Notes under the pieces: model-generated | The model's database searches: none | The model's input: only the letters and a program-made list of their open reading frames with translations | What the model was told of the DNA's origin: nothing | Origin: Hydrogenophaga sp. BPS33 | Lineage (GTDB): Bacteria > Pseudomonadota > Gammaproteobacteria > Burkholderiales > Burkholderiaceae_C | Reading direction: 5' to 3' | Assembly: GCF_009859475.1 (NCBI RefSeq) | Contig: NZ_CP044549.1 | Coordinates: forward strand, 1,984,001-2,048,000 | Length of the DNA stretch: 64,000 nt | Position numbers and translations under genes: made by a program | Shown: in pieces, positions 1 through 64,000 of the stretch | Numbering within the stretch: the first letter of the stretch is position 1 | Layout of the letters: the number at the start of each line of letters is the position of its first letter

Positions 1-372
1 TTTCAACACGTTGTGCGCTTCACAGCCCGGGTAGGCAATGGATTCCAGCGGCAGCCATTCCAGCCGCGCGCGGGGCTCCAGCGTGAGAGCCACCTGTTGG
101 GTCGCGGTGGCGCCCTCGGTGCGGTAGAAGCGCGTGGCACCGGGGGTGGATACGAGGCCGTGCGCGCCAGCGTCGGCCCGCACCGTGATGTCCAGCGTGT
201 CACCACCCACCAGCCCGCCGGGCGGGTGCACGATCACGTTGTGGCAGATGCCGCTGCCTTCGGGGTACAGGCTCTTCAGGATGCGCAACGGCCCGGTGTG
301 CGTGTGCCTAAGCACGGTGCGTTGGGCGTTGTCGCGTTGGTAGTGCAGATCGAGTTGGGCGTGCCAGGGCAT
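1..372 (-). CDS. ureD: Urease accessory protein UreD, N-terminal part
   Basis: UreD is an accessory protein for assembling the nickel centre of urease. The 124 visible residues start MPWHAQLDLHYQ. They carry family-typical stretches: a GPLRI-LKSLYPEG segment, a CHNVIVHPPGGLVGGD segment, STPGATRFYR, and LEWLPLESIAYPG near the edge. The gene runs off the left edge, so its C-terminal half is outside the window. It lies downstream of and in the same direction as SBP1 and deaminase 1. This places urease at the end of the purine-to-urea pathway encoded further right. The ATG at 372 is the first plausible start, 71 bases after the deaminase stop codon. Confidence 0.9.
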   Translation of the reverse strand, partial: MPWHAQLDLHYQRDNAQRTVLRHTHTGPLRILKSLYPEGSGICHNVIVHPPGGLVGGDTLDITVRADAGAHGLVSTPGATRFYRTEGATATQQVALTLEPRARLEWLPLESIAYPGCEAHNVLK

Positions 373-443
373 GCGGCGAGTGTACGGGTCGGGTGTGCGT
401 CCAATGGCCGTGAGGTGCCCATCAAGAGCCTATCCAGAGCCCA

Positions 444-929
444 TCAAGGCTGCCAGAAACCCAGATGCGGTTCGCTCGCTTCGTCCACCAGGACCGGGCC
501 GATGCACTCGATAGGGTGGGGCGAGGCGGCGAACACGTCGCGGCACGAGAGTTCGGCGTCGCGCTGTTCGGCGCGCTCGCCCCGGAAAACACGCAGGCGC
601 ACCGCGTCGATGCCGAACACCACGCGCCCGATGTTGCTCCAGAAGATCGCGCCCGCGCACATCACGCAGGGCTCGGCGGACGAATACAGCGTGGCGCGCG
701 ACAAAGTCTCGCGGTCCACCGCGGGGCTCACCTGGCGCACGGCGTTGGTCTCGGCGTGGCCGGTGCAGTCGCCGGTTTCGCTGGTGTTGCACCACGCTTC
801 GGCGAGCACGCGGTCGTCGTCGCCGACGACCACCGCGCCAAAGGGGCGGTTGCCCCTCTCGCGCGCCACGCGCGACCAGCCGATGGCCTGGCGCAGGTAG
901 GCGCCGTCGCGTTCGCTCAGCGCGTTCAT
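444..929 (-). CDS. CDA-superfamily nucleobase deaminase, probable guanine deaminase (copy 1)
   Basis: This is a 161-residue zinc deaminase. The zinc/catalytic motifs are H58-A-E60 and P87-C-x-x-C91, as in Bacillus-type GuaD, cytosine deaminases and TadA-like enzymes. The length and the SNIGRVVFGID segment after the PCxxC motif fit the small GuaD-like group. Guanine to xanthine is the likely reaction given the purine-catabolic neighbours, but cytosine or another aminopurine cannot be excluded. The ATG overlaps the stop of the upstream binding-protein gene (ATGA), so translation is probably coupled. A paralogue with the same layout lies at 3316-3792. Confidence 0.85.
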   Translation of the reverse strand: MNALSERDGAYLRQAIGWSRVARERGNRPFGAVVVGDDDRVLAEAWCNTSETGDCTGHAETNAVRQVSPAVDRETLSRATLYSSAEPCVMCAGAIFWSNIGRVVFGIDAVRLRVFRGERAEQRDAELSCRDVFAASPHPIECIGPVLVDEASEPHLGFWQP

Positions 930-1960
930 GCCGCTTTCACCGCGCGCTCGCCAGCGGCGGGCAGCATGGCGCGGTTGAACACGCCTTCCACACCGGGACG
1001 GGCCTTGAGGCCGAACACGTCCACCACTTCGTCCACCTGCTGTTCCAGCGTGCGCTTGAACACATCGCCCAGGCCGTGGCTTTGCGTGTCGGCAGCGGCG
1101 ATGTAGCGCTGCGTGATGCGCCAGCGCTCCAGCTCCACGGCTTCGTTGAGGATGGGCTCGCGCAGCTTGGCCGCCGCAATGGCGGCAACCGGGTCGCGCA
1201 TGCTTTCCTGGATGGCGCGGTTGGTGGCGCGCAGGAAGCCGGCCACGGCGGCAGGGTTCTGCGTGATCATCTGGTTGCTCGCGAGGATGGCGTTGCCGTA
1301 CAGGTTCACGCCAGCGCTGGTGTATTCGAGGATGGCGAGTTCGTCGAGCTTCATGCGTGCGAACAAAGACACGGCCGAATCGTGGAAGTAGGTGGCGCCG
1401 TCCACGTCGCCGCGCACGACGACGTTGTCGCGCGAGGCGAAGTCGGTGGTGGACCACTGGAAGAAGTTGTCCTTCACGCGCAGCTTGCGCGCCACCAGAG
1501 GCCACGCGCGGCGGGTGGACTCGACGGCGGCGGCGGCGATCTTCTTGCCTTCGAGGCTGCGGAAGTCGCTGGTGATGCCACGGTCCTTGCGGCCGATGAT
1601 CGCAAAGGGTGCGCGGTTGTAGTACTGGTACACGGCCTGCACCACAGGGGTGCCCGCTTGCTGGGCCTGGAACTCGATGAGGGAGCTGATGTCGCCCAGG
1701 CCCATCTGGTACACACCGCTGGCAATGCGCGTGATGGACGCGACCGAACCGGAGCCCACGTCGATGCTCACGTCCAGGCCTTCGTCCTTGTAGTAGCCCT
1801 TGCTCTGTGCGAGGAAGAAAGGCGCGGTCTGTCCGGTGATGCGGAAGTCGAGCGTGAACTTGATTGGGGTAGGCTTGCCCGCGCCTTGCGCCCAGAGGGC
1901 GGGTGCGGCGAGTGCCGACACAGCGGCAGCGGAAGAGGCGAAGAAGTGACGGCGTTGCAT
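926..1960 (-). CDS. NMT1/SsuA-type ABC transporter substrate-binding protein (SBP1)
   Basis: This is a 344-residue periplasmic binding protein of the NMT1/THI5-like family. The N-terminus MQRRHFFASS followed by an alanine-rich hydrophobic stretch has a twin-arginine (RRxFF) signal, with cleavage likely after LWA near residue 24. The mature part begins PIKFTLDFRITGQTAPFFLA, followed by SKGYYKDEGLDVSIDVG, which is typical of the family. No permease or ATPase is adjacent. It may share the permease/ATPase pair at 3789-5411, or serve a unit outside the window. The start is the ATG at 1960, preceded by a GGAG motif. Its long leader contains a candidate xanthine-I riboswitch (2024-2080). The ligand is probably a purine or oxopurine by context. 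Confidence 0.85.
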   Translation of the reverse strand: MQRRHFFASSAAAVSALAAPALWAQGAGKPTPIKFTLDFRITGQTAPFFLAQSKGYYKDEGLDVSIDVGSGSVASITRIASGVYQMGLGDISSLIEFQAQQAGTPVVQAVYQYYNRAPFAIIGRKDRGITSDFRSLEGKKIAAAAVESTRRAWPLVARKLRVKDNFFQWSTTDFASRDNVVVRGDVDGATYFHDSAVSLFARMKLDELAILEYTSAGVNLYGNAILASNQMITQNPAAVAGFLRATNRAIQESMRDPVAAIAAAKLREPILNEAVELERWRITQRYIAAADTQSHGLGDVFKRTLEQQVDEVVDVFGLKARPGVEGVFNRAMLPAAGERAVKAA

Positions 1961-2023
1961 GTCGAAGCTCCAATGAAAAGATCTTGCGTGAACCCGCTGC
2001 GACGCATGGCCGCAGGGGACTGG

Positions 2024-2080
2024 CAAGAGCAATTTCCGGGCGGGTGCATGAACGGGCACGCGCTGAACGCTTCTACTCTG
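2024..2080 (-). ncRNA. Candidate xanthine-I (NMT1-motif) riboswitch, leader of SBP1
   Basis: Read on the minus strand, this leader begins CAGAGTAGAAGCGTTCAGC (2080-2062) and ends GGAAATTGCTCTTG (2037-2024). Both blocks are identical to those in the facing plus-strand leader at 2181-2231. CAGAG can pair with CTCTTG (outer stem, one bulge). The segment between the blocks folds as a second stem, GCG-TGC with GCA-CC-CGC, whose sequence differs from the other copy but still pairs. Two stems with a conserved asymmetric internal loop, upstream of an NMT1-domain gene in a purine cluster, match what I recall of the NMT1 motif (xanthine/urate riboswitch). I could not run a covariance model. Confidence 0.72.
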
Positions 2081-2180
2081 CAAGGCGCCGGTATGCACGA
2101 GCCGTGCCAATACGCAGGCTTCAAAACGGTGCGACGCAAAACCCGCGCGACGTGGTCTGCGTTTTGCTAGCATGCGCACC

Positions 2181-2231
2181 CAGAGTAGAAGCGTTCAGCG
2201 CCGCGCCACGCGGGGCAGGAAATTGCTCTTG
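2181..2231 (+). ncRNA. Candidate xanthine-I (NMT1-motif) riboswitch, leader of the Rieske oxygenase
   Basis: This is the plus-strand twin of the element at 2024-2080. It starts CAGAGTAGAAGCGTTCAGC (2181-2199) and ends GGAAATTGCTCTTG (2218-2231). The inner stem is built from CCGCG and CGCGG with a short CCA-containing loop, a different sequence from the other copy but still paired. The element ends 37 bases before the ATG at 2269, and the AGGAG ribosome-binding site lies at 2254-2258. Control at translation or by RNA accessibility is therefore plausible; no terminator hairpin follows it. The assignment rests on conserved loops with compensating stems and on gene context. Confidence 0.72.
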
Positions 2232-2268
2232 AGATTCCTCAGGCCATTTCTTTCAGGAGCGCTTTGTC

Positions 2269-3288
2269 ATGCTGGTCACCCAACAACCCGTCTTCCGCCG
2301 TTACTGGCACGCTGTCATGCCGTTGGCAGCGCTGGCCGACGGGCCCAAGCCATTTACCCTGCTCGGTGAAAACATCGTGCTCTTTCTGGACGAGCACGGC
2401 GCGCCGGCCGCTTTGAAGGACCGCTGCTGCCACCGCACCGCGAAGTTGAGCAAGGGTTGGTGCAAGAGCGGCGGCATCCAGTGCGGTTACCACGGCTGGG
2501 TCTACAACCGCCAGGGCCGCGTGATCGAGATTCCGCAGTACCCGAAGGAACGCGAGATCCCCAAGGACTACGGCACGGTGGCGTACCACTGCGTGGCGCG
2601 TTACGGCTATGCATGGGTGGCGCTGGAAGACCCGGTGGCCGAGGTGCCGGATATGCCCGAGTTCGAGGCCGAGGGCTGGCGCACGATTTTTCAGTTCTAC
2701 GAGACGTGGCACACGAGCCCGGTACGCGCGCTGGAAAACTCGTTCGACAACTCGCATTTCAGCTTCGTGCACCGCGCCACCTTCGGGGTGGCCGCATCCC
2801 CAGCGCCGAGCAAGTACGAGCTGGTGGAAAACGACGCGGGTTTCTATGCCGAGACGGTGATCGATGCGGTGAACCCGGAGCGCTTCCAGCGCATCAGCGG
2901 CGTGAAAGACCCGATCACGCAGCGGCACATGCGCAACGCGTATTACCAGCCGTTCTCGCGGCGCCTGGACATCGAGTACCCCAGCGGCATCCGCCACGTG
3001 ATCATCAACGCGTTCACGCCGATCGACGACGGCCGCATGCAGTTGTGCCAATGGCTGTTCCGCAACGACACCGAGGCCGATTGCCCGGCGCAGATGCTGA
3101 TCGACTTCGACGACGAGATCACGCGCGAGGACAAGGACATTCTCGAATCGACCGACCCGGACGCGGTGGTGGACTTGCGGCGGCGCGGCGTGGAGTACTC
3201 GATGGACTCCGACCGGCCGGGGATCCTGATTCGTCGCCGCTTGATGGCCATGCTGAGCGCGGCGGGGGAGGCCGAGGCGCACCGCTGA
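2269..3288 (+). CDS. Rieske non-heme iron oxygenase, terminal oxygenase component
   Basis: This is a 339-residue ring-hydroxylating-type oxygenase. The Rieske [2Fe-2S] site is C53-C-H55 and C72-G-Y-H75 (spacing CxHx16CxxH); the usual proline between the first Cys and His is replaced by Cys54. The mononuclear iron site is visible as D160-x-x-H163 and H168 within an NSFDNSHFSFVH segment. No reductase or ferredoxin gene is adjacent. It is divergent from the purine-linked SBP1 operon and shares its RNA leader element, so a purine substrate is likely. Klebsiella HpxD, a Rieske oxygenase proposed to act in purine oxidation, is a possible functional analogue. The start is the ATG at 2269 with AGGAG upstream. 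Confidence 0.85.
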   Translation: MLVTQQPVFRRYWHAVMPLAALADGPKPFTLLGENIVLFLDEHGAPAALKDRCCHRTAKLSKGWCKSGGIQCGYHGWVYNRQGRVIEIPQYPKEREIPKDYGTVAYHCVARYGYAWVALEDPVAEVPDMPEFEAEGWRTIFQFYETWHTSPVRALENSFDNSHFSFVHRATFGVAASPAPSKYELVENDAGFYAETVIDAVNPERFQRISGVKDPITQRHMRNAYYQPFSRRLDIEYPSGIRHVIINAFTPIDDGRMQLCQWLFRNDTEADCPAQMLIDFDDEITREDKDILESTDPDAVVDLRRRGVEYSMDSDRPGILIRRRLMAMLSAAGEAEAHR

Positions 3289-3315
3289 GGCGCACCGGGG
3301 CGCCGGGCACCGCCG

Positions 3316-3792
3316 TCAGCGCGCCGCCCAGAAGCCCTGGTGCGGCGCGAGCATCTCGGCTTCGAGTTCGGGCACGGGGCCAATCACCTCGATCTGTTTC
3401 TGCCCGCGCGCCAGCACCTCGCGGCACGGCAACGACAAGGTGGGGTTCTCTTCGTGGTCGCCGGTGAGCGCGAGCAAGGCCTCTTCGCTCGCGCCGTACA
3501 CCACGCGCCCGATGTTGGCCCAGTACAGCGTGCCGGTGCACATGGCACACGGCTCGAAGGTGGTCACGAGCGTGCAGCGCGCCAGGTATTCGCCGGGGTA
3601 GTTGTCGGCCGCCGTGCGCGCCAGCGTGGACTCGGCGTGGTTCACGGTGTTGATGTTGCCTTGCTCGGCCAGCACGGTTTCGCCATCGGGCGCGACGAGC
3701 AACGCGCCGAACGGGTGGCGGCCCATGCCGGCGGCGTGGCGCGCCACGTCGTTGGCGCGGCGCAGGTGGCGTTGCACTTGTTCGGGGGTCAA
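3316..3792 (-). CDS. CDA-superfamily nucleobase deaminase, probable guanine deaminase (copy 2)
   Basis: This is a 158-residue paralogue of the deaminase at 444-929. Its zinc motifs are H52-A-E54 and P81-C-A-M-C85, and the segment after the second motif (YWANIGRVVYG) resembles copy 1. The start is inferred as TTG at 3792, which overlaps the stop codon of the permease gene (TTGA) and keeps the MTPEQVQRHL N-terminus; the first internal ATG would remove part of the first helix. It is the last gene of a binding protein-ATPase-permease-deaminase series. The encoded importer may therefore bring in the substrate that this enzyme deaminates. Guanine is favoured by context and not proven. Confidence 0.82.
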   Translation of the reverse strand: MTPEQVQRHLRRANDVARHAAGMGRHPFGALLVAPDGETVLAEQGNINTVNHAESTLARTAADNYPGEYLARCTLVTTFEPCAMCTGTLYWANIGRVVYGASEEALLALTGDHEENPTLSLPCREVLARGQKQIEVIGPVPELEAEMLAPHQGFWAAR

Positions 3793-4562
3793 GCGCCTTG
3801 TGTTCCGCGGTGGGCCCAGCCGGTGGTGTGCTTCTCGACGTAGCTGAACAGCTCGTACATGAGCATGGCCATCACGCCGACCACGAGCAGGCCGCTGAAG
3901 GCCAGGCCCATCTGCATGGACGAGCCGGCCGAGATCAGCAGGTAGCCAATGCCTTCGTTGGCCGCCGTCATTTCCGACACCGTGGTGCCCACGAAGGCCA
4001 GCGTGATCGCGACTTTGAGCGAGCCGAAGAAGTAGGGCATGGAGCGCGGCAGGCCGACCTTCATCAACACGTCCCAGCGCTTGGCACCGAGCACGCGCAA
4101 CACGTCTTCCAGCTCGGGCTCCAGCGTGGCCAGGCCGGTGGCGATGTTCACCATGATGGGGAAGAACGAGATGAGGAAGGCCGTGAGGATGGCCGGACCC
4201 GCGCCGATGCCGAACCACACCACGAGGATGGGCACGAAGGCCGCCTTGGGCAAGGCGTTGAACGCGGTCATGAGCGGGTACACGGCGGCGTAGGCCAGGC
4301 GCGAACTGCCAATGAGAAAGCCCAGCAGCACCCCGACCACGATGGCGATGCCGAAGCCGGCCATGGTGACCCAGTAGGTGCGCCACGCGTGGCCCAGGAT
4401 GGTGGTCTTGTGTTCGACGGTCTGTTCCCAGATGCGCGAGGGGCTGGGGAAGATGAACTCCGACACGCCGAAACCGCGCGTGATCAATTCCCAGATCAGG
4501 ACGATGGCCACCAGCAGGATGAAGGGGGACCAGCGTTCGAGTTGTTTTTGTCGTTGCGACAT
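3789..4562 (-). CDS. ABC transporter permease, SsuC/TauC type
   Basis: This is a 257-residue inner-membrane permease of the binding-protein-dependent family used by nitrate, sulfonate and taurine importers. About six hydrophobic helices are apparent, beginning at FILLVAIVLIWELI. The cytoplasmic coupling (EAA) loop is visible as VLRVLGAKRWDVLMKVGLP. It lies directly downstream of its ATPase (18-base gap) and overlaps the deaminase start by four bases. The likely substrate is a purine or related heterocycle, inferred only from the surrounding catabolic genes. Confidence 0.9.
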   Translation of the reverse strand: MSQRQKQLERWSPFILLVAIVLIWELITRGFGVSEFIFPSPSRIWEQTVEHKTTILGHAWRTYWVTMAGFGIAIVVGVLLGFLIGSSRLAYAAVYPLMTAFNALPKAAFVPILVVWFGIGAGPAILTAFLISFFPIMVNIATGLATLEPELEDVLRVLGAKRWDVLMKVGLPRSMPYFFGSLKVAITLAFVGTTVSEMTAANEGIGYLLISAGSSMQMGLAFSGLLVVGVMAMLMYELFSYVEKHTTGWAHRGTQGA

Positions 4563-4580
4563 GTGGGTGCTCCCGCTTCC

Positions 4581-5411
4581 TTATGGGTTGATCACGGTGC
4601 CGGCCTTGCGCATCGCGCCGATGTGGCCGCGCAGCTCGTGCACGATGTCCGAGAACTCTTTGGTGTAGGTCACCTCCAGATCGCGCGTGCGCGGAATCGG
4701 GATCTCGCGTTGCACCACGAAGCGGCCCGGGCTCTTGCTCATGCAATACACCGTGTCGGCGAGAAACACGGATTCGCGCAGGTCGTGTGTGACCAGGATG
4801 ACGTTGAAGCGTTGCGCTTCCCACAGGTCGCGCAGCGTGCACCAGAGTTCTTCGCGCGTGAACGCGTCGAGCGCGCCGAAGGGCTCGTCGAGCAGCAGCA
4901 TCTTGGGTTCGTGGATCAGCGCGCGGCAGATGCTGGCGCGCTGCTGCATGCCGCCCGAGAGTTCCCACGGAAACTTGCTTCCCATGCCGCCCAGGCCCAC
5001 GCTTTCCAGCAGCTTGAGCGCGCGTTCTTCGTATTCCTTGCGTCGGTCTTTGAACTGGCTGCGGTAGGGCTCCACGATTTCCAGCGGCAGCAGCACGTTG
5101 TCCAAGGTGGTGCGCCAGGGCAGCAGCGAGGGCGCCTGGAACGCCATGCCGGAGATCTTCAGCGGGCCGGTCACCGGCTGGCTGTCGATGCGGATGCGGC
5201 CGGTGCTGGGCATCTTCAGGCCGGTGGCCAGTTTCATGAAGGTGGACTTGCCACAACCCGAGGGGCCGACGATGGCGATGAATTCGCCGCGCTTGACCTT
5301 GAGGTTGATGTCTTCGACCGCGAAGATGTTCTGGCGGTGCAGCTCTTCGTTGTAGGCCAGCCAGACCTGGTCGAAGTCGACGAAGAGCTGTTCGCTGGGG
5401 GCTTCTTGCAT
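4581..5411 (-). CDS. ABC transporter ATP-binding protein, SsuB/TauB type
   Basis: This is a 276-residue ATPase energising the importer formed with the permease at 3789-4562. The Walker A motif GPSGCGKST is at residues 49-57, the ABC signature LSGGMQQRA at 152-160 and Walker B LLLDEP at 173-178, followed by the D-loop region FGALD and the switch histidine in VTHD. The gene is downstream of SBP2 but separated from it by a strong terminator-like hairpin (5428-5462). Such a hairpin would let the binding protein be made in excess over the membrane complex. Confidence 0.92.
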   Translation of the reverse strand: MQEAPSEQLFVDFDQVWLAYNEELHRQNIFAVEDINLKVKRGEFIAIVGPSGCGKSTFMKLATGLKMPSTGRIRIDSQPVTGPLKISGMAFQAPSLLPWRTTLDNVLLPLEIVEPYRSQFKDRRKEYEERALKLLESVGLGGMGSKFPWELSGGMQQRASICRALIHEPKMLLLDEPFGALDAFTREELWCTLRDLWEAQRFNVILVTHDLRESVFLADTVYCMSKSPGRFVVQREIPIPRTRDLEVTYTKEFSDIVHELRGHIGAMRKAGTVINP

Positions 5412-5427
5412 GGGATCCGTCTTCCTG

Positions 5428-5462
5428 AAAAAAAGGCCAGCCGCCGGTGGGACGCTGGCCTT
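5428..5462 (-). terminator. Intrinsic terminator (probably partial) between SBP2 and ATPase
   Basis: On the minus strand a 9-bp stem (AAGGCCAGC / GCTGGCCTT, arms 5454-5462 and 5433-5441) with a 12-base loop runs into a tract of seven T (5434-5428). It lies just after the SBP2 stop and 16 bases before the ATPase start. Partial termination here would set the ratio of binding protein to transporter. Confidence 0.8.
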
Positions 5463-5484
5463 GTGGCGGGAGCGCCGAGGGGCT

Positions 5485-6519
5485 TTACTTCTTCACGGGC
5501 GGCAGCACGTTCAGGTCGGCGTCGGAGGGCATCATGGAGCCGTTCCAGATGTCGGCCACGGACACGCGGGTCTTGGTGCCGTAGGCGTCGGACACTTGCG
5601 AGGCCATGAGCGAGAGGCGCGCCGGGTCGACCTTGCCGAAGCCTTCCTTGCGCGCGTCGGGGCTGGCCACCACGGAGTCGATCGCCAGGGCCAGGCGGCG
5701 GGTTTCCAGTGGCACGTTGATGATGCCGTCGCGCTCTTTCACGGTGCCGATGGTGGCAGCGGGGTTGGCCATCACTTCCTTGGCGCCCTTGGCGAAGGCG
5801 GTCAGGAAGGCTTTGACGGCGGCCGGGTTTTCCTTGATGAGCTTGGGCGAAGCAATGATGGCGTTGCCATACAGCTTCACGCCGTAGTCCGCAAAGGGCA
5901 GGATGACCACGTCGGCCGTTTTCACGCCGCGCGCTTCCAGGTTGAGCAGCGAGGTGAAGGAGAAGCCGGTGATGGCGTCGATGTCACCGCGCACCAGCAT
6001 GGTTTCGCGCAGCGGTGGGTCCATGGAGGTCCAGGCCACGTTGCCGATGTTGTTGGCCTTCTGGAACACCGGGAAGCCCTTGCGGCCGGCGTCGAACACG
6101 GGCGCGCCCATTTTCTTGCCGGTCAGGTCGCCGGGCTTGGTGATGCCACTCTTCTTGAGCGCGAGCACGGCGGCGGGCGTGTTGTTGTAGCCCATCATCA
6201 CGGCCACGGGCTTGTTGGGCGCATCGGGGTTGTTGGCGTGGAATTCCATCAGCGCGGCCACGTCGGCAAAGCCCATGTCGTACACGCCCGAGGCCACGCG
6301 GGTGACCGTGCCGCCCGAGCCGTTGCCGGCATCGATGGTCACGTCCAGGCCGGCGGCCTTGTAGTAGCCCTTGGCGGCGGATTGCAGGAACAGCGCGGCA
6401 GGACCTTCGAAACGCCAGTCGAGTTGGAACTTGATGGGCGTCTGTGCCTGTGCGGTGCTGCCGAAGGCGGCGGCGGCGACCAGGGCGGCGGCGGTCTTGA
6501 TGAGATGGCGCTTGTTCAT
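5485..6519 (-). CDS. NMT1/SsuA-type ABC transporter substrate-binding protein (SBP2)
   Basis: This is a 344-residue periplasmic binding protein, the same length as SBP1 and clearly paralogous (PIKFQLDWRFEGPAALFLQ, then AKGYYKAAGLDVTIDAG). It has a Sec-type signal, MNKRHLIKTAAALVAAAAFG, with cleavage near AQA, unlike the twin-arginine signal of SBP1. The start ATG at 6519 has a good AGGAG site. It heads the SBP2-ATPase-permease-deaminase unit. A TGTATACA box and a terminator-like hairpin occupy its leader. The ligand is probably a purine-type compound by context. Confidence 0.88.
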   Translation of the reverse strand: MNKRHLIKTAAALVAAAAFGSTAQAQTPIKFQLDWRFEGPAALFLQSAAKGYYKAAGLDVTIDAGNGSGGTVTRVASGVYDMGFADVAALMEFHANNPDAPNKPVAVMMGYNNTPAAVLALKKSGITKPGDLTGKKMGAPVFDAGRKGFPVFQKANNIGNVAWTSMDPPLRETMLVRGDIDAITGFSFTSLLNLEARGVKTADVVILPFADYGVKLYGNAIIASPKLIKENPAAVKAFLTAFAKGAKEVMANPAATIGTVKERDGIINVPLETRRLALAIDSVVASPDARKEGFGKVDPARLSLMASQVSDAYGTKTRVSVADIWNGSMMPSDADLNVLPPVKK

Positions 6520-6615
6520 GGGTTCTCCTGTGGTGAAGGGGTGGCGGGCGTTCGTTCGCGAAACCCGGGCGTGTGTGGCTGTCAGCAATAACGGTGCCAG
6601 CGCGGCCCACACGCC

Positions 6616-6639
6616 AAAAAAGGCGCCAAGGCGCCTTTT
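6616..6639 (-). terminator. Terminator-like hairpin in the SBP2 leader
   Basis: This is a perfect inverted repeat, AAAAGGCGCC-AA-GGCGCCTTTT (6618-6639). On the minus strand it ends in a run of six T (6621-6616). It lies between the TGTATACA box at 6652-6659 and the SBP2 start at 6519. It could terminate read-through from the permease gene, attenuate the SBP2 transcript, or protect the RNA 5' end. The sequence does not decide between these. Confidence 0.6.
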
Positions 6640-6651
6640 GAGCACAGAATT

Positions 6652-6659
6652 TGTATACA
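6652..6659. promoter_or_regulatory. TGTATACA operator upstream of SBP2
   Basis: The octamer TGTATACA here is one of four copies in the window, all upstream of purine-catabolism genes. It contains TATACA, which can serve as a minus-strand -10 hexamer for SBP2, so a bound protein would block the promoter. The GntR-family protein encoded at 16365-17039 is the likely ligand-responsive regulator. Confidence 0.68.
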
Positions 6660-6707
6660 CGTTCTGGTGTTGCCGGGTTTGCACGCCGTCGAGCGTAACC
6701 CCGAAAG

Positions 6708-6734
6708 GGTGCGCCCCATATCGGGGCTTGCACC
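6708..6734 (-). terminator. Probable terminator of the NCS2 permease gene
   Basis: A 10-bp interrupted stem is formed by GGTGC-GCCCC (6708-6717) and GGGGC-TT-GCACC (6723-6734) with a five-base loop. It starts 23 bases after the permease stop codon on the minus strand. The sequence that follows is only weakly T-rich (CCTTTC), so it may be an RNA-stabilising hairpin instead. Confidence 0.45.
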
Positions 6735-6757
6735 ATGTTGGGGGGCTTAAGACCCTC

Positions 6758-8239
6758 TCAGGCTTCGGCGTGTTTGGCGGCTTCGATGGAGGCCCGCGCG
6801 TCGCCCCGGCTGCCGTTGAAATACAGGTTGAGCGCGACGGCGCTGAGGGAGGCCAGCAGGATGCCGGACTCGATGAGCGGGTGGATGGCGTGCGGCATCC
6901 ACTGTTTGAAGTTGGGCGCGACCAGGGGAATCATGCCGAAGCCGATGGAGACGGCGACGATGAAGAGGTTGTTGCGGTTGCCCTTGTAGTCCACGCCGGC
7001 CAGGATGCGGATGCCGGTGGCCGCGACCATGCCGAACATCACCAGGCCCGCGCCGCCGAGCACGAAGGTGGGCAGCGATTCAACCAGCGCGGCCATCTTG
7101 GGCAGCAGGCCGAGCACGATGAGGATGAGGCCGCCGGCCACGCAGACATAGCGGCTCTTCACGCCGGTCACGCCGACCAGCCCCACGTTCTGCGAGAAGC
7201 TGGTGTAGGGGAAGGTGTTGAAGATGCCTCCGATGAGCGTGCCCAGGCCGTCGGTGCGCAGGCCGGCGGTGAGGGCTTTCTGGTCGATCTTGCGCTCGGT
7301 CATGTCGCCCAGCGCGAGGAACATGCCGGTGGACTCGATCATGACCACGATCATCACCAGGCTCATGGTGAGGATGAGGATGGGGTCGAAGATGGGGGTG
7401 GCGATTTCGAAGGGCAGCACGAGGTCGAACCAGTGGGCTTTGCCGACCTTGTCGAAGTTCATGAGGCCGGTGGCGGTGGCGATGACGGCGCCGACGACGA
7501 TGCCCAGCAGCACCGAGATGTTGGCGATGAAGCCCTTGGCGTATTTGGCGATGAGCAGAATGGCCGCGAGCACGATGGCGGCGATGGCGATGTGCGCGCC
7601 CTGGGCGTAGGCAGGGTTGGGCACGCTGCCGACGATGTTCATGCCGGCGGGCATGGGCGGCACGGCGCCGGTGGTGGCGGCCTGTTTGGCGGCGTCGAGC
7701 CATTGCAGGTGTTCGGGGCTGGGGATGCTGGGCGCGGTGGGGCCGAAGGGATTGCCGAAGATCCAGTTGATGCCGATGCGCATGAGGCTGATGCCGATGA
7801 CCGCGATGATGGTGCCGGTGACCACGGGCGGGAAGAAGCGCAGCATGCGGCTGACGACGGGCGCGATGAGGATGGAGACCACGCCCGCGCCGATGATGGA
7901 GCCGAAGATGAGCCCGGCCCCTTGCACGCCGGGGTTGCTGTTGGCCATGGCGACCATGGGCGCGACGGAGGCGAAGGTCACGCCCATCATCACCGGCAGT
8001 TTGATGCCGAACCATTGGGTGGCGCCGAGCGCCTGGATGAGGGTGACGAGGCCGCAGCAGAACAGGTCGGCCGAGATCAGCATGGCCACTTGCTCGGGGC
8101 TGAGCTTGAGTGCGCGGCCGACGATGAGGGGCACGGCGACCGCGCCGGCGTACATCACCAACACATGTTGCAGGCCCAGCGCGGTGAGTTTGCCGGCGGG
8201 CAGGACTTCATCGCACGGATGGGTGGTGGAAGTGGCCAT
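6758..8239 (-). CDS. NCS2 family xanthine/uric acid permease
   Basis: This is a 493-residue inner-membrane permease of the nucleobase-cation symporter-2 family (PbuX/UacT/UapA type). About 12-14 hydrophobic segments are evident. The family signature region reads FNTFPYTSFSQNVGLVGVTG, and the preceding MIESTGMFLALGD segment matches the transmembrane-8 substrate-site region. Xanthine and/or urate uptake is the expected role and agrees with the neighbouring urate-to-allantoate genes. It is probably transcribed alone, with TGTATACA 39 bases upstream of the ATG. Uracil cannot be excluded from the sequence alone. Confidence 0.9.
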   Translation of the reverse strand: MATSTTHPCDEVLPAGKLTALGLQHVLVMYAGAVAVPLIVGRALKLSPEQVAMLISADLFCCGLVTLIQALGATQWFGIKLPVMMGVTFASVAPMVAMANSNPGVQGAGLIFGSIIGAGVVSILIAPVVSRMLRFFPPVVTGTIIAVIGISLMRIGINWIFGNPFGPTAPSIPSPEHLQWLDAAKQAATTGAVPPMPAGMNIVGSVPNPAYAQGAHIAIAAIVLAAILLIAKYAKGFIANISVLLGIVVGAVIATATGLMNFDKVGKAHWFDLVLPFEIATPIFDPILILTMSLVMIVVMIESTGMFLALGDMTERKIDQKALTAGLRTDGLGTLIGGIFNTFPYTSFSQNVGLVGVTGVKSRYVCVAGGLILIVLGLLPKMAALVESLPTFVLGGAGLVMFGMVAATGIRILAGVDYKGNRNNLFIVAVSIGFGMIPLVAPNFKQWMPHAIHPLIESGILLASLSAVALNLYFNGSRGDARASIEAAKHAEA

Positions 8240-8277
8240 GGGTGTCCTTCGTTGATCGGTTTAATGCATGCACAAAC

Positions 8278-8285
8278 TGTATACA
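8278..8285. promoter_or_regulatory. TGTATACA operator upstream of the NCS2 permease
   Basis: The context is ACAAAC-TGTATACA-AATTATG, with A-rich and T-rich flanks as at the other sites. Its internal TATACA lies at a suitable distance for a minus-strand -10 element, giving a leader of about 30 bases before the ATG at 8239. Confidence 0.68.
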
Positions 8286-8364
8286 AATTATGTTTACGAT
8301 CGTATGGGGAGGGGCTAGGGGAAACCCGGTCTACTGACCAGCGGTCTTTGTTTCTTCGGCTTGT

Positions 8365-8465
8365 CGTTTCCTCGGGGTCCGGCCATCGGCGACCACGGGG
8401 CGCGGCTCCGCGGGTGTCCCCCGCCCGGGGCTTCGCCCCGTGCTCCTCCTTTACCCCACTGCGCC
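8365..8465. repeat. GC-rich palindromic repeat block, left of the IS110 element
   Basis: This block fills most of the 356-base gap between the permease and the transposase gene; I see no gene in that gap. It includes a hairpin CGGGGC-TTC-GCCCCG (8426-8440). It also has a 21-base segment (8405-8425) whose exact reverse complement occurs at 9826-9846 on the other side of the transposase. An AAAGGAGGAG-type motif accompanies both copies. It looks like a dispersed REP-like element. Confidence 0.65.
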
Positions 8466-8577
8466 GCACCCCATGGCCGCCGATGACCTCGTTGGCACTC
8501 GATGCATTGAGACTGAGATCGTGGTGTGCTTGTGCTTTCGCTGCGCGTGAGCGATGGGCGTTCTGCGCAGCGGGGTA

Positions 8578-9680
8578 AAGACACCGTTGTGCCTGTCAAG
8601 TGTTTGCATCGCAGAAACGAGTGGCATCGAAAGGTGTTCTGGATTTGAGCACGCCATAAACGATGGCCAACAGCTTGTGCATACATGCCACGACGATCAC
8701 TTTGCCCGGTTTGTTCTGAGCCTTCAAACGTTGCCAGAACGCGGCCACAGCCGGGTTGTGCCGGCCCGCGACCATGGCCGGGAAGTACAGCGCATGCTTG
8801 AGCTGACGGTGGCCCTGCGCGTGCGTGCCGCCCCGCTTGTTCAGCGATGTGCCGGACTGACGGATCGCGGGCGACAGACTCGCGTAGGCAATCAACGCCT
8901 TGACGCTCTTGAACCGTTCGGGTCGGCCAATGTAGGCCAGCAACTGAGGGATGGTCCGATCGCCCAGTCCGGGGATGCTGTGCAACAGCTGGGCACGTCC
9001 TCGCAGATGCGGATCGTCGTCAATGGTTTGACGGATTTGCGCCTTGACCTGGGCGATCGTCTTGTCCAGGGTCGCCAGCATCTCGTGCAGCGAGGCTTGC
9101 ACAACGCCATGGGCCACCTCCAGGCGGTTGGCCTCGCTCTGGCGCATTTCCTGCAGGGCATCCAGTCTGGCGACCAAGGCCTGCAGCGCACGCACACCAG
9201 GCGCTGGCGCCTCCCACAGCTCGGGCGAGGCCATGCGGCAGAACCGCGCCAGGCTCTTCGAATCCCCCTGGTCGGTCTTGTTGCGCGTGCCCTCGAGTTC
9301 GATGAACCGCTTGACCCTCAAGGGGTTGACCACCGAGACCCGCACACCCAGGTCGTGCAGGTGCAGTGCCAGCGGTTCGTGGTACGAGCCTGTGGCTTCC
9401 ATGCAAACATGCAGCGCAGCGAGCTCCTGGCCTTGCGGCAGGTGGGTCTGCAGCCATTGATGCAAGGCTGCGAAGCCCATGCCTGAATTGGCAAACACCT
9501 TGCAGCGGTACTTGCCTTCGTCGTTGAGCAAGGCCACATCGAGCTTGGCCTTGCTGACATCCACGCCCAGCGATGAAGTCATGCCGTTCTCCTGTCAACA
9601 ACAGCGCCATATCCGACTTGCGCATCCTGATATGCGAGGTCGCCGCTGGCCACAGACCGGCGGCGCCCCAAGACACCGTT
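8578..9680 (-). mobile_element. IS110-family insertion sequence, ends approximate
   Basis: The boundaries are a guess from the direct repeat AAGACACCGTT found at 8578-8588 and again at 9670-9680, which brackets the transposase gene and about 90 bases of structured noncoding DNA upstream of it. A length near 1.1 kb is at the short end for the family. The true ends could lie further right, up to about 9780. Comparison with an empty site would settle them. Confidence 0.45.
8596..9582 (-). CDS. IS110-family transposase (DEDD)
   Basis: This is a 328-residue transposase. The N-terminal RuvC-like domain carries the DEDD set: D8 (GVDVSKAKLD), E62 (CMEATGSYH), D104 and D107 (NKTDQGDSKS). The C-terminal Transposase_20-type domain has IPGLGDRT near 203-210 and the putative catalytic serine S243 in RQSG. 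The frame is intact and of normal length, so the element may still be active. It is inserted between the oxopurine permease and maeB. Exact element ends are not visible, as IS110 elements lack clear terminal inverted repeats; see the 11-base repeats at 8578 and 9670. Confidence 0.93.
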   Translation of the reverse strand: MTSSLGVDVSKAKLDVALLNDEGKYRCKVFANSGMGFAALHQWLQTHLPQGQELAALHVCMEATGSYHEPLALHLHDLGVRVSVVNPLRVKRFIELEGTRNKTDQGDSKSLARFCRMASPELWEAPAPGVRALQALVARLDALQEMRQSEANRLEVAHGVVQASLHEMLATLDKTIAQVKAQIRQTIDDDPHLRGRAQLLHSIPGLGDRTIPQLLAYIGRPERFKSVKALIAYASLSPAIRQSGTSLNKRGGTHAQGHRQLKHALYFPAMVAGRHNPAVAAFWQRLKAQNKPGKVIVVACMHKLLAIVYGVLKSRTPFDATRFCDANT

Positions 9681-9910
9681 CGAGCTACAGCGTCGAATCC
9701 GAGAGCGTGCCCCACTCTTTACCGCGGGAGGCAATTCCAAAGGAGGAGATCGGGGTCACACTACGGGCTCTCTTCGGCGCGAGGAGAGCAGTTTGAACAA
9801 TATCAGGAGGAGCCGCCCTCCCGGCGGCGGGGGACACCCGCGGAGCAGAGCGCCCATCGATCGCGCGCCCGCGAGGTGCAGGCATGTGGTGCAGGCAAGC
9901 AGTGAAGCCC
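9583..9910. other. Noncoding stretch between transposase start and maeB terminator
   Basis: I see no gene in this stretch. Next to the transposase start are two potential hairpins with 6-bp stems and 13-15 base loops: CATATC (9608-9613) with GATATG (9629-9634), and CGCCGC (9641-9646) with GCGGCG (9660-9665). They are placed where IS110 elements encode a bridge RNA. Further right is the inverted copy of the GC-rich repeat at 9826-9846. Confidence 0.5.
9826..9846. repeat. Inverted copy of the 21-base GC-rich repeat
   Basis: This is the exact reverse complement of 8405-8425, lying about 1.4 kb away on the far side of the transposase gene. It is preceded by GGAGGAGC, as is the other copy when read in its own orientation. 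It is probably a REP-type dispersed repeat and not an IS terminus, since the element ends appear to lie inside it. Confidence 0.7.
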
Positions 9911-9939
9911 AAAGAAAAGAGACGCCGCAGCGTCTCTTT
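9911..9939 (-). terminator. Intrinsic terminator of maeB
   Basis: A 10-bp stem, AAAGAGACGC (9916-9925) and GCGTCTCTTT (9930-9939), has a four-base loop. On the minus strand it is followed by a T-rich tract. It begins 20 bases after the maeB stop codon. Confidence 0.8.
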
Positions 9940-9959
9940 CACGAGCAAGAGAAAAAACG

Positions 9960-12251
<2,292 letters not shown>

Positions 12252-12342
12252 GCGTTGTCTCCATAGAGCGTGTATGCGGCGCCATTGTGTCACGCGCGCA
12301 AAAGCGAAACGCCGCGCGGGGCGCGGCGTTTCACGGGTGAAT

Positions 12343-13593
12343 TCAGGGCGCTTGCAGCAGGTCGAGCAGGGTGCGCGCAATCACCTTGGTGGCGCGCCTG
12401 AGGTCGTCGAGCTGCAGGTGCTCGTCGGCGCGCTTGGCGTTGGACTCGCGCACCGTGCGCGGACCGGCACCATAGATCACGCCGGGAATGCCCCGCTCCA
12501 CGTACAGGCGCACGTCGGTGTAAAGCGGCGTGCCAACGGCGGGAATGGCTTGGCCGAACACAGCCTGGCCGTGTTGCTGGATGGCCTTGACCAGCGGCTG
12601 GTTGCCCGGCAGGGGTTTCATGGCGCGCGCGAGCAGGATGCGGCGCACGTCGACCTTCAAGGCCTTGCCACCGCGCGGTGGGTTGAAGCTGGCCGCGGCC
12701 TGTTCGATGGTCTTGCGCAGCGCGGCCTCCACCTCGGCCGGGTCTTCCTCGGGGATCATGCGGCGGTCGACCTTGAGCACGACCTTGCCCGGGATCACGT
12801 TGGTGTTGGTGCCGCCGCTGATCTGGCCGACGTTGAGGTAGGGGTGGGTGATGCCCTCGACCTTCGAGGTCACCTGCAGGTAGTCGGCGTTGAGCTGGTA
12901 GAGCGCGTTGAGGATGTGGGTGGCGCCCTGCAGCGCGTCGGTGCCGCTGTCGGGAATGGCAGCGTGCGCCATGTCGCCGTGCACCGTCACTTCGAGCTGC
13001 AGGCAGCCGTTGTGCGCCACCACCACCTGGTAGCTGAAGCCGGCGGCGATCATCAGGTCGGGCTTTGTGAGGCCTTGTCTGAACAGCCAATCGGGTCCGA
13101 CCTCACCACCGTATTCCTCGTCGTAGGTCACGTGCAGTTCCACGCCGCCAGCGAGCTTGGCGTTCAGGGATTCGAGCGCGCGGATGGCGAAGGTGAAGCT
13201 GGCGATGTCGCTCTTGCTCACGGCGGTGGCGCGGCCGTAGATCTTGCCGTCGGCGATCTCGCCGCCGTAGGGGTCGTGCGTCCAGCCTTCGCCGGGCGGC
13301 ACCACGTCGCCATGCGCGTTGAGGGCGATGGTCTTGCCCGCGCCGCCGTAGGGCCGGCGCACGATCAGGTTGGTGATGGTCTGAAGGCCAGCCGCCTGCA
13401 CTTCATCGGCGGGCACGGCGTGTTTCTCCGCGTTCAGGCCCATGGCCGCGAGCAGCTCGGCGGTGCGCTCGGCGTGCGGCGCGTTGTTGCCGGGCGGCGT
13501 GTCGGTGGGCACGCGCACGAGTTCCTGCAGGAACTTCACTTCTTCGTCGAAGTGGGCGTCGATCCAGGCGTCGAGTTGGGTGTGGAGGGTCAT
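12343..13593 (-). CDS. M20-family metallohydrolase (ArgE/DapE-like)
   Basis: This is a 416-residue zinc amidohydrolase/deacylase. The first metal motif is NAHGDVVPP (H94, D96) and the catalytic glutamates lie in YDEEYGGE (159-164). The position of the usual bridging aspartate (GRGxxDmKg) reads GRATAVSKSD, with Val125 at the aligned position and Asp129 nearby. This marks a divergent subfamily. It lies 11 bases after the uraD-allC fusion in the GntR-puuE-fusion operon, so it probably acts late in the allantoin/ureide pathway or on a carbamoyl or acyl amino acid. The exact substrate is unknown. Confidence 0.8.
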   Translation of the reverse strand: MTLHTQLDAWIDAHFDEEVKFLQELVRVPTDTPPGNNAPHAERTAELLAAMGLNAEKHAVPADEVQAAGLQTITNLIVRRPYGGAGKTIALNAHGDVVPPGEGWTHDPYGGEIADGKIYGRATAVSKSDIASFTFAIRALESLNAKLAGGVELHVTYDEEYGGEVGPDWLFRQGLTKPDLMIAAGFSYQVVVAHNGCLQLEVTVHGDMAHAAIPDSGTDALQGATHILNALYQLNADYLQVTSKVEGITHPYLNVGQISGGTNTNVIPGKVVLKVDRRMIPEEDPAEVEAALRKTIEQAAASFNPPRGGKALKVDVRRILLARAMKPLPGNQPLVKAIQQHGQAVFGQAIPAVGTPLYTDVRLYVERGIPGVIYGAGPRTVRESNAKRADEHLQLDDLRRATKVIARTLLDLLQAP

Positions 13594-13604
13594 GGGCTTC
13601 TTCT

Positions 13605-15410
13605 TCAGGGTTCTTGGGCGAGTTGGTCGAGCAGGTGCGAGAAGGCGTTGACGCAGAGTTCCATGTCGTCGCTGGTGGTGGACTCCAGCGGGTTGTGGCT
13701 GATGCCGCCGTTGAGGCCGCGCACGAACAGCATGGCCTGGGGCATGACCTCGTGCAGCTTCATCGCGTCGTGGCCGGCGCCGCTGGGCATGCGGTGCAGG
13801 GGCACGCCCAAGGCATTCACCGCGCGTTCCCAGCGCGCTTGCCATTCGGGTGCGCTGGGAGCGGCGGCGGCGCGCATGGTCTCTTCGATCTTCAGGTCGA
13901 TGCCGCGCTGCTCGGCGATGGCGCGCAGGCGCGCGAGGATGTCCCGCTCCAGCGCGTCGCGCTGCGCATCGCTGGGCGCGCGCAGGTCGAGCGAGAACAG
14001 GCAGCGGCCGGGCACCACGTTGATCGAACCGCCGGGCACCTGCAGCATGCCGATGGTGGCCACCGAATCGCCGTCGGCTGCGGCGCGCTGTTCGGCATAG
14101 AGCGCGAGCTCGGCCACGGCGCAGGCGGCGTCGCGCCGCCGGTCCATGGGGGTGGTGCCGGCGTGGCTGGCCATGCCGATGGCTTCGCACAGGTAGCGCA
14201 CGCTGGCGTTGATGGAGGTGACCACGCCCAGGGGCAAGTCCATTTCGTTGAGCACCGGGCCCTGTTCGATGTGGACCTCGACGAAGCCGAGGTACTTCGA
14301 CGGATCGCGTTGCAGTGTGGCGATGGCTTCCATCGTCGCGGGCAGGCCGGCGTGCTGCATGGCCTGGCGCATGGAGATGCCGTCTGCGTCCTGCTGGTCG
14401 AGCCAGGACGGGTTGAAGTGGCCGGTGAGCGCGCCCGAGCCGAGAAAGGTGGCCTTGTAGCGCTGGCCTTCTTCTTCGGCGAAGCCCACCACCTCGAAGT
14501 CGAACGGCAGGCGCCGGCCGGCCGCGTGCAGGCGTTGCACGCAGGCCATGGGCGCGAAGATGCCCAGGCGACCGTCGTATTTGCCACCGTTGCGCACGGT
14601 GTCGTAGTGGCTACCCGTGAGCAGTGTCTTGACGCCCTCTCCCGCTTGCCGGAGAGGGTTGGGGTGAGGGTGCGCGAGGTAGCGGCCAACCACATTCCCT
14701 ACCGCATCCACCCCCACCTCATCAAACCCACATGCCCGCATCCGCGCCACCAGGTCCGCCGCGCAAGCGCGGTGCGCATCCGTCAGGTACGTGACCGTGA
14801 GCTGGCCTTGTTCGGCGAACCCGGGGTCGCTGTGGCGCGCGAGGTCCTCGTGCCAGTCCCACACCGCGTTCCCCGTGGCCGGCTCGAAGCCGAACTTGTC
14901 GTTGAGCCGGATCTCGGCAATGCGGTGGATGTTGCGCAGGCACTCGGCGCGTTCGAAGTCCACCGGATTGCCCAGGCGGCGTTCGAACGTGGCAATGATC
15001 TCGCGCTTGGCCAGGCCCAGGCCGCGTGGGCCGCGCACGGCGAGGATGAACGGGAAGCCGAACTTGGCGTTGTACTGCGCGTTGAGCTGCTGGATGTGCG
15101 CGAACTCCTGCGGCGTGCAGTTCGTGAGACCGGCCTTGGTCTGCTCGTTGGTGGACTCGGCGGTGAGCGACTGGGCGACCATCGCCTTGCCCGCGAGTTC
15201 GGGGTGGGCGCGGATCAGGGCCAGCTGCGGCTCCACGCCCGCATCGGCCAACACCTTCACCATGGCGTGCTTGAGCGCGGCCAGCGAGGCGAAAGGGCGT
15301 TGCGCGAGTGCCTGCTCGGCGATCCAGGGCGAGTGCTCGTAGAGGCCGTCGAGCATCTGCGTGGCCTCGGGCAGCGGGGCATGGTTGAGTTGGTCCAGGG
15401 TGATCGGCAT
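13605..15410 (-). CDS. uraD-allC: Fused OHCU decarboxylase - allantoate amidohydrolase
   Basis: This is a 601-residue bifunctional protein. Residues 1 to about 165 match OHCU decarboxylase, which makes S-allantoin: H69 in AHPELAGK, E89 in STNEQ, FGFPF at 118-122 and FERRL near 142. Residues ~185-601 are an M20 allantoate amidohydrolase with metal residues H268 (GSHYDTV), D279 (KYDG) and the AEEEGQRY motif; it would release ammonia and CO2 from allantoate. Between them, residues about 247-260 (HPHPNPLRQAGEGV) are encoded by a palindromic REP-like repeat inserted in frame. The gene follows puuE by 10 bases in one operon. Confidence 0.92.
   Translation of the reverse strand: MPITLDQLNHAPLPEATQMLDGLYEHSPWIAEQALAQRPFASLAALKHAMVKVLADAGVEPQLALIRAHPELAGKAMVAQSLTAESTNEQTKAGLTNCTPQEFAHIQQLNAQYNAKFGFPFILAVRGPRGLGLAKREIIATFERRLGNPVDFERAECLRNIHRIAEIRLNDKFGFEPATGNAVWDWHEDLARHSDPGFAEQGQLTVTYLTDAHRACAADLVARMRACGFDEVGVDAVGNVVGRYLAHPHPNPLRQAGEGVKTLLTGSHYDTVRNGGKYDGRLGIFAPMACVQRLHAAGRRLPFDFEVVGFAEEEGQRYKATFLGSGALTGHFNPSWLDQQDADGISMRQAMQHAGLPATMEAIATLQRDPSKYLGFVEVHIEQGPVLNEMDLPLGVVTSINASVRYLCEAIGMASHAGTTPMDRRRDAACAVAELALYAEQRAAADGDSVATIGMLQVPGGSINVVPGRCLFSLDLRAPSDAQRDALERDILARLRAIAEQRGIDLKIEETMRAAAAPSAPEWQARWERAVNALGVPLHRMPSGAGHDAMKLHEVMPQAMLFVRGLNGGISHNPLESTTSDDMELCVNAFSHLLDQLAQEP
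14634..14671. repeat. REP-like palindromic repeat inside the uraD-allC coding region
   Basis: CCCTCTCC (14635-14642) and GGAGAGGG (14651-14658) form an 8-bp stem, followed by TTGGGGTGAGGGTG. This is the layout of a repeat common in intergenic regions of Comamonadaceae and Xanthomonadaceae. Here it is read in frame as the low-complexity peptide at residues 247-260 of the fusion protein, just before the metal-binding GSHYD motif. The reading frame stays open. Confidence 0.8.
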
Positions 15411-15420
15411 GGCGTGGGCC

Positions 15421-16368
15421 TCAGGCGGTGACAGGGTGCGTGTTCTTCCAGTGGCGCGCGATGTCGATGCGCCGCGCCACCCACACGTGTTCGTGCTGCT
15501 GGATGTGGTCCAGAAAGCGCTGCAGCGCGGTGATGCGCCCCGGGCGGCCGAGCAGGCGGCAGTGCATGCCGATGTTCATCATCTTGGGCCGGTCCAGGCC
15601 GTTCGGGTCGCCTTCGGCGTAGAGCGCGTCGAACGTGTCCTTCATGTACTGGAAGAACGGGTCGGCGTGGGAGTAGCCCTGGGGCAGGGCGAAGCGCATG
15701 TCGTTGCAGTCCAGCGTGTAGGGCACGATGAGCTGGTGCGCGTCGCTGCCATCGGTCTTGCGCACTTTCATCCAGAACGGCAGGTCGTCGCCGTAGTAGT
15801 CGCTGTCGTATTCGAAGCCGCCGAAGTCCGCCACGAGGCGACGCGTGTTCGGGCTGTCGCGCCCGGTGTACCAGCCCAGCGGGCGGCTGCCGGTGAGTTG
15901 CTCGATGAGTTGCATGGCCTGCGCCATGTGCGCGCGCTCGGTGGCCTCGTCCACGTTCTGGTAGTGGATCCATTTGAGGCCGTGGCAGGCGATGTCGTAT
16001 CCGAGTTCCTGGAACGCGGCGGTCACGTCCGGGCTGCGTTGCAGCGCGGTGGCCACGCCAAACACCGTGAGCGGCAGGCCACGCTTTTCGAACTCGCGCA
16101 GGATGCGCCACACGCCGGCGCGCGAGCCGTATTCGTAGATGCCTTCCATGCTGATGTGGCGCGCCGGGTAGGCCGCCGGGTTGAACATTTCCGAGAGGAA
16201 CTGTTCGGACGCATCGTCGCCATGCAGCACGCTGTTCTCGCCCCCTTCCTCGTAGTTCAGGACGAACTGCACGGCGATGCGCGCGCCGTTGGGCCAGCGG
16301 GCGTGGGGAACGTCGCGGCCGTAGCCGGCCAGGTCGCGTGGATACGCGAGCGTGGAGTCGTAGGTCAT
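15421..16368 (-). CDS. puuE: Allantoinase PuuE (polysaccharide-deacetylase fold)
   Basis: This is a 315-residue metal-independent allantoinase of the PuuE family, opening the hydantoin ring of allantoin to give allantoate. Characteristic segments are the N-terminal YPRDLAGYGRD, VQFVLNYEEGGENS, DIACHGLKWI and GWYTGRDSPNTR. The length agrees with the family. The ATG overlaps the stop of the GntR regulator gene upstream (ATGA), and the fusion gene follows after 10 bases, so regulator and enzymes form one transcript. Confidence 0.95.
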   Translation of the reverse strand: MTYDSTLAYPRDLAGYGRDVPHARWPNGARIAVQFVLNYEEGGENSVLHGDDASEQFLSEMFNPAAYPARHISMEGIYEYGSRAGVWRILREFEKRGLPLTVFGVATALQRSPDVTAAFQELGYDIACHGLKWIHYQNVDEATERAHMAQAMQLIEQLTGSRPLGWYTGRDSPNTRRLVADFGGFEYDSDYYGDDLPFWMKVRKTDGSDAHQLIVPYTLDCNDMRFALPQGYSHADPFFQYMKDTFDALYAEGDPNGLDRPKMMNIGMHCRLLGRPGRITALQRFLDHIQQHEHVWVARRIDIARHWKNTHPVTA

Positions 16369-17039
16369 GACAAGGCTTGGGAAATGTCGTTGACGGGCAG
16401 CTTGCGGTCGAAAGTCAGGTTCTGTTCGACGTTGAGCAGGTGTTCGTCCATCAGGCGCACGGCCAGCTCTTCGTCGCGTGCGGCCAGCGCCTTGACGATC
16501 TCCGCGTGCTCTTCGCTGGAGTGTTCGGCGGCCTGGTTGCTCTGGTACATGAGCGTGATCAGCGCGCAGCGCGAGATGAGGTCGCGCAGCAGTTCGGCCA
16601 GCACCTGGTTGCCCATGAGCTCGGCCATGCGCACGTGGAAGTCGCCCAGCAGCTCGATGCGGCCGGGCACGTCCTGGTTGTTGACGGCCTGCTTTTCCTG
16701 CGCCACGTGCTCACGCAGCGCCTTGATCTTGGCGTTGGTCACGCTGCGCACGAAGGCGCGCGTCATCTCCACTTCCAGCATGCGGCGCACCGCGAAGACC
16801 TGCTGGGCTTCCTGCACCGAGGGCGTGGCCACGAAGGCCCCGCGCGCCGGCTCCAGGCGGATCAGGCGGTTTTGCGACAGCTGGAACAAGGCCTGGCGCA
16901 CCAGGGTGCGCGACACACCGAAGTGGTCGGCCAGCTTTTGCTCGGCCAGCTTGGTGCCCGGGTGCAGGCGGTGCTCCACGATGGCGCGCGTGAGCGACTC
17001 GACGATGTGCAAGGTGCTGGAGGTTTCCATGCGCCGCAT
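16365..17039 (-). CDS. GntR-family (FadR/VanR type) transcriptional regulator of purine catabolism
   Basis: This is a ~224-residue regulator. The N-terminal winged helix includes LAEQKLADHFGVSRTLVRQA. The C-terminal FCD ligand domain carries candidate metal histidines in DFHVRMAELMGN and HSSEEH. The start is uncertain: ATG at 17042, 17039 or 17030; 17039 has the best-spaced GGA upstream. It is divergent from the 5-hydroxyisourate hydrolase gene, and a perfect 16-bp palindrome (17058-17073) lies in the shared promoter. The same TGTATACA core occurs at three other purine promoters, so it probably autoregulates and controls the local regulon, likely as a repressor. Confidence 0.88.
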   Translation of the reverse strand: MRRMETSSTLHIVESLTRAIVEHRLHPGTKLAEQKLADHFGVSRTLVRQALFQLSQNRLIRLEPARGAFVATPSVQEAQQVFAVRRMLEVEMTRAFVRSVTNAKIKALREHVAQEKQAVNNQDVPGRIELLGDFHVRMAELMGNQVLAELLRDLISRCALITLMYQSNQAAEHSSEEHAEIVKALAARDEELAVRLMDEHLLNVEQNLTFDRKLPVNDISQALS

Positions 17040-17057
17040 CATATCCAGAAAAAGCAA

Positions 17058-17073
17058 AAAGTGTATACACTTT
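17058..17073. promoter_or_regulatory. GntR operator palindrome in the regulator/hydroxyisourate-hydrolase divergent promoter
   Basis: AAAGTGTATACACTTT is a perfect 16-bp palindrome with the TGTATACA core at 17062-17069. It lies 19 bases from the regulator start (17039) and 34 bases from the hydrolase start (17107). The core supplies a TATACA -10-like hexamer on both strands, so one bound dimer could silence both genes. Confidence 0.78.
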
Positions 17074-17106
17074 CGGTCGACCATCCATCACGCAAAGGAA
17101 CCGACC

Positions 17107-17460
17107 ATGGGTTTGAGCACACACGTTCTGGACACGATGCACGGCTGCCCGGCCGCTGGCATGGCGGTGGAGTTGCATACCACCAAAGGCGATCAGGCCA
17201 CGCTGGTCAAGCGCTTCATCTTGAATGCCGACGGGCGCAACCCCGACGGGCCGCTGTACGACAACGCCAGCCTGAAGGTGGGCACCTACCGGCTGGTGTT
17301 CGACGTGAAGGGCTATTTCGCGGCCCGGGGCGTGGCCTTGCCCGAGCCCAATTTCCTCAACCGCGTGTCGCTCGATTTCGGTGTGGCGCACGTCGACCAG
17401 CACTATCACGTGCCGCTGCTGGTGAGCCCGTGGAGCTACTCGACGTACCGGGGGAGTTGA
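17107..17460 (+). CDS. uraH: 5-hydroxyisourate hydrolase (transthyretin-like)
   Basis: This 117-residue enzyme hydrolyses 5-hydroxyisourate, the product of PuuD, to OHCU. Active-site residues fitting the family are H6 (STHVLDT), R44 (DGRNPDG), H99 (QHYHVPLL) and the C-terminal tetrapeptide YRGS (114-117). It has no signal peptide, so it is cytoplasmic. The AAAGGAA site before the ATG at 17107 supports the start. It is transcribed away from the GntR regulator and ends 19 bases from the convergent lipoprotein gene. Confidence 0.96.
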   Translation: MGLSTHVLDTMHGCPAAGMAVELHTTKGDQATLVKRFILNADGRNPDGPLYDNASLKVGTYRLVFDVKGYFAARGVALPEPNFLNRVSLDFGVAHVDQHYHVPLLVSPWSYSTYRGS

Positions 17461-17479
17461 GAGCGGTTGCTTGCGCGGC

Positions 17480-18046
17480 TCAGTTGCTGCGTTGGCCTTC
17501 GGTCAGCGTGTCGAGCTGGAACTTGCCGCTCCGGTCCCACAGCCAGACGTCGGTGTAGACCACACCGCCCATGCGCATCGGCGCGGGAAAGGGCGAGGCG
17601 GCACGCAGCGTGCGCTCGATCTCCCGGACCACGTCGGGCGCGTGGCTGGGCGCGCGCATCCAGCTGACGTTGCGCACATTGCCACGCGCATCCACGTGCA
17701 CCTGCACCACGCCCACCGCATGCATCAACGGAGGCAGCTTGCCCTTGTAGATGCGATCGCCGTTCTGGGCGTAGATGTGGCGCGCCCCATCCTTGCGGTA
17801 GTCGAGCGGCGACATGGCATGCGAGATGTGTGCCGGCGGTGGCAACTGCGCAGCGGGAGGGGGCGGCGGTGCCGGCACGGGCGCCGGTGGCGGCGCGGGA
17901 GGCGGCGGTGGGGGCGGGGGCGAGGCACAGGACGCCAGCAGGGCGGCGGTGCAAACCCCCAGCCAGCCCCAGACAGCGCGCAACGGGCGGACGGGGGAGG
18001 GCGTGGCGGGGCTCACGCGGGTGGATTCTCGGGGCGGGACGGGCAT
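17480..18046 (-). CDS. Proline-rich lipoprotein with TonB-like C-terminal domain
   Basis: This is a 188-residue protein. After an arginine-containing N-terminus and a hydrophobic helix there is a lipobox (LLASC, Cys40), then an almost pure Pro/Ala linker to about residue 72. The C-terminal ~110 residues include VGVVQVHVDARGNVRNVSWM and a final sheet region, resembling the TonB C-terminal fold. No ExbBD partner is adjacent. It could be a periplasmic TonB-box-like adaptor or a general envelope protein. Its position inside the purine cluster may be coincidental. Confidence 0.7.
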   Translation of the reverse strand: MPVPPRESTRVSPATPSPVRPLRAVWGWLGVCTAALLASCASPPPPPPPPAPPPAPVPAPPPPPAAQLPPPAHISHAMSPLDYRKDGARHIYAQNGDRIYKGKLPPLMHAVGVVQVHVDARGNVRNVSWMRAPSHAPDVVREIERTLRAASPFPAPMRMGGVVYTDVWLWDRSGKFQLDTLTEGQRSN

Positions 18047-18197
18047 CTCGGTGCGGTGGTTAGGGGGCGGGCCATACGCCGTGGCGCATGGAGTCTATCG
18101 GCACTTGTGTCAAAGCCTGCGTACAGTAACGGCGGATACTCCAATGCCTATATGCCGATTACGTCTTCATACATCTTCTTTGACGTCGACGCCACAG

Positions 18198-19049
18198 ATG
18201 CTTTCAGACCTTGATACCTTGCTGTTGCATCTGGCGACGGGCCATGCCGTGCTGGTGACAGTCGGCACCACGAAGGGTTCGGTGCCGCGCGAGTCGGGGG
18301 CCTGGATGGCCGTGCTGGCCGGGCCTGGCGAGCGCGTGATCGGCACCATTGGCGGCGGCCACCTGGAATGGGACGCGATGCGCCAGGCGCGGGAAGCCTT
18401 GGCAGACGCGCCGGCCATGGCGCGGCCTGCCTGGGAGCAGTCGGTGGTGCTCGGCCCCAGCCTGGGGCAGTGTTGCGGCGGCGCGCTCGTGCTGTGTTTC
18501 GAGCGGGTCGATGCCTCTCACATTCCCGCGCTGCGCGCGCGCCTGAGCGCCGGCCATGCACCGCTGGCCTTGTTTGGCGGCGGGCACGTGGGGCGCGCGA
18601 TCGTGCAGGCGCTCTCACCGCTGCCTTTCGAGGTCGCCTGGATCGACAGCCGCGACGAGGTGTTTCCGCCGGACCTGCCCGCCCATGTGCGTGCCGAGCA
18701 TTCCGACCCGGTGCAGTCGGCGGTGCGCGATCTGGTGGCGGGCTCCAGCGTGTTGATCATGAGCTTCTCGCATGCCGAAGACCTCGACATCGTCGCCGCC
18801 TGCCTGCAGCGCCTGCGCGAGCGCGCGGACCTTCGCTTCATCGGCCTCATCGGCAGCGCCACCAAATGGGCCACGTTTCGCAGCCGCTTGCGCCACCGGG
18901 GCTTTGGCGACGCGGAGCTCGCGCGCATCACCTGCCCGATTGGTCTGCCTGGCATCCGGGGCAAGGAGCCGGCGGTGATCGCCGCCTCGGTCGTGGCGCA
19001 GTTGTTGCTAGAACAAGCCTCGGGGGAAACCCCAGCTTTGACGGCTTGA
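18198..19049 (+). CDS. xdhC: Xanthine dehydrogenase accessory protein XdhC
   Basis: This is a 283-residue XdhC, which binds molybdenum cofactor and promotes its sulfuration and insertion into xanthine dehydrogenase. Family segments include TKGSVPRESGAWM, GTIGGGHLEWD, a GQCCGGALVL cysteine pair, a Rossmann-like LALFGGGHVGRAI and the C-terminal GLPGIRGKEPAVIA. The ATG at 18198 matches the usual N-terminus; upstream in-frame codons do not look coding. The xdhA and xdhB subunit genes are not in this window. The next gene is puuD. Confidence 0.94.
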   Translation: MLSDLDTLLLHLATGHAVLVTVGTTKGSVPRESGAWMAVLAGPGERVIGTIGGGHLEWDAMRQAREALADAPAMARPAWEQSVVLGPSLGQCCGGALVLCFERVDASHIPALRARLSAGHAPLALFGGGHVGRAIVQALSPLPFEVAWIDSRDEVFPPDLPAHVRAEHSDPVQSAVRDLVAGSSVLIMSFSHAEDLDIVAACLQRLRERADLRFIGLIGSATKWATFRSRLRHRGFGDAELARITCPIGLPGIRGKEPAVIAASVVAQLLLEQASGETPALTA

Positions 19050-19063
19050 ATGTTTTCAAAAAC

Positions 19064-19071
19064 TGTATACA
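19064..19071. promoter_or_regulatory. TGTATACA operator upstream of puuD
   Basis: The context is CAAAAAC-TGTATACA-CTTTGTG, nearly identical to the site at 17058-17073. The internal TATACA gives a predicted transcript start near 19078 and a leader of about 110 bases. That leader contains a possible hairpin, GACTCA (19134-19139) with TGAGTC (19155-19160). Confidence 0.7.
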
Positions 19072-19189
19072 CTTTGTGCGATCGGTCGCAGCGGAGCAGG
19101 TGTCCCCACAACACCCAATCGCGGCCCTCAGACGACTCAGAGCGCCCGCGGTGGTGAGTCGCAAGTGTTGACCTTGCATTGAGGTGCTC

Positions 19190-20386
19190 ATGGAAACGTA
19201 TCTGCTCGACTGGGCCAATCTGCTGCTGCGCTGGCTGCACGTCATCGTCGCGATCGCCTGGATTGGCTCCTCGTTCTACTTCGTCTTTCTCGACAGCAGC
19301 CTCACACCGCCCGAGGACGAGCAGCTCAAGAAGGACGGGGTGAGCGGTGAACTGTGGGCCGTGCACGGCGGCGGTTTCTACCACCCGGTGAAGTTCGCGG
19401 TGTCGCCGCCGAAGCTGCCCGACCACCTGCATTGGTTCTACTGGGAGAGCTACTCCACCTGGCTCTCGGGGTTCGCGTTGTTCCTCGTGTCCTATCTGTG
19501 GAGCCCAAGTGTCTATCTGATCGATCCCAAAGTGATGGACTGGAGTCCGGCCGCGGCCATATCGGCGGCGCTGGGCTTCCTGGTGGTGTTCTGGCTGCTG
19601 TACGACGTGATCTGCCGCACCCTGGGGCAGAAGGACAACGGCGACGCCAAGGTCGGCGCGCTGGTGCTGGTGCTGGTGTGCGTGGCGGCCTGGCTGGCCA
19701 CGCAGTTGTTCGCCGGCCGCGCGGCCTTCCTGCTGATGGGCGCGATGATCGCGACGGCCATGAGTGCCAACGTGTTCTTCTGGATCATTCCGGGCCAGCG
19801 CACCGTGGTGGCCGATCTCAAGGCCGGGCGCCCGGTCGACCCGATCCACGGCAAGCGCGGCAAGCAGCGCAGCGTGCACAACACTTACTTCACGCTGCCG
19901 GTGTTGTTCGCGATGCTGAGCAACCACTACAGCTTCACCTACGCGCACGAGTACAACTGGCTGATCCTGATCGGCATGATGTTCGCGGGCGCGGCGATTC
20001 GCCAGTTCTTCGTCATGCGCCACGGCTACAAGCTGGGCCGCAACAAGCACCCCTGGCCTTATGCCGCGGCGGGCGTGGTGGTGCTGATCGCGTTGATCGT
20101 CTGGCTCAAGCCCGCGCCGGTGCAGGCGGTGGCCGTGCCGCAGACGGTGAGCTACGCGCAACTCAAGCCGGTGATCGAACAGCGTTGCGTCATGTGCCAT
20201 GGCGAGGCGCTGCAGTCCAAGAACGTGCGGCTGGACACGCCCGACGCGCTCAAGCTGCACGCGCAGGCGGTGTACCAGCAGGCGGTGGTGGCCCGCACGA
20301 TGCCCATGAACAACGCAACGGGCGTGACCGAGGAAGAGCGGGCCCTGATCGGCCAGTGGTTCAAGACCGGTGCAAAAGTCGATTGA
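19190..20386 (+). CDS. puuD: Membrane urate hydroxylase PuuD with cytochrome c domain
   Basis: This 398-residue protein oxidises urate to 5-hydroxyisourate and passes electrons to the respiratory chain. About eight hydrophobic segments start with WLHVIVAIAWIGSSFYFVFLD, and family residues include GGGFYHPVKF and SVHNTYFTLPVLFAMLSNHY. The C-terminal domain carries a c-type haem site, CVMCH (333-337), with a candidate axial methionine in TMPM. The ATG at 19190 has GAGG at 19181-19184. It forms a consecutive pathway with 5-hydroxyisourate hydrolase and the OHCU decarboxylase fusion. Confidence 0.95.
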   Translation: METYLLDWANLLLRWLHVIVAIAWIGSSFYFVFLDSSLTPPEDEQLKKDGVSGELWAVHGGGFYHPVKFAVSPPKLPDHLHWFYWESYSTWLSGFALFLVSYLWSPSVYLIDPKVMDWSPAAAISAALGFLVVFWLLYDVICRTLGQKDNGDAKVGALVLVLVCVAAWLATQLFAGRAAFLLMGAMIATAMSANVFFWIIPGQRTVVADLKAGRPVDPIHGKRGKQRSVHNTYFTLPVLFAMLSNHYSFTYAHEYNWLILIGMMFAGAAIRQFFVMRHGYKLGRNKHPWPYAAAGVVVLIALIVWLKPAPVQAVAVPQTVSYAQLKPVIEQRCVMCHGEALQSKNVRLDTPDALKLHAQAVYQQAVVARTMPMNNATGVTEEERALIGQWFKTGAKVD

Positions 20387-20466
20387 TGGCGCGCTTCGGT
20401 GGGGTATGTGATCTGCGGTAACCTCGGGGCCGATTTCACATTCGACTCCCTCCCCCGAAAGTTCAC

Positions 20467-21309
20467 ATGGATTTTGAAACCTTGAGCGAACACCGCTGCT
20501 TCGGCGGTGTGCAAGGCTTCTACCGGCATGCGTCGACCGAGATCGGTTTGCCGATGAAGTTCGGCGTGTTCGTTCCCCCCCAAGCTGCACAGGGCCCGGT
20601 GCCGGTGCTGTTCTATCTGGCGGGTCTCACCTGCACCGAGGAGACCTTTGCCATCAAGGCCGGTGCGCAGCGCGTGGCGGCCGAGTTGGGTTTGATGCTG
20701 GTGTCGCCAGACACCAGCCCGCGCGAGACTGGCATCGAAGGCGCGGGCGCGGCCTGGGACTTCGGCCACGGCGCGGGCTTCTATCTTGATGCGACGCAAG
20801 CGCCCTGGTCCTCTCACTTCCGCATGGAGAGCTGGATCACCAGGGAGCTGCGCTCGCTGGTGCTCTCTCAGTTCCCCGCACTCGCCGATCGTGTGGGCCT
20901 CTTCGGCCACTCCATGGGCGGCCATGGCGCACTCACACTGGCGCTGCGCCATCCGGGCCTGTACCAGAGCGTCTCGGCGTTCGCCCCCATCGCCGCGCCG
21001 ATGCAGTGTCCGTGGGGCGAGAAGGCGTTCACGGGATACCTGGGGTCGGACCGCGCGCGCTGGGCCGCCCACGATGCCACCGAGCTCGTGAAGTCGGGCC
21101 GCAAGGCGGCCCCCTTGCTGATCGACCAGGGCCTGGCCGACAACTTCCTGCCCACGCAGTTGCACCCGCACCTGTTCGAGGCGGCCTGTGCCCAATCGGG
21201 TCAGGCGCTGACCTTGCGCCGGCACGAAGGCTACGACCATGGCTACTACTTCATCGCCAGCTTCGTCGAAGACCACTTGCGCCACCACGCGAAAACCCTT
21301 CTGGCCTGA
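20467..21309 (+). CDS. fghA: S-formylglutathione hydrolase
   Basis: This is a 280-residue esterase of the glutathione-dependent formaldehyde detoxification pathway, releasing formate and glutathione. The nucleophile is S149 in GHSMGGHGA; the oxyanion region LAGLTCTEETF and the histidine in GYDHGYYF match the family. The alcohol dehydrogenase that normally precedes it is not adjacent. It starts the plus-strand run that ends at sppA. Confidence 0.95.
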   Translation: MDFETLSEHRCFGGVQGFYRHASTEIGLPMKFGVFVPPQAAQGPVPVLFYLAGLTCTEETFAIKAGAQRVAAELGLMLVSPDTSPRETGIEGAGAAWDFGHGAGFYLDATQAPWSSHFRMESWITRELRSLVLSQFPALADRVGLFGHSMGGHGALTLALRHPGLYQSVSAFAPIAAPMQCPWGEKAFTGYLGSDRARWAAHDATELVKSGRKAAPLLIDQGLADNFLPTQLHPHLFEAACAQSGQALTLRRHEGYDHGYYFIASFVEDHLRHHAKTLLA

Positions 21310-21312
21310 CCC

Positions 21313-21972
21313 ATGCGCCCGCGCCGATTCGATCTCATCGCCTTCGACTGGGACGGCACCCTGTTCGATTCCACCGCCCTGATCGCCCGCTGCATCCAGG
21401 CGGCCGTGATCGATGTGGGTGGCACACCGCCCTCCCGCGAAGCCGCCAGCTACGTGATCGGCATGGGCCTGATGCAGGCGCTGGAACATGCCGCGCCCGA
21501 TGTGCCACGCGAGAAATACCCGTTGCTGGGCCAGCGCTACCGCCACCACTACATGGCGGCGCAGAACGACCTGAGCCTGTTCGAGGGCGTGCTGCCCATG
21601 CTGGGCGAACTGAAGCAGCGCCACCATTGGCTGACCGTGGCCACCGGCAAAAGCCGCCGGGGGCTGGACGAGGTGCTGGACACGGTGGAGCTCAAGGGCA
21701 TGTTCGACGGCTCGCGCACCGCCGACGAAACCGCCGGCAAGCCCAGTCCTCTCATGTTGCACGAGCTGATGCGCGAGTTCGGCGTGGAGCCGTCACGCAT
21801 CCTGATGATCGGCGACACCACGCACGATCTGCAGATGGCCCTCAATGCCGGCTGCGCGAGCGTGGGTGTGAGTTACGGCGCACACGAACCGGCCACGTTC
21901 GACGCGCTCAGGCCCTTGCGCGTGGTGCATTCGGTGCGCGAGCTGCACGACTGGCTGAATCTGAACGCTTGA
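21313..21972 (+). CDS. HAD-IA family phosphatase (Gph-like)
   Basis: This is a 219-residue HAD hydrolase. Motif I is F-D12-W-D14-G-T, motif II is near VATGKSRRG, and motif III/IV is GKPSPLML...MIGDTTHDLQMA. Phosphoglycolate phosphatase-type activity is possible, but substrate range in this family is broad. It is followed by a small Rieske protein and an S49 peptidase, an order I recall from other Burkholderiales, where rluC usually precedes it; rluC is absent here. Confidence 0.85.
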   Translation: MRPRRFDLIAFDWDGTLFDSTALIARCIQAAVIDVGGTPPSREAASYVIGMGLMQALEHAAPDVPREKYPLLGQRYRHHYMAAQNDLSLFEGVLPMLGELKQRHHWLTVATGKSRRGLDEVLDTVELKGMFDGSRTADETAGKPSPLMLHELMREFGVEPSRILMIGDTTHDLQMALNAGCASVGVSYGAHEPATFDALRPLRVVHSVRELHDWLNLNA

Positions 21973-21979
21973 GGATGCC

Positions 21980-22360
21980 ATGACCCTCCCACCCGACGAT
22001 CCAGTCTATGCGCTGTGCAACAGCCACGATCTGGTCGACGGGGGAAGGGCGGTGTCGTTCGACGTGGTGTATGCAGGCCAGACCTGCCGCGCCTTTGCCA
22101 TTCGCTACCAGGGGCAGCCACACGCCTACCTGAACCGGTGCGCGCACGTGGCCATGGAAATGGACTGGCGGCCCGACCAGTTCTTCGACGACACCGGCCG
22201 CTGGCTGCTGTGCGCCACGCACGGCGCGGCCTACGAGCCCGATACGGGCGCCTGCCGTGCCGGTCCGTGCCGAGGGGGGCTGGTGAAAATTGAGTTGGTG
22301 GAGCACGGCGGGGTAGTCCACTGGCGGTCACAATACCACCTCAAACCCCTTGAATTCTGA
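21980..22360 (+). CDS. Small Rieske [2Fe-2S] protein
   Basis: This 126-residue protein is essentially a single Rieske domain, with ligands C54-A-H56 and C78-A-T-H81. There is no transmembrane helix or second domain, so it resembles stand-alone ferredoxin-like Rieske proteins. The partner enzyme is unknown. It starts 7 bases after the HAD gene and ends 13 bases before sppA, so the three are probably co-transcribed. Confidence 0.88.
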   Translation: MTLPPDDPVYALCNSHDLVDGGRAVSFDVVYAGQTCRAFAIRYQGQPHAYLNRCAHVAMEMDWRPDQFFDDTGRWLLCATHGAAYEPDTGACRAGPCRGGLVKIELVEHGGVVHWRSQYHLKPLEF

Positions 22361-22373
22361 GAACGTCCCGACC

Positions 22374-23342
22374 ATGAACGACGACCCCTTGGGCCAGCTC
22401 GGTTCCAACGCCACCGACCGAAACTGGGAGCGCGCCACCCTGGAAAAACTGGTCTTTGCGACCATCCGGGAGCAGCAGGCCACACGCCGCTGGAAGATCT
22501 TCAACCGGCTGTTCTGGCTGGCGGTCATCGGTGCCATTGCCTGGCTGGTCTACGCCAGCAACAACACGACGGCCGTGAGCACGCCGCACACCGCGGTGGT
22601 GGACGTGAAGGGCGAAATCGCCAGCGGCGCCGAGGCCAGTGCCGAGAACGTGGTGGCCTCGCTGCGCACTGCCTTTGAGGACACCGGCGCACAGGCCGTG
22701 GTGTTGCTGATCAACTCGCCCGGCGGCAGCCCGGTGCAGGCCGGCATCATCAACGACGAGATCACCCGCCTGAAGGGCTTGCACGATAAAAAGGTGTACG
22801 CCGTGGTCGAGGAAACCTGCGCATCAGCGGCCTACTACATCGCTGCCGCGGCCGACGACATTTATGTGGACAAGGCCAGCCTGGTCGGCAGCATCGGTGT
22901 GCTCATGGACGGCTTCGGCTTCACCGGCCTCATGGACAAGCTCGGCATCGAGCGCCGCCTCATGACGGCCGGTGAGAACAAGGGCATGCTCGATCCCTTC
23001 AGCCCGCTCGACGACAACCAGCGCGCTTACATGCAGCAAATGCTCGGCGAGATCCATGCCCAGTTCATCGACGTGGTGAAGCGGGGCCGCGGAGGGCGCC
23101 TGAAAGAAAACGGCGAAACCTTCAGCGGCCTGGTGTGGAACGGCCAGCAGGCGGTGACGCTGGGCCTGGCCGATGGCCTGGGCAACCTCGACTACGTGGC
23201 CCGCGAGATCGTCAAGGCAGAAGAAATCGTGGACTACACGCAGCGCGAGAACGTGGGCCTGCGCCTGGCCAAGCGTTTTGGTGCCAGCGTGGGTGAAGGC
23301 GTGTTCCACGCCGCGCGCGCGGCCGGCATCAGCCTGAAGTAA
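22374..23342 (+). CDS. sppA: S49 family signal peptide peptidase, SppA type
   Basis: This is a 322-residue membrane peptidase degrading cleaved signal peptides. A single N-terminal transmembrane helix spans about residues 45-61. The protease core has INSPGGSP (114-120), the nucleophile S151 in ETCASAAYYIA, and the GSIGVLMDGFG segment. It is a short single-domain form, unlike the ~600-residue E. coli SppA. The ATG at 22374 was chosen; a TTG lies 24 bases upstream, overlapping the Rieske stop. Confidence 0.9.
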   Translation: MNDDPLGQLGSNATDRNWERATLEKLVFATIREQQATRRWKIFNRLFWLAVIGAIAWLVYASNNTTAVSTPHTAVVDVKGEIASGAEASAENVVASLRTAFEDTGAQAVVLLINSPGGSPVQAGIINDEITRLKGLHDKKVYAVVEETCASAAYYIAAAADDIYVDKASLVGSIGVLMDGFGFTGLMDKLGIERRLMTAGENKGMLDPFSPLDDNQRAYMQQMLGEIHAQFIDVVKRGRGGRLKENGETFSGLVWNGQQAVTLGLADGLGNLDYVAREIVKAEEIVDYTQRENVGLRLAKRFGASVGEGVFHAARAAGISLK

Positions 23343-23358
23343 CCCCGCCGGGCAGGAT

Positions 23359-24390
23359 TCAGCTTCTGTAGCCTTTCGGGTTGCCGCTCTGCCAGCGCCA
23401 GGCGTCGGCGCACATCTCTTGCAGCGTGCGTTGCGCTTCCCAGCCGAGCAGGCGCCTGGCAAGCGTCGGGTCGGCCCAGCACTGCGCCACGTCACCCGCG
23501 CGGCGCGGCGCAAGCTGGTACGGCACGGGCCGGCCGCTGGCCTGCTCAAAGGCCCGCACCACCTCCAGCACGCTGTGTCCGCGTCCGGTGCCCAGGTTCA
23601 CCGTGAAGCTCTCGCCACGCCCCAGCAAGGCCTTCAGCGCGGCCACATGGCCGGCCGCGAGATCTTGCACGTGGATGTAGTCGCGCACCCCGGTGCCGTC
23701 GGGCGTGGGGTAGTCGCTGCCGAACACGTTGAGGTGTTCGCGCTGGCCCACGGCCACCTGCGCCACGTAGGGCATGAGGTTGTTCGGAATGCCGGCGGGA
23801 TCCTCGCCGATCAGGCCGCTCGGATGCGCGCCCACCGGATTGAAGTAGCGCAGCGTTGCGATGCGCCATGCCGGCCGGGCCCTCAGCAACGCACTGAGCA
23901 TGTCTTCGATGACCAGCTTGCTGTGCCCATACGGATTGGTGTGGCTGCGCGGGAAGTCTTCGGTGATCGGTACCGTGGCCGGGTCGCCATACACCGTGGC
24001 ACTGCTGGAAAACACCAGCGTGGGCGCGATGCCCGGGTCTTCGGCGTGCAGCGTTTCCATGGCGCGCAGCAGGCTGACGGCGCCGCCAATGTTGTTGTGG
24101 AAGTACTTCAGCGGATCGGCCACGCTTTCGCCCACCGCCTTGTCACCCGCGAAATGCACCACGCCAAGCGGGCGGTGGCGGCGCAGCACGTCTTCCAGCC
24201 AGGGCAGGTCGAGCACGTCGCCGCGCTCCAGCGCAAGCGGGCGGCCGGTGATCTGCGCCAGCCGCTCCAGCACCACCGGGTGGCTGTTGGCGAAGTTGTC
24301 CAGCAGCACCGGCTCGAAGCCGGCTTCGATGAGAGCGATAGCGGTGTGGCTGCCGATGTAGCCGGCACCGCCGGTGAGCAGAACTTTCAT
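23359..24390 (-). CDS. galE: UDP-glucose 4-epimerase
   Basis: This is a 343-residue NAD-dependent epimerase interconverting UDP-glucose and UDP-galactose. It has the NAD-binding GGAGYIGS (7-14), catalytic Y154/K158 (YGHSK), and the substrate region RYFNPVGAHPSG. It is adjacent to manC and convergent with sppA. Together with manC and galU it supplies sugar nucleotides for surface polysaccharide. Confidence 0.95.
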   Translation of the reverse strand: MKVLLTGGAGYIGSHTAIALIEAGFEPVLLDNFANSHPVVLERLAQITGRPLALERGDVLDLPWLEDVLRRHRPLGVVHFAGDKAVGESVADPLKYFHNNIGGAVSLLRAMETLHAEDPGIAPTLVFSSSATVYGDPATVPITEDFPRSHTNPYGHSKLVIEDMLSALLRARPAWRIATLRYFNPVGAHPSGLIGEDPAGIPNNLMPYVAQVAVGQREHLNVFGSDYPTPDGTGVRDYIHVQDLAAGHVAALKALLGRGESFTVNLGTGRGHSVLEVVRAFEQASGRPVPYQLAPRRAGDVAQCWADPTLARRLLGWEAQRTLQEMCADAWRWQSGNPKGYRS

Positions 24391-24400
24391 GGAGGGTTGC

Positions 24401-25840
24401 TCACTTTTTGCTGCCGGTGTCGGATTGCCGGCCGTACACGTCCTCCAGCCGCACGATATCGTCTTCGCCGAGGTAGCTGCCCGACTGCACTTCGATCATC
24501 TCCAGCGTCATCTTGCCGGGGTTGTGCAGCCGGTGCGTTTCACCGATCGGGATGTACGTGGACTGGTTTTCGGACAGCAGGTACACCTCTTGCCCGCGCG
24601 TGATCTCGGCCGTGCCCTTGACGATGATCCAGTGCTCGGCACGGTGGTGGTGCTTCTGCAGGCTGAGCGAGGCACCCGGCTTGACACCGATGCGCTTGAC
24701 CTGGAAGCGCTCGCCCATGTCGACGCTGTCGTACCAGCCCCAGGGCCGTGCCACGCGGCGGTGCATGGCGGCCTGCGGAATCTTGCGCTGCGAGAGGTGC
24801 GCCACCACGTCCTTCACCTGCTCGGCGTGGTCGCGTTGCGCGACCAGCAAGGCGTCGGGCGTGTCGATGATCAGCAGGTCTTGCGTGCCCAGCGCCACCA
24901 CGGTGCGGCTGGGCGCGTGGATGAAGGTGTTGCGCGCGTTCAGGGCGTGGCCCTGGCCGGTGATGCGGTTGCCCGTTTCGTCGCAGGGGCTGAGGTCGGC
25001 CACCGCGTTCCAACTGCCCACGTCGCTCCATTGGCCCTGGAACGGCACCACGGCGACCTGGTCGTGCGGCTCCATCACCGCGTAGTCGATGCTCTGCGAG
25101 CGGCAGGCGAGGAATGGCTCGGCCGCCGGGCGCACGAAATGGATCTGCCCGACCGTGTCCTGCTTCGGTGTGGCCATGGCCTTTTCGCAGGACTGCAGGA
25201 TGTCGGGCGCATGCGTCTTCAATGCGGCGAGCAAGGTGCTGGCGCGGGTGAGGAAGATGCCTGCATTCCACAGCACATGTCCCTGCAGCAGCAGTGCCTG
25301 CGCCGCTTCGGGCGCTGGCTTCTCGATGAAACGGGCCACCTTGCGGCTGCCGTCGCCGCGGTCATCGCCTTGCTGAATGTAGCCATAGGCACTGCTGGGA
25401 AAGCTGGGCATCACGCCGAAGGTGACGATTGCACCGCCCTCGGCCGCGGGCACGCCCTGCCGCACGGTGGCCGCGAAGGCGGCGGCATCGGGAATGTGGT
25501 GGTCCGAGGGGCAAAACAACAGCAGGGGGTCTGCCTTGCCTGCAGCGCTGGCCAGCAGCGCGGCCAAAGCCATGGCCGCTGCGGTGTTGCGCGCCGCGGG
25601 TTCGAGCAGCACCTGGCCCGGGACCTGTTCCGCTTCGATCGCGTCGGCGACCAGAAAACGATGGTCTTCGGCGGCCACGCAGATGACGGTGTTGTCGCAC
25701 CAGGCCAGGCGGTCCAGTGTGAGTTGCAGCAGGCTCTTGTCGCCCACGAGCGGCACGAACTGCTTCGGAAAACTTTGGCGGCTCAGTGGCCACAAACGTG
25801 TGCCGGAGCCGCCGCAGAGAATGACGGGGGTGATGCTCAT
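24401..25840 (-). CDS. manC: Mannose-1-phosphate guanylyltransferase / mannose-6-phosphate isomerase
   Basis: This is a 479-residue bifunctional enzyme. The N-terminal nucleotidyltransferase has CGGSGTRLWPLSR near residue 9 and FIEKP near 180. The C-terminal type II isomerase cupin contains RPWGWYDSVDMGERFQVKRI and SLQKHHHRAEHW. The products are GDP-mannose and interconverted mannose-6-phosphate/fructose-6-phosphate. It is upstream of galE by 10 bases and divergent from galU, so the 136-base gap between manC and galU should hold both promoters. Confidence 0.95.
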   Translation of the reverse strand: MSITPVILCGGSGTRLWPLSRQSFPKQFVPLVGDKSLLQLTLDRLAWCDNTVICVAAEDHRFLVADAIEAEQVPGQVLLEPAARNTAAAMALAALLASAAGKADPLLLFCPSDHHIPDAAAFAATVRQGVPAAEGGAIVTFGVMPSFPSSAYGYIQQGDDRGDGSRKVARFIEKPAPEAAQALLLQGHVLWNAGIFLTRASTLLAALKTHAPDILQSCEKAMATPKQDTVGQIHFVRPAAEPFLACRSQSIDYAVMEPHDQVAVVPFQGQWSDVGSWNAVADLSPCDETGNRITGQGHALNARNTFIHAPSRTVVALGTQDLLIIDTPDALLVAQRDHAEQVKDVVAHLSQRKIPQAAMHRRVARPWGWYDSVDMGERFQVKRIGVKPGASLSLQKHHHRAEHWIIVKGTAEITRGQEVYLLSENQSTYIPIGETHRLHNPGKMTLEMIEVQSGSYLGEDDIVRLEDVYGRQSDTGSKK

Positions 25841-25976
25841 GCGAGGGGTGCAGATGGGTTGGAGACCATGTCACACATGGTTGCGGGAAGAGCGAGCCAG
25901 TGTAGCGTTTGCGGGAAAGTGATCGTTATTATGGGTAGCTGTTTCACCTTTGACGTTTCGGCGTTCCCGCTCATAT

Positions 25977-26867
25977 ATGAAGACCATTCGCAAAGCCGTG
26001 TTCCCCGTGGGAGGTCTCGGCACCCGCTTTCTGCCGGCCACCAAGGCCATTCCCAAGGAGATGCTGCCGGTGGTGGACAAGCCGCTGATGCAATATGCCG
26101 TAGAGGAAGCTTACGCAGCCGGCATTCGCGAGATGATTTTTGTGACCGGTCGTCACAAGCGAGCCATTGAAGACCACTTCGACACGGCTTACGAACTGGA
26201 GATGGAGTTGGAGGCCGCGGGCAAGAGCGCTTTGCTGGAACTCGTGCACTCGATCAAACCCGACGACATGGACTGCTTCTACGTGCGCCAGCCGCGTGCG
26301 CTGGGCCTGGGGCATGCCGTGTTGTGCGCCGAGCGCCTGGTGGGCGATCAGCCCTTTGCGGTCTTGCTGGCGGACGACTTGATGATGGGCAAGGACCAGG
26401 CCCAGGGTGGCCCGACCGTGTTGCAGCAGATGGTGCAGGCCTACGAGTCCAGCCCGGGCACGGTGCTCGCCGTGCAGGACGTGCCGCGCGCCGAAACCCG
26501 GCGCTATGGCGTGGTGGACGTGCATGGCGCCTCGCAGGCGCTGGCCGAGGTGTTCGCGATGGTGGAGAAGCCCGCGCCCGAGGTGGCACCGTCGACCTTG
26601 GCCGTGGCCGGGCGCTACGTGCTCACCCCGGCGGTGTTCGATAGCATCCGCCAACAGCCCCGCGGTGCGGGTGGCGAGATCCAGCTCACCGACGGCATCG
26701 CCGCCCTGATCGGCAAGGAAAAGGTGCAGGCGTTCCGCTATGAGGGCAAGCGCTACGACTGCGGCAGCAAGGAAGGTTTCCTGGAGGCCACGATCGATCT
26801 GGCACTGGCCAACGCCGAGTTGAGCGGCTCGGTGCGCGCCCACCTCCAGCGGCTGAAGCTTTCCTGA
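25977..26867 (+). CDS. galU: UTP-glucose-1-phosphate uridylyltransferase
   Basis: This is a 296-residue enzyme making UDP-glucose from UTP and glucose-1-phosphate. The nucleotide-binding N-terminus [15 protein letters not shown], then [11 protein letters not shown] and the [10 protein letters not shown] metal site are typical. The start ATG at 25977 leaves the conserved N-terminus intact; an earlier in-frame start would add nine unlikely residues. It ends 7 bases from the convergent methyltransferase gene. Confidence 0.95.
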
Positions 26868-26874
26868 GCGCTTC

Positions 26875-27675
26875 TCAGCGTCCGAGCAGGAACACGCTCG
26901 GCGCGTCCAGGGGCAGGCTGCTCTGCAGGCGCTGGTCGCGCTTCCACTCGCTGATCAACCCGCTGCGGCATGCCTGCTGCGGCAGGCTGAGCGCGCTGCA
27001 CACCGCCAGGCGCGTGTGCGGGTGCAGCGTTTGCAGCGCCGCCTGGAGCAGTGCGGCATTGCGGTAGGGCGTTTCGATGAACATCTGCGTCTGCCCGGAT
27101 TTCAGGGCCAGTGCTTCCAGCTCGCGCAGGCGCTTGGCCCGCTCGTTGGCTTCTTGCGGGACGTAGCCGACAAACGCGAAGTTCTGCCCGTTTAGCCCGC
27201 TGGCGGCCAAAGCCAGCATGAGCGAAATCGGCCCGGTGAGTGGCACCACCCTAAGACCCATGGCATGCGCTGCGCGCACGATCGAACTGCCCGGGTCGGC
27301 GATGGCGGGCATGCCGGCTTCGCTGACCAGGCCCACGTCGTGCCCCTGCAGGGTCGGCGCGAGAAGCGCGCGGGCTTGGGTGTCGTTGTCGGCCTGAGGG
27401 GCGTGGTCGCCCTTCTTGTGTGCCGCGCGTGGCAACTCGACGATCTGTTGTGCCTGCAGAGGCGCGGCCAGACCCGCAGCCGCCTCAACCCGCTTGAGAA
27501 AAGCACGCGTGCTCTTGGCGTTTTCGGTGATCCAGTGCGTGAGGCGGCTGGCCGTGGAGAGGGTCTCGGCGGGCAGCCATTCGCTGGGCGGCGCGGGGGC
27601 GTCCTGCGCCATGCCGAAATCGAGTGGCGTCGGCACGAGGTACAGAGCGCCCCGTTTTTCGGTGTGGCCGTTCAC
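26875..27675 (-). CDS. Tetrapyrrole-methylase-family SAM-dependent methyltransferase (RsmI-like)
   Basis: This is a 266-residue protein with the family layout: LYLVPTPLD near the N-terminus, GHDVGLVSEAGMPAIADPGS (S-adenosylmethionine site region), PLTGPISLMLALAASG, and FIETPYRN. It resembles RsmI (16S rRNA C1402 2'-O-methylase) but is more divergent, with a long insertion after residue 20. The start is a GTG at 27675 that overlaps the maf stop (GTGA), so translation is coupled. The substrate is not certain. Confidence 0.8.
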   Translation of the reverse strand: MNGHTEKRGALYLVPTPLDFGMAQDAPAPPSEWLPAETLSTASRLTHWITENAKSTRAFLKRVEAAAGLAAPLQAQQIVELPRAAHKKGDHAPQADNDTQARALLAPTLQGHDVGLVSEAGMPAIADPGSSIVRAAHAMGLRVVPLTGPISLMLALAASGLNGQNFAFVGYVPQEANERAKRLRELEALALKSGQTQMFIETPYRNAALLQAALQTLHPHTRLAVCSALSLPQQACRSGLISEWKRDQRLQSSLPLDAPSVFLLGR

Positions 27676-28286
27676 AGGATCTGTACTCCGGCCGCACGGA
27701 TCAGGCGGCAGGTGCGGATCAGCGGCAGGCCGACCAGCGCGGTGGGATCGTCGTTGTCGATGCGCTCCAGCAAGGCGATGCCCAGGCCTTCGCTCTTGGC
27801 GCTGCCCGCGCAGTCGTAGGGCTGCTCCTTTCGCAGGTAGGTCTCGATCTCGTCGTCGCTCAGGTCGCGGAATACCACCCGCACGGCCGCGATGCAGTGC
27901 TGCTCGAACTGGCTGGCCTGGCACACCACGGCCAGCGCGGTCTGGAACACCACCGTCTGGCCCCGCATGCGACGCAGTTGGGCAACGGCGCGGTCGTGCG
28001 TGCCAGGCTTGCCCAGGGGTTCGCCGTGCAAGTCGGCTACTTGGTCGCTGCCGATCACCACCGCCTGCGGGTGGCGCCGCGCGACGTCGCGCGCTTTCTC
28101 GATCGCCAGCCGCAGCGCCAGGGCCGCTGGGGCCTCGCCAGGATGGGGTGTTTCGTCGACCTGGGGCGCGACGGCTTCGAAGGGCAGCCCCAGGCGGGAC
28201 AGCAACTCGTGGCGGTAGCGCGAAGTCGAGCCGAGAATCAGGGCGCGCGAGGACGGCGGCGAAAACGTGTCAGGGGCTGGTGTCAT
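27672..28286 (-). CDS. yceF: Maf-like nucleotide pyrophosphatase, YceF subgroup
   Basis: This 204-residue protein is a house-cleaning nucleotide pyrophosphatase. Signature parts are LGSTSRYRHELLSRLG at the N-terminus, PQVDETPHPGE, IGSDQVADLHG and YDCAGSAKSEGLGI. The last segments place it with E. coli YceF (7-methyl-GTP pyrophosphatase) more than with Maf or YhdE. It is divergent from yceD, and only 36 bases separate the two ATGs. Confidence 0.9.
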   Translation of the reverse strand: MTPAPDTFSPPSSRALILGSTSRYRHELLSRLGLPFEAVAPQVDETPHPGEAPAALALRLAIEKARDVARRHPQAVVIGSDQVADLHGEPLGKPGTHDRAVAQLRRMRGQTVVFQTALAVVCQASQFEQHCIAAVRVVFRDLSDDEIETYLRKEQPYDCAGSAKSEGLGIALLERIDNDDPTALVGLPLIRTCRLIRAAGVQIL

Positions 28287-28322
28287 CCCGGTATTTTCGG
28301 GGCAATCTTTTACACTGCCCGG

Positions 28323-28886
28323 ATGAAAACGAACCCCAAGGCAGCCTGGAACCCGGATCGGCTGGATGTGCGCGCCTTCGCGCAGGCGGGAGCCCAACTG
28401 GAGGCCGAGGAAGCGCTGGCCGCGTTCAAGCGCTTGCACGCCGAGACCGCGCTGGACGACGGCGCCTCGGGCAACGTGCAATGGCGGGCGCAAGGAGAAA
28501 TGCGCCCGGGGGCCACGGAGGGTGCCCTGGCGGTGTGGCTTCACCTTGAAGCACAGACCCGGGTGCCACTGACCTGCCAGCGGTGCCTGGGGGTTGTCGA
28601 AACCCCGTTGACCGTCGACCGCTGGTTTCGCTTCGTCGCCGACGAGGCCGCGGCCGAGGCCGAGGACGACGACTGCGAAGAAGATCTGCTGGCGCTGGAG
28701 CCCCGGCCCAATCTGCGCGATGTGCTGGAAGACGAGCTGTTGATGGAGCTTCCGCTGGTTCCCATGCACGAGGTGTGTCCCGTGTCGGTGCGCATGCAGG
28801 CGGCCGACCCGCAGGTGGACACGGGCGACGGCGATGCACCCAAAAACCCATTTGCGGCCCTCGCCCAGCTCAAAAAGTCGAATTGA
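28323..28886 (+). CDS. yceD: YceD/DUF177 family protein
   Basis: This is a 187-residue protein of the YceD family, linked to 23S rRNA maturation in some bacteria and to plastid Duf177A. Family features are the paired cysteines in LTCQRCLG near residues 85-88, an acidic central stretch and ELLMELPLVPMHE. It sits directly before rpmF, as in most proteobacteria. Confidence 0.9.
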   Translation: MKTNPKAAWNPDRLDVRAFAQAGAQLEAEEALAAFKRLHAETALDDGASGNVQWRAQGEMRPGATEGALAVWLHLEAQTRVPLTCQRCLGVVETPLTVDRWFRFVADEAAAEAEDDDCEEDLLALEPRPNLRDVLEDELLMELPLVPMHEVCPVSVRMQAADPQVDTGDGDAPKNPFAALAQLKKSN

Positions 28887-28913
28887 ACGATACCGGGCGG
28901 ATCGGGCTATAAT
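28883..28913 (+). promoter_or_regulatory. Sigma-70-type promoter upstream of rpmF
   Basis: There is a perfect -10 hexamer TATAAT (28908-28913) with TTGAAC (28883-28888) at a long spacing of 19 bases. It would drive rpmF and probably the plsX-fab genes, and overlaps the last codons of yceD. Confidence 0.5.
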
Positions 28914-29046
28914 GCTTGGCTTTGCGCCAGTGCCCATTTGCATCTTCTAGATGCGCTCCGGTCAGGCGCACGAACCGGTTGAGCGGGGTGATCAGATCTC
29001 CGTTTTTGCCATTCCGTTTGACCCTTACCGAATTCAGGAGCCCAGC

Positions 29047-29229
29047 ATGGCTGTTCAGCAAAACAAAAAGTCCCCTTCCAAGCGTGGCATGCACCGTTCG
29101 CACAATGCGCTGAACGTGCCCGGCATCGCCGTGGAGCCCACCACCGGCGAAACCCACCTGCGCCACCACATCAGCCCCAATGGTTTCTACCGTGGCCGCC
29201 AGGTGTTGAAGAACAAGTCCGAAGCATAA
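29047..29229 (+). CDS. rpmF: 50S ribosomal protein L32
   Basis: This is the 60-residue L32 with the standard start [20 protein letters not shown] and C-terminal [15 protein letters not shown]. The four-cysteine zinc ribbon is absent, as usual for the C-minus form in proteobacteria. The AGGAG site at 29036-29040 fixes the start at 29047. Confidence 0.98.
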
Positions 29230-29295
29230 TGCCGGGGCGCCAGGGACCTCGCCGCGGTGTCGCGAACGGGAGTCCGGTTGGCCAGTGAGGACCAG

Positions 29296-29322
29296 GCCCG
29301 CATGCCGCATGCGGGCTTTTTT
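29296..29322 (+). terminator. Intrinsic terminator after rpmF
   Basis: A perfect 9-bp stem GCCCGCATG / CATGCGGGC with loop CCG is followed by six T (29317-29322). It separates rpmF from plsX. Since plsX must still be expressed, either read-through or a separate plsX promoter in the following 54 bases is needed. Confidence 0.88.
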
Positions 29323-29376
29323 ATTCTTGGGGTGCGCTAGTGGACCGTAACTAGGCGCCCAATCCGGGGTGTTGTC

Positions 29377-30438
29377 ATGATCACCATCGCTGTGGATTGC
29401 ATGGGAGGCGATGTCGGACCGGCGGTGACCGTGCCCGCGTGTGCCGCCTTCCTGTCCAGTCATCCTCAGGCCCGTTTGTTGCTGGTGGGCCGGCCTGAGG
29501 TATTGGGTGCTTGGCCCAATGTGCTCAATCACGCGCGCTGTAGCGTGGTGCCGGCGACCGAGGTTGTCACCATGGAGGATCCGGTGGAGGTTGCGTTGAG
29601 GCGCAAGAAGGACTCCTCCATGCGGGTCGCCATCCATCAGGTCAAGGACGGCGCCGCGCAAGCTGCGGTCTCAGCAGGCAACACGGGGGCGCTGATGGCG
29701 ATCGCGCGCTATGTGCTCAAGACCCTGGATGGTATTGATCGCCCAGCCATTGCCACCCAGATGCCCAATGCAAAAGGGGGTGCGACCACGGTGCTCGATC
29801 TGGGAGCCAACGTGGATTGCTCCGCCGAGCACCTGCTGCAATTTGCGGTCATGGGTTCTGCCCTGGTGGTGGCCGCCTCGGGGCAAAAGAATCCCAGTGT
29901 CGGCTTGCTCAATGTGGGCGAGGAGGTCATCAAGGGCAGTGAGGTTATAAAAAAAGCTGGCATCTTGCTGCGAAATGCTTCCAACTCCGGTCATTTGAAC
30001 TTTTTTGGCAACATTGAAGGTGACGACATCTTCAAGGGCACGGCGGATATTGCGGTGTGCGATGGTTTTGTGGGAAACGTTGCCCTGAAGGCCAGCGAAG
30101 GGCTCGCTTCCATGATTGGCGGCTTCCTCCGTGAAGAATTCTCCAAAAATATCTTCCGGAAAATAGGGGCCATTTGCGCTTATCCGGTCTTAACAGCTTT
30201 TAAAAAACGCGTAGATCACCGTCGCTACAACGGCGCGGCTTTGTTGGGCTTGCGGGGGCTCGTGTTCAAGAGCCATGGTTCGGCCGATGCCTTTGCATTC
30301 GAGCACGCCCTGGCCCGCGCTTATGATGCGGCCCACAACCAATTGCTGGACAACGTGCGAGAGCGGGTTGCCCAAGCCCAGCTTCTGATCGCACCGGACT
30401 CGCTGCCGAGCGAGTTGAAAAGCGCTTCAACCCACTGA
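29377..30438 (+). CDS. plsX: Phosphate acyltransferase PlsX
   Basis: This is a 353-residue peripheral enzyme converting acyl-ACP to acyl-phosphate for phospholipid synthesis. Conserved parts are the N-terminal [31 protein letters not shown] and [14 protein letters not shown]. Base composition is more AT-rich around 29940-30220 than in its neighbours, but the reading frame and motifs are intact. Confidence 0.96.
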
Positions 30439-30455
30439 ATTTCCCGATTGCCTTC

Positions 30456-31433
30456 ATGACACGCTACGCCCGCATCACCGGCACCGGCAGTTGCCTGCCG
30501 CCCCAGCGTTTGACCAATGCCGACATGGTGGCCTTGCTGGCGCCCCGAGGCGTGGAGACCAGCGACGAATGGATCGTCGAGCGCACGGGGATTCGAGCGC
30601 GCCATTTCGTGGCCGACGGTGTGTACGCGAGCGACTTGGCCGTGGAGGCCTGCCGCAAGGCGATGGAGGCCGCGGGTGTCGCGGCTGGCGAGATCGATCT
30701 GATCATCGTTGCGACGTCGACGCCCGACATGGTGTTTCCGTCCACGGCGGCCATCCTGCAGCACAAGCTGGGCGTCGCGGGTTGCCCGGTGTTTGACGTG
30801 CAGGCGGTCTGCAGCGGCTTCATCTATGCGCTGACCGTGGCCGATTCGCTCATCCATTCCGGAACCGCGAGCAAGGCTCTGGTGGTCGGCGCCGAGATCT
30901 TCAGTCGCCTGCTCGATTTCAACGACCGCACGACCTGCGTGCTGTTTGGCGACGGGGCGGGGGCGGTTGTGCTGGAGGCATCCGATACGCCTGGGATCCT
31001 GGCCACCGACATCCATGCCGACGGCAAGCACACGGGCATCCTGTGCGTCCCCGGCCATGTATCGGGCGGTCAGATTCTGGGCGATCCGTTGCTCAAGATG
31101 GATGGGCAAGCGGTCTTCAAGCTCGCCGTGGGCGTGCTCGAAGAGACGGCGCGCACCGTGCTGGCCAAGGCCGGCAAGACCACCGAAGACATCAATTGGC
31201 TGATCCCGCATCAAGCCAATATCCGCATCATGCTGAGCACCGCGCGCAAGCTCAAGCTTGCGCAGGACAAGGTGGTGGTGACGGTCGACCAGCACGGCAA
31301 CACCTCGGCCGCCTCGATCCCGCTCGCGCTCGATCAAGCGGTGCGCGATGGCAAGGTCCAGCGCGGTGACACGCTGATGCTTGAAGGCGTGGGCGGTGGT
31401 TTCACCTGGGGTTCGGTGCTGCTGGATTTCTGA
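30456..31433 (+). CDS. fabH: Beta-ketoacyl-ACP synthase III
   Basis: This 325-residue enzyme condenses acetyl-CoA with malonyl-ACP to start fatty acid synthesis. The catalytic cysteine is C119 (QAVCSGF), and the His and Asn of the triad lie in [10 protein letters not shown] and [11 protein letters not shown]. It follows plsX by 17 bases in the fab cluster. Confidence 0.97.
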
Positions 31434-31471
31434 TCCCGCGGGCGTTGCTCCTCTCTTCCCCAAAAAGACAT

Positions 31472-32422
31472 ATGAAAAATTTTGCTTTCGTGTTCCCTGG
31501 TCAGGGCTCCCAGTCCGTGGGCATGCTCGACGCATGGGCCGATCACCCTGCCGTGGTGGAGACATTGAAGGAATCGTCGGACGCCATGGGCGAAGACATC
31601 GGCATGTTGATCCGGGAAGGCCCCGCCGACGTGCTGGCCATGACCATCAATACCCAGCCGGTGATGCTGGTGGCTGGCATCGCTGCGTGGCGTGTGTGGC
31701 GCGCAGAGGGAGGCGCGTTGCCGGCTGCGGTTGCAGGGCATTCCTTGGGCGAGTATTCCGCGCTGGTGGCAGCGGGTGTGCTCAGCTTGGCGCAGGCCGT
31801 GCCATTGGTGCGTTTTCGTGCGCAAGCCATGCAGGATGCTGTACCTGCGGGTACCGGCGCCATGGCGGCCGTGCTCGGTCTCGGCGCCGACGCGGTGGCG
31901 GCAGGATGTCGCGAGGCCCAGGCCACGTTCGCACGCGACAGTGCCGAGGTGGTGGAGGCGGTCAACTTCAACGACCCTGTGCAGACGGTGATCGCTGGCA
32001 GCAAGGCGGCTGTTGACAAGGCTTGCGAAATGCTGAGGGCCATGGGTGCGAAGCGGACTTTGCCACTGCCGGTGTCTGCGCCATTCCATTCGAGTCTGAT
32101 GAAGCCTGCCGCGGAGAAGCTCAAGGAGAGGCTCGCGGTCACTACTTTCCTGGCGCCGCAGATACCGATGATCAACAACATCGATGTCCTGGTCGAGTCC
32201 GATCCGGACCGCATCCGTGATGCCTTGTACCGGCAAGCTTTCGGGCCCGTGCGATGGGTGGAGTGTGTCCGCGCGATCAAGGCCCGCGGCATCGATACGG
32301 TGGTGGAATGTGGTCCTCGCAAGGCGTTGACCGCCATGGTCAAGCGCGTGGACCCTTCGCTCACGGGGGCGGCGTTGTTCGATCCCGCAACGCTGGCAGA
32401 GGTTCAGGCCCTGCTGGCCTGA
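31472..32422 (+). CDS. fabD: Malonyl-CoA:ACP transacylase
   Basis: This 316-residue enzyme loads malonyl groups onto acyl carrier protein. The nucleophile is S91 in AGHSLGEYSALV; FPGQGSQSVGM is at the N-terminus and the second catalytic histidine is in PVSAPFHSSLM. The ATG at 31472 is chosen over an upstream TTG that adds nine residues. Confidence 0.97.
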   Translation: MKNFAFVFPGQGSQSVGMLDAWADHPAVVETLKESSDAMGEDIGMLIREGPADVLAMTINTQPVMLVAGIAAWRVWRAEGGALPAAVAGHSLGEYSALVAAGVLSLAQAVPLVRFRAQAMQDAVPAGTGAMAAVLGLGADAVAAGCREAQATFARDSAEVVEAVNFNDPVQTVIAGSKAAVDKACEMLRAMGAKRTLPLPVSAPFHSSLMKPAAEKLKERLAVTTFLAPQIPMINNIDVLVESDPDRIRDALYRQAFGPVRWVECVRAIKARGIDTVVECGPRKALTAMVKRVDPSLTGAALFDPATLAEVQALLA

Positions 32423-32439
32423 CGCTTGGAGAACCCATC

Positions 32440-33201
32440 ATGTCGGAAATCAAATTTGCAGGCCAAGTGGCCTTGGTCTCGGGCGCGTCGCGCGGCATTG
32501 GCGCGGCGATCGCTGCCGAATTGGCGGCTCGTGGCCTGATCGTGATCGGTACGGCGACCACCGACGACGGCGCCGCCAAGATCGGTGCCGCCTTGGCCGC
32601 TGTGCCGGGTGCGTCGAGTGGGTGCCGCGGTGCCAAGCTGGATGTCAACGACGCGGCTGCGGCAGAGGCCTTGATCGACGAGATCGTCAAGACCCATGGC
32701 GGGCTGCAGGTTTTGGTGAACAACGCAGGCATCACGCGCGACATGCTGGCCATGCGCCTGAAGGATGCCGATTGGGATGCGGTGCTGGATACCAATCTCA
32801 AGGCCGTGTTTCGCATGAGCCGTGCCGCCATCCGTCCCATGATGAAGCAGCGCTATGGCCGCATCATCAGCATCACCAGTGTGGTCGGTGCGTCGGGCAA
32901 TGCTGGGCAGGCCAACTATGCGGCGGCCAAGGCCGGCGTGGCCGGCATGACGCGCGCATTGGCGCGCGAGCTCGGCAGCCGCAGCATCACGGTGAACTGC
33001 GTGGCACCCGGTTTCATCGAAACCGACATGACGGCCGCGCTGCCTGAAGAGCAGCAGAAGGCCTTGCTGGGGCAGATCCCGTTGGGCCATCTGGGCAAGC
33101 CCGCGGACATCGCGCATGCCGTGGCCTATCTGGCGAGCCCGCAGGCCGCGTATGTGACGGGGCAGGAGCTGCACGTCAATGGCGGCATGTTCATGTCCTG
33201 A
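32440..33201 (+). CDS. fabG: 3-oxoacyl-ACP reductase
   Basis: This is a 253-residue short-chain dehydrogenase that reduces 3-oxoacyl-ACP with NADPH. It has cofactor-binding SGASRGIGAAIA, the NNAG motif, SITSVVGASGNAGQ with the catalytic serine, YAAAK with catalytic Tyr and Lys, and a C-terminal LHVNGGMFMS. It follows fabD by 17 bases. Confidence 0.97.
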   Translation: MSEIKFAGQVALVSGASRGIGAAIAAELAARGLIVIGTATTDDGAAKIGAALAAVPGASSGCRGAKLDVNDAAAAEALIDEIVKTHGGLQVLVNNAGITRDMLAMRLKDADWDAVLDTNLKAVFRMSRAAIRPMMKQRYGRIISITSVVGASGNAGQANYAAAKAGVAGMTRALARELGSRSITVNCVAPGFIETDMTAALPEEQQKALLGQIPLGHLGKPADIAHAVAYLASPQAAYVTGQELHVNGGMFMS

Positions 33202-33319
33202 ACCTGCGGGCATCTTGCATTTTTGAGCCGCGTCAGCCGCCCGGCGGGCCGTGTGGGGGACGTTCCCCCTGGCACGGCTAAAATGGCGGACTGTATTTCA
33301 ACAACCCTCAGAGGGACCT

Positions 33320-33559
33320 ATGAGCGATATCGAAGCACGTGTGAAGAAAATCATTGCCGAACAACTCGGTGTGGAAGAGGGGCAGGTCACGAACGAAAAG
33401 GCCTTTGTGGCCGACTTGGGCGCCGATTCCCTGGACACGGTTGAGCTGGTGATGGCTCTCGAAGACGAGTTCGGTATCGAGATCCCCGACGAAGAAGCCG
33501 AGAAGATCACCACGGTTCAAAAAGCCATCGACTACGCGATGGCCAACCAGAAGGCCTGA
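33320..33559 (+). CDS. acpP: Acyl carrier protein
   Basis: This is the 79-residue acyl carrier protein, with the phosphopantetheine site S37 in [12 protein letters not shown]. It is highly acidic, as expected. The start at 33320 has GAGGG just upstream. A 118-base gap after fabG includes a TAAAAT -10-like sequence (33279-33284), so acpP may have its own promoter. Confidence 0.98.
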
Positions 33560-33566
33560 AGCACCG

Positions 33567-34811
33567 ATGAGCCGTCGCCGTGTCGTCGTGACCGGCCTGG
33601 GTTGCATCAGCCCCGTGGGCAACACGGTGGCAGACTCCTGGGCCAACCTCCTGGCCGGACAGTCCGGCATTGACTTCATCACGAGGTTCGACGCATCGAA
33701 CTTCGCCTGCAAGTTCGCAGGACAGGTCAAGGGGTTCAATCTGGATGAGTACATCACCGCCAAGGAAGCGCGGACGATGGATACCTTCATCCACTATGGA
33801 GTGGCTGCGGCCATGCAGGCGGTGGCGGACTCGGGCCTCCCCGTTGGCGAGCAGTTGGACGACGAGCAGGCAACCCGCATCGGTTGCGTGATCGGCTCGG
33901 GCATTGGCGGTTTGCCGCTGATCGAAGAGACGCACACCGAACTGACCAACCGAGGACCACGGCGCATCACGCCGTTCTTCGTGCCGGCCTCCATCATCAA
34001 CATGATCTCGGGCCATGTGTCGATGAAGTTCGGCTTCAAAGGCCCAAACATTGCCATTGTCACCGCTTGCACCACGGGGCTCCACTGCATCGGGGAAGCG
34101 GGTCGCATGATCGAGTACGGTGATGCCGACGTGATGATCGCAGGTGGTTCCGAGGCCACTGTGTCGCCCTTGGGCATTGGCGGCTTTGCCGCCATGCGTG
34201 CCCTGTCGACCCGCAACGATGATCCGAAGACCGCTTCGCGTCCCTGGGACAAGGACCGGGACGGTTTTGTCTTGGGCGAAGGTGCTGGCGTCATGGTGCT
34301 GGAAGAGTATGAGCACGCCAAGGCACGCGGTGCGAAGATCTATGCCGAGTTGGGCGGCTTTGGCATGAGTGCCGATGCCGGCCACATGACGGCACCCAAC
34401 ATGGACGGCCCTCGCCGGGCCATGTTGAGCGCGATGCGCAATGCCGGCATCAATGCCGATCAGGTGGACTATCTGAATGCGCACGGCACCTCCACGCCGC
34501 TGGGTGATATCAACGAAACGAACGCCATCAAGGCTGCGTTGGGGGACCACGCGAAGAAGCTGGTGGTCAGTTCAACGAAGTCGATGACGGGCCATTTGCT
34601 GGGTGGCGCGGGTGGCATCGAGTCGGTGTTCACCGTGCTGTCGATCCATCACCAGAAGGTGCCGCCGACCATCAATATCTTCAACCAGGACCCGGAGTGC
34701 GATCTGGACTATTGCGCGAACACCGCGCGGGATGTGAAGATCGACGTGGCCGTGAAGAACAATTTCGGTTTCGGCGGGACCAATGGGACGTTGGTGTTCC
34801 GGCGCGTCTGA
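33567..34811 (+). CDS. fabF: Beta-ketoacyl-ACP synthase II
   Basis: This is the 414-residue elongating condensing enzyme. The catalytic cysteine is C168 ([10 protein letters not shown]), with histidines in [11 protein letters not shown] and [10 protein letters not shown]. It begins 7 bases after acpP, so the pair is probably co-translated. Confidence 0.97.
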
Positions 34812-34845
34812 ACGCATTGTCGATCTGATCCATTTTTCCGTCCGC

Positions 34846-35304
34846 ATGGTCAGCGCCCCATCGGTGACATATCCGGTGGGGCGCTGCCGCTTCTATGCGG
34901 GTCTGCTGGTGGCGCTGGGCTTGTTGGGGGCGTTGGTCCTGGGGCGGTGGTTCCTCGGTGTCGGGTCGCACCGTGGCTGGCAGGGCGGACTGGGTGCCGC
35001 GGCCGGTCTGTTGTGGTGGGCCTTTGCCGCATGGGGCTGGTGGCACTCGCCTGTGGGCGCTTTGCGCTGGGATGTGGCAGCTCCATCGCAAGAACTCTCC
35101 AGGTCGGGGGCGTGGGTGTGGCGTGGCTCGGCTGCTGCTGACAGCGTCCCCTTGCCGCGGGTGGTGGTGTCGCTGGACATGCAAAACCGCATCCTTCTCT
35201 GTCTGCACAGTGCCGGCACTTTCACGCGCTGGGTCTGGGTAGAGCGCAGACGCGACCCCGCACGCTGGCCAGACCTGCGCCGTGCCTTGGTGGCACATAC
35301 CTGA
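34846..35304 (+). CDS. Small inner-membrane protein between fabF and rpoE
   Basis: This is a 152-residue protein I cannot name firmly. Two hydrophobic segments lie at about residues 16-37 and 46-64, followed by a cytoplasmic part rich in Trp and Arg ending RRDPARWPDLRRALVA. Two helices plus a C-terminal domain of this composition recall the YgfX/CptA family. A gene of this kind in this position is common in Burkholderiales. The start is the ATG at 34846. Confidence 0.6.
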   Translation: MVSAPSVTYPVGRCRFYAGLLVALGLLGALVLGRWFLGVGSHRGWQGGLGAAAGLLWWAFAAWGWWHSPVGALRWDVAAPSQELSRSGAWVWRGSAAADSVPLPRVVVSLDMQNRILLCLHSAGTFTRWVWVERRRDPARWPDLRRALVAHT

Positions 35305-35338
35305 TGGCCACAAACCACTGGGTTATATTTCCGCGCGC

Positions 35339-35980
35339 ATGACACCCGAAGACCACACCGCTCCCCAACCGCCTGATAGCGATGTCATGCTGGTGCAGCG
35401 CACGCTCGCGGGAGAGCAGCGGGCGTTCGAGATGTTGGTGGTGAAGTACCAGCGCCGCGTGGAGCGCCTCATCGGGCGCATGGTGCGCGACTCGGATCTG
35501 GTGCAGGACATCGCACAGGAAACCTTTATACGGGCCTACCGCGCGCTGGCGCAGTTCCGAGGAGACGCCCAGTTCTATACCTGGCTGTACCGCATCGCGG
35601 TCAACACGGCCAAGAAGCAACTGCTGGAGCTCAAGCGCGATCCGCTGGTGTACCAGTCGCAAATGAAATCCGGGGACGACGATGAAACTTCCGCCCCGGA
35701 ACGCGAACTAAATTCGGGAGCGGCCGATGCCGAGACGCCCGAAGCGGTGCTGGCCAGCAAGGAAATTGCCCAGGCCGTCAATGCGGCCATGGATGCGCTG
35801 CCCGAAGAGTTGCGCATGGCGATCACCCTGCGAGAGATCGAGGGCTTGAGTTACGAAGAAATTGCTACCGCACTGGAGTGTCCCATCGGAACCGTGCGCT
35901 CCCGGATATTTCGAGCACGCGAGGCCATTTCGGGGCGGATCAAACCCATGCTGGAGCGCCAGACTGGGAAACGCTGGTAG
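35339..35980 (+). CDS. rpoE: RNA polymerase sigma factor RpoE (AlgU)
   Basis: This is a 213-residue group-4 (ECF) sigma factor for envelope stress. Region 2 contains ERLIGRMVRDSDLVQDIAQETFIRAYRAL and YTWLYRIAVNTAKK; region 4 contains LREIEGLSYEEIATALECPIGTVRSRIFRAR. The anti-sigma factor and its partners follow directly. A TATATT hexamer at 35324-35329 with CTGATG 17 bases upstream would start transcription almost at the ATG, so a leaderless message or an earlier promoter is possible. Confidence 0.96.
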   Translation: MTPEDHTAPQPPDSDVMLVQRTLAGEQRAFEMLVVKYQRRVERLIGRMVRDSDLVQDIAQETFIRAYRALAQFRGDAQFYTWLYRIAVNTAKKQLLELKRDPLVYQSQMKSGDDDETSAPERELNSGAADAETPEAVLASKEIAQAVNAAMDALPEELRMAITLREIEGLSYEEIATALECPIGTVRSRIFRAREAISGRIKPMLERQTGKRW

Positions 35981-36047
35981 GAGAGGCAGAGTGCGCCCGA
36001 CAGGGTCGCGACTGGCCCCGTAAATTTGGGATGTTCAGGAAGTCATC

Positions 36048-36722
36048 ATGAATGCCGTAAAAGTCAGTTTGAATCCTCCGTTTCAGGAAGACGCTGGCCA
36101 TCGTTCGCCAGAGCAGATGTTGTCCGCCCTGGTGGATGGTGAGGTCGACGACGACCAGCTCGCCGCGTTGTTTGCGCCGGACCAGGGCGCTGAAGATGTG
36201 CTCGAGAAATGGCACACCTACCAGCTGATTGGACATGTGCTGCGCGGCGACACCGCTGCTTCGGAGATGACGTGCAGGCCGGGCGATTTTCTCGCCGGTG
36301 TGCGCGGGCGCCTCCAAACCGAAACGATGCCTGTCGTGCCATCCCAGCCACCAAGCGTGGCCGCGCGTGCGCCCGCGGCGAACGATGCGGTGTTTCGGTG
36401 GCAGCTTGTCGCGGGCATGGCTTCGTTGGCGGCGGTGATGGCGGTCAGCTGGTCTGTCCTGAGCAGTGCACCTGGTGGACCCGGTGCGGTCGATCCCCAA
36501 CTGGCCGTGGCGCCAGCCTCTGCCACTGTGGTCGCGACGCCACCATCGCCGGCCGTGCAACCCTCGACCACCGTCGTCGTGAACACGGGGCAAGGTCCGT
36601 TGATCCGAGATGCCCGCCTTGAGGAACTCCTGGCCGAACACCGCCAGAATGGCGGCATGTCTGCGCTTCAGATGCCCACAGGGTTCATCCGAAGCGCGAC
36701 TTACGATGCCGCAGGACGCTGA
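36048..36722 (+). CDS. rseA: Anti-sigma-E factor RseA (MucA)
   Basis: This 224-residue protein holds RpoE inactive. The N-terminal cytoplasmic domain (SALVDGEVDDDQL, then WHTYQLIGHVLRGD) is the sigma-binding module. One transmembrane helix lies at about residues 118-137, followed by a Pro/Ala/Val-rich periplasmic part that would be cut by DegS-type proteases. It is located between rpoE and rseB as expected. Confidence 0.92.
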   Translation: MNAVKVSLNPPFQEDAGHRSPEQMLSALVDGEVDDDQLAALFAPDQGAEDVLEKWHTYQLIGHVLRGDTAASEMTCRPGDFLAGVRGRLQTETMPVVPSQPPSVAARAPAANDAVFRWQLVAGMASLAAVMAVSWSVLSSAPGGPGAVDPQLAVAPASATVVATPPSPAVQPSTTVVVNTGQGPLIRDARLEELLAEHRQNGGMSALQMPTGFIRSATYDAAGR

Positions 36723-36728
36723 GAATCC

Positions 36729-37823
36729 ATGACGTCTATCTTGTCTCTGCCCGTGGCCAATCGCGAGGTTCGTTCGGCATGGCACTTCCTGCCATTCTCG
36801 AAACGGCCCCGTGTCCGGCGTTGGAGTTTGGTGGTACTGGTCGCGTTGGCCTCGGGATTCGTCTTGCCGGTACACGGGCAGCAGAGCGCTCCCGCGGCAA
36901 CCGATGGCACGCGCAGCGTGAGCGAGTGGCTCACGCGCTTGCACGAGGCATCGCAACGTCGCGCCTACATCGGCACCTTGGTGGTGTCCGCAGGGTCGGC
37001 CATGTCCGCTTCAAAAATCTGGCATGTGTGCGACGGCTCGCAGCAGATGGAACGCGTGGACACGCTCACGGGGGCGCCCCGAACCACCATTCGCCGCAAC
37101 AAGGAAGTCATCACCTTTGTGCCCGAATCGAAAACCGCATTTGTCGAGAAGCGGGAATCGTTGGGCATGTTCCCGGAGTTTCTCGGCAGGCCCGGGAATC
37201 AGATCGAGCAGTTCTACAGCGTGCGCGAGATCGGGGCGCAGCGCGTCGCAGGCCATTTGGCCGACATGGTGGAACTCCTGCCACGCGATGACTTGCGCTT
37301 TGGCTACCGCATCTGGTCGGAGCAACAAACCGGTCTCGTGGTGAAGCTGCAGACCTTGGGGGGACAGGGCGCTGTTCTGGAGCAGGTGGCGTTTTCCGAG
37401 CTGCAAATGGATGCGCCCGTCAGCATGGACAAGCTCAAACGGCTCATGAAGGAAACCCGCGGCTACGAGGTGCACAAGCCCGTGCTGAAAAAGACGACGG
37501 CCGAGGCAGAAGGGTGGCGCTTGAGCGAGTCCGTTCCAGGTTTCACGCCCATGAGTTGCCACACGCGCGAGGTGCCCGGGTCCACGGCGAAGGGGCCTGG
37601 CATGGCCCCCATGCAGTGGGTGTTTTCCGATGGGCTGGCCTCTGTCTCTCTGTTTGTGGAGCCGTTCGACCCGCAGCGCCACCTCGCGGAGTCATCGGCA
37701 ATCGTCGGTGCCACGCATTCGGTCAACCGGCGTGTGGGAGACCATTGGCTCACGGTGTTGGGCGAGGTGCCTCCCGCGACCCTGCGCCGCTTTGCCCTGT
37801 CGCTGGAGCGCACGCGCCCTTGA
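36729..37823 (+). CDS. rseB: Sigma-E regulatory protein RseB (MucB)
   Basis: This 364-residue periplasmic protein binds RseA and senses mislocalised envelope components. An internal hydrophobic signal region occupies about residues 26-45. The mature lipoprotein-binding-like fold includes SEWLTRLHEASQRRAYIGTLV and ELLPRDDLRFGYRIW, and the C-terminal domain ends near TLRRFALSLERT. The N-terminus before the signal is longer than usual, so the true start may lie slightly downstream. Confidence 0.92.
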   Translation: MTSILSLPVANREVRSAWHFLPFSKRPRVRRWSLVVLVALASGFVLPVHGQQSAPAATDGTRSVSEWLTRLHEASQRRAYIGTLVVSAGSAMSASKIWHVCDGSQQMERVDTLTGAPRTTIRRNKEVITFVPESKTAFVEKRESLGMFPEFLGRPGNQIEQFYSVREIGAQRVAGHLADMVELLPRDDLRFGYRIWSEQQTGLVVKLQTLGGQGAVLEQVAFSELQMDAPVSMDKLKRLMKETRGYEVHKPVLKKTTAEAEGWRLSESVPGFTPMSCHTREVPGSTAKGPGMAPMQWVFSDGLASVSLFVEPFDPQRHLAESSAIVGATHSVNRRVGDHWLTVLGEVPPATLRRFALSLERTRP

Positions 37824-37881
37824 GGCCCGCGTCTGCGAAACGCTGGCTTTCCTGCATCTGTTTTGGTGTCAAAGGATCTAC

Positions 37882-39369
37882 ATGACGCACATCCGTTCTG
37901 TTCGGCCTTCGTTGATGGCTTTGCTGATGGCTGCCGGTAGCGGCTTGGTGTTGCAGGCGCCTGCCGCTGCGCAAGTCGTGCCAACCGTTCCGCCTGCCGC
38001 CAGTGTGCGCGGCTTGCCGGACTTCACCGATCTGGTGGACATGGTGGGTCCATCGGTGGTCAACATCCGCACACTGGAGCGCGCCAGCCGCGACGGCTCG
38101 GCCGGCTCGAGTCCTGACGAGCAGATGCTGGAGTTCTTCAAACGCTTCGGCATTCCTGTCCCTCCGGGAATGACGCCGCGCGGCCCGCGGCAGGAACGCG
38201 CGCCTTCCGAAGAGGCGCAGCCGCGGGGTGTGGGATCGGGCTTCATCCTGAGTGCAGACGGCCTCATCATGACCAACGCACACGTGGTGGAGGGTGCGGA
38301 CGAGCTGATCGTGACCTTGCCGGACAAGCGCGAATTCAAAGCCAGGGTGGTGGGCGCCGACAAGCGCACCGACGTGGCCGTGGTCAAGATCGAGGCGACC
38401 GGATTGGCCGCCGTGAAAATCGGCGACATCGGTCGCTTGCGCGTCGGCGAGTGGGTGATGGCGATCGGTTCGCCCTTCGGCCTGGAGAACTCGGTCACCG
38501 CCGGCATCGTGAGTGCCAAGCAGCGCGACACAGGCGATTTCCTGCCCTTCATCCAGACCGACGTGGCCATCAACCCTGGCAACTCGGGCGGGCCGCTGAT
38601 CAACATGCGCGGTGAGGTGGTGGGCATCAACAGCCAGATCTATTCGCGCTCGGGCGGCTTCCAGGGTATTTCCTTCGCGATCCCGATCGACGAAGCCGTG
38701 CGTGTGTCGGATCAGCTCCGATCGACGGGCCGCGTGACGCGCGGACGCATTGGCGTGCAGATCGATCAAGTCAGCAAGGACGTGGCCGAATCGATCGGCT
38801 TGGGCCAGGCCAAGGGAGCGCTGGTGCGCGGGGTGGAGCCCAATTCGCCTGCCGCCAAGGCCGGCGTGGAGCCCGGGGACATCATCCTGAAGTTCGATGG
38901 CAAGGAGATCGAGAAGTCGATCGATCTGCCGCGCTTGGTGAGCAACACAAAGCCCGGCAACAAAAGCAGCATGACGGTATTTCGCCGCGGCAGCCAGCGC
39001 GAATTGGCGATCACGGTGGCCGAACTCGAGCCCGAGCGTTCAACCGCTCGCGCCACGACGCCCGAACCCCCCAAGGCGCAGTCGAGCAACTTGCTGCAAT
39101 CGTTGGGTTTGAGCCTCGCCGAACTGACCGCAGCAGAGAAGAAGGAACTCAATCTCAAGGGGGGTGTGCGTGTGGCGTCGGCCGAGGGGCCCGCCGCACG
39201 CGCGGGCCTGCGCGAAGGTGACGTGATCGTTGCCATCGCCAATGCCGAGACGGCGAGCATCAAGGATGTCGAGGCTGCACTGGGCAAGCTCGACAAGTCG
39301 CGTCCTGTCAACGTGCTGTTCCGCCGTGGCGAGTGGGCGCAGTACGCCGTGATCCGTGCACCACGTTGA
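37882..39369 (+). CDS. mucD: Periplasmic serine protease MucD (DegP family)
   Basis: This 495-residue Do-type protease/chaperone has a signal peptide (cleavage near AAA-Q31), catalytic triad H134 (TNAHVV), D164 (TDVAVV) and S235 (GNSGGP), and two PDZ domains at roughly 255-355 and 400-490. It quenches the envelope stress response by clearing misfolded proteins. It is the last gene of the rpoE-rseA-rseB operon, with a strong terminator after it. Confidence 0.95.
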   Translation: MTHIRSVRPSLMALLMAAGSGLVLQAPAAAQVVPTVPPAASVRGLPDFTDLVDMVGPSVVNIRTLERASRDGSAGSSPDEQMLEFFKRFGIPVPPGMTPRGPRQERAPSEEAQPRGVGSGFILSADGLIMTNAHVVEGADELIVTLPDKREFKARVVGADKRTDVAVVKIEATGLAAVKIGDIGRLRVGEWVMAIGSPFGLENSVTAGIVSAKQRDTGDFLPFIQTDVAINPGNSGGPLINMRGEVVGINSQIYSRSGGFQGISFAIPIDEAVRVSDQLRSTGRVTRGRIGVQIDQVSKDVAESIGLGQAKGALVRGVEPNSPAAKAGVEPGDIILKFDGKEIEKSIDLPRLVSNTKPGNKSSMTVFRRGSQRELAITVAELEPERSTARATTPEPPKAQSSNLLQSLGLSLAELTAAEKKELNLKGGVRVASAEGPAARAGLREGDVIVAIANAETASIKDVEAALGKLDKSRPVNVLFRRGEWAQYAVIRAPR

Positions 39370-39388
39370 GCCCCCGTTTCGGGTCAAT

Positions 39389-39422
39389 AACCCCCGGTTC
39401 CGATTGGGATTGGGGGTTTTTT
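39389..39422 (+). terminator. Intrinsic terminator of the rpoE-mucD operon
   Basis: AACCCCC (39389-39395) pairs with GGGGGTT (39412-39418); the stem extends inward with weaker pairs to a GATT loop. Six T follow (39417-39422). It begins 20 bases after the mucD stop. Confidence 0.85.
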
Positions 39423-39721
39423 CTGGGTGGTGGTCTATTCGCCACACTGGGTTTTCCTGAGCGATGGCCGTTGCGCCGGAATTTTTTGTTAGTGAATGCT
39501 TACAATCGCGGCGAGTCTCATGACCGAATTCGCTAAAATGCTGCCCATTCTGATCGGATTCCCATGTCGACGGGCTTCTTCAATCCACGATGTGGGAGTG
39601 GTGGAAGAAGCCCCCAGGTCATCCACAGTCGCCTCGCAGGTTGTTTGAAAATGCTGTGGATGATCTGTGTATAACTTGGTTGTTGCTGCGCTGCAACGAG
39701 GCAAAAGCGGTGGTTCTGTGG

Positions 39722-39749
39722 TTTGCATTCTGGGCTTTTTGCCTACAAT
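39722..39749 (+). promoter_or_regulatory. Promoter upstream of the small-RNA candidate / lepA
   Basis: The -10 hexamer TACAAT (39744-39749) has TTTGCA (39722-39727) 16 bases upstream. It would start transcription near 39756, either for a short RNA ending at the terminator 39790-39820 or, by read-through, for lepA. Confidence 0.5.
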
Positions 39750-39755
39750 GAAACC

Positions 39756-39820
39756 CCAACTATCGCAGTTGCCATTGATTGTTGGTTATGGGCGCGTCAG
39801 CAGCTGACGCGCCCTTTTTT
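39756..39820 (+). ncRNA. Possible ~65-base small RNA or lepA leader attenuator
   Basis: From the predicted start near 39756 the transcript has a small hairpin, CAACT (39757-39761) with AGTTG (39767-39771). It then has a very strong 11-12 bp terminator hairpin (39790-39814) followed by six T (39815-39820). Nothing upstream in the same direction needs this terminator, because mucD already has one. It matches no family I recognise. Confidence 0.4.
39790..39820 (+). terminator. Strong intrinsic terminator upstream of lepA
   Basis: GGGCGCGTCAGC (39790-39801) and GCTGACGCGCCC (39803-39814) form a near-perfect palindrome followed by TTTTTT. It ends 58 bases before the lepA start, so lepA must be expressed by read-through or from a promoter within those bases. 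Confidence 0.85.
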
Positions 39821-39878
39821 ATGGCCGCCCGTTCCCTGAGAATGTGCGGTTTTTCCTGTGTCCGAGCCGCCCTTTTTG

Positions 39879-41687
39879 ATGAACCACATCCGCAATTTTT
39901 CGATCATCGCGCACATCGACCATGGCAAGTCCACACTTGCCGATCGCATCATTTCTCGGTGCGGTGGATTGAGCGACCGCGAGATGAGCGAACAGGTGCT
40001 CGACTCGATGGACATCGAGAAAGAGCGCGGCATCACCATCAAGGCGCAGACTGCGGCGCTGAAGTACAAGGCGCGCGATGGCAAGGTCTACAACCTCAAT
40101 CTGATCGACACGCCCGGGCACGTGGACTTCTCGTACGAGGTATCGCGCTCGCTGTCGGCATGTGAGGGTGCGTTGCTGGTGGTGGACGCGAGCCAGGGGG
40201 TGGAAGCGCAGACGGTGGCCAACTGCTACACCGCACTCGACCTGGGGGTGGAAGTCGTGCCGGTGCTCAACAAGATGGATCTGCCCAACGCCGATCCGGA
40301 CAACGCCAAGAGCGAGATCGAGGACGTGATCGGCATCGATGCCACCGACGCCATTCCGTGTTCCGCCAAGACCGGCATGGGTGTGGAAGACATACTGGAA
40401 GCGGTGGTCGCGCGCATCCCATCGCCCAAGGGAAATCCCGATGCGCCCCTGCGCGCCATGATCGTGGACAGTTGGTACGACGCCTATGTGGGCGTTGTGA
40501 TGCTGGTGCGTGTGGTCGATGGTCGTCTGCTCAAAGGCGAGCGCTTCAAGATGATGGCGACCAACACGGTCTACAACGCCGACAACCTTGGCGTGTTCAC
40601 GCCGGCCAACGAGGCCCGGGAGTCCTTGGAGGCGGGAGAGGTGGGCTACATCATCGCGGGCATCAAGGAGTTGCAGGCGGCCAAGGTGGGTGACACCATC
40701 ACATTGGAAAAGAAACTGCCCAACAACGCCGGCCCTGCTGCCGAAGCGTTGCCAGGCTTCAAGGAAGTGCAGCCCCAGGTGTTCGCTGGCCTCTACCCCA
40801 CCGAGGCCAATCAGTACGACGCGCTGCGCGATGCGCTGGAAAAACTCAAGCTCAACGATGCTTCGCTGCACTACGAGCCCGAGGTGTCCCAAGCCTTGGG
40901 CTTCGGCTTCCGATGCGGCTTCCTGGGCCTGTTGCACATGGAGATCGTGCAGGAGCGCCTGGAGCGCGAGTTCGATCAGGATCTGATCACCACCGCGCCG
41001 AGCGTGGTCTACCAGGTGGTCAAGCCCGATGGCGAGACCATCATGGTCGAGAACCCGTCCAAGATGCCCGAGCAGGGACGCATTGAAGAGATTCGCGAAC
41101 CCATCGTCACGGTGCATCTATACATGCCGCAGGAGTATGTGGGGGCGGTGATGACGCTGGCGAACCAGAAGCGCGGCGTGCAGCTCAACATGGCGTACCA
41201 CGGCAAGCAGGTCATGTTGACTTACGACATGCCGCTGGGCGAGATCGTGCTCGACTTCTTCGACAAACTGAAGTCGGTCAGCCGGGGCTATGCGTCCATG
41301 GACTACGAGTTCAAGGAGTACCGCGCCTCCGACGTGGTGAAAGTCGACATCCTGCTCAACGGCGAGAAGGTCGATGCGTTGTCCATCATCGTGCACCGCA
41401 CGCAAGCGCAGTACCGGGGCCGCGCCGTGGCGGCCAAGATGCGTGAGATCATCAGCCGCCAGATGTTCGACGTGGCGATCCAGGCCGCCATTGGCGGCAA
41501 TGTGATTGCTCGCGAAACGATCAAGGCGCTGCGCAAGAACGTGCTGGCAAAATGCTACGGCGGTGACATCACCCGCAAACGCAAACTCCTCGAAAAACAG
41601 AAAGCAGGCAAGAAGCGCATGAAACAGATCGGCTCGGTCGAAGTGCCCCAAGAGGCGTTCCTCGCGATTTTGCAGGTGCAAGACTGA
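39879..41687 (+). CDS. lepA: Elongation factor 4 (LepA GTPase)
   Basis: This is a 602-residue ribosome-associated GTPase. The P-loop is AHIDHGKST (11-19), the switch II region is DTPGHVDF and the NKMD motif follows; the C-terminal lysine-rich LepA domain is complete. The ATG at 39879 gives the standard [16 protein letters not shown] start; a GTG 21 bases upstream would add seven residues. It overlaps lepB by one base. Confidence 0.97.
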
Positions 41688-42664
41688 TGCAGGCGGTCAT
41701 GGGAACGATCACGGCCGTGATCCTGGCGGCGCTCGCCGCCTACGCCGGCGCCTGGTACACCGGACTGCTCGAAGGCAATTTCGCCGTGCTCCTGATGCTG
41801 GCGACCCTCGTGACCGGCGTTTATTGGGTGGCCGACAAGCTGGTGTTTCTGCCCAGGCGCCGGCGCGCAGCGAAGCGCGTGGTCGACGAGCACAACACGC
41901 GCAAGGACGCTTTGCTCAAACAGGGTTTCACCAACATCGAAGGCGATGTGGATGCGACCCGCCAGAAATTGCTGGCGCAACCCTGGTGGCTGGATTGGAC
42001 GGCGGGCTTGTTTCCGGTGATCCTGGCGGTGTTCGTGCTGCGTTCGTTCCTCTACGAACCGTTCAAGATTCCATCCGGCTCCATGATTCCCACCTTGCGT
42101 GTGGGTGACCTGATCCTGGTGAACAAGTTTCACTATGGCGTGCGTCTGCCGGTGTTCAACACCAAGCTGTTCGACAACCACACCCCTCAGCGTGGCGACG
42201 TGATGGTGTTCCGTTACCCACCCCAGCCGAGCCTGGATTACATCAAGCGCGTGGTTGGTGTGCCCGGTGACGAGGTGGCCTATCTGAACAAGCAGCTCAC
42301 GGTCAACGGCCAGTTGGTGCCGCGGGAAAAACAGCCCGATTTCTTTGACAACGACAGCATGCGTTACGCGCGCCAGTTCCGCGAGACGATGGGTGGGCGC
42401 AGCTACAACACGCTCAATGACGACGACCGCGCTTCCTTCATTCAGCGCAGCACCGACTTCCCGTTCCTGGATCAATGCCGCTATTCCGTCGAAGGCGTGA
42501 CCTGCAAGGTACCCGCGGGCCACTATTTCATGATGGGTGACAATCGCGACAATTCCCTCGATTCACGCTATTGGGGCTTTGTCCCCGAAGCCAACATCGT
42601 GGGCAAGGCGTTCTTTGTCTGGATGAATTTCGGCGACCTGGGCCGAATCGGATCGTTCGAGTAA
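41687..42664 (+). CDS. lepB: Signal peptidase I
   Basis: This is a 325-residue membrane serine/lysine protease that removes Sec signal peptides. N-terminal hydrophobic helices lie at about 7-26, 32-49 and 107-119. The catalytic serine is S132 (IPSGSMIPTL) and the lysine K187 (DYIKRVVG); box E is GDNRDNSLDSRYWG. The ATG at 41687 shares one base with the lepA stop (TGATG). Confidence 0.97.
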   Translation: MQAVMGTITAVILAALAAYAGAWYTGLLEGNFAVLLMLATLVTGVYWVADKLVFLPRRRRAAKRVVDEHNTRKDALLKQGFTNIEGDVDATRQKLLAQPWWLDWTAGLFPVILAVFVLRSFLYEPFKIPSGSMIPTLRVGDLILVNKFHYGVRLPVFNTKLFDNHTPQRGDVMVFRYPPQPSLDYIKRVVGVPGDEVAYLNKQLTVNGQLVPREKQPDFFDNDSMRYARQFRETMGGRSYNTLNDDDRASFIQRSTDFPFLDQCRYSVEGVTCKVPAGHYFMMGDNRDNSLDSRYWGFVPEANIVGKAFFVWMNFGDLGRIGSFE

Positions 42665-42689
42665 CCGTGTAGCCTCTGGAGCGAAGACC

Positions 42690-43037
42690 ATGAATCTGAA
42701 GCGGCAGCAAAAAGGAATGACGTTCGTCGGCCTGCTTATCGTCGGTGTCGTCATCGTCTATTCGGGTGTGGTGCTGGCGCAGGTCGCGCCCACCTACATC
42801 GAATACATGGCCGTGCAGAAGGCGGTACAAAAGGCGGCGGCGGGCACCACCGTGGCCGATGTGCGCAACCTCTTCGACAAGGCCGCTCAGATCGACGACA
42901 TCCGCTCCATCGCGGGCAAGGACCTGACCGTGGGCAAGGCGGGGGACCGCGTGGTGGTGTCGTTTGCCTACACGCGCGAAATCCACCTGGCCGGTCCCGC
43001 GCACCTGGTGATGAAATACGAAGGCCAGTCGAAATGA
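42690..43037 (+). CDS. DUF4845 family small membrane protein
   Basis: This 115-residue protein has an N-terminal hydrophobic helix (residues ~10-32, [20 protein letters not shown]) that resembles a type IV pilin-like N-terminus, followed by a small soluble domain with [15 protein letters not shown]. It matches the DUF4845 family, normally found between lepB and rnc in betaproteobacteria. The function is unknown. Confidence 0.85.
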
Positions 43038-43080
43038 AATACGAGACGGACCGGCCGCGTCCTGGCAGGCGCTGCTTCCT

Positions 43081-43836
43081 TTGAGTCCCGAGCTTCAGGC
43101 GCTGCAGAAGCGCCTCCAACATGTTTTTGCCAATCCCCGGTTGCTCGAACGTGCCCTGACGCACCGCAGCTTCTCGGCCGACCACAACGAGCGGCTGGAG
43201 TTTCTGGGCGACTCTGTGCTCAGCTTGGCGGTGTCCGGCCTGTTGTTCGAAAAACTGAGCCAGTTGCCCGAGGGCGATTTGTCTCGGGTGCGAGCGAATC
43301 TCGTCAAGCAAGACACCTTGTTCCAGATCGCTTCCGGTTTGGGGCTTTCGACGGGACTGCGCCTGGGCGATGGGGAAAAGCGTTCCGGCGGACACAAGCG
43401 GCCCTCCATCCTGGCCGACGCACTGGAGGCGCTGATCGGGGCGGTGTACCTCGACGCCGGATTTGAAATCGCAGCAGCCTTGGTGCACCGGCTATACAGC
43501 AACATCGAACTCAATGCGCAGATGAGCGCCATGGGCAAGGATGCCAAGACCGAATTGCAGGAGTGGTTGCAGGCGCGCAAAATGAAGTTGCCGGTCTACC
43601 GCGTGGTGGCCACGCTCGGCGAGGCGCACAAGCAGACGTTTGACGTCGAGTGCACCGTCACCGAGACCGGGCACAGCGAACGCGGCATCGGTGCGTCGCG
43701 TCGGGCTGGTGAGCAGGCTGCCGCTGCCGCCATGTTTCAACACCTCATCGCGGCGCTGCCGCCGTCCAAGGGGGCTTCCAGCGTGTTCCCAGGCTCTTCT
43801 TCCACGACCCCAACGCCCGGCCAGCCACGGCGCTGA
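43081..43836 (+). CDS. rnc: Ribonuclease III
   Basis: This is a 251-residue double-strand-specific endoribonuclease. The signature [11 protein letters not shown] and the [13 protein letters not shown] metal region are intact, followed by a double-stranded-RNA-binding domain ending near FQHLIA. The last ~25 residues are a Ser/Pro/Thr-rich tail. I see no in-frame ATG upstream; the start appears to be the TTG at 43081. Confidence 0.95.
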
Positions 43837-43840
43837 ATGT

Positions 43841-44854
43841 ATGTCTTCCTCCCCTGCTTCCCCGCCTGCCAATCCCGACCTGGACGCCATGCTGGCGCAG
43901 GCCCTGGGCAAGGACGCCGCCGGTCCTGCTGCCACGGCCGAGGGTGTTCCTGAAGAGGCGCCCGTCGATCCCGCGCAGCAGCGCTGCGGTTACGTGGCCA
44001 TCGTCGGCAAGCCCAACGTGGGCAAGTCCACCTTGCTCAACGCACTCGTGGGTCAGAAGGTCAGCATCACCTCGCGCAAGGCCCAGACCACGCGCCACCG
44101 CATCACGGGCATCCGCACCTTGGGCTCCACGCAGTTCGTGTTCGTCGACACGCCAGGCTTTCAGACCCGCCACGGTAACGCGCTCAACCGCGCGCTGAAC
44201 AAGACCGTGCTGGGGGCGGTGAACGACGTCGATTTGATTCTTTTTGTCGTCGAAGCCGGCCACTTCAACCTGGCCGATGCCAAGGCGCTGTCCATGTTGC
44301 CGGCCAACGTGCCCGCCATGCTGGTGGCCAACAAGTTCGATCTGGTGCACCGGCGCGGCGACCTTGCGCCGTGGTTGCGGTCGATGCAGGAGCGCCACCC
44401 GTTTGCCGAGTTCGTGCCCATGTCGGCCAAGGCCTCGAAGGACATCGAACGGCTGTTCGGCATCTGCGAGAAGTACCTGCCGCAGCAACCCTGGATGCAC
44501 GATCCGGACGATCTGACCGACCGCAGCGAGCGCTTCATGGCCGCCGAAATGGTGCGCGAAAAGCTGTTTCGCCTGACCGGCGACGAACTGCCCTACACCT
44601 CGACCGTGATCATCGACAAGTTCGAGGAAGAGGGCTCGCTCAAACGCATCGCCGCCACCATCGTGGTGGAACGCGAAGGCCACAAGGGCATGGTGATTGG
44701 CGAGAAGGGCGAGAAGCTCAAACGCATTGGCACCGAGGCCCGGCAAGAGCTGGAGAAACTCTGGGATTGCAAGGTGTTCCTGGAGCTCTGGGTGAAGGTG
44801 CGCTCAGGCTGGGCCGATGACGATGCGCGCGTGCGCTCGTTCGGCTACGAGTAA
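43841..44854 (+). CDS. era: GTPase Era
   Basis: This is a 337-residue GTPase for 16S rRNA maturation. G1 is GKPNVGKST (56-64), G3 is DTPGF and G4 is NKFD, and the C-terminal KH domain contains [18 protein letters not shown]. An extra ~48-residue Ala/Pro-rich N-terminus precedes the conserved core compared with E. coli Era. The ATG at 43841 follows the rnc stop by 4 bases. Confidence 0.96.
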
Positions 44855-44889
44855 GCCGCAATGCTTCGACGCGCCCGCCGCCGGACGCC

Positions 44890-45708
44890 ATGGCCCTGAA
44901 GCGATATTCCGAAGAACCGGCATTCGTCCTGCACCGCTACGACTGGAGCGAGACCAGCCTCGTGCTGGAGGTCTTCACCCGCCACCACGGCCGTATTGCC
45001 CTGGTGGCCAAGGGCGTGAAGCGCCCCACCTCGCAGTTTCGCCCGGTGTTGCTGCCCTTGCAGCCGCTGCAGCTGTCTTGGTCGGGCGATGCGGAGGTGC
45101 GCACGCTCAAGGCCGCGCACTGGCTCGGTGGGCACGTCATGCCCACCGGCGAGGCGCTGATTTCGGGCAGCTACCTCAACGAACTGCTCATGCGCTTGCT
45201 CGCGCGGGACGATCCGCACGAGCGGCTGTTCGACCACTTCGCCACGGCGGTGCAGCTGCTGGCGGAAAAAAGCGATGCGCAGGAACTGGTGTTGCGCGCT
45301 TTCGAGCTGCTCCTGCTGCGCGATATCGGCGTGTTGCCCGACCTTGCGCACGAGGGCAATACGCTGGCCGAGCTCGACCCCGAGCAGCGCTACCTGCTCG
45401 GACACGAAAGCGGGCTGAGCCTGGCGCAAGCGGGTGAGCGCCAGGCGCTCACCGGTGAACAATGGATGGATCTGCAGTCGGCCATGGACCAGCCAGCGCC
45501 TTTCGTTCCGACGCTGCGGGCCTGCGCCGCATGTTTGCAAGCCCTGCGGCTGCCGCTGCGCAACCTGCTGCACTACCATTGCGGCGTGCGCGTGTTCAAG
45601 ACACGCCAGCTGATGTTGGACGTGCAAGCCATGACCCGGCATCGCCCAACCGCTGGCCCCGACGTGGACACTGTTTCCGAATCCCCACCGACACCCCTCG
45701 CACCATGA
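44890..45708 (+). CDS. recO: DNA repair protein RecO
   Basis: This is a 272-residue protein of RecF-pathway recombination. The N-terminal OB-fold carries [24 protein letters not shown] and LVAKGVKRP. The helical C-terminal part has RDIGVLPDL, and the zinc cysteines of some RecO proteins are only partly present (RACAACLQ). It overlaps pdxJ (ATGA). Confidence 0.93.
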
Positions 45709-46475
45709 CCGTGGTTTCCAGCCCTCCGCAGCCTTCGGCCACCGCGCTGTCGGTCAATCTCAACAAAGTCGCCCTGGTGCGCAACACCCGCCACTTGGGC
45801 ATTCCGTCGGTCACGCGCGCGGCCACCCTGTGCCTGCAGGCCGGCGCGCAGGGCATCACGGTGCATCCCAGGCCGGACGAGCGCCACATCCGTGCGCACG
45901 ACGTGCACGATCTGGCCGAGTTGCTCAAGGCTTGGCCAGACCGCGAGTTCAATATCGAAGGCAATCCGTTTCACAACCTGATGGGTTTCGTGCGCGACGT
46001 GCGACCGCAGCAGGTCACCTTCGTGCCCGACAGCGAGGGGCAATTCACCAGCGATCACGGCTGGAGCTTCCCGGCCGATGTCGAACGCCTGCGCCCCTTG
46101 ATTGCGGAGGCCCAGGCGCTGGGCGCCCGCGTGAGCCTGTTCATGGACGCCGAGCCCGGCCAGATGGCGGCCGCCAGGGCGGTGGGGGCCGATCGCGTCG
46201 AACTCTACACCGAGCCTTATGCCGCCGCCTGGCATTCACCGCAGCGCGATGCCCAGCTCGAACGTTTTCGATCTGCCGCGCAGGCCGCGCTCGACGCGGG
46301 CCTGGGGGTCAATGCCGGGCACGACCTGAACCGCGAGAACCTCAGCGCCTTCGTGCGCGCGGTGCCCGGACTGCGCGAGGTGTCGATCGGACATGCCTTG
46401 ATCTCGGATGCGCTGGAACTGGGTTACGCCCAGACCATCGCCGCCTACAACCGCTGCATCCGCGACGCGAGATGA
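45705..46475 (+). CDS. pdxJ: Pyridoxine 5'-phosphate synthase
   Basis: This is a 256-residue enzyme closing the pyridoxine ring in vitamin B6 synthesis. Conserved segments are [33 protein letters not shown] and GHDLNRENL. Its ATG overlaps the recO stop and its stop overlaps the acpS start, so recO-pdxJ-acpS are translationally coupled. Confidence 0.97.
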
Positions 46476-46864
46476 TCGTCGGCATCGGTACCGATATTTG
46501 CGACATCCGGCGCATCGAGGCCGTGTTGCAGCGCCAGGGCGAGCGCTTCGTGCGCAAGGTGCTGAGCGATGCGGAGTTCACCGTCTGGCAAAAGCGCAGC
46601 GCGCGCTGGCCGCAGCGGGGCGTGCGTTACCTGGCCACGCGTTTTTCGGCCAAGGAAGCGTTCTCGAAGGCCGTGGGCATGGGCATGCGCATGCCGATGA
46701 CGTGGCGCAGCTGTGAAATCAACAACCTGCCCAGTGGGCAGCCGGTGATCGTGTTGCACGGCGATCTCAAAACCTGGTTCGAGGCGCAGGGCTTGCGCGC
46801 CCACGTGACCGTGACCGACGAAACCGACTACGCCGCGAGCTTCGTGGTGGTGGAACGCGACTGA
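46472..46864 (+). CDS. acpS: Holo-ACP synthase
   Basis: This 130-residue enzyme transfers phosphopantetheine from CoA to acyl carrier protein. The metal-binding Asp8 lies in [12 protein letters not shown], and the glutamate lies in [12 protein letters not shown]. The start overlaps pdxJ by four bases. Confidence 0.96.
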
Positions 46865-46882
46865 CCCTTTTTTTCCTATTCC

Positions 46883-47977
46883 ATGCACGCACACGCTCCT
46901 CTCATCATCGACGTGGCGGGCTACAGCCTGACCACCGCCGACCGCCAACGCCTGGCCCACCCCTTGGTGGGCGGGGTCATCCTGTTTGGCCGCAACTGGC
47001 AGAGCCGAGAACAGCTCACGGCGCTGTGCCGCCAGATCAAGGCCGTGCGGCACGACCTGCTCATCGCGGTCGATCATGAAGGTGGGCGCGTTCAACGTTT
47101 TCGCACCGATGGCTTCACCCACCTGCCACCCATGGCCAGCCTGGGAGCGTTGTGGATGCGCGCCGCGAAAGCGGGCGATGTCGAAGGGGCCGCTGCGCTG
47201 GAAGCAAGCAATGCCGCCGTGGCCACGGGCTATGTGCTGGGTGCCGAGCTGCGGGCCTGTGGTGTGGACCTGAGCTTTACGCCAGTGCTCGACCTGGACT
47301 ACGGCGAGAGCTCGGTGATCGGTGACCGTTCCTTTGCGCGGGATCCTCGCGTCGTCACCCTGCTGGCCCAAAGCCTCATGCATGGCCTGCTGCAAAGCGG
47401 CATGGGCAACTGCGGCAAACACTTTCCTGGCCACGGCTTCGTGAAGGCCGACTCGCACCTTGCGATGCCGGTGGACCGCCGCAGCCTCAAGGCCATCCTC
47501 GCCGAGGACGCGGCGCCATACGGCTGGTTGTCGGCGAGCCTGCAGGCGGTGATGCCGGCGCACGTGATCTATGCCAAGGTGGATCCGCGGCCGGCGGGCT
47601 TTTCATCTCGCTGGCTGCAGGACATCCTGCGCGCCCGCCTGGGCTTCACCGGCGCGATCTTCAGCGACGACCTGAGCATGGCCGCCGCGCGCCAGATCGG
47701 CGGGCGCGAGGTGAGTTTCCCCGAAGCCGCGCTGGCCGCGCTCGCGGCGGGCGGCGATCTGGTGTTGCTGTGCAACCAGTCGGTGGTGGAGGGCGGAGCG
47801 CCGATCGACGAGGCTATCGATGCCTTGTCGCAGGCCGCGCTCACGGGCGCCTGGCAACCGAATGCGGCGAGCGAAGAGCGGCGCCTGGCGCTGCTGCCGC
47901 GCCTGGCGTCGCCCGATTGGGATGCGCTGATGGTCAGCGAGCGCTACATGCAGGCGCTGTCGCTGTTGCCGGGATGA
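46883..47977 (+). CDS. nagZ: Beta-N-acetylhexosaminidase NagZ
   Basis: This is a 364-residue glycoside hydrolase family 3 enzyme that recycles peptidoglycan by removing N-acetylglucosamine from anhydro-muropeptides. Typical parts are GVILFGRNWQSREQL, AVDHEGGRVQRF, GKHFPGHGFVKADSH (with the histidine/aspartate of the catalytic loop) and FSDDLSMAAA. It lacks a signal peptide, so it is cytoplasmic. Confidence 0.96.
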   Translation: MHAHAPLIIDVAGYSLTTADRQRLAHPLVGGVILFGRNWQSREQLTALCRQIKAVRHDLLIAVDHEGGRVQRFRTDGFTHLPPMASLGALWMRAAKAGDVEGAAALEASNAAVATGYVLGAELRACGVDLSFTPVLDLDYGESSVIGDRSFARDPRVVTLLAQSLMHGLLQSGMGNCGKHFPGHGFVKADSHLAMPVDRRSLKAILAEDAAPYGWLSASLQAVMPAHVIYAKVDPRPAGFSSRWLQDILRARLGFTGAIFSDDLSMAAARQIGGREVSFPEAALAALAAGGDLVLLCNQSVVEGGAPIDEAIDALSQAALTGAWQPNAASEERRLALLPRLASPDWDALMVSERYMQALSLLPG

Positions 47978-47987
47978 CGGCGGCGTG

Positions 47988-48006
47988 GGTCGCCTGACGG
48001 GCGACC
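47988..48006. terminator. Possible bidirectional hairpin between nagZ and the LON-domain gene
   Basis: GGTCGCC (47988-47994) pairs with GGCGACC (48000-48006) across a five-base loop. It lies in the 38-base gap between convergent genes. No T-run follows on either strand, so termination efficiency is doubtful. Confidence 0.35.
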
Positions 48007-48015
48007 TGCGGGGCT

Positions 48016-48698
48016 TCAGGGGCCGCCGTCCAGGCCGAGCTTGTCCAGCAGGTCCGACACCAGCTCCAGGCGGACCAGCGGATTGTCCAGCGTCATCAGG
48101 CGCTGTTTGAGTTCCACCGGCGCGGGCAGCAATTCAGCCCAGCGGTTGGCGATCCAGCCGCAGTCATCCCACTGGTAGGGTGGCTGAATGGGAATTTGCC
48201 CCAGCGCGTCCGGGTTGCGTTCGTGCAGGCTTTGCAGCACGCGCTGCAAGGCGCTGCGGGTGTTGGCGAGGTGATCGGGCACGGGCACCACCGACTCGGC
48301 CTCGTCCAGTTGCACGTCGGCCATCCAGAGCCCGTGCGGCAGCTGGCGGCGCTGCGACAGGTGGAAACGCTGCAGACCCCGGCAGCGGATCATCATCAGT
48401 CCGGGCTGTGGGCGATCAAGATGCTCGATCTGCGCCAGGGTGCCGACCGGGTGGAAAACCTCTTTGGCAAACGCATCACCCGTCGCTGGGGCGTTGGGGT
48501 CGATCTTGCGCACCTCGCTGCCTTCACTCAGGCAGACAACCCCGAAGGGCGCGCCGGTCTTGTGGCAGCGGCCAATCATGTCGAGATAGCGCACCTCGAA
48601 GATGCGCAGCGGCAGCCAGCCTCCCGGAAAAAGCACGGTCTGCAACGGAAACAAGGGGAGTTGCGACAGTGTCAGGGCCTGCGGGGGCCGCGCGGAGT

Positions 48699-48702
<4 letters not shown>
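48016..48702 (-). CDS. LON substrate-binding-domain protein
   Basis: This 228-residue protein consists of the N-terminal LON domain without protease or ATPase parts. Family features are [30 protein letters not shown] and GAPFGVV near the N-terminus. The start is a TTG at 48702 overlapping the accD stop (TTGA), so it is likely translated by coupling. The cellular role of such proteins is unclear. Confidence 0.85.
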
Positions 48703-49577
<875 letters not shown>

Positions 49578-49619
49578 GGTGTTTCTCCGTGCGGCGGCGC
49601 CGGCGGGCGCCAGCGGGAA

Positions 49620-50425
49620 TTATGCGTCGAGCGCTTTCCGGATGGTGCGAAGGAACTGGATGGCGACCGCCACCACTTTTTCGTGCGGTTCGTTCTCCAG
49701 CAACTGGATGATCTTGCTGCCGATCACCACCGCGTCGGCGGTCTGGCCGATGGCGCGCGCGGTGTCGGCATCGCGAATGCCAAAGCCCACACCCACCGGA
49801 ATGCTCACGTGCGCACGGATGCGCGGCAGCATGGCCTCGACCTGGTCGACATTGAGCGTGCCAGCCCCTGTCACGCCCTTGAGCGACACGTAGTACACGT
49901 AGCCACTGGCCACGCGTGCTACCTGTGCCATGCGCTCGTCGGTCGACGTGGGCGCCAGCAGGAAGATCAGGTCCATGCCATGCGCGCGCAGTGCGGCGGC
50001 AAAGTCTTCGCACTCCTCGGGTGGGTAGTCCACGACCAGCACGCCATCGACGCCTGCTTCACTGGCATCGCGCACGAAGGCGCCCGCACCGTGTTTCTGG
50101 TCGTAGCGCTCGACCGGGTTGGCATACCCCATGAGCACCACCGGCGTGGTGGTGTTGCGTTCGCGAAAGCTGCGCACCATGGCCAGCACCTGCGTCATGC
50201 CAATGCCCAGTGCCAGCGCGCGATCACCCGCTTTCTGGATCACCGGGCCATCGGCCGACGGGTCGGAGAAGGGCACGCCCAACTCGATGACGTCCGCACC
50301 CGCTTCTGCCATGCCGTGCATCAGATCGGGGGTGATGTCGGCGAACGGAAAGCCGGCGGTCACGTACGGAATCAAGGCCTTGCGGTTCTGGGCTTTGAGT
50401 TGAGTGAAAGTGTTTTCGATGCGGC

Positions 50426-50429
<4 letters not shown>
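49620..50429 (-). CDS. trpA: Tryptophan synthase alpha chain
   Basis: This is a 269-residue subunit that cleaves indole-3-glycerol phosphate. Catalytic E49 and D60 fall in [15 protein letters not shown], exactly as in E. coli numbering. The ATG overlaps the trpB stop by four bases, which fits the obligate alpha-beta complex. Confidence 0.97.
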
Positions 50430-51694
<1,265 letters not shown>

Positions 51695-51743
51695 GGGGTT
51701 GGGTCTCTGATCGGCCGCCATCCTGACCCCATGGAGATGGGAG

Positions 51744-52421
51744 TCAGGCAGGGCGGGGGGGCTGCGCATCGGCCGCCCGCACGGCGGCCACGAAAGCGAG
51801 CATCTTGTCGGGGTCCTTGATGCCTTTGGCGGCTTCGACCCCGGAGCTCACGTCAACGGCCCAAGGCCGTACGCGCGAGATGCCATCGGTCACGTTTGCA
51901 GGCGTGAGTCCACCAGACAAAACGAGGCGAGAGCTGGCGTTTAGAAGCGGATGTGACCAAGGGAATGCTGTCCAGTCAAAGGATTGACCACCGCCGCCAT
52001 AGCCCTCGACGTGGGCGTCGAGCAGGATGGCCTGAGCGGCCGCGTGATCCGACGCGTATTTTAGAAGATCGAAGCGGGCTCCGTCCGGGCCCGTGGGAAT
52101 ACGCGCGGCGCGCAGGAACGGGCGTCCTGCGGCCTGGCAGTCGCTGGGCGTCTCGTCGCCATGGAATTGCAGCAGCGCCTGTGGGACGGCTTCAATGCCG
52201 CGCTGGATCTGTTCGGTGCTGGCGTTGACAAACAGCAGGACCGGGGTGACGAAGGGCGGCAGGCGGCGGGCCAGCACACCCGCGCGTTCGGCGGTGACAT
52301 GGCGAGGGCTTTTTTCGTACAGTACGAAGCCGATGGCATCGGCGCCGGCTCTTGCGGCCGCGTCGACATCGGCCTCGCGGGTGAGGCCGCAGATCTTGAT
52401 GCGGGTGCGGTGCAGGGTCAT
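51744..52421 (-). CDS. trpF: Phosphoribosylanthranilate isomerase
   Basis: This is a 225-residue TIM-barrel enzyme of tryptophan synthesis. The catalytic Cys11 lies in [22 protein letters not shown] and the C-terminal [10 protein letters not shown] and DVSSGVE phosphate-binding loops are clear. The start overlaps the truA stop. It is separated from the trpCDE genes, which are elsewhere. Confidence 0.96.
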
Positions 52422-53239
52422 GGAAGCCAGTCGAAAGCGGGCGTGCGTTGCGGCAGTCCCAGTGCGGCATCGTAGACCGGCCCGAGAAAGTACAGGCCGT
52501 CAGGGGAAAACGTGGGAGCGGCGGCGTCGCGGTTGCGCGCTTGCAGCACCTCGGTCATCCAGGAGGCAGGGCGGTTGCCGCTGCCGATGGCGATCAGGCA
52601 GCCCATGATGTTGCGGATCATGTGGTGCAGAAACGCGCTGGCTTCGAACTCGAAGCGCCAGTAGTGCCCCCGGCGTGCAATGTCCAGCCGCAGGAGATGC
52701 TTGATGGGCGAATGTGCCTGGCATTGCGCGGCGCGAAACGAGGTGAAATCGTGCTCGCCGACCAAGGCCTGGGCGGCTTCTACCATGGGTTCGAGGCTGA
52801 GGGGGCGAAACACCCAGCCCACCTGACCGGCGTCGACACTGGGGCGCACGGGCGATTCCAGCAGGATGTAGGCGTACCGCCGCGAACGGGCGCTGGCCCG
52901 CGCATGAAAGCTGGCCGCGGCGGTGCGTGCCCACTGCACCGCGATGGTGTCGGGCAAGAAGCTGTTGGTGCCGCGCACCCAGGCGTTTTCGGCCCGCTCC
53001 ACCGGGGTGTCGAAGTGCACCACCTGCATCAGGCCGTGTACGCCTGCATCGGTGCGTCCCGCGCAAAGCGTCTTGACGGTGTCCTGGGCGCTGAACCGGG
53101 CGAGCGCGGATTCGAGGTGGTCCTGTACCGTGCGCCCGCTGGGCTGGCTCTGCCAGCCGTCATAGGCACGGCCGTTGTAGCTCACACCGAGTGCGATGCG
53201 CAGGCTTGCAGGATCGGATGCCGGGGACGAGAGAGGCAA
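52418..53239 (-). CDS. truA: tRNA pseudouridine(38-40) synthase
   Basis: This 273-residue enzyme modifies the tRNA anticodon arm. The catalytic aspartate is D64 (CAGRTDAGVH), and YNGRAYDGWQSQ and FLHHMIRNIMG are family hallmarks. It lies between fimV and trpF on the minus strand and overlaps trpF by four bases. Confidence 0.96.
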   Translation of the reverse strand: MPLSSPASDPASLRIALGVSYNGRAYDGWQSQPSGRTVQDHLESALARFSAQDTVKTLCAGRTDAGVHGLMQVVHFDTPVERAENAWVRGTNSFLPDTIAVQWARTAAASFHARASARSRRYAYILLESPVRPSVDAGQVGWVFRPLSLEPMVEAAQALVGEHDFTSFRAAQCQAHSPIKHLLRLDIARRGHYWRFEFEASAFLHHMIRNIMGCLIAIGSGNRPASWMTEVLQARNRDAAAPTFSPDGLYFLGPVYDAALGLPQRTPAFDWLP

Positions 53240-53265
53240 AGGCGGAACCGGCGCGGCGCGAGCGA

Positions 53266-55971
53266 TCAGGCCAGGTCGGCCAGGAAGGTGCCAGCCTTGG
53301 TCTTGAGCGAGCCCGAGGCTTCGGCCAATACTTCTTCGGCCAGCGAACGTGCGCCCTCGAAGTCGCCGATCGCACGGAACTCTTCGGCCAGCGACAACTT
53401 GGTCTCCAGCGGGTTTTCCTCGGTCAGGTTTCCGGCGAAGGTTGCCTCTTCGGGGGCCGGTTGCGGGCTCAGGTCGAGGTTGATGCCGTTGAGATCGAAC
53501 GACAGCATCTCCGGGGTCTCGACGGGCGGTGTCTGGAACGGCGCTTCGGCCTTTTCGGACGTTGCGGTCGTTTCCAGATCCAGCATCGGATCCTCGTCAA
53601 ACGTCGGAATCGACAGTGCGTCGGCAATGGGCTCGGCACTGATGGGGTCCGCCGTCGACAGCGGTGCTGGTCCGGATGGGAAGTCGAGGTCGAAGTCCAT
53701 GGACATCGAAGAAGGCGGGCCCTCATGGGCGACTTCCACCGGTGCTGCCATATCGCCGCCGATGTCCAGATCGGTGGCGTGTGCGGGCGCTGCAGCGGGT
53801 TGCGCAGGCTCATCGAGCGAGAAATCGAGGTCCAGATCCAGCGCGTCCGCGTCGGACGGCGCACGCACCTTGGCGGACTCGCTCAAACTGCTCGCGACGA
53901 AGGGCATGGTGTGCATCACGCCGGCGGCATCGACGGGTGCGGCCACTTTGACGGCCGGAGCACCGCCAGGCTTGTACAGCGGATTGGACGGATCGAGTTC
54001 CCTACCGAGCTCGCAGGCGTGTTCCCATTCCGCCCCTTGGCCTTGCGTGAGTCCATAGGCCTCGGTGGCCACGACCTCGAATGCCCGCGCATCCCGGCGC
54101 TTGGCGTAGATCTCCAGAAGCTTGTTGTGGATGGCCACGCGCGTGGGGGTGCTGCGCATGGCTTCCTTGAGGATTTCCTCTGCCTGCAAGTCCCGTCCGT
54201 AGGCGAGGTAGACGTCCGCTTCTGCCACCGGGTCCACATCACCCGCTGCATCCAGCTGGCTGGGGGAATAGACCATGGACGAGCCCGAGGCGGTCGACTC
54301 CGCCGTGTCGATGCGCTGGCCACCGCTGGATCCAAAGAACGAGTCGGGTTGCAGGCGGCTTTCGAGGAACGAGCTGTCCACGTTGGCGTTGTGCCTGCGC
54401 TGGCGCACCCGATAGATGCCCAAGCCGGCCAGCAGGGCCAGCAGGCCTCCTACCAGTGGCAGGGCCAGGGGGTTGTCGCGCAACTGATCGAAGAAAGAAG
54501 GCTCGTCGGGCAAAGGCGTGGGCACAGGCAGCGGCGCTTTCACCGGTGCGGGTGTCGTCGACGGTTCGGCGGGCGTTGCCTGCGGCGCGGGTGGCGCTGC
54601 GGGCGCTTCCGCCGCCGCGGCTGGAGCAGGCGTGGGCTCCGTGGCGGCAGGTGCCGTGGGCACGGTCACGGCAGGTGCGGGCGTTGCAGGTGCGGGCGTT
54701 GCGGGTGCGGCCGGAGCCGCTGCCGTCGGCGCTGAAGGCGGTGTTGCCCCCGAGGGAGCACCTGCACCCAACTTAGACAGCTCCTCGATGTTGCGCGAGA
54801 GCTCGGCCACGCGGGAAGACGTTTCCTTGGCCTGACGCTCCGTGGCGATCTTGTCTTCGCTGGCGGTCTGGCCGGGGGCCGTCGGTTTGGCCAAGGTCAG
54901 CTTGTCGGTCGCGGGTGCGGCGGGTTTGGCTTCTTTCACCTCCGTCTGCACTTGCCCAGCGGCTTGGCGGTCGGCGGCCGACACGCCGGCATCTGGCGCA
55001 TTGCCGGCAAGGCGTCGACGGAACTCGTTGAAGTCGCGGCTTTGAGCGACGATGGTCTGGCGCGCCTCGGAGGCAGAGACGGCGCTGGCTTCGGCGGCGC
55101 TCGGGAGGTTCATGACCACCCCGGACTTCATGCGGTTGACGTTGCCTCCGATGAAGGCGTTGGGATTCTGCTGCAGCATCGCCACGAGCATCTGGTCCAG
55201 CGACACGGTGGCCGGTTTGTGGGCTGCTGCGATGGCGCCTGCGGTATCGCCCGATCGAACGCGCACTTGTCCGCCCTCTTGGCCACTCGGGTTGGGACTG
55301 GCGGGCGCGGGGGCTGGCGCTTGAGCCACGGGGGCAGGCGCAGGTACAGGTACGGGGGCTGGCCTGGGTGCCTGTGCCTGCGGTGGCGCGGTGTTGCGTG
55401 GGGCCGTTGGGCGTGCAGCGGGTGGCGTGGCTGGAGGCGTTGCGGCTGCGAGTCCAGGTGCCACGGGCGTTGGTGCCGGGCGGGTTTCCGCGCGCTGGGG
55501 CGGTGGATCGAACAGAAGGGTGTAGTCGCGGACGATGCGACCGGTAGACCAGTTGGCTTCGACGACCAGATCCACAAAGGGCTCGGTGATCGGCCGAGAG
55601 CCCGTCAAGCGCAGATAGGCTCGGCCGTCCGCGCGGCGTTGCAGGGTGATCTGCAGTGAAGCGATGGCCGCATTGACTTCGGCACCGGCCGCACGGAAGG
55701 TGTCGCCCGACGCCAGTCCTACGCGAAGACTGGCGGCTTCGGCGGCGTTGATGTCTGGAACATCAATCTCTGCGCGAAGCGGCTCGCCCAACGACGACTG
55801 CACGACCACGCGTCCCAGTGCCAGCGCCTGCGCATCGGGATGTTGTGCGAGGCCTGCGCAAAGCAACGCCGCGGCAGCGACCGCATGCAACCTCAAGAAC
55901 CCGTTGCCTCCAGCACTTTGTTGCACTTTTTGGGGGGGTTGAGATGGGTTGTTGCGGGAGTTGGATGGCAC
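53266..55971 (-). CDS. fimV: FimV/HubP-type polar scaffold protein
   Basis: This is a 901-residue protein linked to type IV pilus assembly, twitching and polar organisation in relatives. After a signal-like region, residues ~50-155 form the FimV N-terminal domain. A Pro/Ala linker follows, then a LysM module (QVRVRSGDTAGAIAAAHKPA), a coiled-coil-prone stretch near 405, a second Ala/Pro/Thr linker, a transmembrane helix (PLVGGLLALLAGLGIYRV), and a long acidic cytoplasmic part. That part ends in a FimV C-terminal/TPR-like motif (KLSLAEEFRAIGDFEGARSL). The start is GTG at 55971, preceded by GAGG. Confidence 0.9.
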   Translation of the reverse strand: MPSNSRNNPSQPPQKVQQSAGGNGFLRLHAVAAAALLCAGLAQHPDAQALALGRVVVQSSLGEPLRAEIDVPDINAAEAASLRVGLASGDTFRAAGAEVNAAIASLQITLQRRADGRAYLRLTGSRPITEPFVDLVVEANWSTGRIVRDYTLLFDPPPQRAETRPAPTPVAPGLAAATPPATPPAARPTAPRNTAPPQAQAPRPAPVPVPAPAPVAQAPAPAPASPNPSGQEGGQVRVRSGDTAGAIAAAHKPATVSLDQMLVAMLQQNPNAFIGGNVNRMKSGVVMNLPSAAEASAVSASEARQTIVAQSRDFNEFRRRLAGNAPDAGVSAADRQAAGQVQTEVKEAKPAAPATDKLTLAKPTAPGQTASEDKIATERQAKETSSRVAELSRNIEELSKLGAGAPSGATPPSAPTAAAPAAPATPAPATPAPAVTVPTAPAATEPTPAPAAAAEAPAAPPAPQATPAEPSTTPAPVKAPLPVPTPLPDEPSFFDQLRDNPLALPLVGGLLALLAGLGIYRVRQRRHNANVDSSFLESRLQPDSFFGSSGGQRIDTAESTASGSSMVYSPSQLDAAGDVDPVAEADVYLAYGRDLQAEEILKEAMRSTPTRVAIHNKLLEIYAKRRDARAFEVVATEAYGLTQGQGAEWEHACELGRELDPSNPLYKPGGAPAVKVAAPVDAAGVMHTMPFVASSLSESAKVRAPSDADALDLDLDFSLDEPAQPAAAPAHATDLDIGGDMAAPVEVAHEGPPSSMSMDFDLDFPSGPAPLSTADPISAEPIADALSIPTFDEDPMLDLETTATSEKAEAPFQTPPVETPEMLSFDLNGINLDLSPQPAPEEATFAGNLTEENPLETKLSLAEEFRAIGDFEGARSLAEEVLAEASGSLKTKAGTFLADLA

Positions 55972-56148
55972 TTTGACCTCGACATAGAAAACCGAGAATT
56001 GACCATAACATCAACGCATTACAGTGACAAGCTGAGATTCCGCTTGAGTTTCGCGGCCGACCTTTTGTCGACCGCGTGCTCTGCTTTTGCGTTGCAGAGG
56101 CGCAACGCGAGTTCAACAGCTTGTACCTCTGTCTCTATCGCCCGCGGT

Positions 56149-57276
56149 TCAAGCTTCGAGCAGGATACGAAGCATGCGGCGCAGCGGTTCGGCCGCGCCC
56201 CAAAGCAATTGGTCGCCAATGGTGAACGCGCCAAGATACTCCGGACCCATGGCCAGTTTGCGAAGACGTCCCACCGGGATGGTCATCGTGCCTGTGACGG
56301 ACACGGGGGTCAGATCTTGCACGGTCGCTTCGCGCGTGTTCGGCACCACTTTGACCCAGGCGTTGTCGGCTGCGATCATGGCTTCGATGTCGGCCAGCGG
56401 CACGTCCTTCTTGAGCTTGAAGGTCAGGGCCTGGCTGTGGCAGCGCATGGCGCCCACACGGACGCAGAAACCATCGACCGGGATGGCCGGGGCGGTGAAG
56501 CCCTCGCCCATGCCGAGGATCTTGTTGGTTTCGGCCATGCCTTTCCATTCTTCCTTGGACATGCCGTTGCCCAGGTCCTTGTCGATCCAGGGGATCAGCG
56601 AGCCACCCAGCGGGACGCCGAAGTTGGCTGTCTCGGTACTGCTCAACGAGCGCTGCTTGGCGATGACCTTGCGGTCGATTTCCAGGATGGCGCTCTTGGG
56701 GTCATCCAGCAGGCTCTTCACCTCGGCATTGAGGGTGCCGTACTGGGTCAGCAGTTCGCGCATGTGTTGCGCGCCGCCGCCGGAAGCAGCCTGGTAGGTC
56801 TGCGTGCTCATCCATTCCACGAGACCCGCCTTGTACAGCGCGCCCACACCCATGAGCATGCAGCTCACGGTGCAATTGCCGCCGATCCAGTCCTTGCCAC
56901 CGTGGCCGAGGGCATTCTGGATGACGGGGAGATTGACCGGGTCGAGAACGATGACCGCGTTCTTGTCCATGCGCAGCGTGGAGGCCGCATCGATCCAGTG
57001 GCCGTTCCAGCCCGCAGCGCGCAGCTTGGGGTAGACCTCGCTGGTGTAGTCACCGCCCTGGGCGGTGATGACAATGTCGCAGCGCTTGAGGGCTGCGATG
57101 TCGTGCGCGTCTTGCAGCTGGGTTTCGTTTTTCGCCATGGCAGGGGCTTTGCCGCCTGCGTTGGAGGTGGAGAAAAACAGCGGTTCGATCAAGTCAAAGT
57201 CGCTCTCCGCGACCATGCGGTCCATTAGCACGGAACCGACCATGCCGCGCCAGCCTACGAGTCCTACAAGTTTCAT
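56149..57276 (-). CDS. asd: Aspartate-semialdehyde dehydrogenase
   Basis: This is a 375-residue enzyme of lysine/threonine/methionine and diaminopimelate synthesis. The catalytic cysteine is C135 ([10 protein letters not shown]), as in E. coli; the NADP site is [18 protein letters not shown] at the N-terminus. It follows leuB and precedes fimV, a conserved order in this lineage. Confidence 0.97.
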
Positions 57277-57353
57277 GTCAACGCCCTTTGGTAAAAAAAC
57301 CGTTTTGCCCCGGCTCGTCGTGCCGGGTAGGGGCGTGACGAACCGGAGCTGGA

Positions 57354-58532
<1,179 letters not shown>

Positions 58533-58561
58533 TCAAGGGACGGCTACGCCGGCATTTCACG

Positions 58562-59209
58562 TCATGACATCGTGTGGGCCAACCAGGGCTTGGTCGCCAG
58601 GCGTTCGGCTTCGAAGGCCGCAATCTTGTCCTTGTAGCGCAGGGTGAGGCCGATGTCGTCCAGCCCGTTGAGCAGACAGTACTTGCGGAAGGCCTGCACG
58701 TCGAACGGCAGCTCTTCGCCTTGCGGTTTCACGATCACCTGGCGTTCCAGATCGATGGTGAGTTCGTAGCCGGGGAAGGCCGCGACTTCGTCGAACAACT
58801 GTGCCACCTGGGCCTCTGGCAACTGGATCGGCAGCAGACCGTTCTTGAAGCAGTTGTTGAAGAAGATGTCGGCGTAGCTGGGGGCGATGATGGCGCGAAA
58901 GCCATATTGGTCGATGGCCCAGGGCGCATGCTCGCGGCTGGAGCCGCAACCGAAGTTTTTGCGTGCCAGCAGCACCGAGGCACCTGCGTAGCGCGGCTGG
59001 TTGAGCACGAAGTCGGGGTTGGGTTTGCGGCTGGCGGGGTCCTGGCCGGGTTCGCCCTTGTCGAGGTAACGCCATTCGTCGAACAGGTTTTGCCCGAACC
59101 CGGTCTTGCGGATCGACTTCAGGAACTGTTTGGGAATGATGGCGTCGGTGTCGACGTTCTCGCGGTCCATCGGGGCCACGAGGCCCTTGTGAAGGGTGAA
59201 TTTCTGCAT
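58562..59209 (-). CDS. leuD: 3-isopropylmalate dehydratase small subunit
   Basis: This is the 215-residue swivel-domain subunit of the isomerase that works with Leu[16 protein letters not shown], the [14 protein letters not shown] loop and [12 protein letters not shown] are conserved. It is separated from leuC by a small lipoprotein gene. Confidence 0.97.
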
Positions 59210-59224
59210 GCTGTGGTGGTTCCG

Positions 59225-59386
59225 TTACTTGGCGATGTCCTGGACCTTCTCGCCGGCTTTTTCAATGCCCTTGCCGGCGGCCTGTCCGGCTTCCTTGGCA
59301 TCCTGTTTGACGCCCGACCACGTGTTGCACGCCGCCAGCGTCAGCGAGAGGGCGAATGCGATAGCGATGGTTGCAATGCTTTTCAT
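59225..59386 (-). CDS. Entericidin A/B-family small lipoprotein
   Basis: This is a 53-residue protein with N-terminus MKSIATIAIAFALSLTL, then the lipobox LAAC (Cys20), followed by NTWSGVKQDAKEAGQAAGKG and a short amphipathic, lysine-rich end. This matches entericidin-type membrane lipoproteins. The ATG at 59386 has a GGAGG site. It sits between leuC (39 bases) and leuD (15 bases) in the same direction, so it is probably co-expressed with leucine synthesis. A toxin or envelope role is speculative. Confidence 0.85.
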   Translation of the reverse strand: MKSIATIAIAFALSLTLAACNTWSGVKQDAKEAGQAAGKGIEKAGEKVQDIAK

Positions 59387-59425
59387 AAGAGCCTCCGGAG
59401 GGTGGTTGCGGGTGGTGACAGGGAG

Positions 59426-60847
59426 TCAGGCGATGGTGCGCACGTCGATGAAGTGACCGTGCACCGCAGCGGCGGCGGCCATGGCGGGCGACACGAGATG
59501 GGTGCGGCCACCAGCGCCTTGACGGCCTTCGAAGTTGCGGTTGCTGGTCGACGCGCAGCGCTCGCCTGGTTCCAGGCGGTCGGCGTTCATCGCCAGGCAC
59601 ATCGAGCAACCGGGCTCGCGCCATTCAAAGCCGGCGGCCTTGAAGATCTTGTCCAGGCCTTCGCGTTCGGCTTGCGCCTTCACGAGACCGGAGCCCGGAA
59701 CGACCAAGGCCTGTTTGACGTTCTTGGCCACTTTCTGGCCCAGCTTCTTGACCACCGCAGCCGCCTCGCGCATGTCTTCGATGCGGCTGTTGGTGCAGGA
59801 TCCGATGAAGACCTTGTCGACAAAGATGTCGTTGAGCGGCTTGCCGGGGGGCAGATCCATGTAGGTCAGGGCTCGTTCGATGGCACCGCGCTTGCTGGCG
59901 TCTTTCTCACGGTCGGGGTCGGGCACCTTGGCGTCGATACCCAGGACCATTTCGGGCGAGGTGCCCCAGGTGACTTGCGGCACGATCCGTGACGCGTCGA
60001 GTTCGACGACGGTATCGAACTTCGCATCGGCATCGGAATGCAATGTCTTCCAGTAGGAGACGGCCTGGTCCCACTCCACGCCGGTGGGCGAGAGCGGACG
60101 GCCCTTGACGTAGTCGATGGTCTTGTCGTCCACCGCCACGAGGCCCGCGCGCGCGCCGGCTTCGATCGCCATGTTGCAGACCGTCATGCGGCCTTCCATG
60201 CTCAATGCGCGAATCGCGTCGCCACCGAACTCGATGGTGTAGCCCGTGCCGCCAGCGGTGCCGATCTTGCCGATGATGGCGAGCACGATGTCTTTGGCGG
60301 TGCAGCCTTTGGCGAGCTGGCCGTTCACGCGCACCAGCATGTTCTTCGCCTTCTTGGCGAGCAAGGTCTGCGTGGCCAGCACGTGCTCGACTTCGCTCGT
60401 GCCAATGCCGTGCGCGAGCGCGCCGAAGGCACCATGGGTGGAGGTGTGGCTGTCGCCGCAGACCACCGTCATGCCAGGCAGCGTGGCGCCGTTTTCGGGG
60501 CCGATCACGTGCACGATGCCTTGACGTTGCGACATGAACGGGAAGAAGGCGGCTGAACCGAATTCGGCGATGTTGCTGTCCAGCGTGGTGATCTGTTCCT
60601 TGCTGATCGGGTCGGTAATGCCGTCGTAGCCGAGCTCCCAGCCGGTGGTGGGCGTGTTGTGGTCGGCGGTGGCGACCACCGAGCTCACGCGCCAGACCTT
60701 GCGGCCCGCCTTGCGCAGGCCCTCATAGGCTTGCGGGCTGGTCACTTCGTGCACGAGGTGGCGGTCGATGTACAGCACGGAGGTGCCATCTTCTTCGGTG
60801 TGGACGACGTGTTCGTCCCAGATCTTGTCGTAGAGCGTGCGTGGCAT
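59426..60847 (-). CDS. leuC: 3-isopropylmalate dehydratase large subunit
   Basis: This is a 473-residue aconitase-family protein carrying the [4Fe-4S] cluster. Cluster cysteines lie in [14 protein letters not shown] and in GCSMCLAMN near the C-terminus; [24 protein letters not shown] is the other signature. It is first in the leuC-lipoprotein-leuD-leuB run. Confidence 0.97.
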
Positions 60848-60875
60848 GGTGGGGCTCGTGGGTTGAAAAAAGATT

Positions 60876-61802
60876 CTATGCGTCCTGTTGGACTTCGTCG
60901 GCTTGCAGGTGTTCCACCAGCAGGCGTGCGGTGGCAGGCAGGCTGGAGAAATCCCGGGCCACCAGCACCAGCTGGCGCTGGGCCCATGGATCGGTCAGGG
61001 GCAGGGCGCGCAAGGCCTCGCCCGGCTGCAGCAATTCGAAGGCGCGTTCGGGCATGACGCCCACGCCCAGGCCATTGGCGATCATGCGGCACATCGCATC
61101 CAGGCCCGTGACGCGGATGCGCACGCGCACAGTGGTCCCCGATCGGGCGGCTGCCTGGTGCGTGGCCAGGTAGATGGAGCTGTTGGCGTGCAAGCCCACG
61201 TGATCGAACGGCAACGACGCGGCGAAGGCGACCGAGGTTTGCGAGGCCAGCGCATGCGCGCTCGGGACGACCAGTACAAGGCGGTCGCGTCGGTAAGGCA
61301 AGGTCTGCAGGCTGCCCATGCCCACGGCGACGTTGCACAGGCCCAGGTCGGCAGCGCCTTCCTGCACGGCGCGCATGACTTCCGAGCTCAGGTGCTCTTC
61401 CAGGTCGATCTTGATCTGCGGATGCGACTGCGCGAAGGCGCCCAGGTCCTCAGGCAGGAATTGCACGATGGCCGAGATGCTGGCGTGCACGCGCACGTGG
61501 CCTCGCACGCCATCGGCGTATTCGGCCAATTCGGTCTGCATCTGCTCCAGTCCGAACAGCACGGCGCGCGCGTGGTGCAGCAAGCCCTCGCCTGCAGGCG
61601 TCAGGCGCACACCGCGGGCATGGCGCTGTAACAGCGTTGTACCCAGCGCGGCCTCGAGGTCGGACAGGCGTTTGCTGATGGCCGATGCGGCGATGAATTC
61701 GCGCTCGGCCGCCCGGCCGATGCTCCCCAGCTCGCACACCGCCACATAGAGCTGGAGCGAGGTGAGGTCGATCTGGCGGGCGAAGTTGCGTTCCGAGAGC
61801 AT
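60876..61802 (-). CDS. LysR-family transcriptional regulator
   Basis: This is a 308-residue LysR protein with a winged helix at residues ~12-70 ([31 protein letters not shown]) and a periplasmic-binding-like effector domain ([19 protein letters not shown]). It lies upstream of leuC in the same direction with a 28-base gap, so it may share a transcript with the leu genes. Its effector and targets are unknown; leucine or citrate metabolism is a guess from position. Confidence 0.9.
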
Positions 61803-61810
61803 GGGTTTGG

Positions 61811-61850
61811 ACTTCTCAATAGGAGAAGTCGAATGGCGATTTTCCCCTAT
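61811..61850. promoter_or_regulatory. Inverted repeats in the LysR gene leader
   Basis: ACTTCTC-AATAG-GAGAAGT (61811-61829) is a perfect 7-bp repeat. ATAGGAGAA (61819-61827) also pairs with TTCCCCTAT (61842-61850) with one mismatch. Lying 9-48 bases upstream of the regulator start, this is a plausible autoregulatory binding site. Confidence 0.45.
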
Positions 61851-61914
61851 GAGTCAGATCTTTGTCATCTCTGAATGAGATGGCTTCCCTGCCCGAATGC
61901 GCAAGCTCGGGCGC

Positions 61915-61941
61915 AAAAAAAGCCCGCACGGCGGCGGGCTT
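61915..61941 (-). terminator. Intrinsic terminator of gltA
   Basis: GCCCGC (61922-61927) pairs with GCGGGC (61934-61939), and the flanking AA and TT extend the stem. On the minus strand seven T follow (61921-61915). It begins 42 bases after the gltA stop and separates gltA from the LysR gene. Confidence 0.85.
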
Positions 61942-61983
61942 GTCGTGGAGGGCCTTCCATGCGGAAGGCCGGGCCTTGCGGGC

Positions 61984-63279
61984 TTACTTGATGTCGCGGC
62001 GCACCGGACCGGTGAACAGCTGGCGCGGGCGGCCGATCTTGTACTCGGGGTCGCCGATCATTTCGTTCAACTGGGCAATCCAGCCGACGGTGCGGGCCAG
62101 GGCGAAGATGCCGGTGAACAGGTTGACCGGGATGCCGATGGCGCGCTGCACGATGCCGGAGTAGAAGTCCACGTTCGGGTAGAGCTTGCGCGAGACGAAG
62201 TACTCGTCTTCCAGGGCGATCTTCTCCAGCTCCTTGGCGAGCTTGAACAGAGGATCGTTTTCCAGGCCGAGTTCGGCCAGCACCTCGTTGCAGGTCTCCT
62301 GCATGAGCTTGGCGCGCGGGTCGTAGTTCTTGTACACGCGGTGGCCAAAACCCATGAGCTTGACGCCGGAGTTCTTGTCCTTGACCTTCTCCATGAACTC
62401 GCCGACCTTGGACACACCGCCCTGGCGCTGGATGTCTTCCAGCATGTTCAGGCAGGCTTCGTTGGCGCCACCGTGGGCGGGGCCCCAGAGACAGGCCACG
62501 CCGGCCGCGATGGCTGCGAACGGGTTGGTGCCCGACGAGGCGCACAGGCGCACCGTGGAGGTGGAGGCGTTCTGCTCGTGGTCGGCGTGCAGGATGAAGA
62601 TGCGGTCCAGCGCGCGTTCCAGCACCGGGTTGACCACGTACTCTTCGCAGGGCGTGCCGAACATCATGCGCAGGAAATTGCCCGCGTACGACAGGTTGTT
62701 CTGCGGGTACATGTAGGGCTGGCCCATCTTGTACTTGTACGACATGGCCACCAGCGTGGGCAGCTTGGCGATCAGGCGGATGGCCGCGATCTCGCGATGC
62801 TCCGGGTTGTTGATGTCGGTGCTGTCGTGGTAGAAGGCCGACATGCCCCCGACCAGGCCGGTCAGGATCGCCATCGGGTGGGCATCGCGGCGGAAACCAC
62901 GCAGGAAGAACTGCATCTGCTCGTGAACCATGGTGTGGTTCGTCACGAGCTTGTGGAAGTCCGTGCGCTGCTTGTCGTCCGGCAGTTCACCATTGAGCAG
63001 CAGGTAGCAGGTGTCGAGGAAGTCGACCTTGGTGGCCAGTTGCTCGATCGGATAGCCGCGGTACAGCAGTTCGCCCTTGTCGCCGTCGATGTAGGTGATG
63101 GCCGACTGGCAAGCCGCCGTGGACAGAAAACCCGGGTCGTAGGTGAACATTCCCGACTGCGCGTAGAGCTTGCGGATGTCGATCACGTCCGGGCCAATGC
63201 TGCCGGCGTAGACCGGCATGTCCACGCTCGGGCTGCCGTTGGAAAAGGACAGGGTGGCTTTGTTGTCGACGAGTTTCAT
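61984..63279 (-). CDS. gltA: Citrate synthase
   Basis: This is a 431-residue type II (hexameric, NADH-sensitive type) citrate synthase. Active-site segments are the [14 protein letters not shown] histidine, [13 protein letters not shown], and the aspartate in DVDFYSGIV (printed here as NVDFYSGIV). The N-terminal [18 protein letters not shown] domain is also typical. The start overlaps the sdhE stop (ATGA). Confidence 0.97.
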
Positions 63280-63593
63280 GCGGTTTCCTTTTGCGGCTGA
63301 CGATTGGTAAGCGGGGTTGCGCGTAGCAGACCCAGAAGGTGCGTGACGTCGTCACGCGCCAGGTCGCCCTCGGGCTCCTTGCGGGCCAACAGCAGATCGA
63401 GCAGATCGTTGTCGGACAAATCCATCAAGGCACCCAGTGCCTCGGCCTGACGAACCGTCAAGCCAGAAGCATGCCTGGCGAAAAAACGCTCGATGAACAG
63501 GTCGTTCTCAAGCAATCCTCGGCGGCACCTCCACCGCAGCTTGCTCAGGGCTCGCTCGTCCAGCAGGGGATCGGTGGTGGTGGTGACGTCCAT
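63276..63593 (-). CDS. sdhE: Succinate dehydrogenase assembly factor SdhE
   Basis: This 105-residue protein promotes FAD attachment to SdhA. The key RGxxE motif is R25-G-L-L-E29 in [10 protein letters not shown], and [19 protein letters not shown] is conserved. It lies between sdhB and gltA, the usual order in this group. Confidence 0.94.
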
Positions 63594-63615
63594 GGGATGG
63601 GTTGGCGGGCTCGGG

Positions 63616-64000
63616 TCAGACCGAGCGCATCACCATCATTTCCTTGATCTTGCCGATCGCCTTCGTGGGGTTCAGGCCCTTGGGGCACACGTCCACGCAG
63701 TTCATGATGGTGTGGCAGCGGAACAGGCGGTACGGATCTTCCAGATTGTCCAGGCGCTCGCTGGTGGCTTCGTCGCGGCTGTCGGCGATGAAGCGGTAGG
63801 CCTGCAGCAGGCCCGCGGGGCCGACGAACTTGTCGGGGTTCCACCAGAAGCTCGGGCAGCTCGTGGAGCAGCTGGCGCACAGGATGCACTCGTACAGGCC
63901 GTTGAGCTCTTCGCGCTCTTCCGGGCTCTGCAGGCGCTCTTTCTGGGGCGCCACGGTTTCGTTGATGAGGTAGGGCTTGATGCTGTTGTACTGCTTGAAG
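63616..64000 (-). CDS. sdhB: Succinate dehydrogenase iron-sulfur subunit, C-terminal part
   Basis: The last 128 residues of SdhB are visible; the gene continues past the right edge. The [4Fe-4S]/[3Fe-4S] cluster cysteines are in [14 protein letters not shown] and [17 protein letters not shown]. The upstream coding sequence reads [15 protein letters not shown] before the edge. The protein passes electrons from SdhA to quinone. Confidence 0.97.

What the first reader, a model, noticed from the sequence alone, without database searches (positions are those of the whole stretch)
2024..2231. Two mirror-image xanthine-I (NMT1-motif) riboswitch candidates in one divergent promoter
Seen: two blocks, CAGAGTAGAAGCGTTCAGC and GGAAATTGCTCTTG, occur once on each strand, each pair facing its own gene. 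The stem between the blocks has a different sequence in the two copies but pairs in both, which is evidence for conserved RNA structure and against a simple DNA operator. Known: the NMT1 motif is a riboswitch for xanthine and urate found upstream of NMT1-domain and purine genes in proteobacteria. Inference: both a binding protein/deaminase/urease arm and a Rieske oxygenase are controlled by oxopurine. A back-to-back pair of riboswitches is unusual.
Basis: partly seen in the sequence, partly recalled or inferred. Interest (0 to 1): 0.85.

Follow-up and report, generated by a model that had tools for sequence, protein, structure and literature searches.

The report
Two back-to-back xanthine riboswitches
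Two RNA sensors of a known type, for xanthine and uric acid, sit back to back between a transport-protein gene and an oxygenase gene; the same arrangement is already published in a close relative, but the way the RNA controls the oxygenase gene may be the opposite of what is assumed.

Summary
Both copies pass Rfam's cut-off for the xanthine (NMT1) riboswitch: 57.1 bits on + (2178-2233) and 50.5 bits on - (2022-2083), cut-off 36; no other Rfam family reaches its cut-off in the window. Each lies in the leader of its own gene: an NMT1-family binding protein (-) and a Rieske oxygenase (+).

The claim that a back-to-back pair is unusual does not hold in this family: 44 of the 75 same-family genomes with the motif (399 searched) carry one, and a pattern scan of named genomes gave 59 more or less distinct loci. 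One is the orthologous locus of Hydrogenophaga intermedia S1, already described in a figure legend (PMC7373994). So this is a new member of a known kind.

What may be new is the sign of control. The class is published as an OFF switch from one reporter. In Rieske-side leaders the ribosome-binding site is complementary to the aptamer's own P1 and J1 strands, in step with the tail of each aptamer, and forming the aptamer frees it. That predicts ON with ligand. It is a folding inference, it conflicts with the published reporter, and I found no ligand-response data for this arm.

The parts
2178..2233 (+). xanthine (NMT1) riboswitch aptamer of the Rieske leader
   Evidence: RF03054, 57.1 bits, gathering 36, full length
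2022..2083 (-). xanthine (NMT1) riboswitch aptamer of the binding-protein leader
   Evidence: RF03054, 50.5 bits, gathering 36, full length
2182..2187 (+). P1 5' strand, + arm
   Evidence: alignment to RF03054
2188..2196 (+). J1/P2a 5' strand GAAGCGUUC; in the predicted free fold pairs nine contiguous bases with 2257-2265
2224..2229 (+). P1 3' strand, + arm; with the tail to 2234 complementary to 2251-2261
2251..2265 (+). ribosome-binding region of the Rieske gene (AGGAG at 2255-2259) complementary to P1 3' strand/tail and to J1/P2a
2269..3288 (+). Rieske oxygenase with VanA_C domain, 339 aa
   Evidence: Pfam; nearest solved relatives SxtDIOX/SxtT and methylxanthine demethylases NdmA/NdmB
2074..2079 (-). 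P1 5' strand, - arm
   Evidence: alignment to RF03054
2026..2031 (-). P1 3' strand, - arm; tail 2023-2028 can pair six bases with 1982-1987 (p 0.24 against shuffles)
1967..1972 (-). ribosome-binding site TGGAGC of the binding-protein gene
   Evidence: sequence; start at 1960
926..1960 (-). NMT1/THI5-like periplasmic binding protein, 344 aa
   Evidence: Pfam NMT1 114.8 bits
2084..2177 (.). 94-nt stretch between the two aptamers; must hold or overlap both promoters (inferred); no sigma-70-like match found

Best explanation
Two genuine class-I xanthine (NMT1) riboswitch aptamers lie head to head in a divergent regulatory region. Each is transcribed into the leader of its own mRNA and acts on translation start of that gene: the NMT1-type binding protein on the left, the Rieske oxygenase on the right. 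Shown by computation: membership in RF03054, recurrent gene context and head-to-head arrangement, and an alternative pairing between the aptamer's P1 3' strand and tail (plus J1 in the window's Rieske leader) and the leader downstream, matched within loci. Inferred: ligand binding stabilises P1 and J1, breaks that pairing and changes ribosome access. For the Rieske arm I expect more translation with xanthine or urate (about even odds); for the binding-protein arm the sign is open.
For: CM hits. Orthologous pair in H. intermedia S1, Rieske 87% and binding protein 80% identical. Structure: P2a pairs co-vary among 231 distinct aptamers; 208 distinct P2 segments fold with mean z -2.18, 7 with z above 0. 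Own against swapped tail-linker duplex: Rieske -3.94 vs -2.81 kcal/mol, 0 of 5000 permutations; binding protein -4.29 vs -3.62, 0 of 5000; dioxygenase -4.52 vs -4.00, 3 of 5000. Window + leader: 11-bp P1 3'/tail to RBS complement, p 0.017; opening SD to AUG costs 13.1 kcal/mol free and 3.5 with the aptamer forced, the gain 9.6 reached by 0 of 20 linker shuffles. Dereplicated leaders: gain 6.3 vs 2.7 shuffled, 22 of 22 Rieske above own shuffle mean; 3.4 vs 0.6, 32 of 34 binding protein.
Against: Yu and Breaker report OFF from a wild-type/mutant reporter comparison. The swap controls with reversed linker or tail are not clean in the merged set: 51 and 40 of 5000 for Rieske, 35 and 60 for binding protein, so relatedness accounts for part of the signal. 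For the dioxygenase side the last 30 nt before the start show none (2427 of 5000). Contiguous helices beat shuffles at p<0.05 in 12 of 28 Rieske, 24 of 37 dioxygenase but only 8 of 45 binding-protein leaders. By mean SD openness the window's + arm hardly changes (0.33 to 0.41). The window's - leader gain is reached by 5 of 20 shuffles, and both H. intermedia arms are weak (3 and 2 of 20). Folding ignores tertiary contacts, magnesium and co-transcriptional order.
Confidence: 0.85

Rival explanations
1. Both arms are OFF switches as published: xanthine or urate binding reduces ribosome access and lowers uptake and oxidation genes when oxopurines accumulate.
For: E. coli lacZ reporter of one H. 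intermedia S1 arm: the wild type was lower than a core mutant in rich and minimal medium (text read). [quoted passage not shown] L112 shows two NMT1 genes and a 2OG dioxygenase on that side.
Against: In the text read, the reporter was not titrated with ligand. Forcing the aptamer makes SD to AUG easier to open in 57 of 60 Rieske leaders and harder in none; binding protein 55 easier, 7 harder of 81; dioxygenase 25 easier, 1 harder of 35, at 1 kcal/mol, though forcing alone biases this way. In the Rieske leaders a J1 A-to-U change itself lowers the free opening cost (window 13.1 to 9.6-10.6; H. intermedia 11.5 to 8.5-9.7), but not in the H. intermedia binding-protein leader (8.2 to 8.1-8.2).
Confidence: 0.4
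2. The mirror blocks are a palindromic DNA operator for a repressor shared by both genes.
For: Perfect 21-nt inverted repeats.
Against: Arm spacing runs from 59 to 305 nt in 44 pairs; many arms occur singly; both arms fit the covariance model over its full length; the stems differ in sequence and still pair.
Confidence: 0.02
3. The + arm acts by transcription attenuation: the hairpin CTTGAG-ATTC-CTCAGG (2228-2243), followed by a T-rich stretch, competes with P1.
For: Terminator-like match at 2228-2243; similar CTTGAG/CTCAAG hairpins before CCATTTC in several Hydrogenophaga Rieske leaders in the listing.
Against: Weak stem (6 pairs, 3 G-C) and broken T-run; 2 sites found against a shuffle mean of 0.5; Variovorax-type Rieske leaders listed have no such hairpin by eye; Yu and Breaker report almost no intrinsic terminators in the class.
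Confidence: 0.08

Closest known systems
Xanthine riboswitch class (NMT1 motif, Rfam RF03054), Yu and Breaker 2020, PMC7373994
   Same: Full-length model match on both arms; NMT1 and oxygenase genes; leader without a strong terminator; proposed control of translation start.
   Different: Published as OFF; the Rieske-side leader of the window is predicted to open with ligand. No ligand test exists here.
Divergent pair of Hydrogenophaga intermedia S1 (L112), PMC7373994 Fig. 5 legend
   Same: Head-to-head aptamers, Rieske gene on one side (87% identical protein) and NMT1 protein on the other (80%).
   Different: Core spacing 113 against 104 nt in the window; the tail on the binding-protein side is CTGTAG instead of CTTGCC. 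Downstream genes differ in part.
NMT1 riboswitch crystal structure, Xu et al. 2021, PMC8266621 (passages read)
   Same: The quoted pairs U13-A38 and C15-G36 of P2a, and the J1/J2 residues named, fit the window's GUUC...GGAA core.
   Different: An aptamer study; no leader or expression platform in the passages read.

Membership tests
RF03054 xanthine riboswitch | Covariance-model score above the gathering cut-off over the full motif | tested here: met
   57.1 and 50.5 bits, cut-off 36, model 1-56
RF03054 xanthine riboswitch | P1, P2a and P2b stems conserved as pairs, not as sequence | tested here: met
   P2a positions 17-44, 18-43 and 19-42 take UA/UA/CG, GC/UA/CG, GC/CG/UG and others; P2 segments fold, mean z -2.18. 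Exception: the GUUC/GGUC group, 21 of 231, lacks two of the three P2a pairs
RF03054 xanthine riboswitch | Position in the leader of purine-related or NMT1/oxygenase genes | tested here: met
   35 nt (Rieske) and 61 nt (binding protein) from aptamer end to start codon; Pfam
RF03054 xanthine riboswitch | Binds xanthine and uric acid | not testable with these tools
   needs probing or calorimetry
RF03054 xanthine riboswitch | Ligand turns expression OFF (published for one representative) | tested here: inconclusive
   folding predicts the opposite sign for Rieske leaders; no expression data
DNA operator (rival) | Palindrome of fixed geometry whose sequence, not RNA pairing, is conserved | tested here: not met
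   spacing 59-305 nt; stems vary with pairing kept

The most novel reading that the evidence does not exclude
The Rieske arm is an ON switch: the empty RNA uses its own ligand-pocket strand (J1/P2a, nine pairs) or its P1 3' strand and tail (eleven pairs) to hide the ribosome-binding site, and xanthine or urate frees it, so the class contains substrate-induced members. If the published OFF result for the partner arm also holds, one kind of sensor drives two divergent genes in opposite directions from one short shared region.
Probability: 0.4. Interest if true: 0.65.

Novelty: new member of a known kind. Interest (0 to 1): 0.38.

Why it matters
As a find it is a correct but ordinary instance of a known riboswitch class in an arrangement that is already in print. 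It matters because it exposes a testable conflict: the class is filed as an OFF switch on one mutant comparison, while the leaders on the Rieske side of its divergent pairs look built to open with ligand. Settling the sign would tell whether these bacteria use xanthine/urate as an inducer of purine use or as a brake. The survey also gives a census of divergent pairs and a recurrent core variant that may deserve a ligand test of its own.

Tried and rejected
DNA operator: rejected (variable spacing, full-length model hits, stems that pair with different sequence).

Recent inverted duplication or gene conversion keeping the arms alike: rejected as a rule. P2 identity of own arms 0.528 against 0.520 swapped, reached by 606 of 5000 permutations, 89 distinct pairs. 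One pair of 89, L127 (Hylemonella gracilis), has identical P2 in both arms. The mirror identity in the window is conservation of the aptamer core.

Mean SD openness as a measure of sign: too blunt. In the unnamed set 30 of 99 arms open, 3 close and 66 stay within 0.2; in the named set Rieske 25 open, 0 close of 41; binding protein 4 open, 2 close of 53; dioxygenase 7 open, 0 close of 13. The window's + arm falls in the neutral class (0.33 to 0.41), so I moved to opening cost, after seeing that result. Forcing a fold lowers opening cost by itself, hence the linker-shuffle control.

SD held by aptamer strands: Rieske 0.81 against 0.51 with shuffled linkers, 19 of 23 above their own mean but only 8 of 23 with at most 2 of 40 shuffles as high; binding protein 0.13 against 0.11 (44); short dioxygenase leaders 0.68 against 0.56 (4).

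Explaining the published OFF result by a side effect of the mutant: works in silico for the Rieske leaders, not for the H. intermedia binding-protein leader. The exact base of the published mutant in that RNA was not seen; three J1/P1 A positions were tried.

Rows dropped: 1 of 132 hits (G320, contig C2) had no fetched locus, and of the 10 motif-bearing genomes outside the family only 4 were fetched; 21 of 131 arms had no usable gene type or start and were left out (110 used); L170 of 60 stretches lacks the 3' core and was dropped; 9 of 118 named arms stayed untyped; G165 was left out of the first swap tests; one search used dereplicated leaders of at most 100 nt plus the two window leaders. 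Named and unnamed sets overlap in part; merged tests drop identical leaders. The dioxygenase label rests on an N-terminal motif; three members checked carry DIOX_N and 2OG-FeII_Oxy.

Full report
OBSERVATION. Rfam RF03054 is matched over its full 56 positions on both strands, 57.1 bits at 2178-2233 (+) and 50.5 bits at 2022-2083 (-), gathering score 36; nothing else in the 64 kb reaches an Rfam cut-off. The whole-genome search reports only these two.

SURROUNDINGS. Left of the pair, on -, is an NMT1/THI5-like binding protein (926-1960); right, on +, a Rieske oxygenase with a VanA_C domain (2269-3288). Its closest solved relatives by sequence are SxtDIOX/SxtT and the methylxanthine N-demethylases NdmA and NdmB, which fits a purine substrate but does not prove one. 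Facing the Rieske gene is a minus-strand run: xanthine-permease family protein (pbuX model 508 bits, cut-off 414), a second NMT1 protein, ABC ATPase, ABC permease and a deaminase. No aptamer was found there.

HOW COMMON. Of 399 genomes of the same family, 75 have a match, 128 matches in all; 44 of the 75 have a head-to-head pair 59-305 nt apart, and no same-strand or convergent pair lies within 1 kb. The other motif-bearing genomes have single or far-apart copies, or copies on other contigs. Of 399 genomes drawn from the order, 17 match; 10 of these lie outside the family (4 of the 10 below the gathering score) and none shows a close pair; the call used strict filters. Of the 44 pairs, 43 have a binding-protein gene on one side; opposite it lies a Rieske gene in 9, a dioxygenase typed by motif in 32, and 2 were left untyped; the 44th pair has a dioxygenase on one side and an untyped gene on the other (Pfam on three dioxygenases). 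A scan of named genomes for the two exact cores 61-121 nt apart gave 60 stretches; 59 have both 3' cores. They include Hydrogenophaga, Variovorax, Acidovorax, Comamonas, Hylemonella, Tepidicella, Xylophilus, Polaromonas, Lampropedia and Verticiella. The window's + aptamer is letter for letter that of a Hydrogenophaga MAG (L146), so the host is probably a Hydrogenophaga (inference).

ALREADY IN PRINT. L112 is H. intermedia S1, the strain of Yu and Breaker's reporter. Their Fig. [quoted passage not shown] Its Rieske and binding proteins are 87% and 80% identical to the window's. So the divergent pair is not new. Of that paper I read parts 1-3 of 5 of the text and passages, no figures or supplements; of PMC8266621 passages. 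Other literature searches were read as listings only; among them PMC7373994 was the one hit recognisably about opposed riboswitches, and PMC8040213 was not opened.

MECHANISM. The aptamer's P1 3' strand is followed by a variable tail. In Rieske leaders with a short linker the complement of this stretch lies on the ribosome-binding site: tail UUGA goes with UUCAGGAG or similar, UUUC with GAAGGAG, UUCG with CCGAAGGAG (table; rarer tails fit less well, for example UCGG with CCAAGGAG). Swapping tails between dereplicated leaders weakens the duplex: Rieske -3.94 to -2.81 kcal/mol (36 leaders, 22 tails, 0 of 5000 permutations), binding protein -4.29 to -3.62 (71, 38 tails, 0 of 5000), dioxygenase -4.52 to -4.00 (36, 11 tails, 3 of 5000). 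Controls in the same call, reversed linker and reversed tail, give 51 and 40 of 5000 for Rieske, 35 and 60 for binding protein, 3363 and 1881 for dioxygenase. In the first, smaller set nine controls gave 105 to 1790 of 2000. So shared descent explains part of the signal, not all of it. Restricted to the last 30 nt before the start the signal stays for Rieske (0 of 5000) and binding protein (2 of 5000) and vanishes for the dioxygenase side (2427), where the complement often lies 56-150 nt upstream of the start.

In the window's + leader the predicted free fold pairs the pocket strand GAAGCGUUC (2188-2196) with GAGCGCUUU (2257-2265), nine contiguous pairs over the ribosome-binding site; the P1 3' strand and tail can instead pair eleven with 2251-2261. 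GCGCTT within 24 nt of the start occurs in 12 of 28 Rieske leaders, 0 of 37 dioxygenase and 0 of 45 binding-protein leaders. Opening SD to AUG costs 13.1 kcal/mol in the free ensemble and 3.5 with the aptamer forced; 0 of 20 linker shuffles reach the gain of 9.6, mean 2.4. Across dereplicated leaders the gain is 6.3 against 2.7 shuffled for Rieske (22 of 22 above own mean, 13 of 22 with at most 1 of 20 shuffles as high), 3.4 against 0.6 for binding protein (32 of 34; 17 of 34) and 3.4 against 1.3 for five dioxygenase leaders (4 of 5; 2 of 5). Against this, the window's - leader is within its shuffles (3.2, 5 of 20), and both H. intermedia leaders are weak (Rieske 3.2, 3 of 20; binding protein 2.0, 2 of 20).

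These results predict that ligand eases translation, most clearly for Rieske leaders. Yu and Breaker concluded OFF from a wild-type/mutant comparison of one arm, probably the binding-protein arm. For that arm my folding cannot overturn the experiment; for the Rieske arm I found no experiment.

VERDICT. The open and testable point is the sign of control on the Rieske side.

Noticed in passing
dioxygenase-side aptamers, e.g. in L038, L043, L046, L047, L055: A recurrent core variant GUUC...GGUC (21 of 231 distinct aptamers; 18 on dioxygenase leaders, 3 untyped) breaks two of the three P2a pairs that other members keep. It might mark a subclass with altered ligand preference.
   Followed up: partly
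L079 and L092, dioxygenase leaders (genomes G262, G325): The leader seems to hold four mutually complementary pieces: P1 tail CTCTTGAAG, complement CTTCAAGGG, a second CTCTTGAAG and the SD CTTCAGGAG (seen by eye). By that logic ligand would again free the SD.
   Followed up: no
long dioxygenase leaders, e.g. L038, L043, L054, L064, L072: A perfect or near-perfect complement (CTTCAAGAGC) of the P1 3' strand lies some 56-98 nt before the start codon rather than at the SD, so a control point other than the SD is likely there.
   Followed up: no
window 1-372 (-) and G000:C1:1940867-1941232: The genome's only reported UreD gene sits beside the binding-protein gene, about 42 kb from its only reported urease alpha; a DNA cytosine methylase gene and an HATPase gene lie next to UreD, suggesting an inserted island.
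   Followed up: partly
L127 (same locus as L037), Hylemonella gracilis: Both arms of this divergent pair carry an identical P2 hairpin, the one such case in 89 distinct pairs, which looks like a local gene conversion.
   Followed up: yes
window 8596-9582 (-): IS110-family transposase beside the xanthine-permease gene.
   Followed up: no
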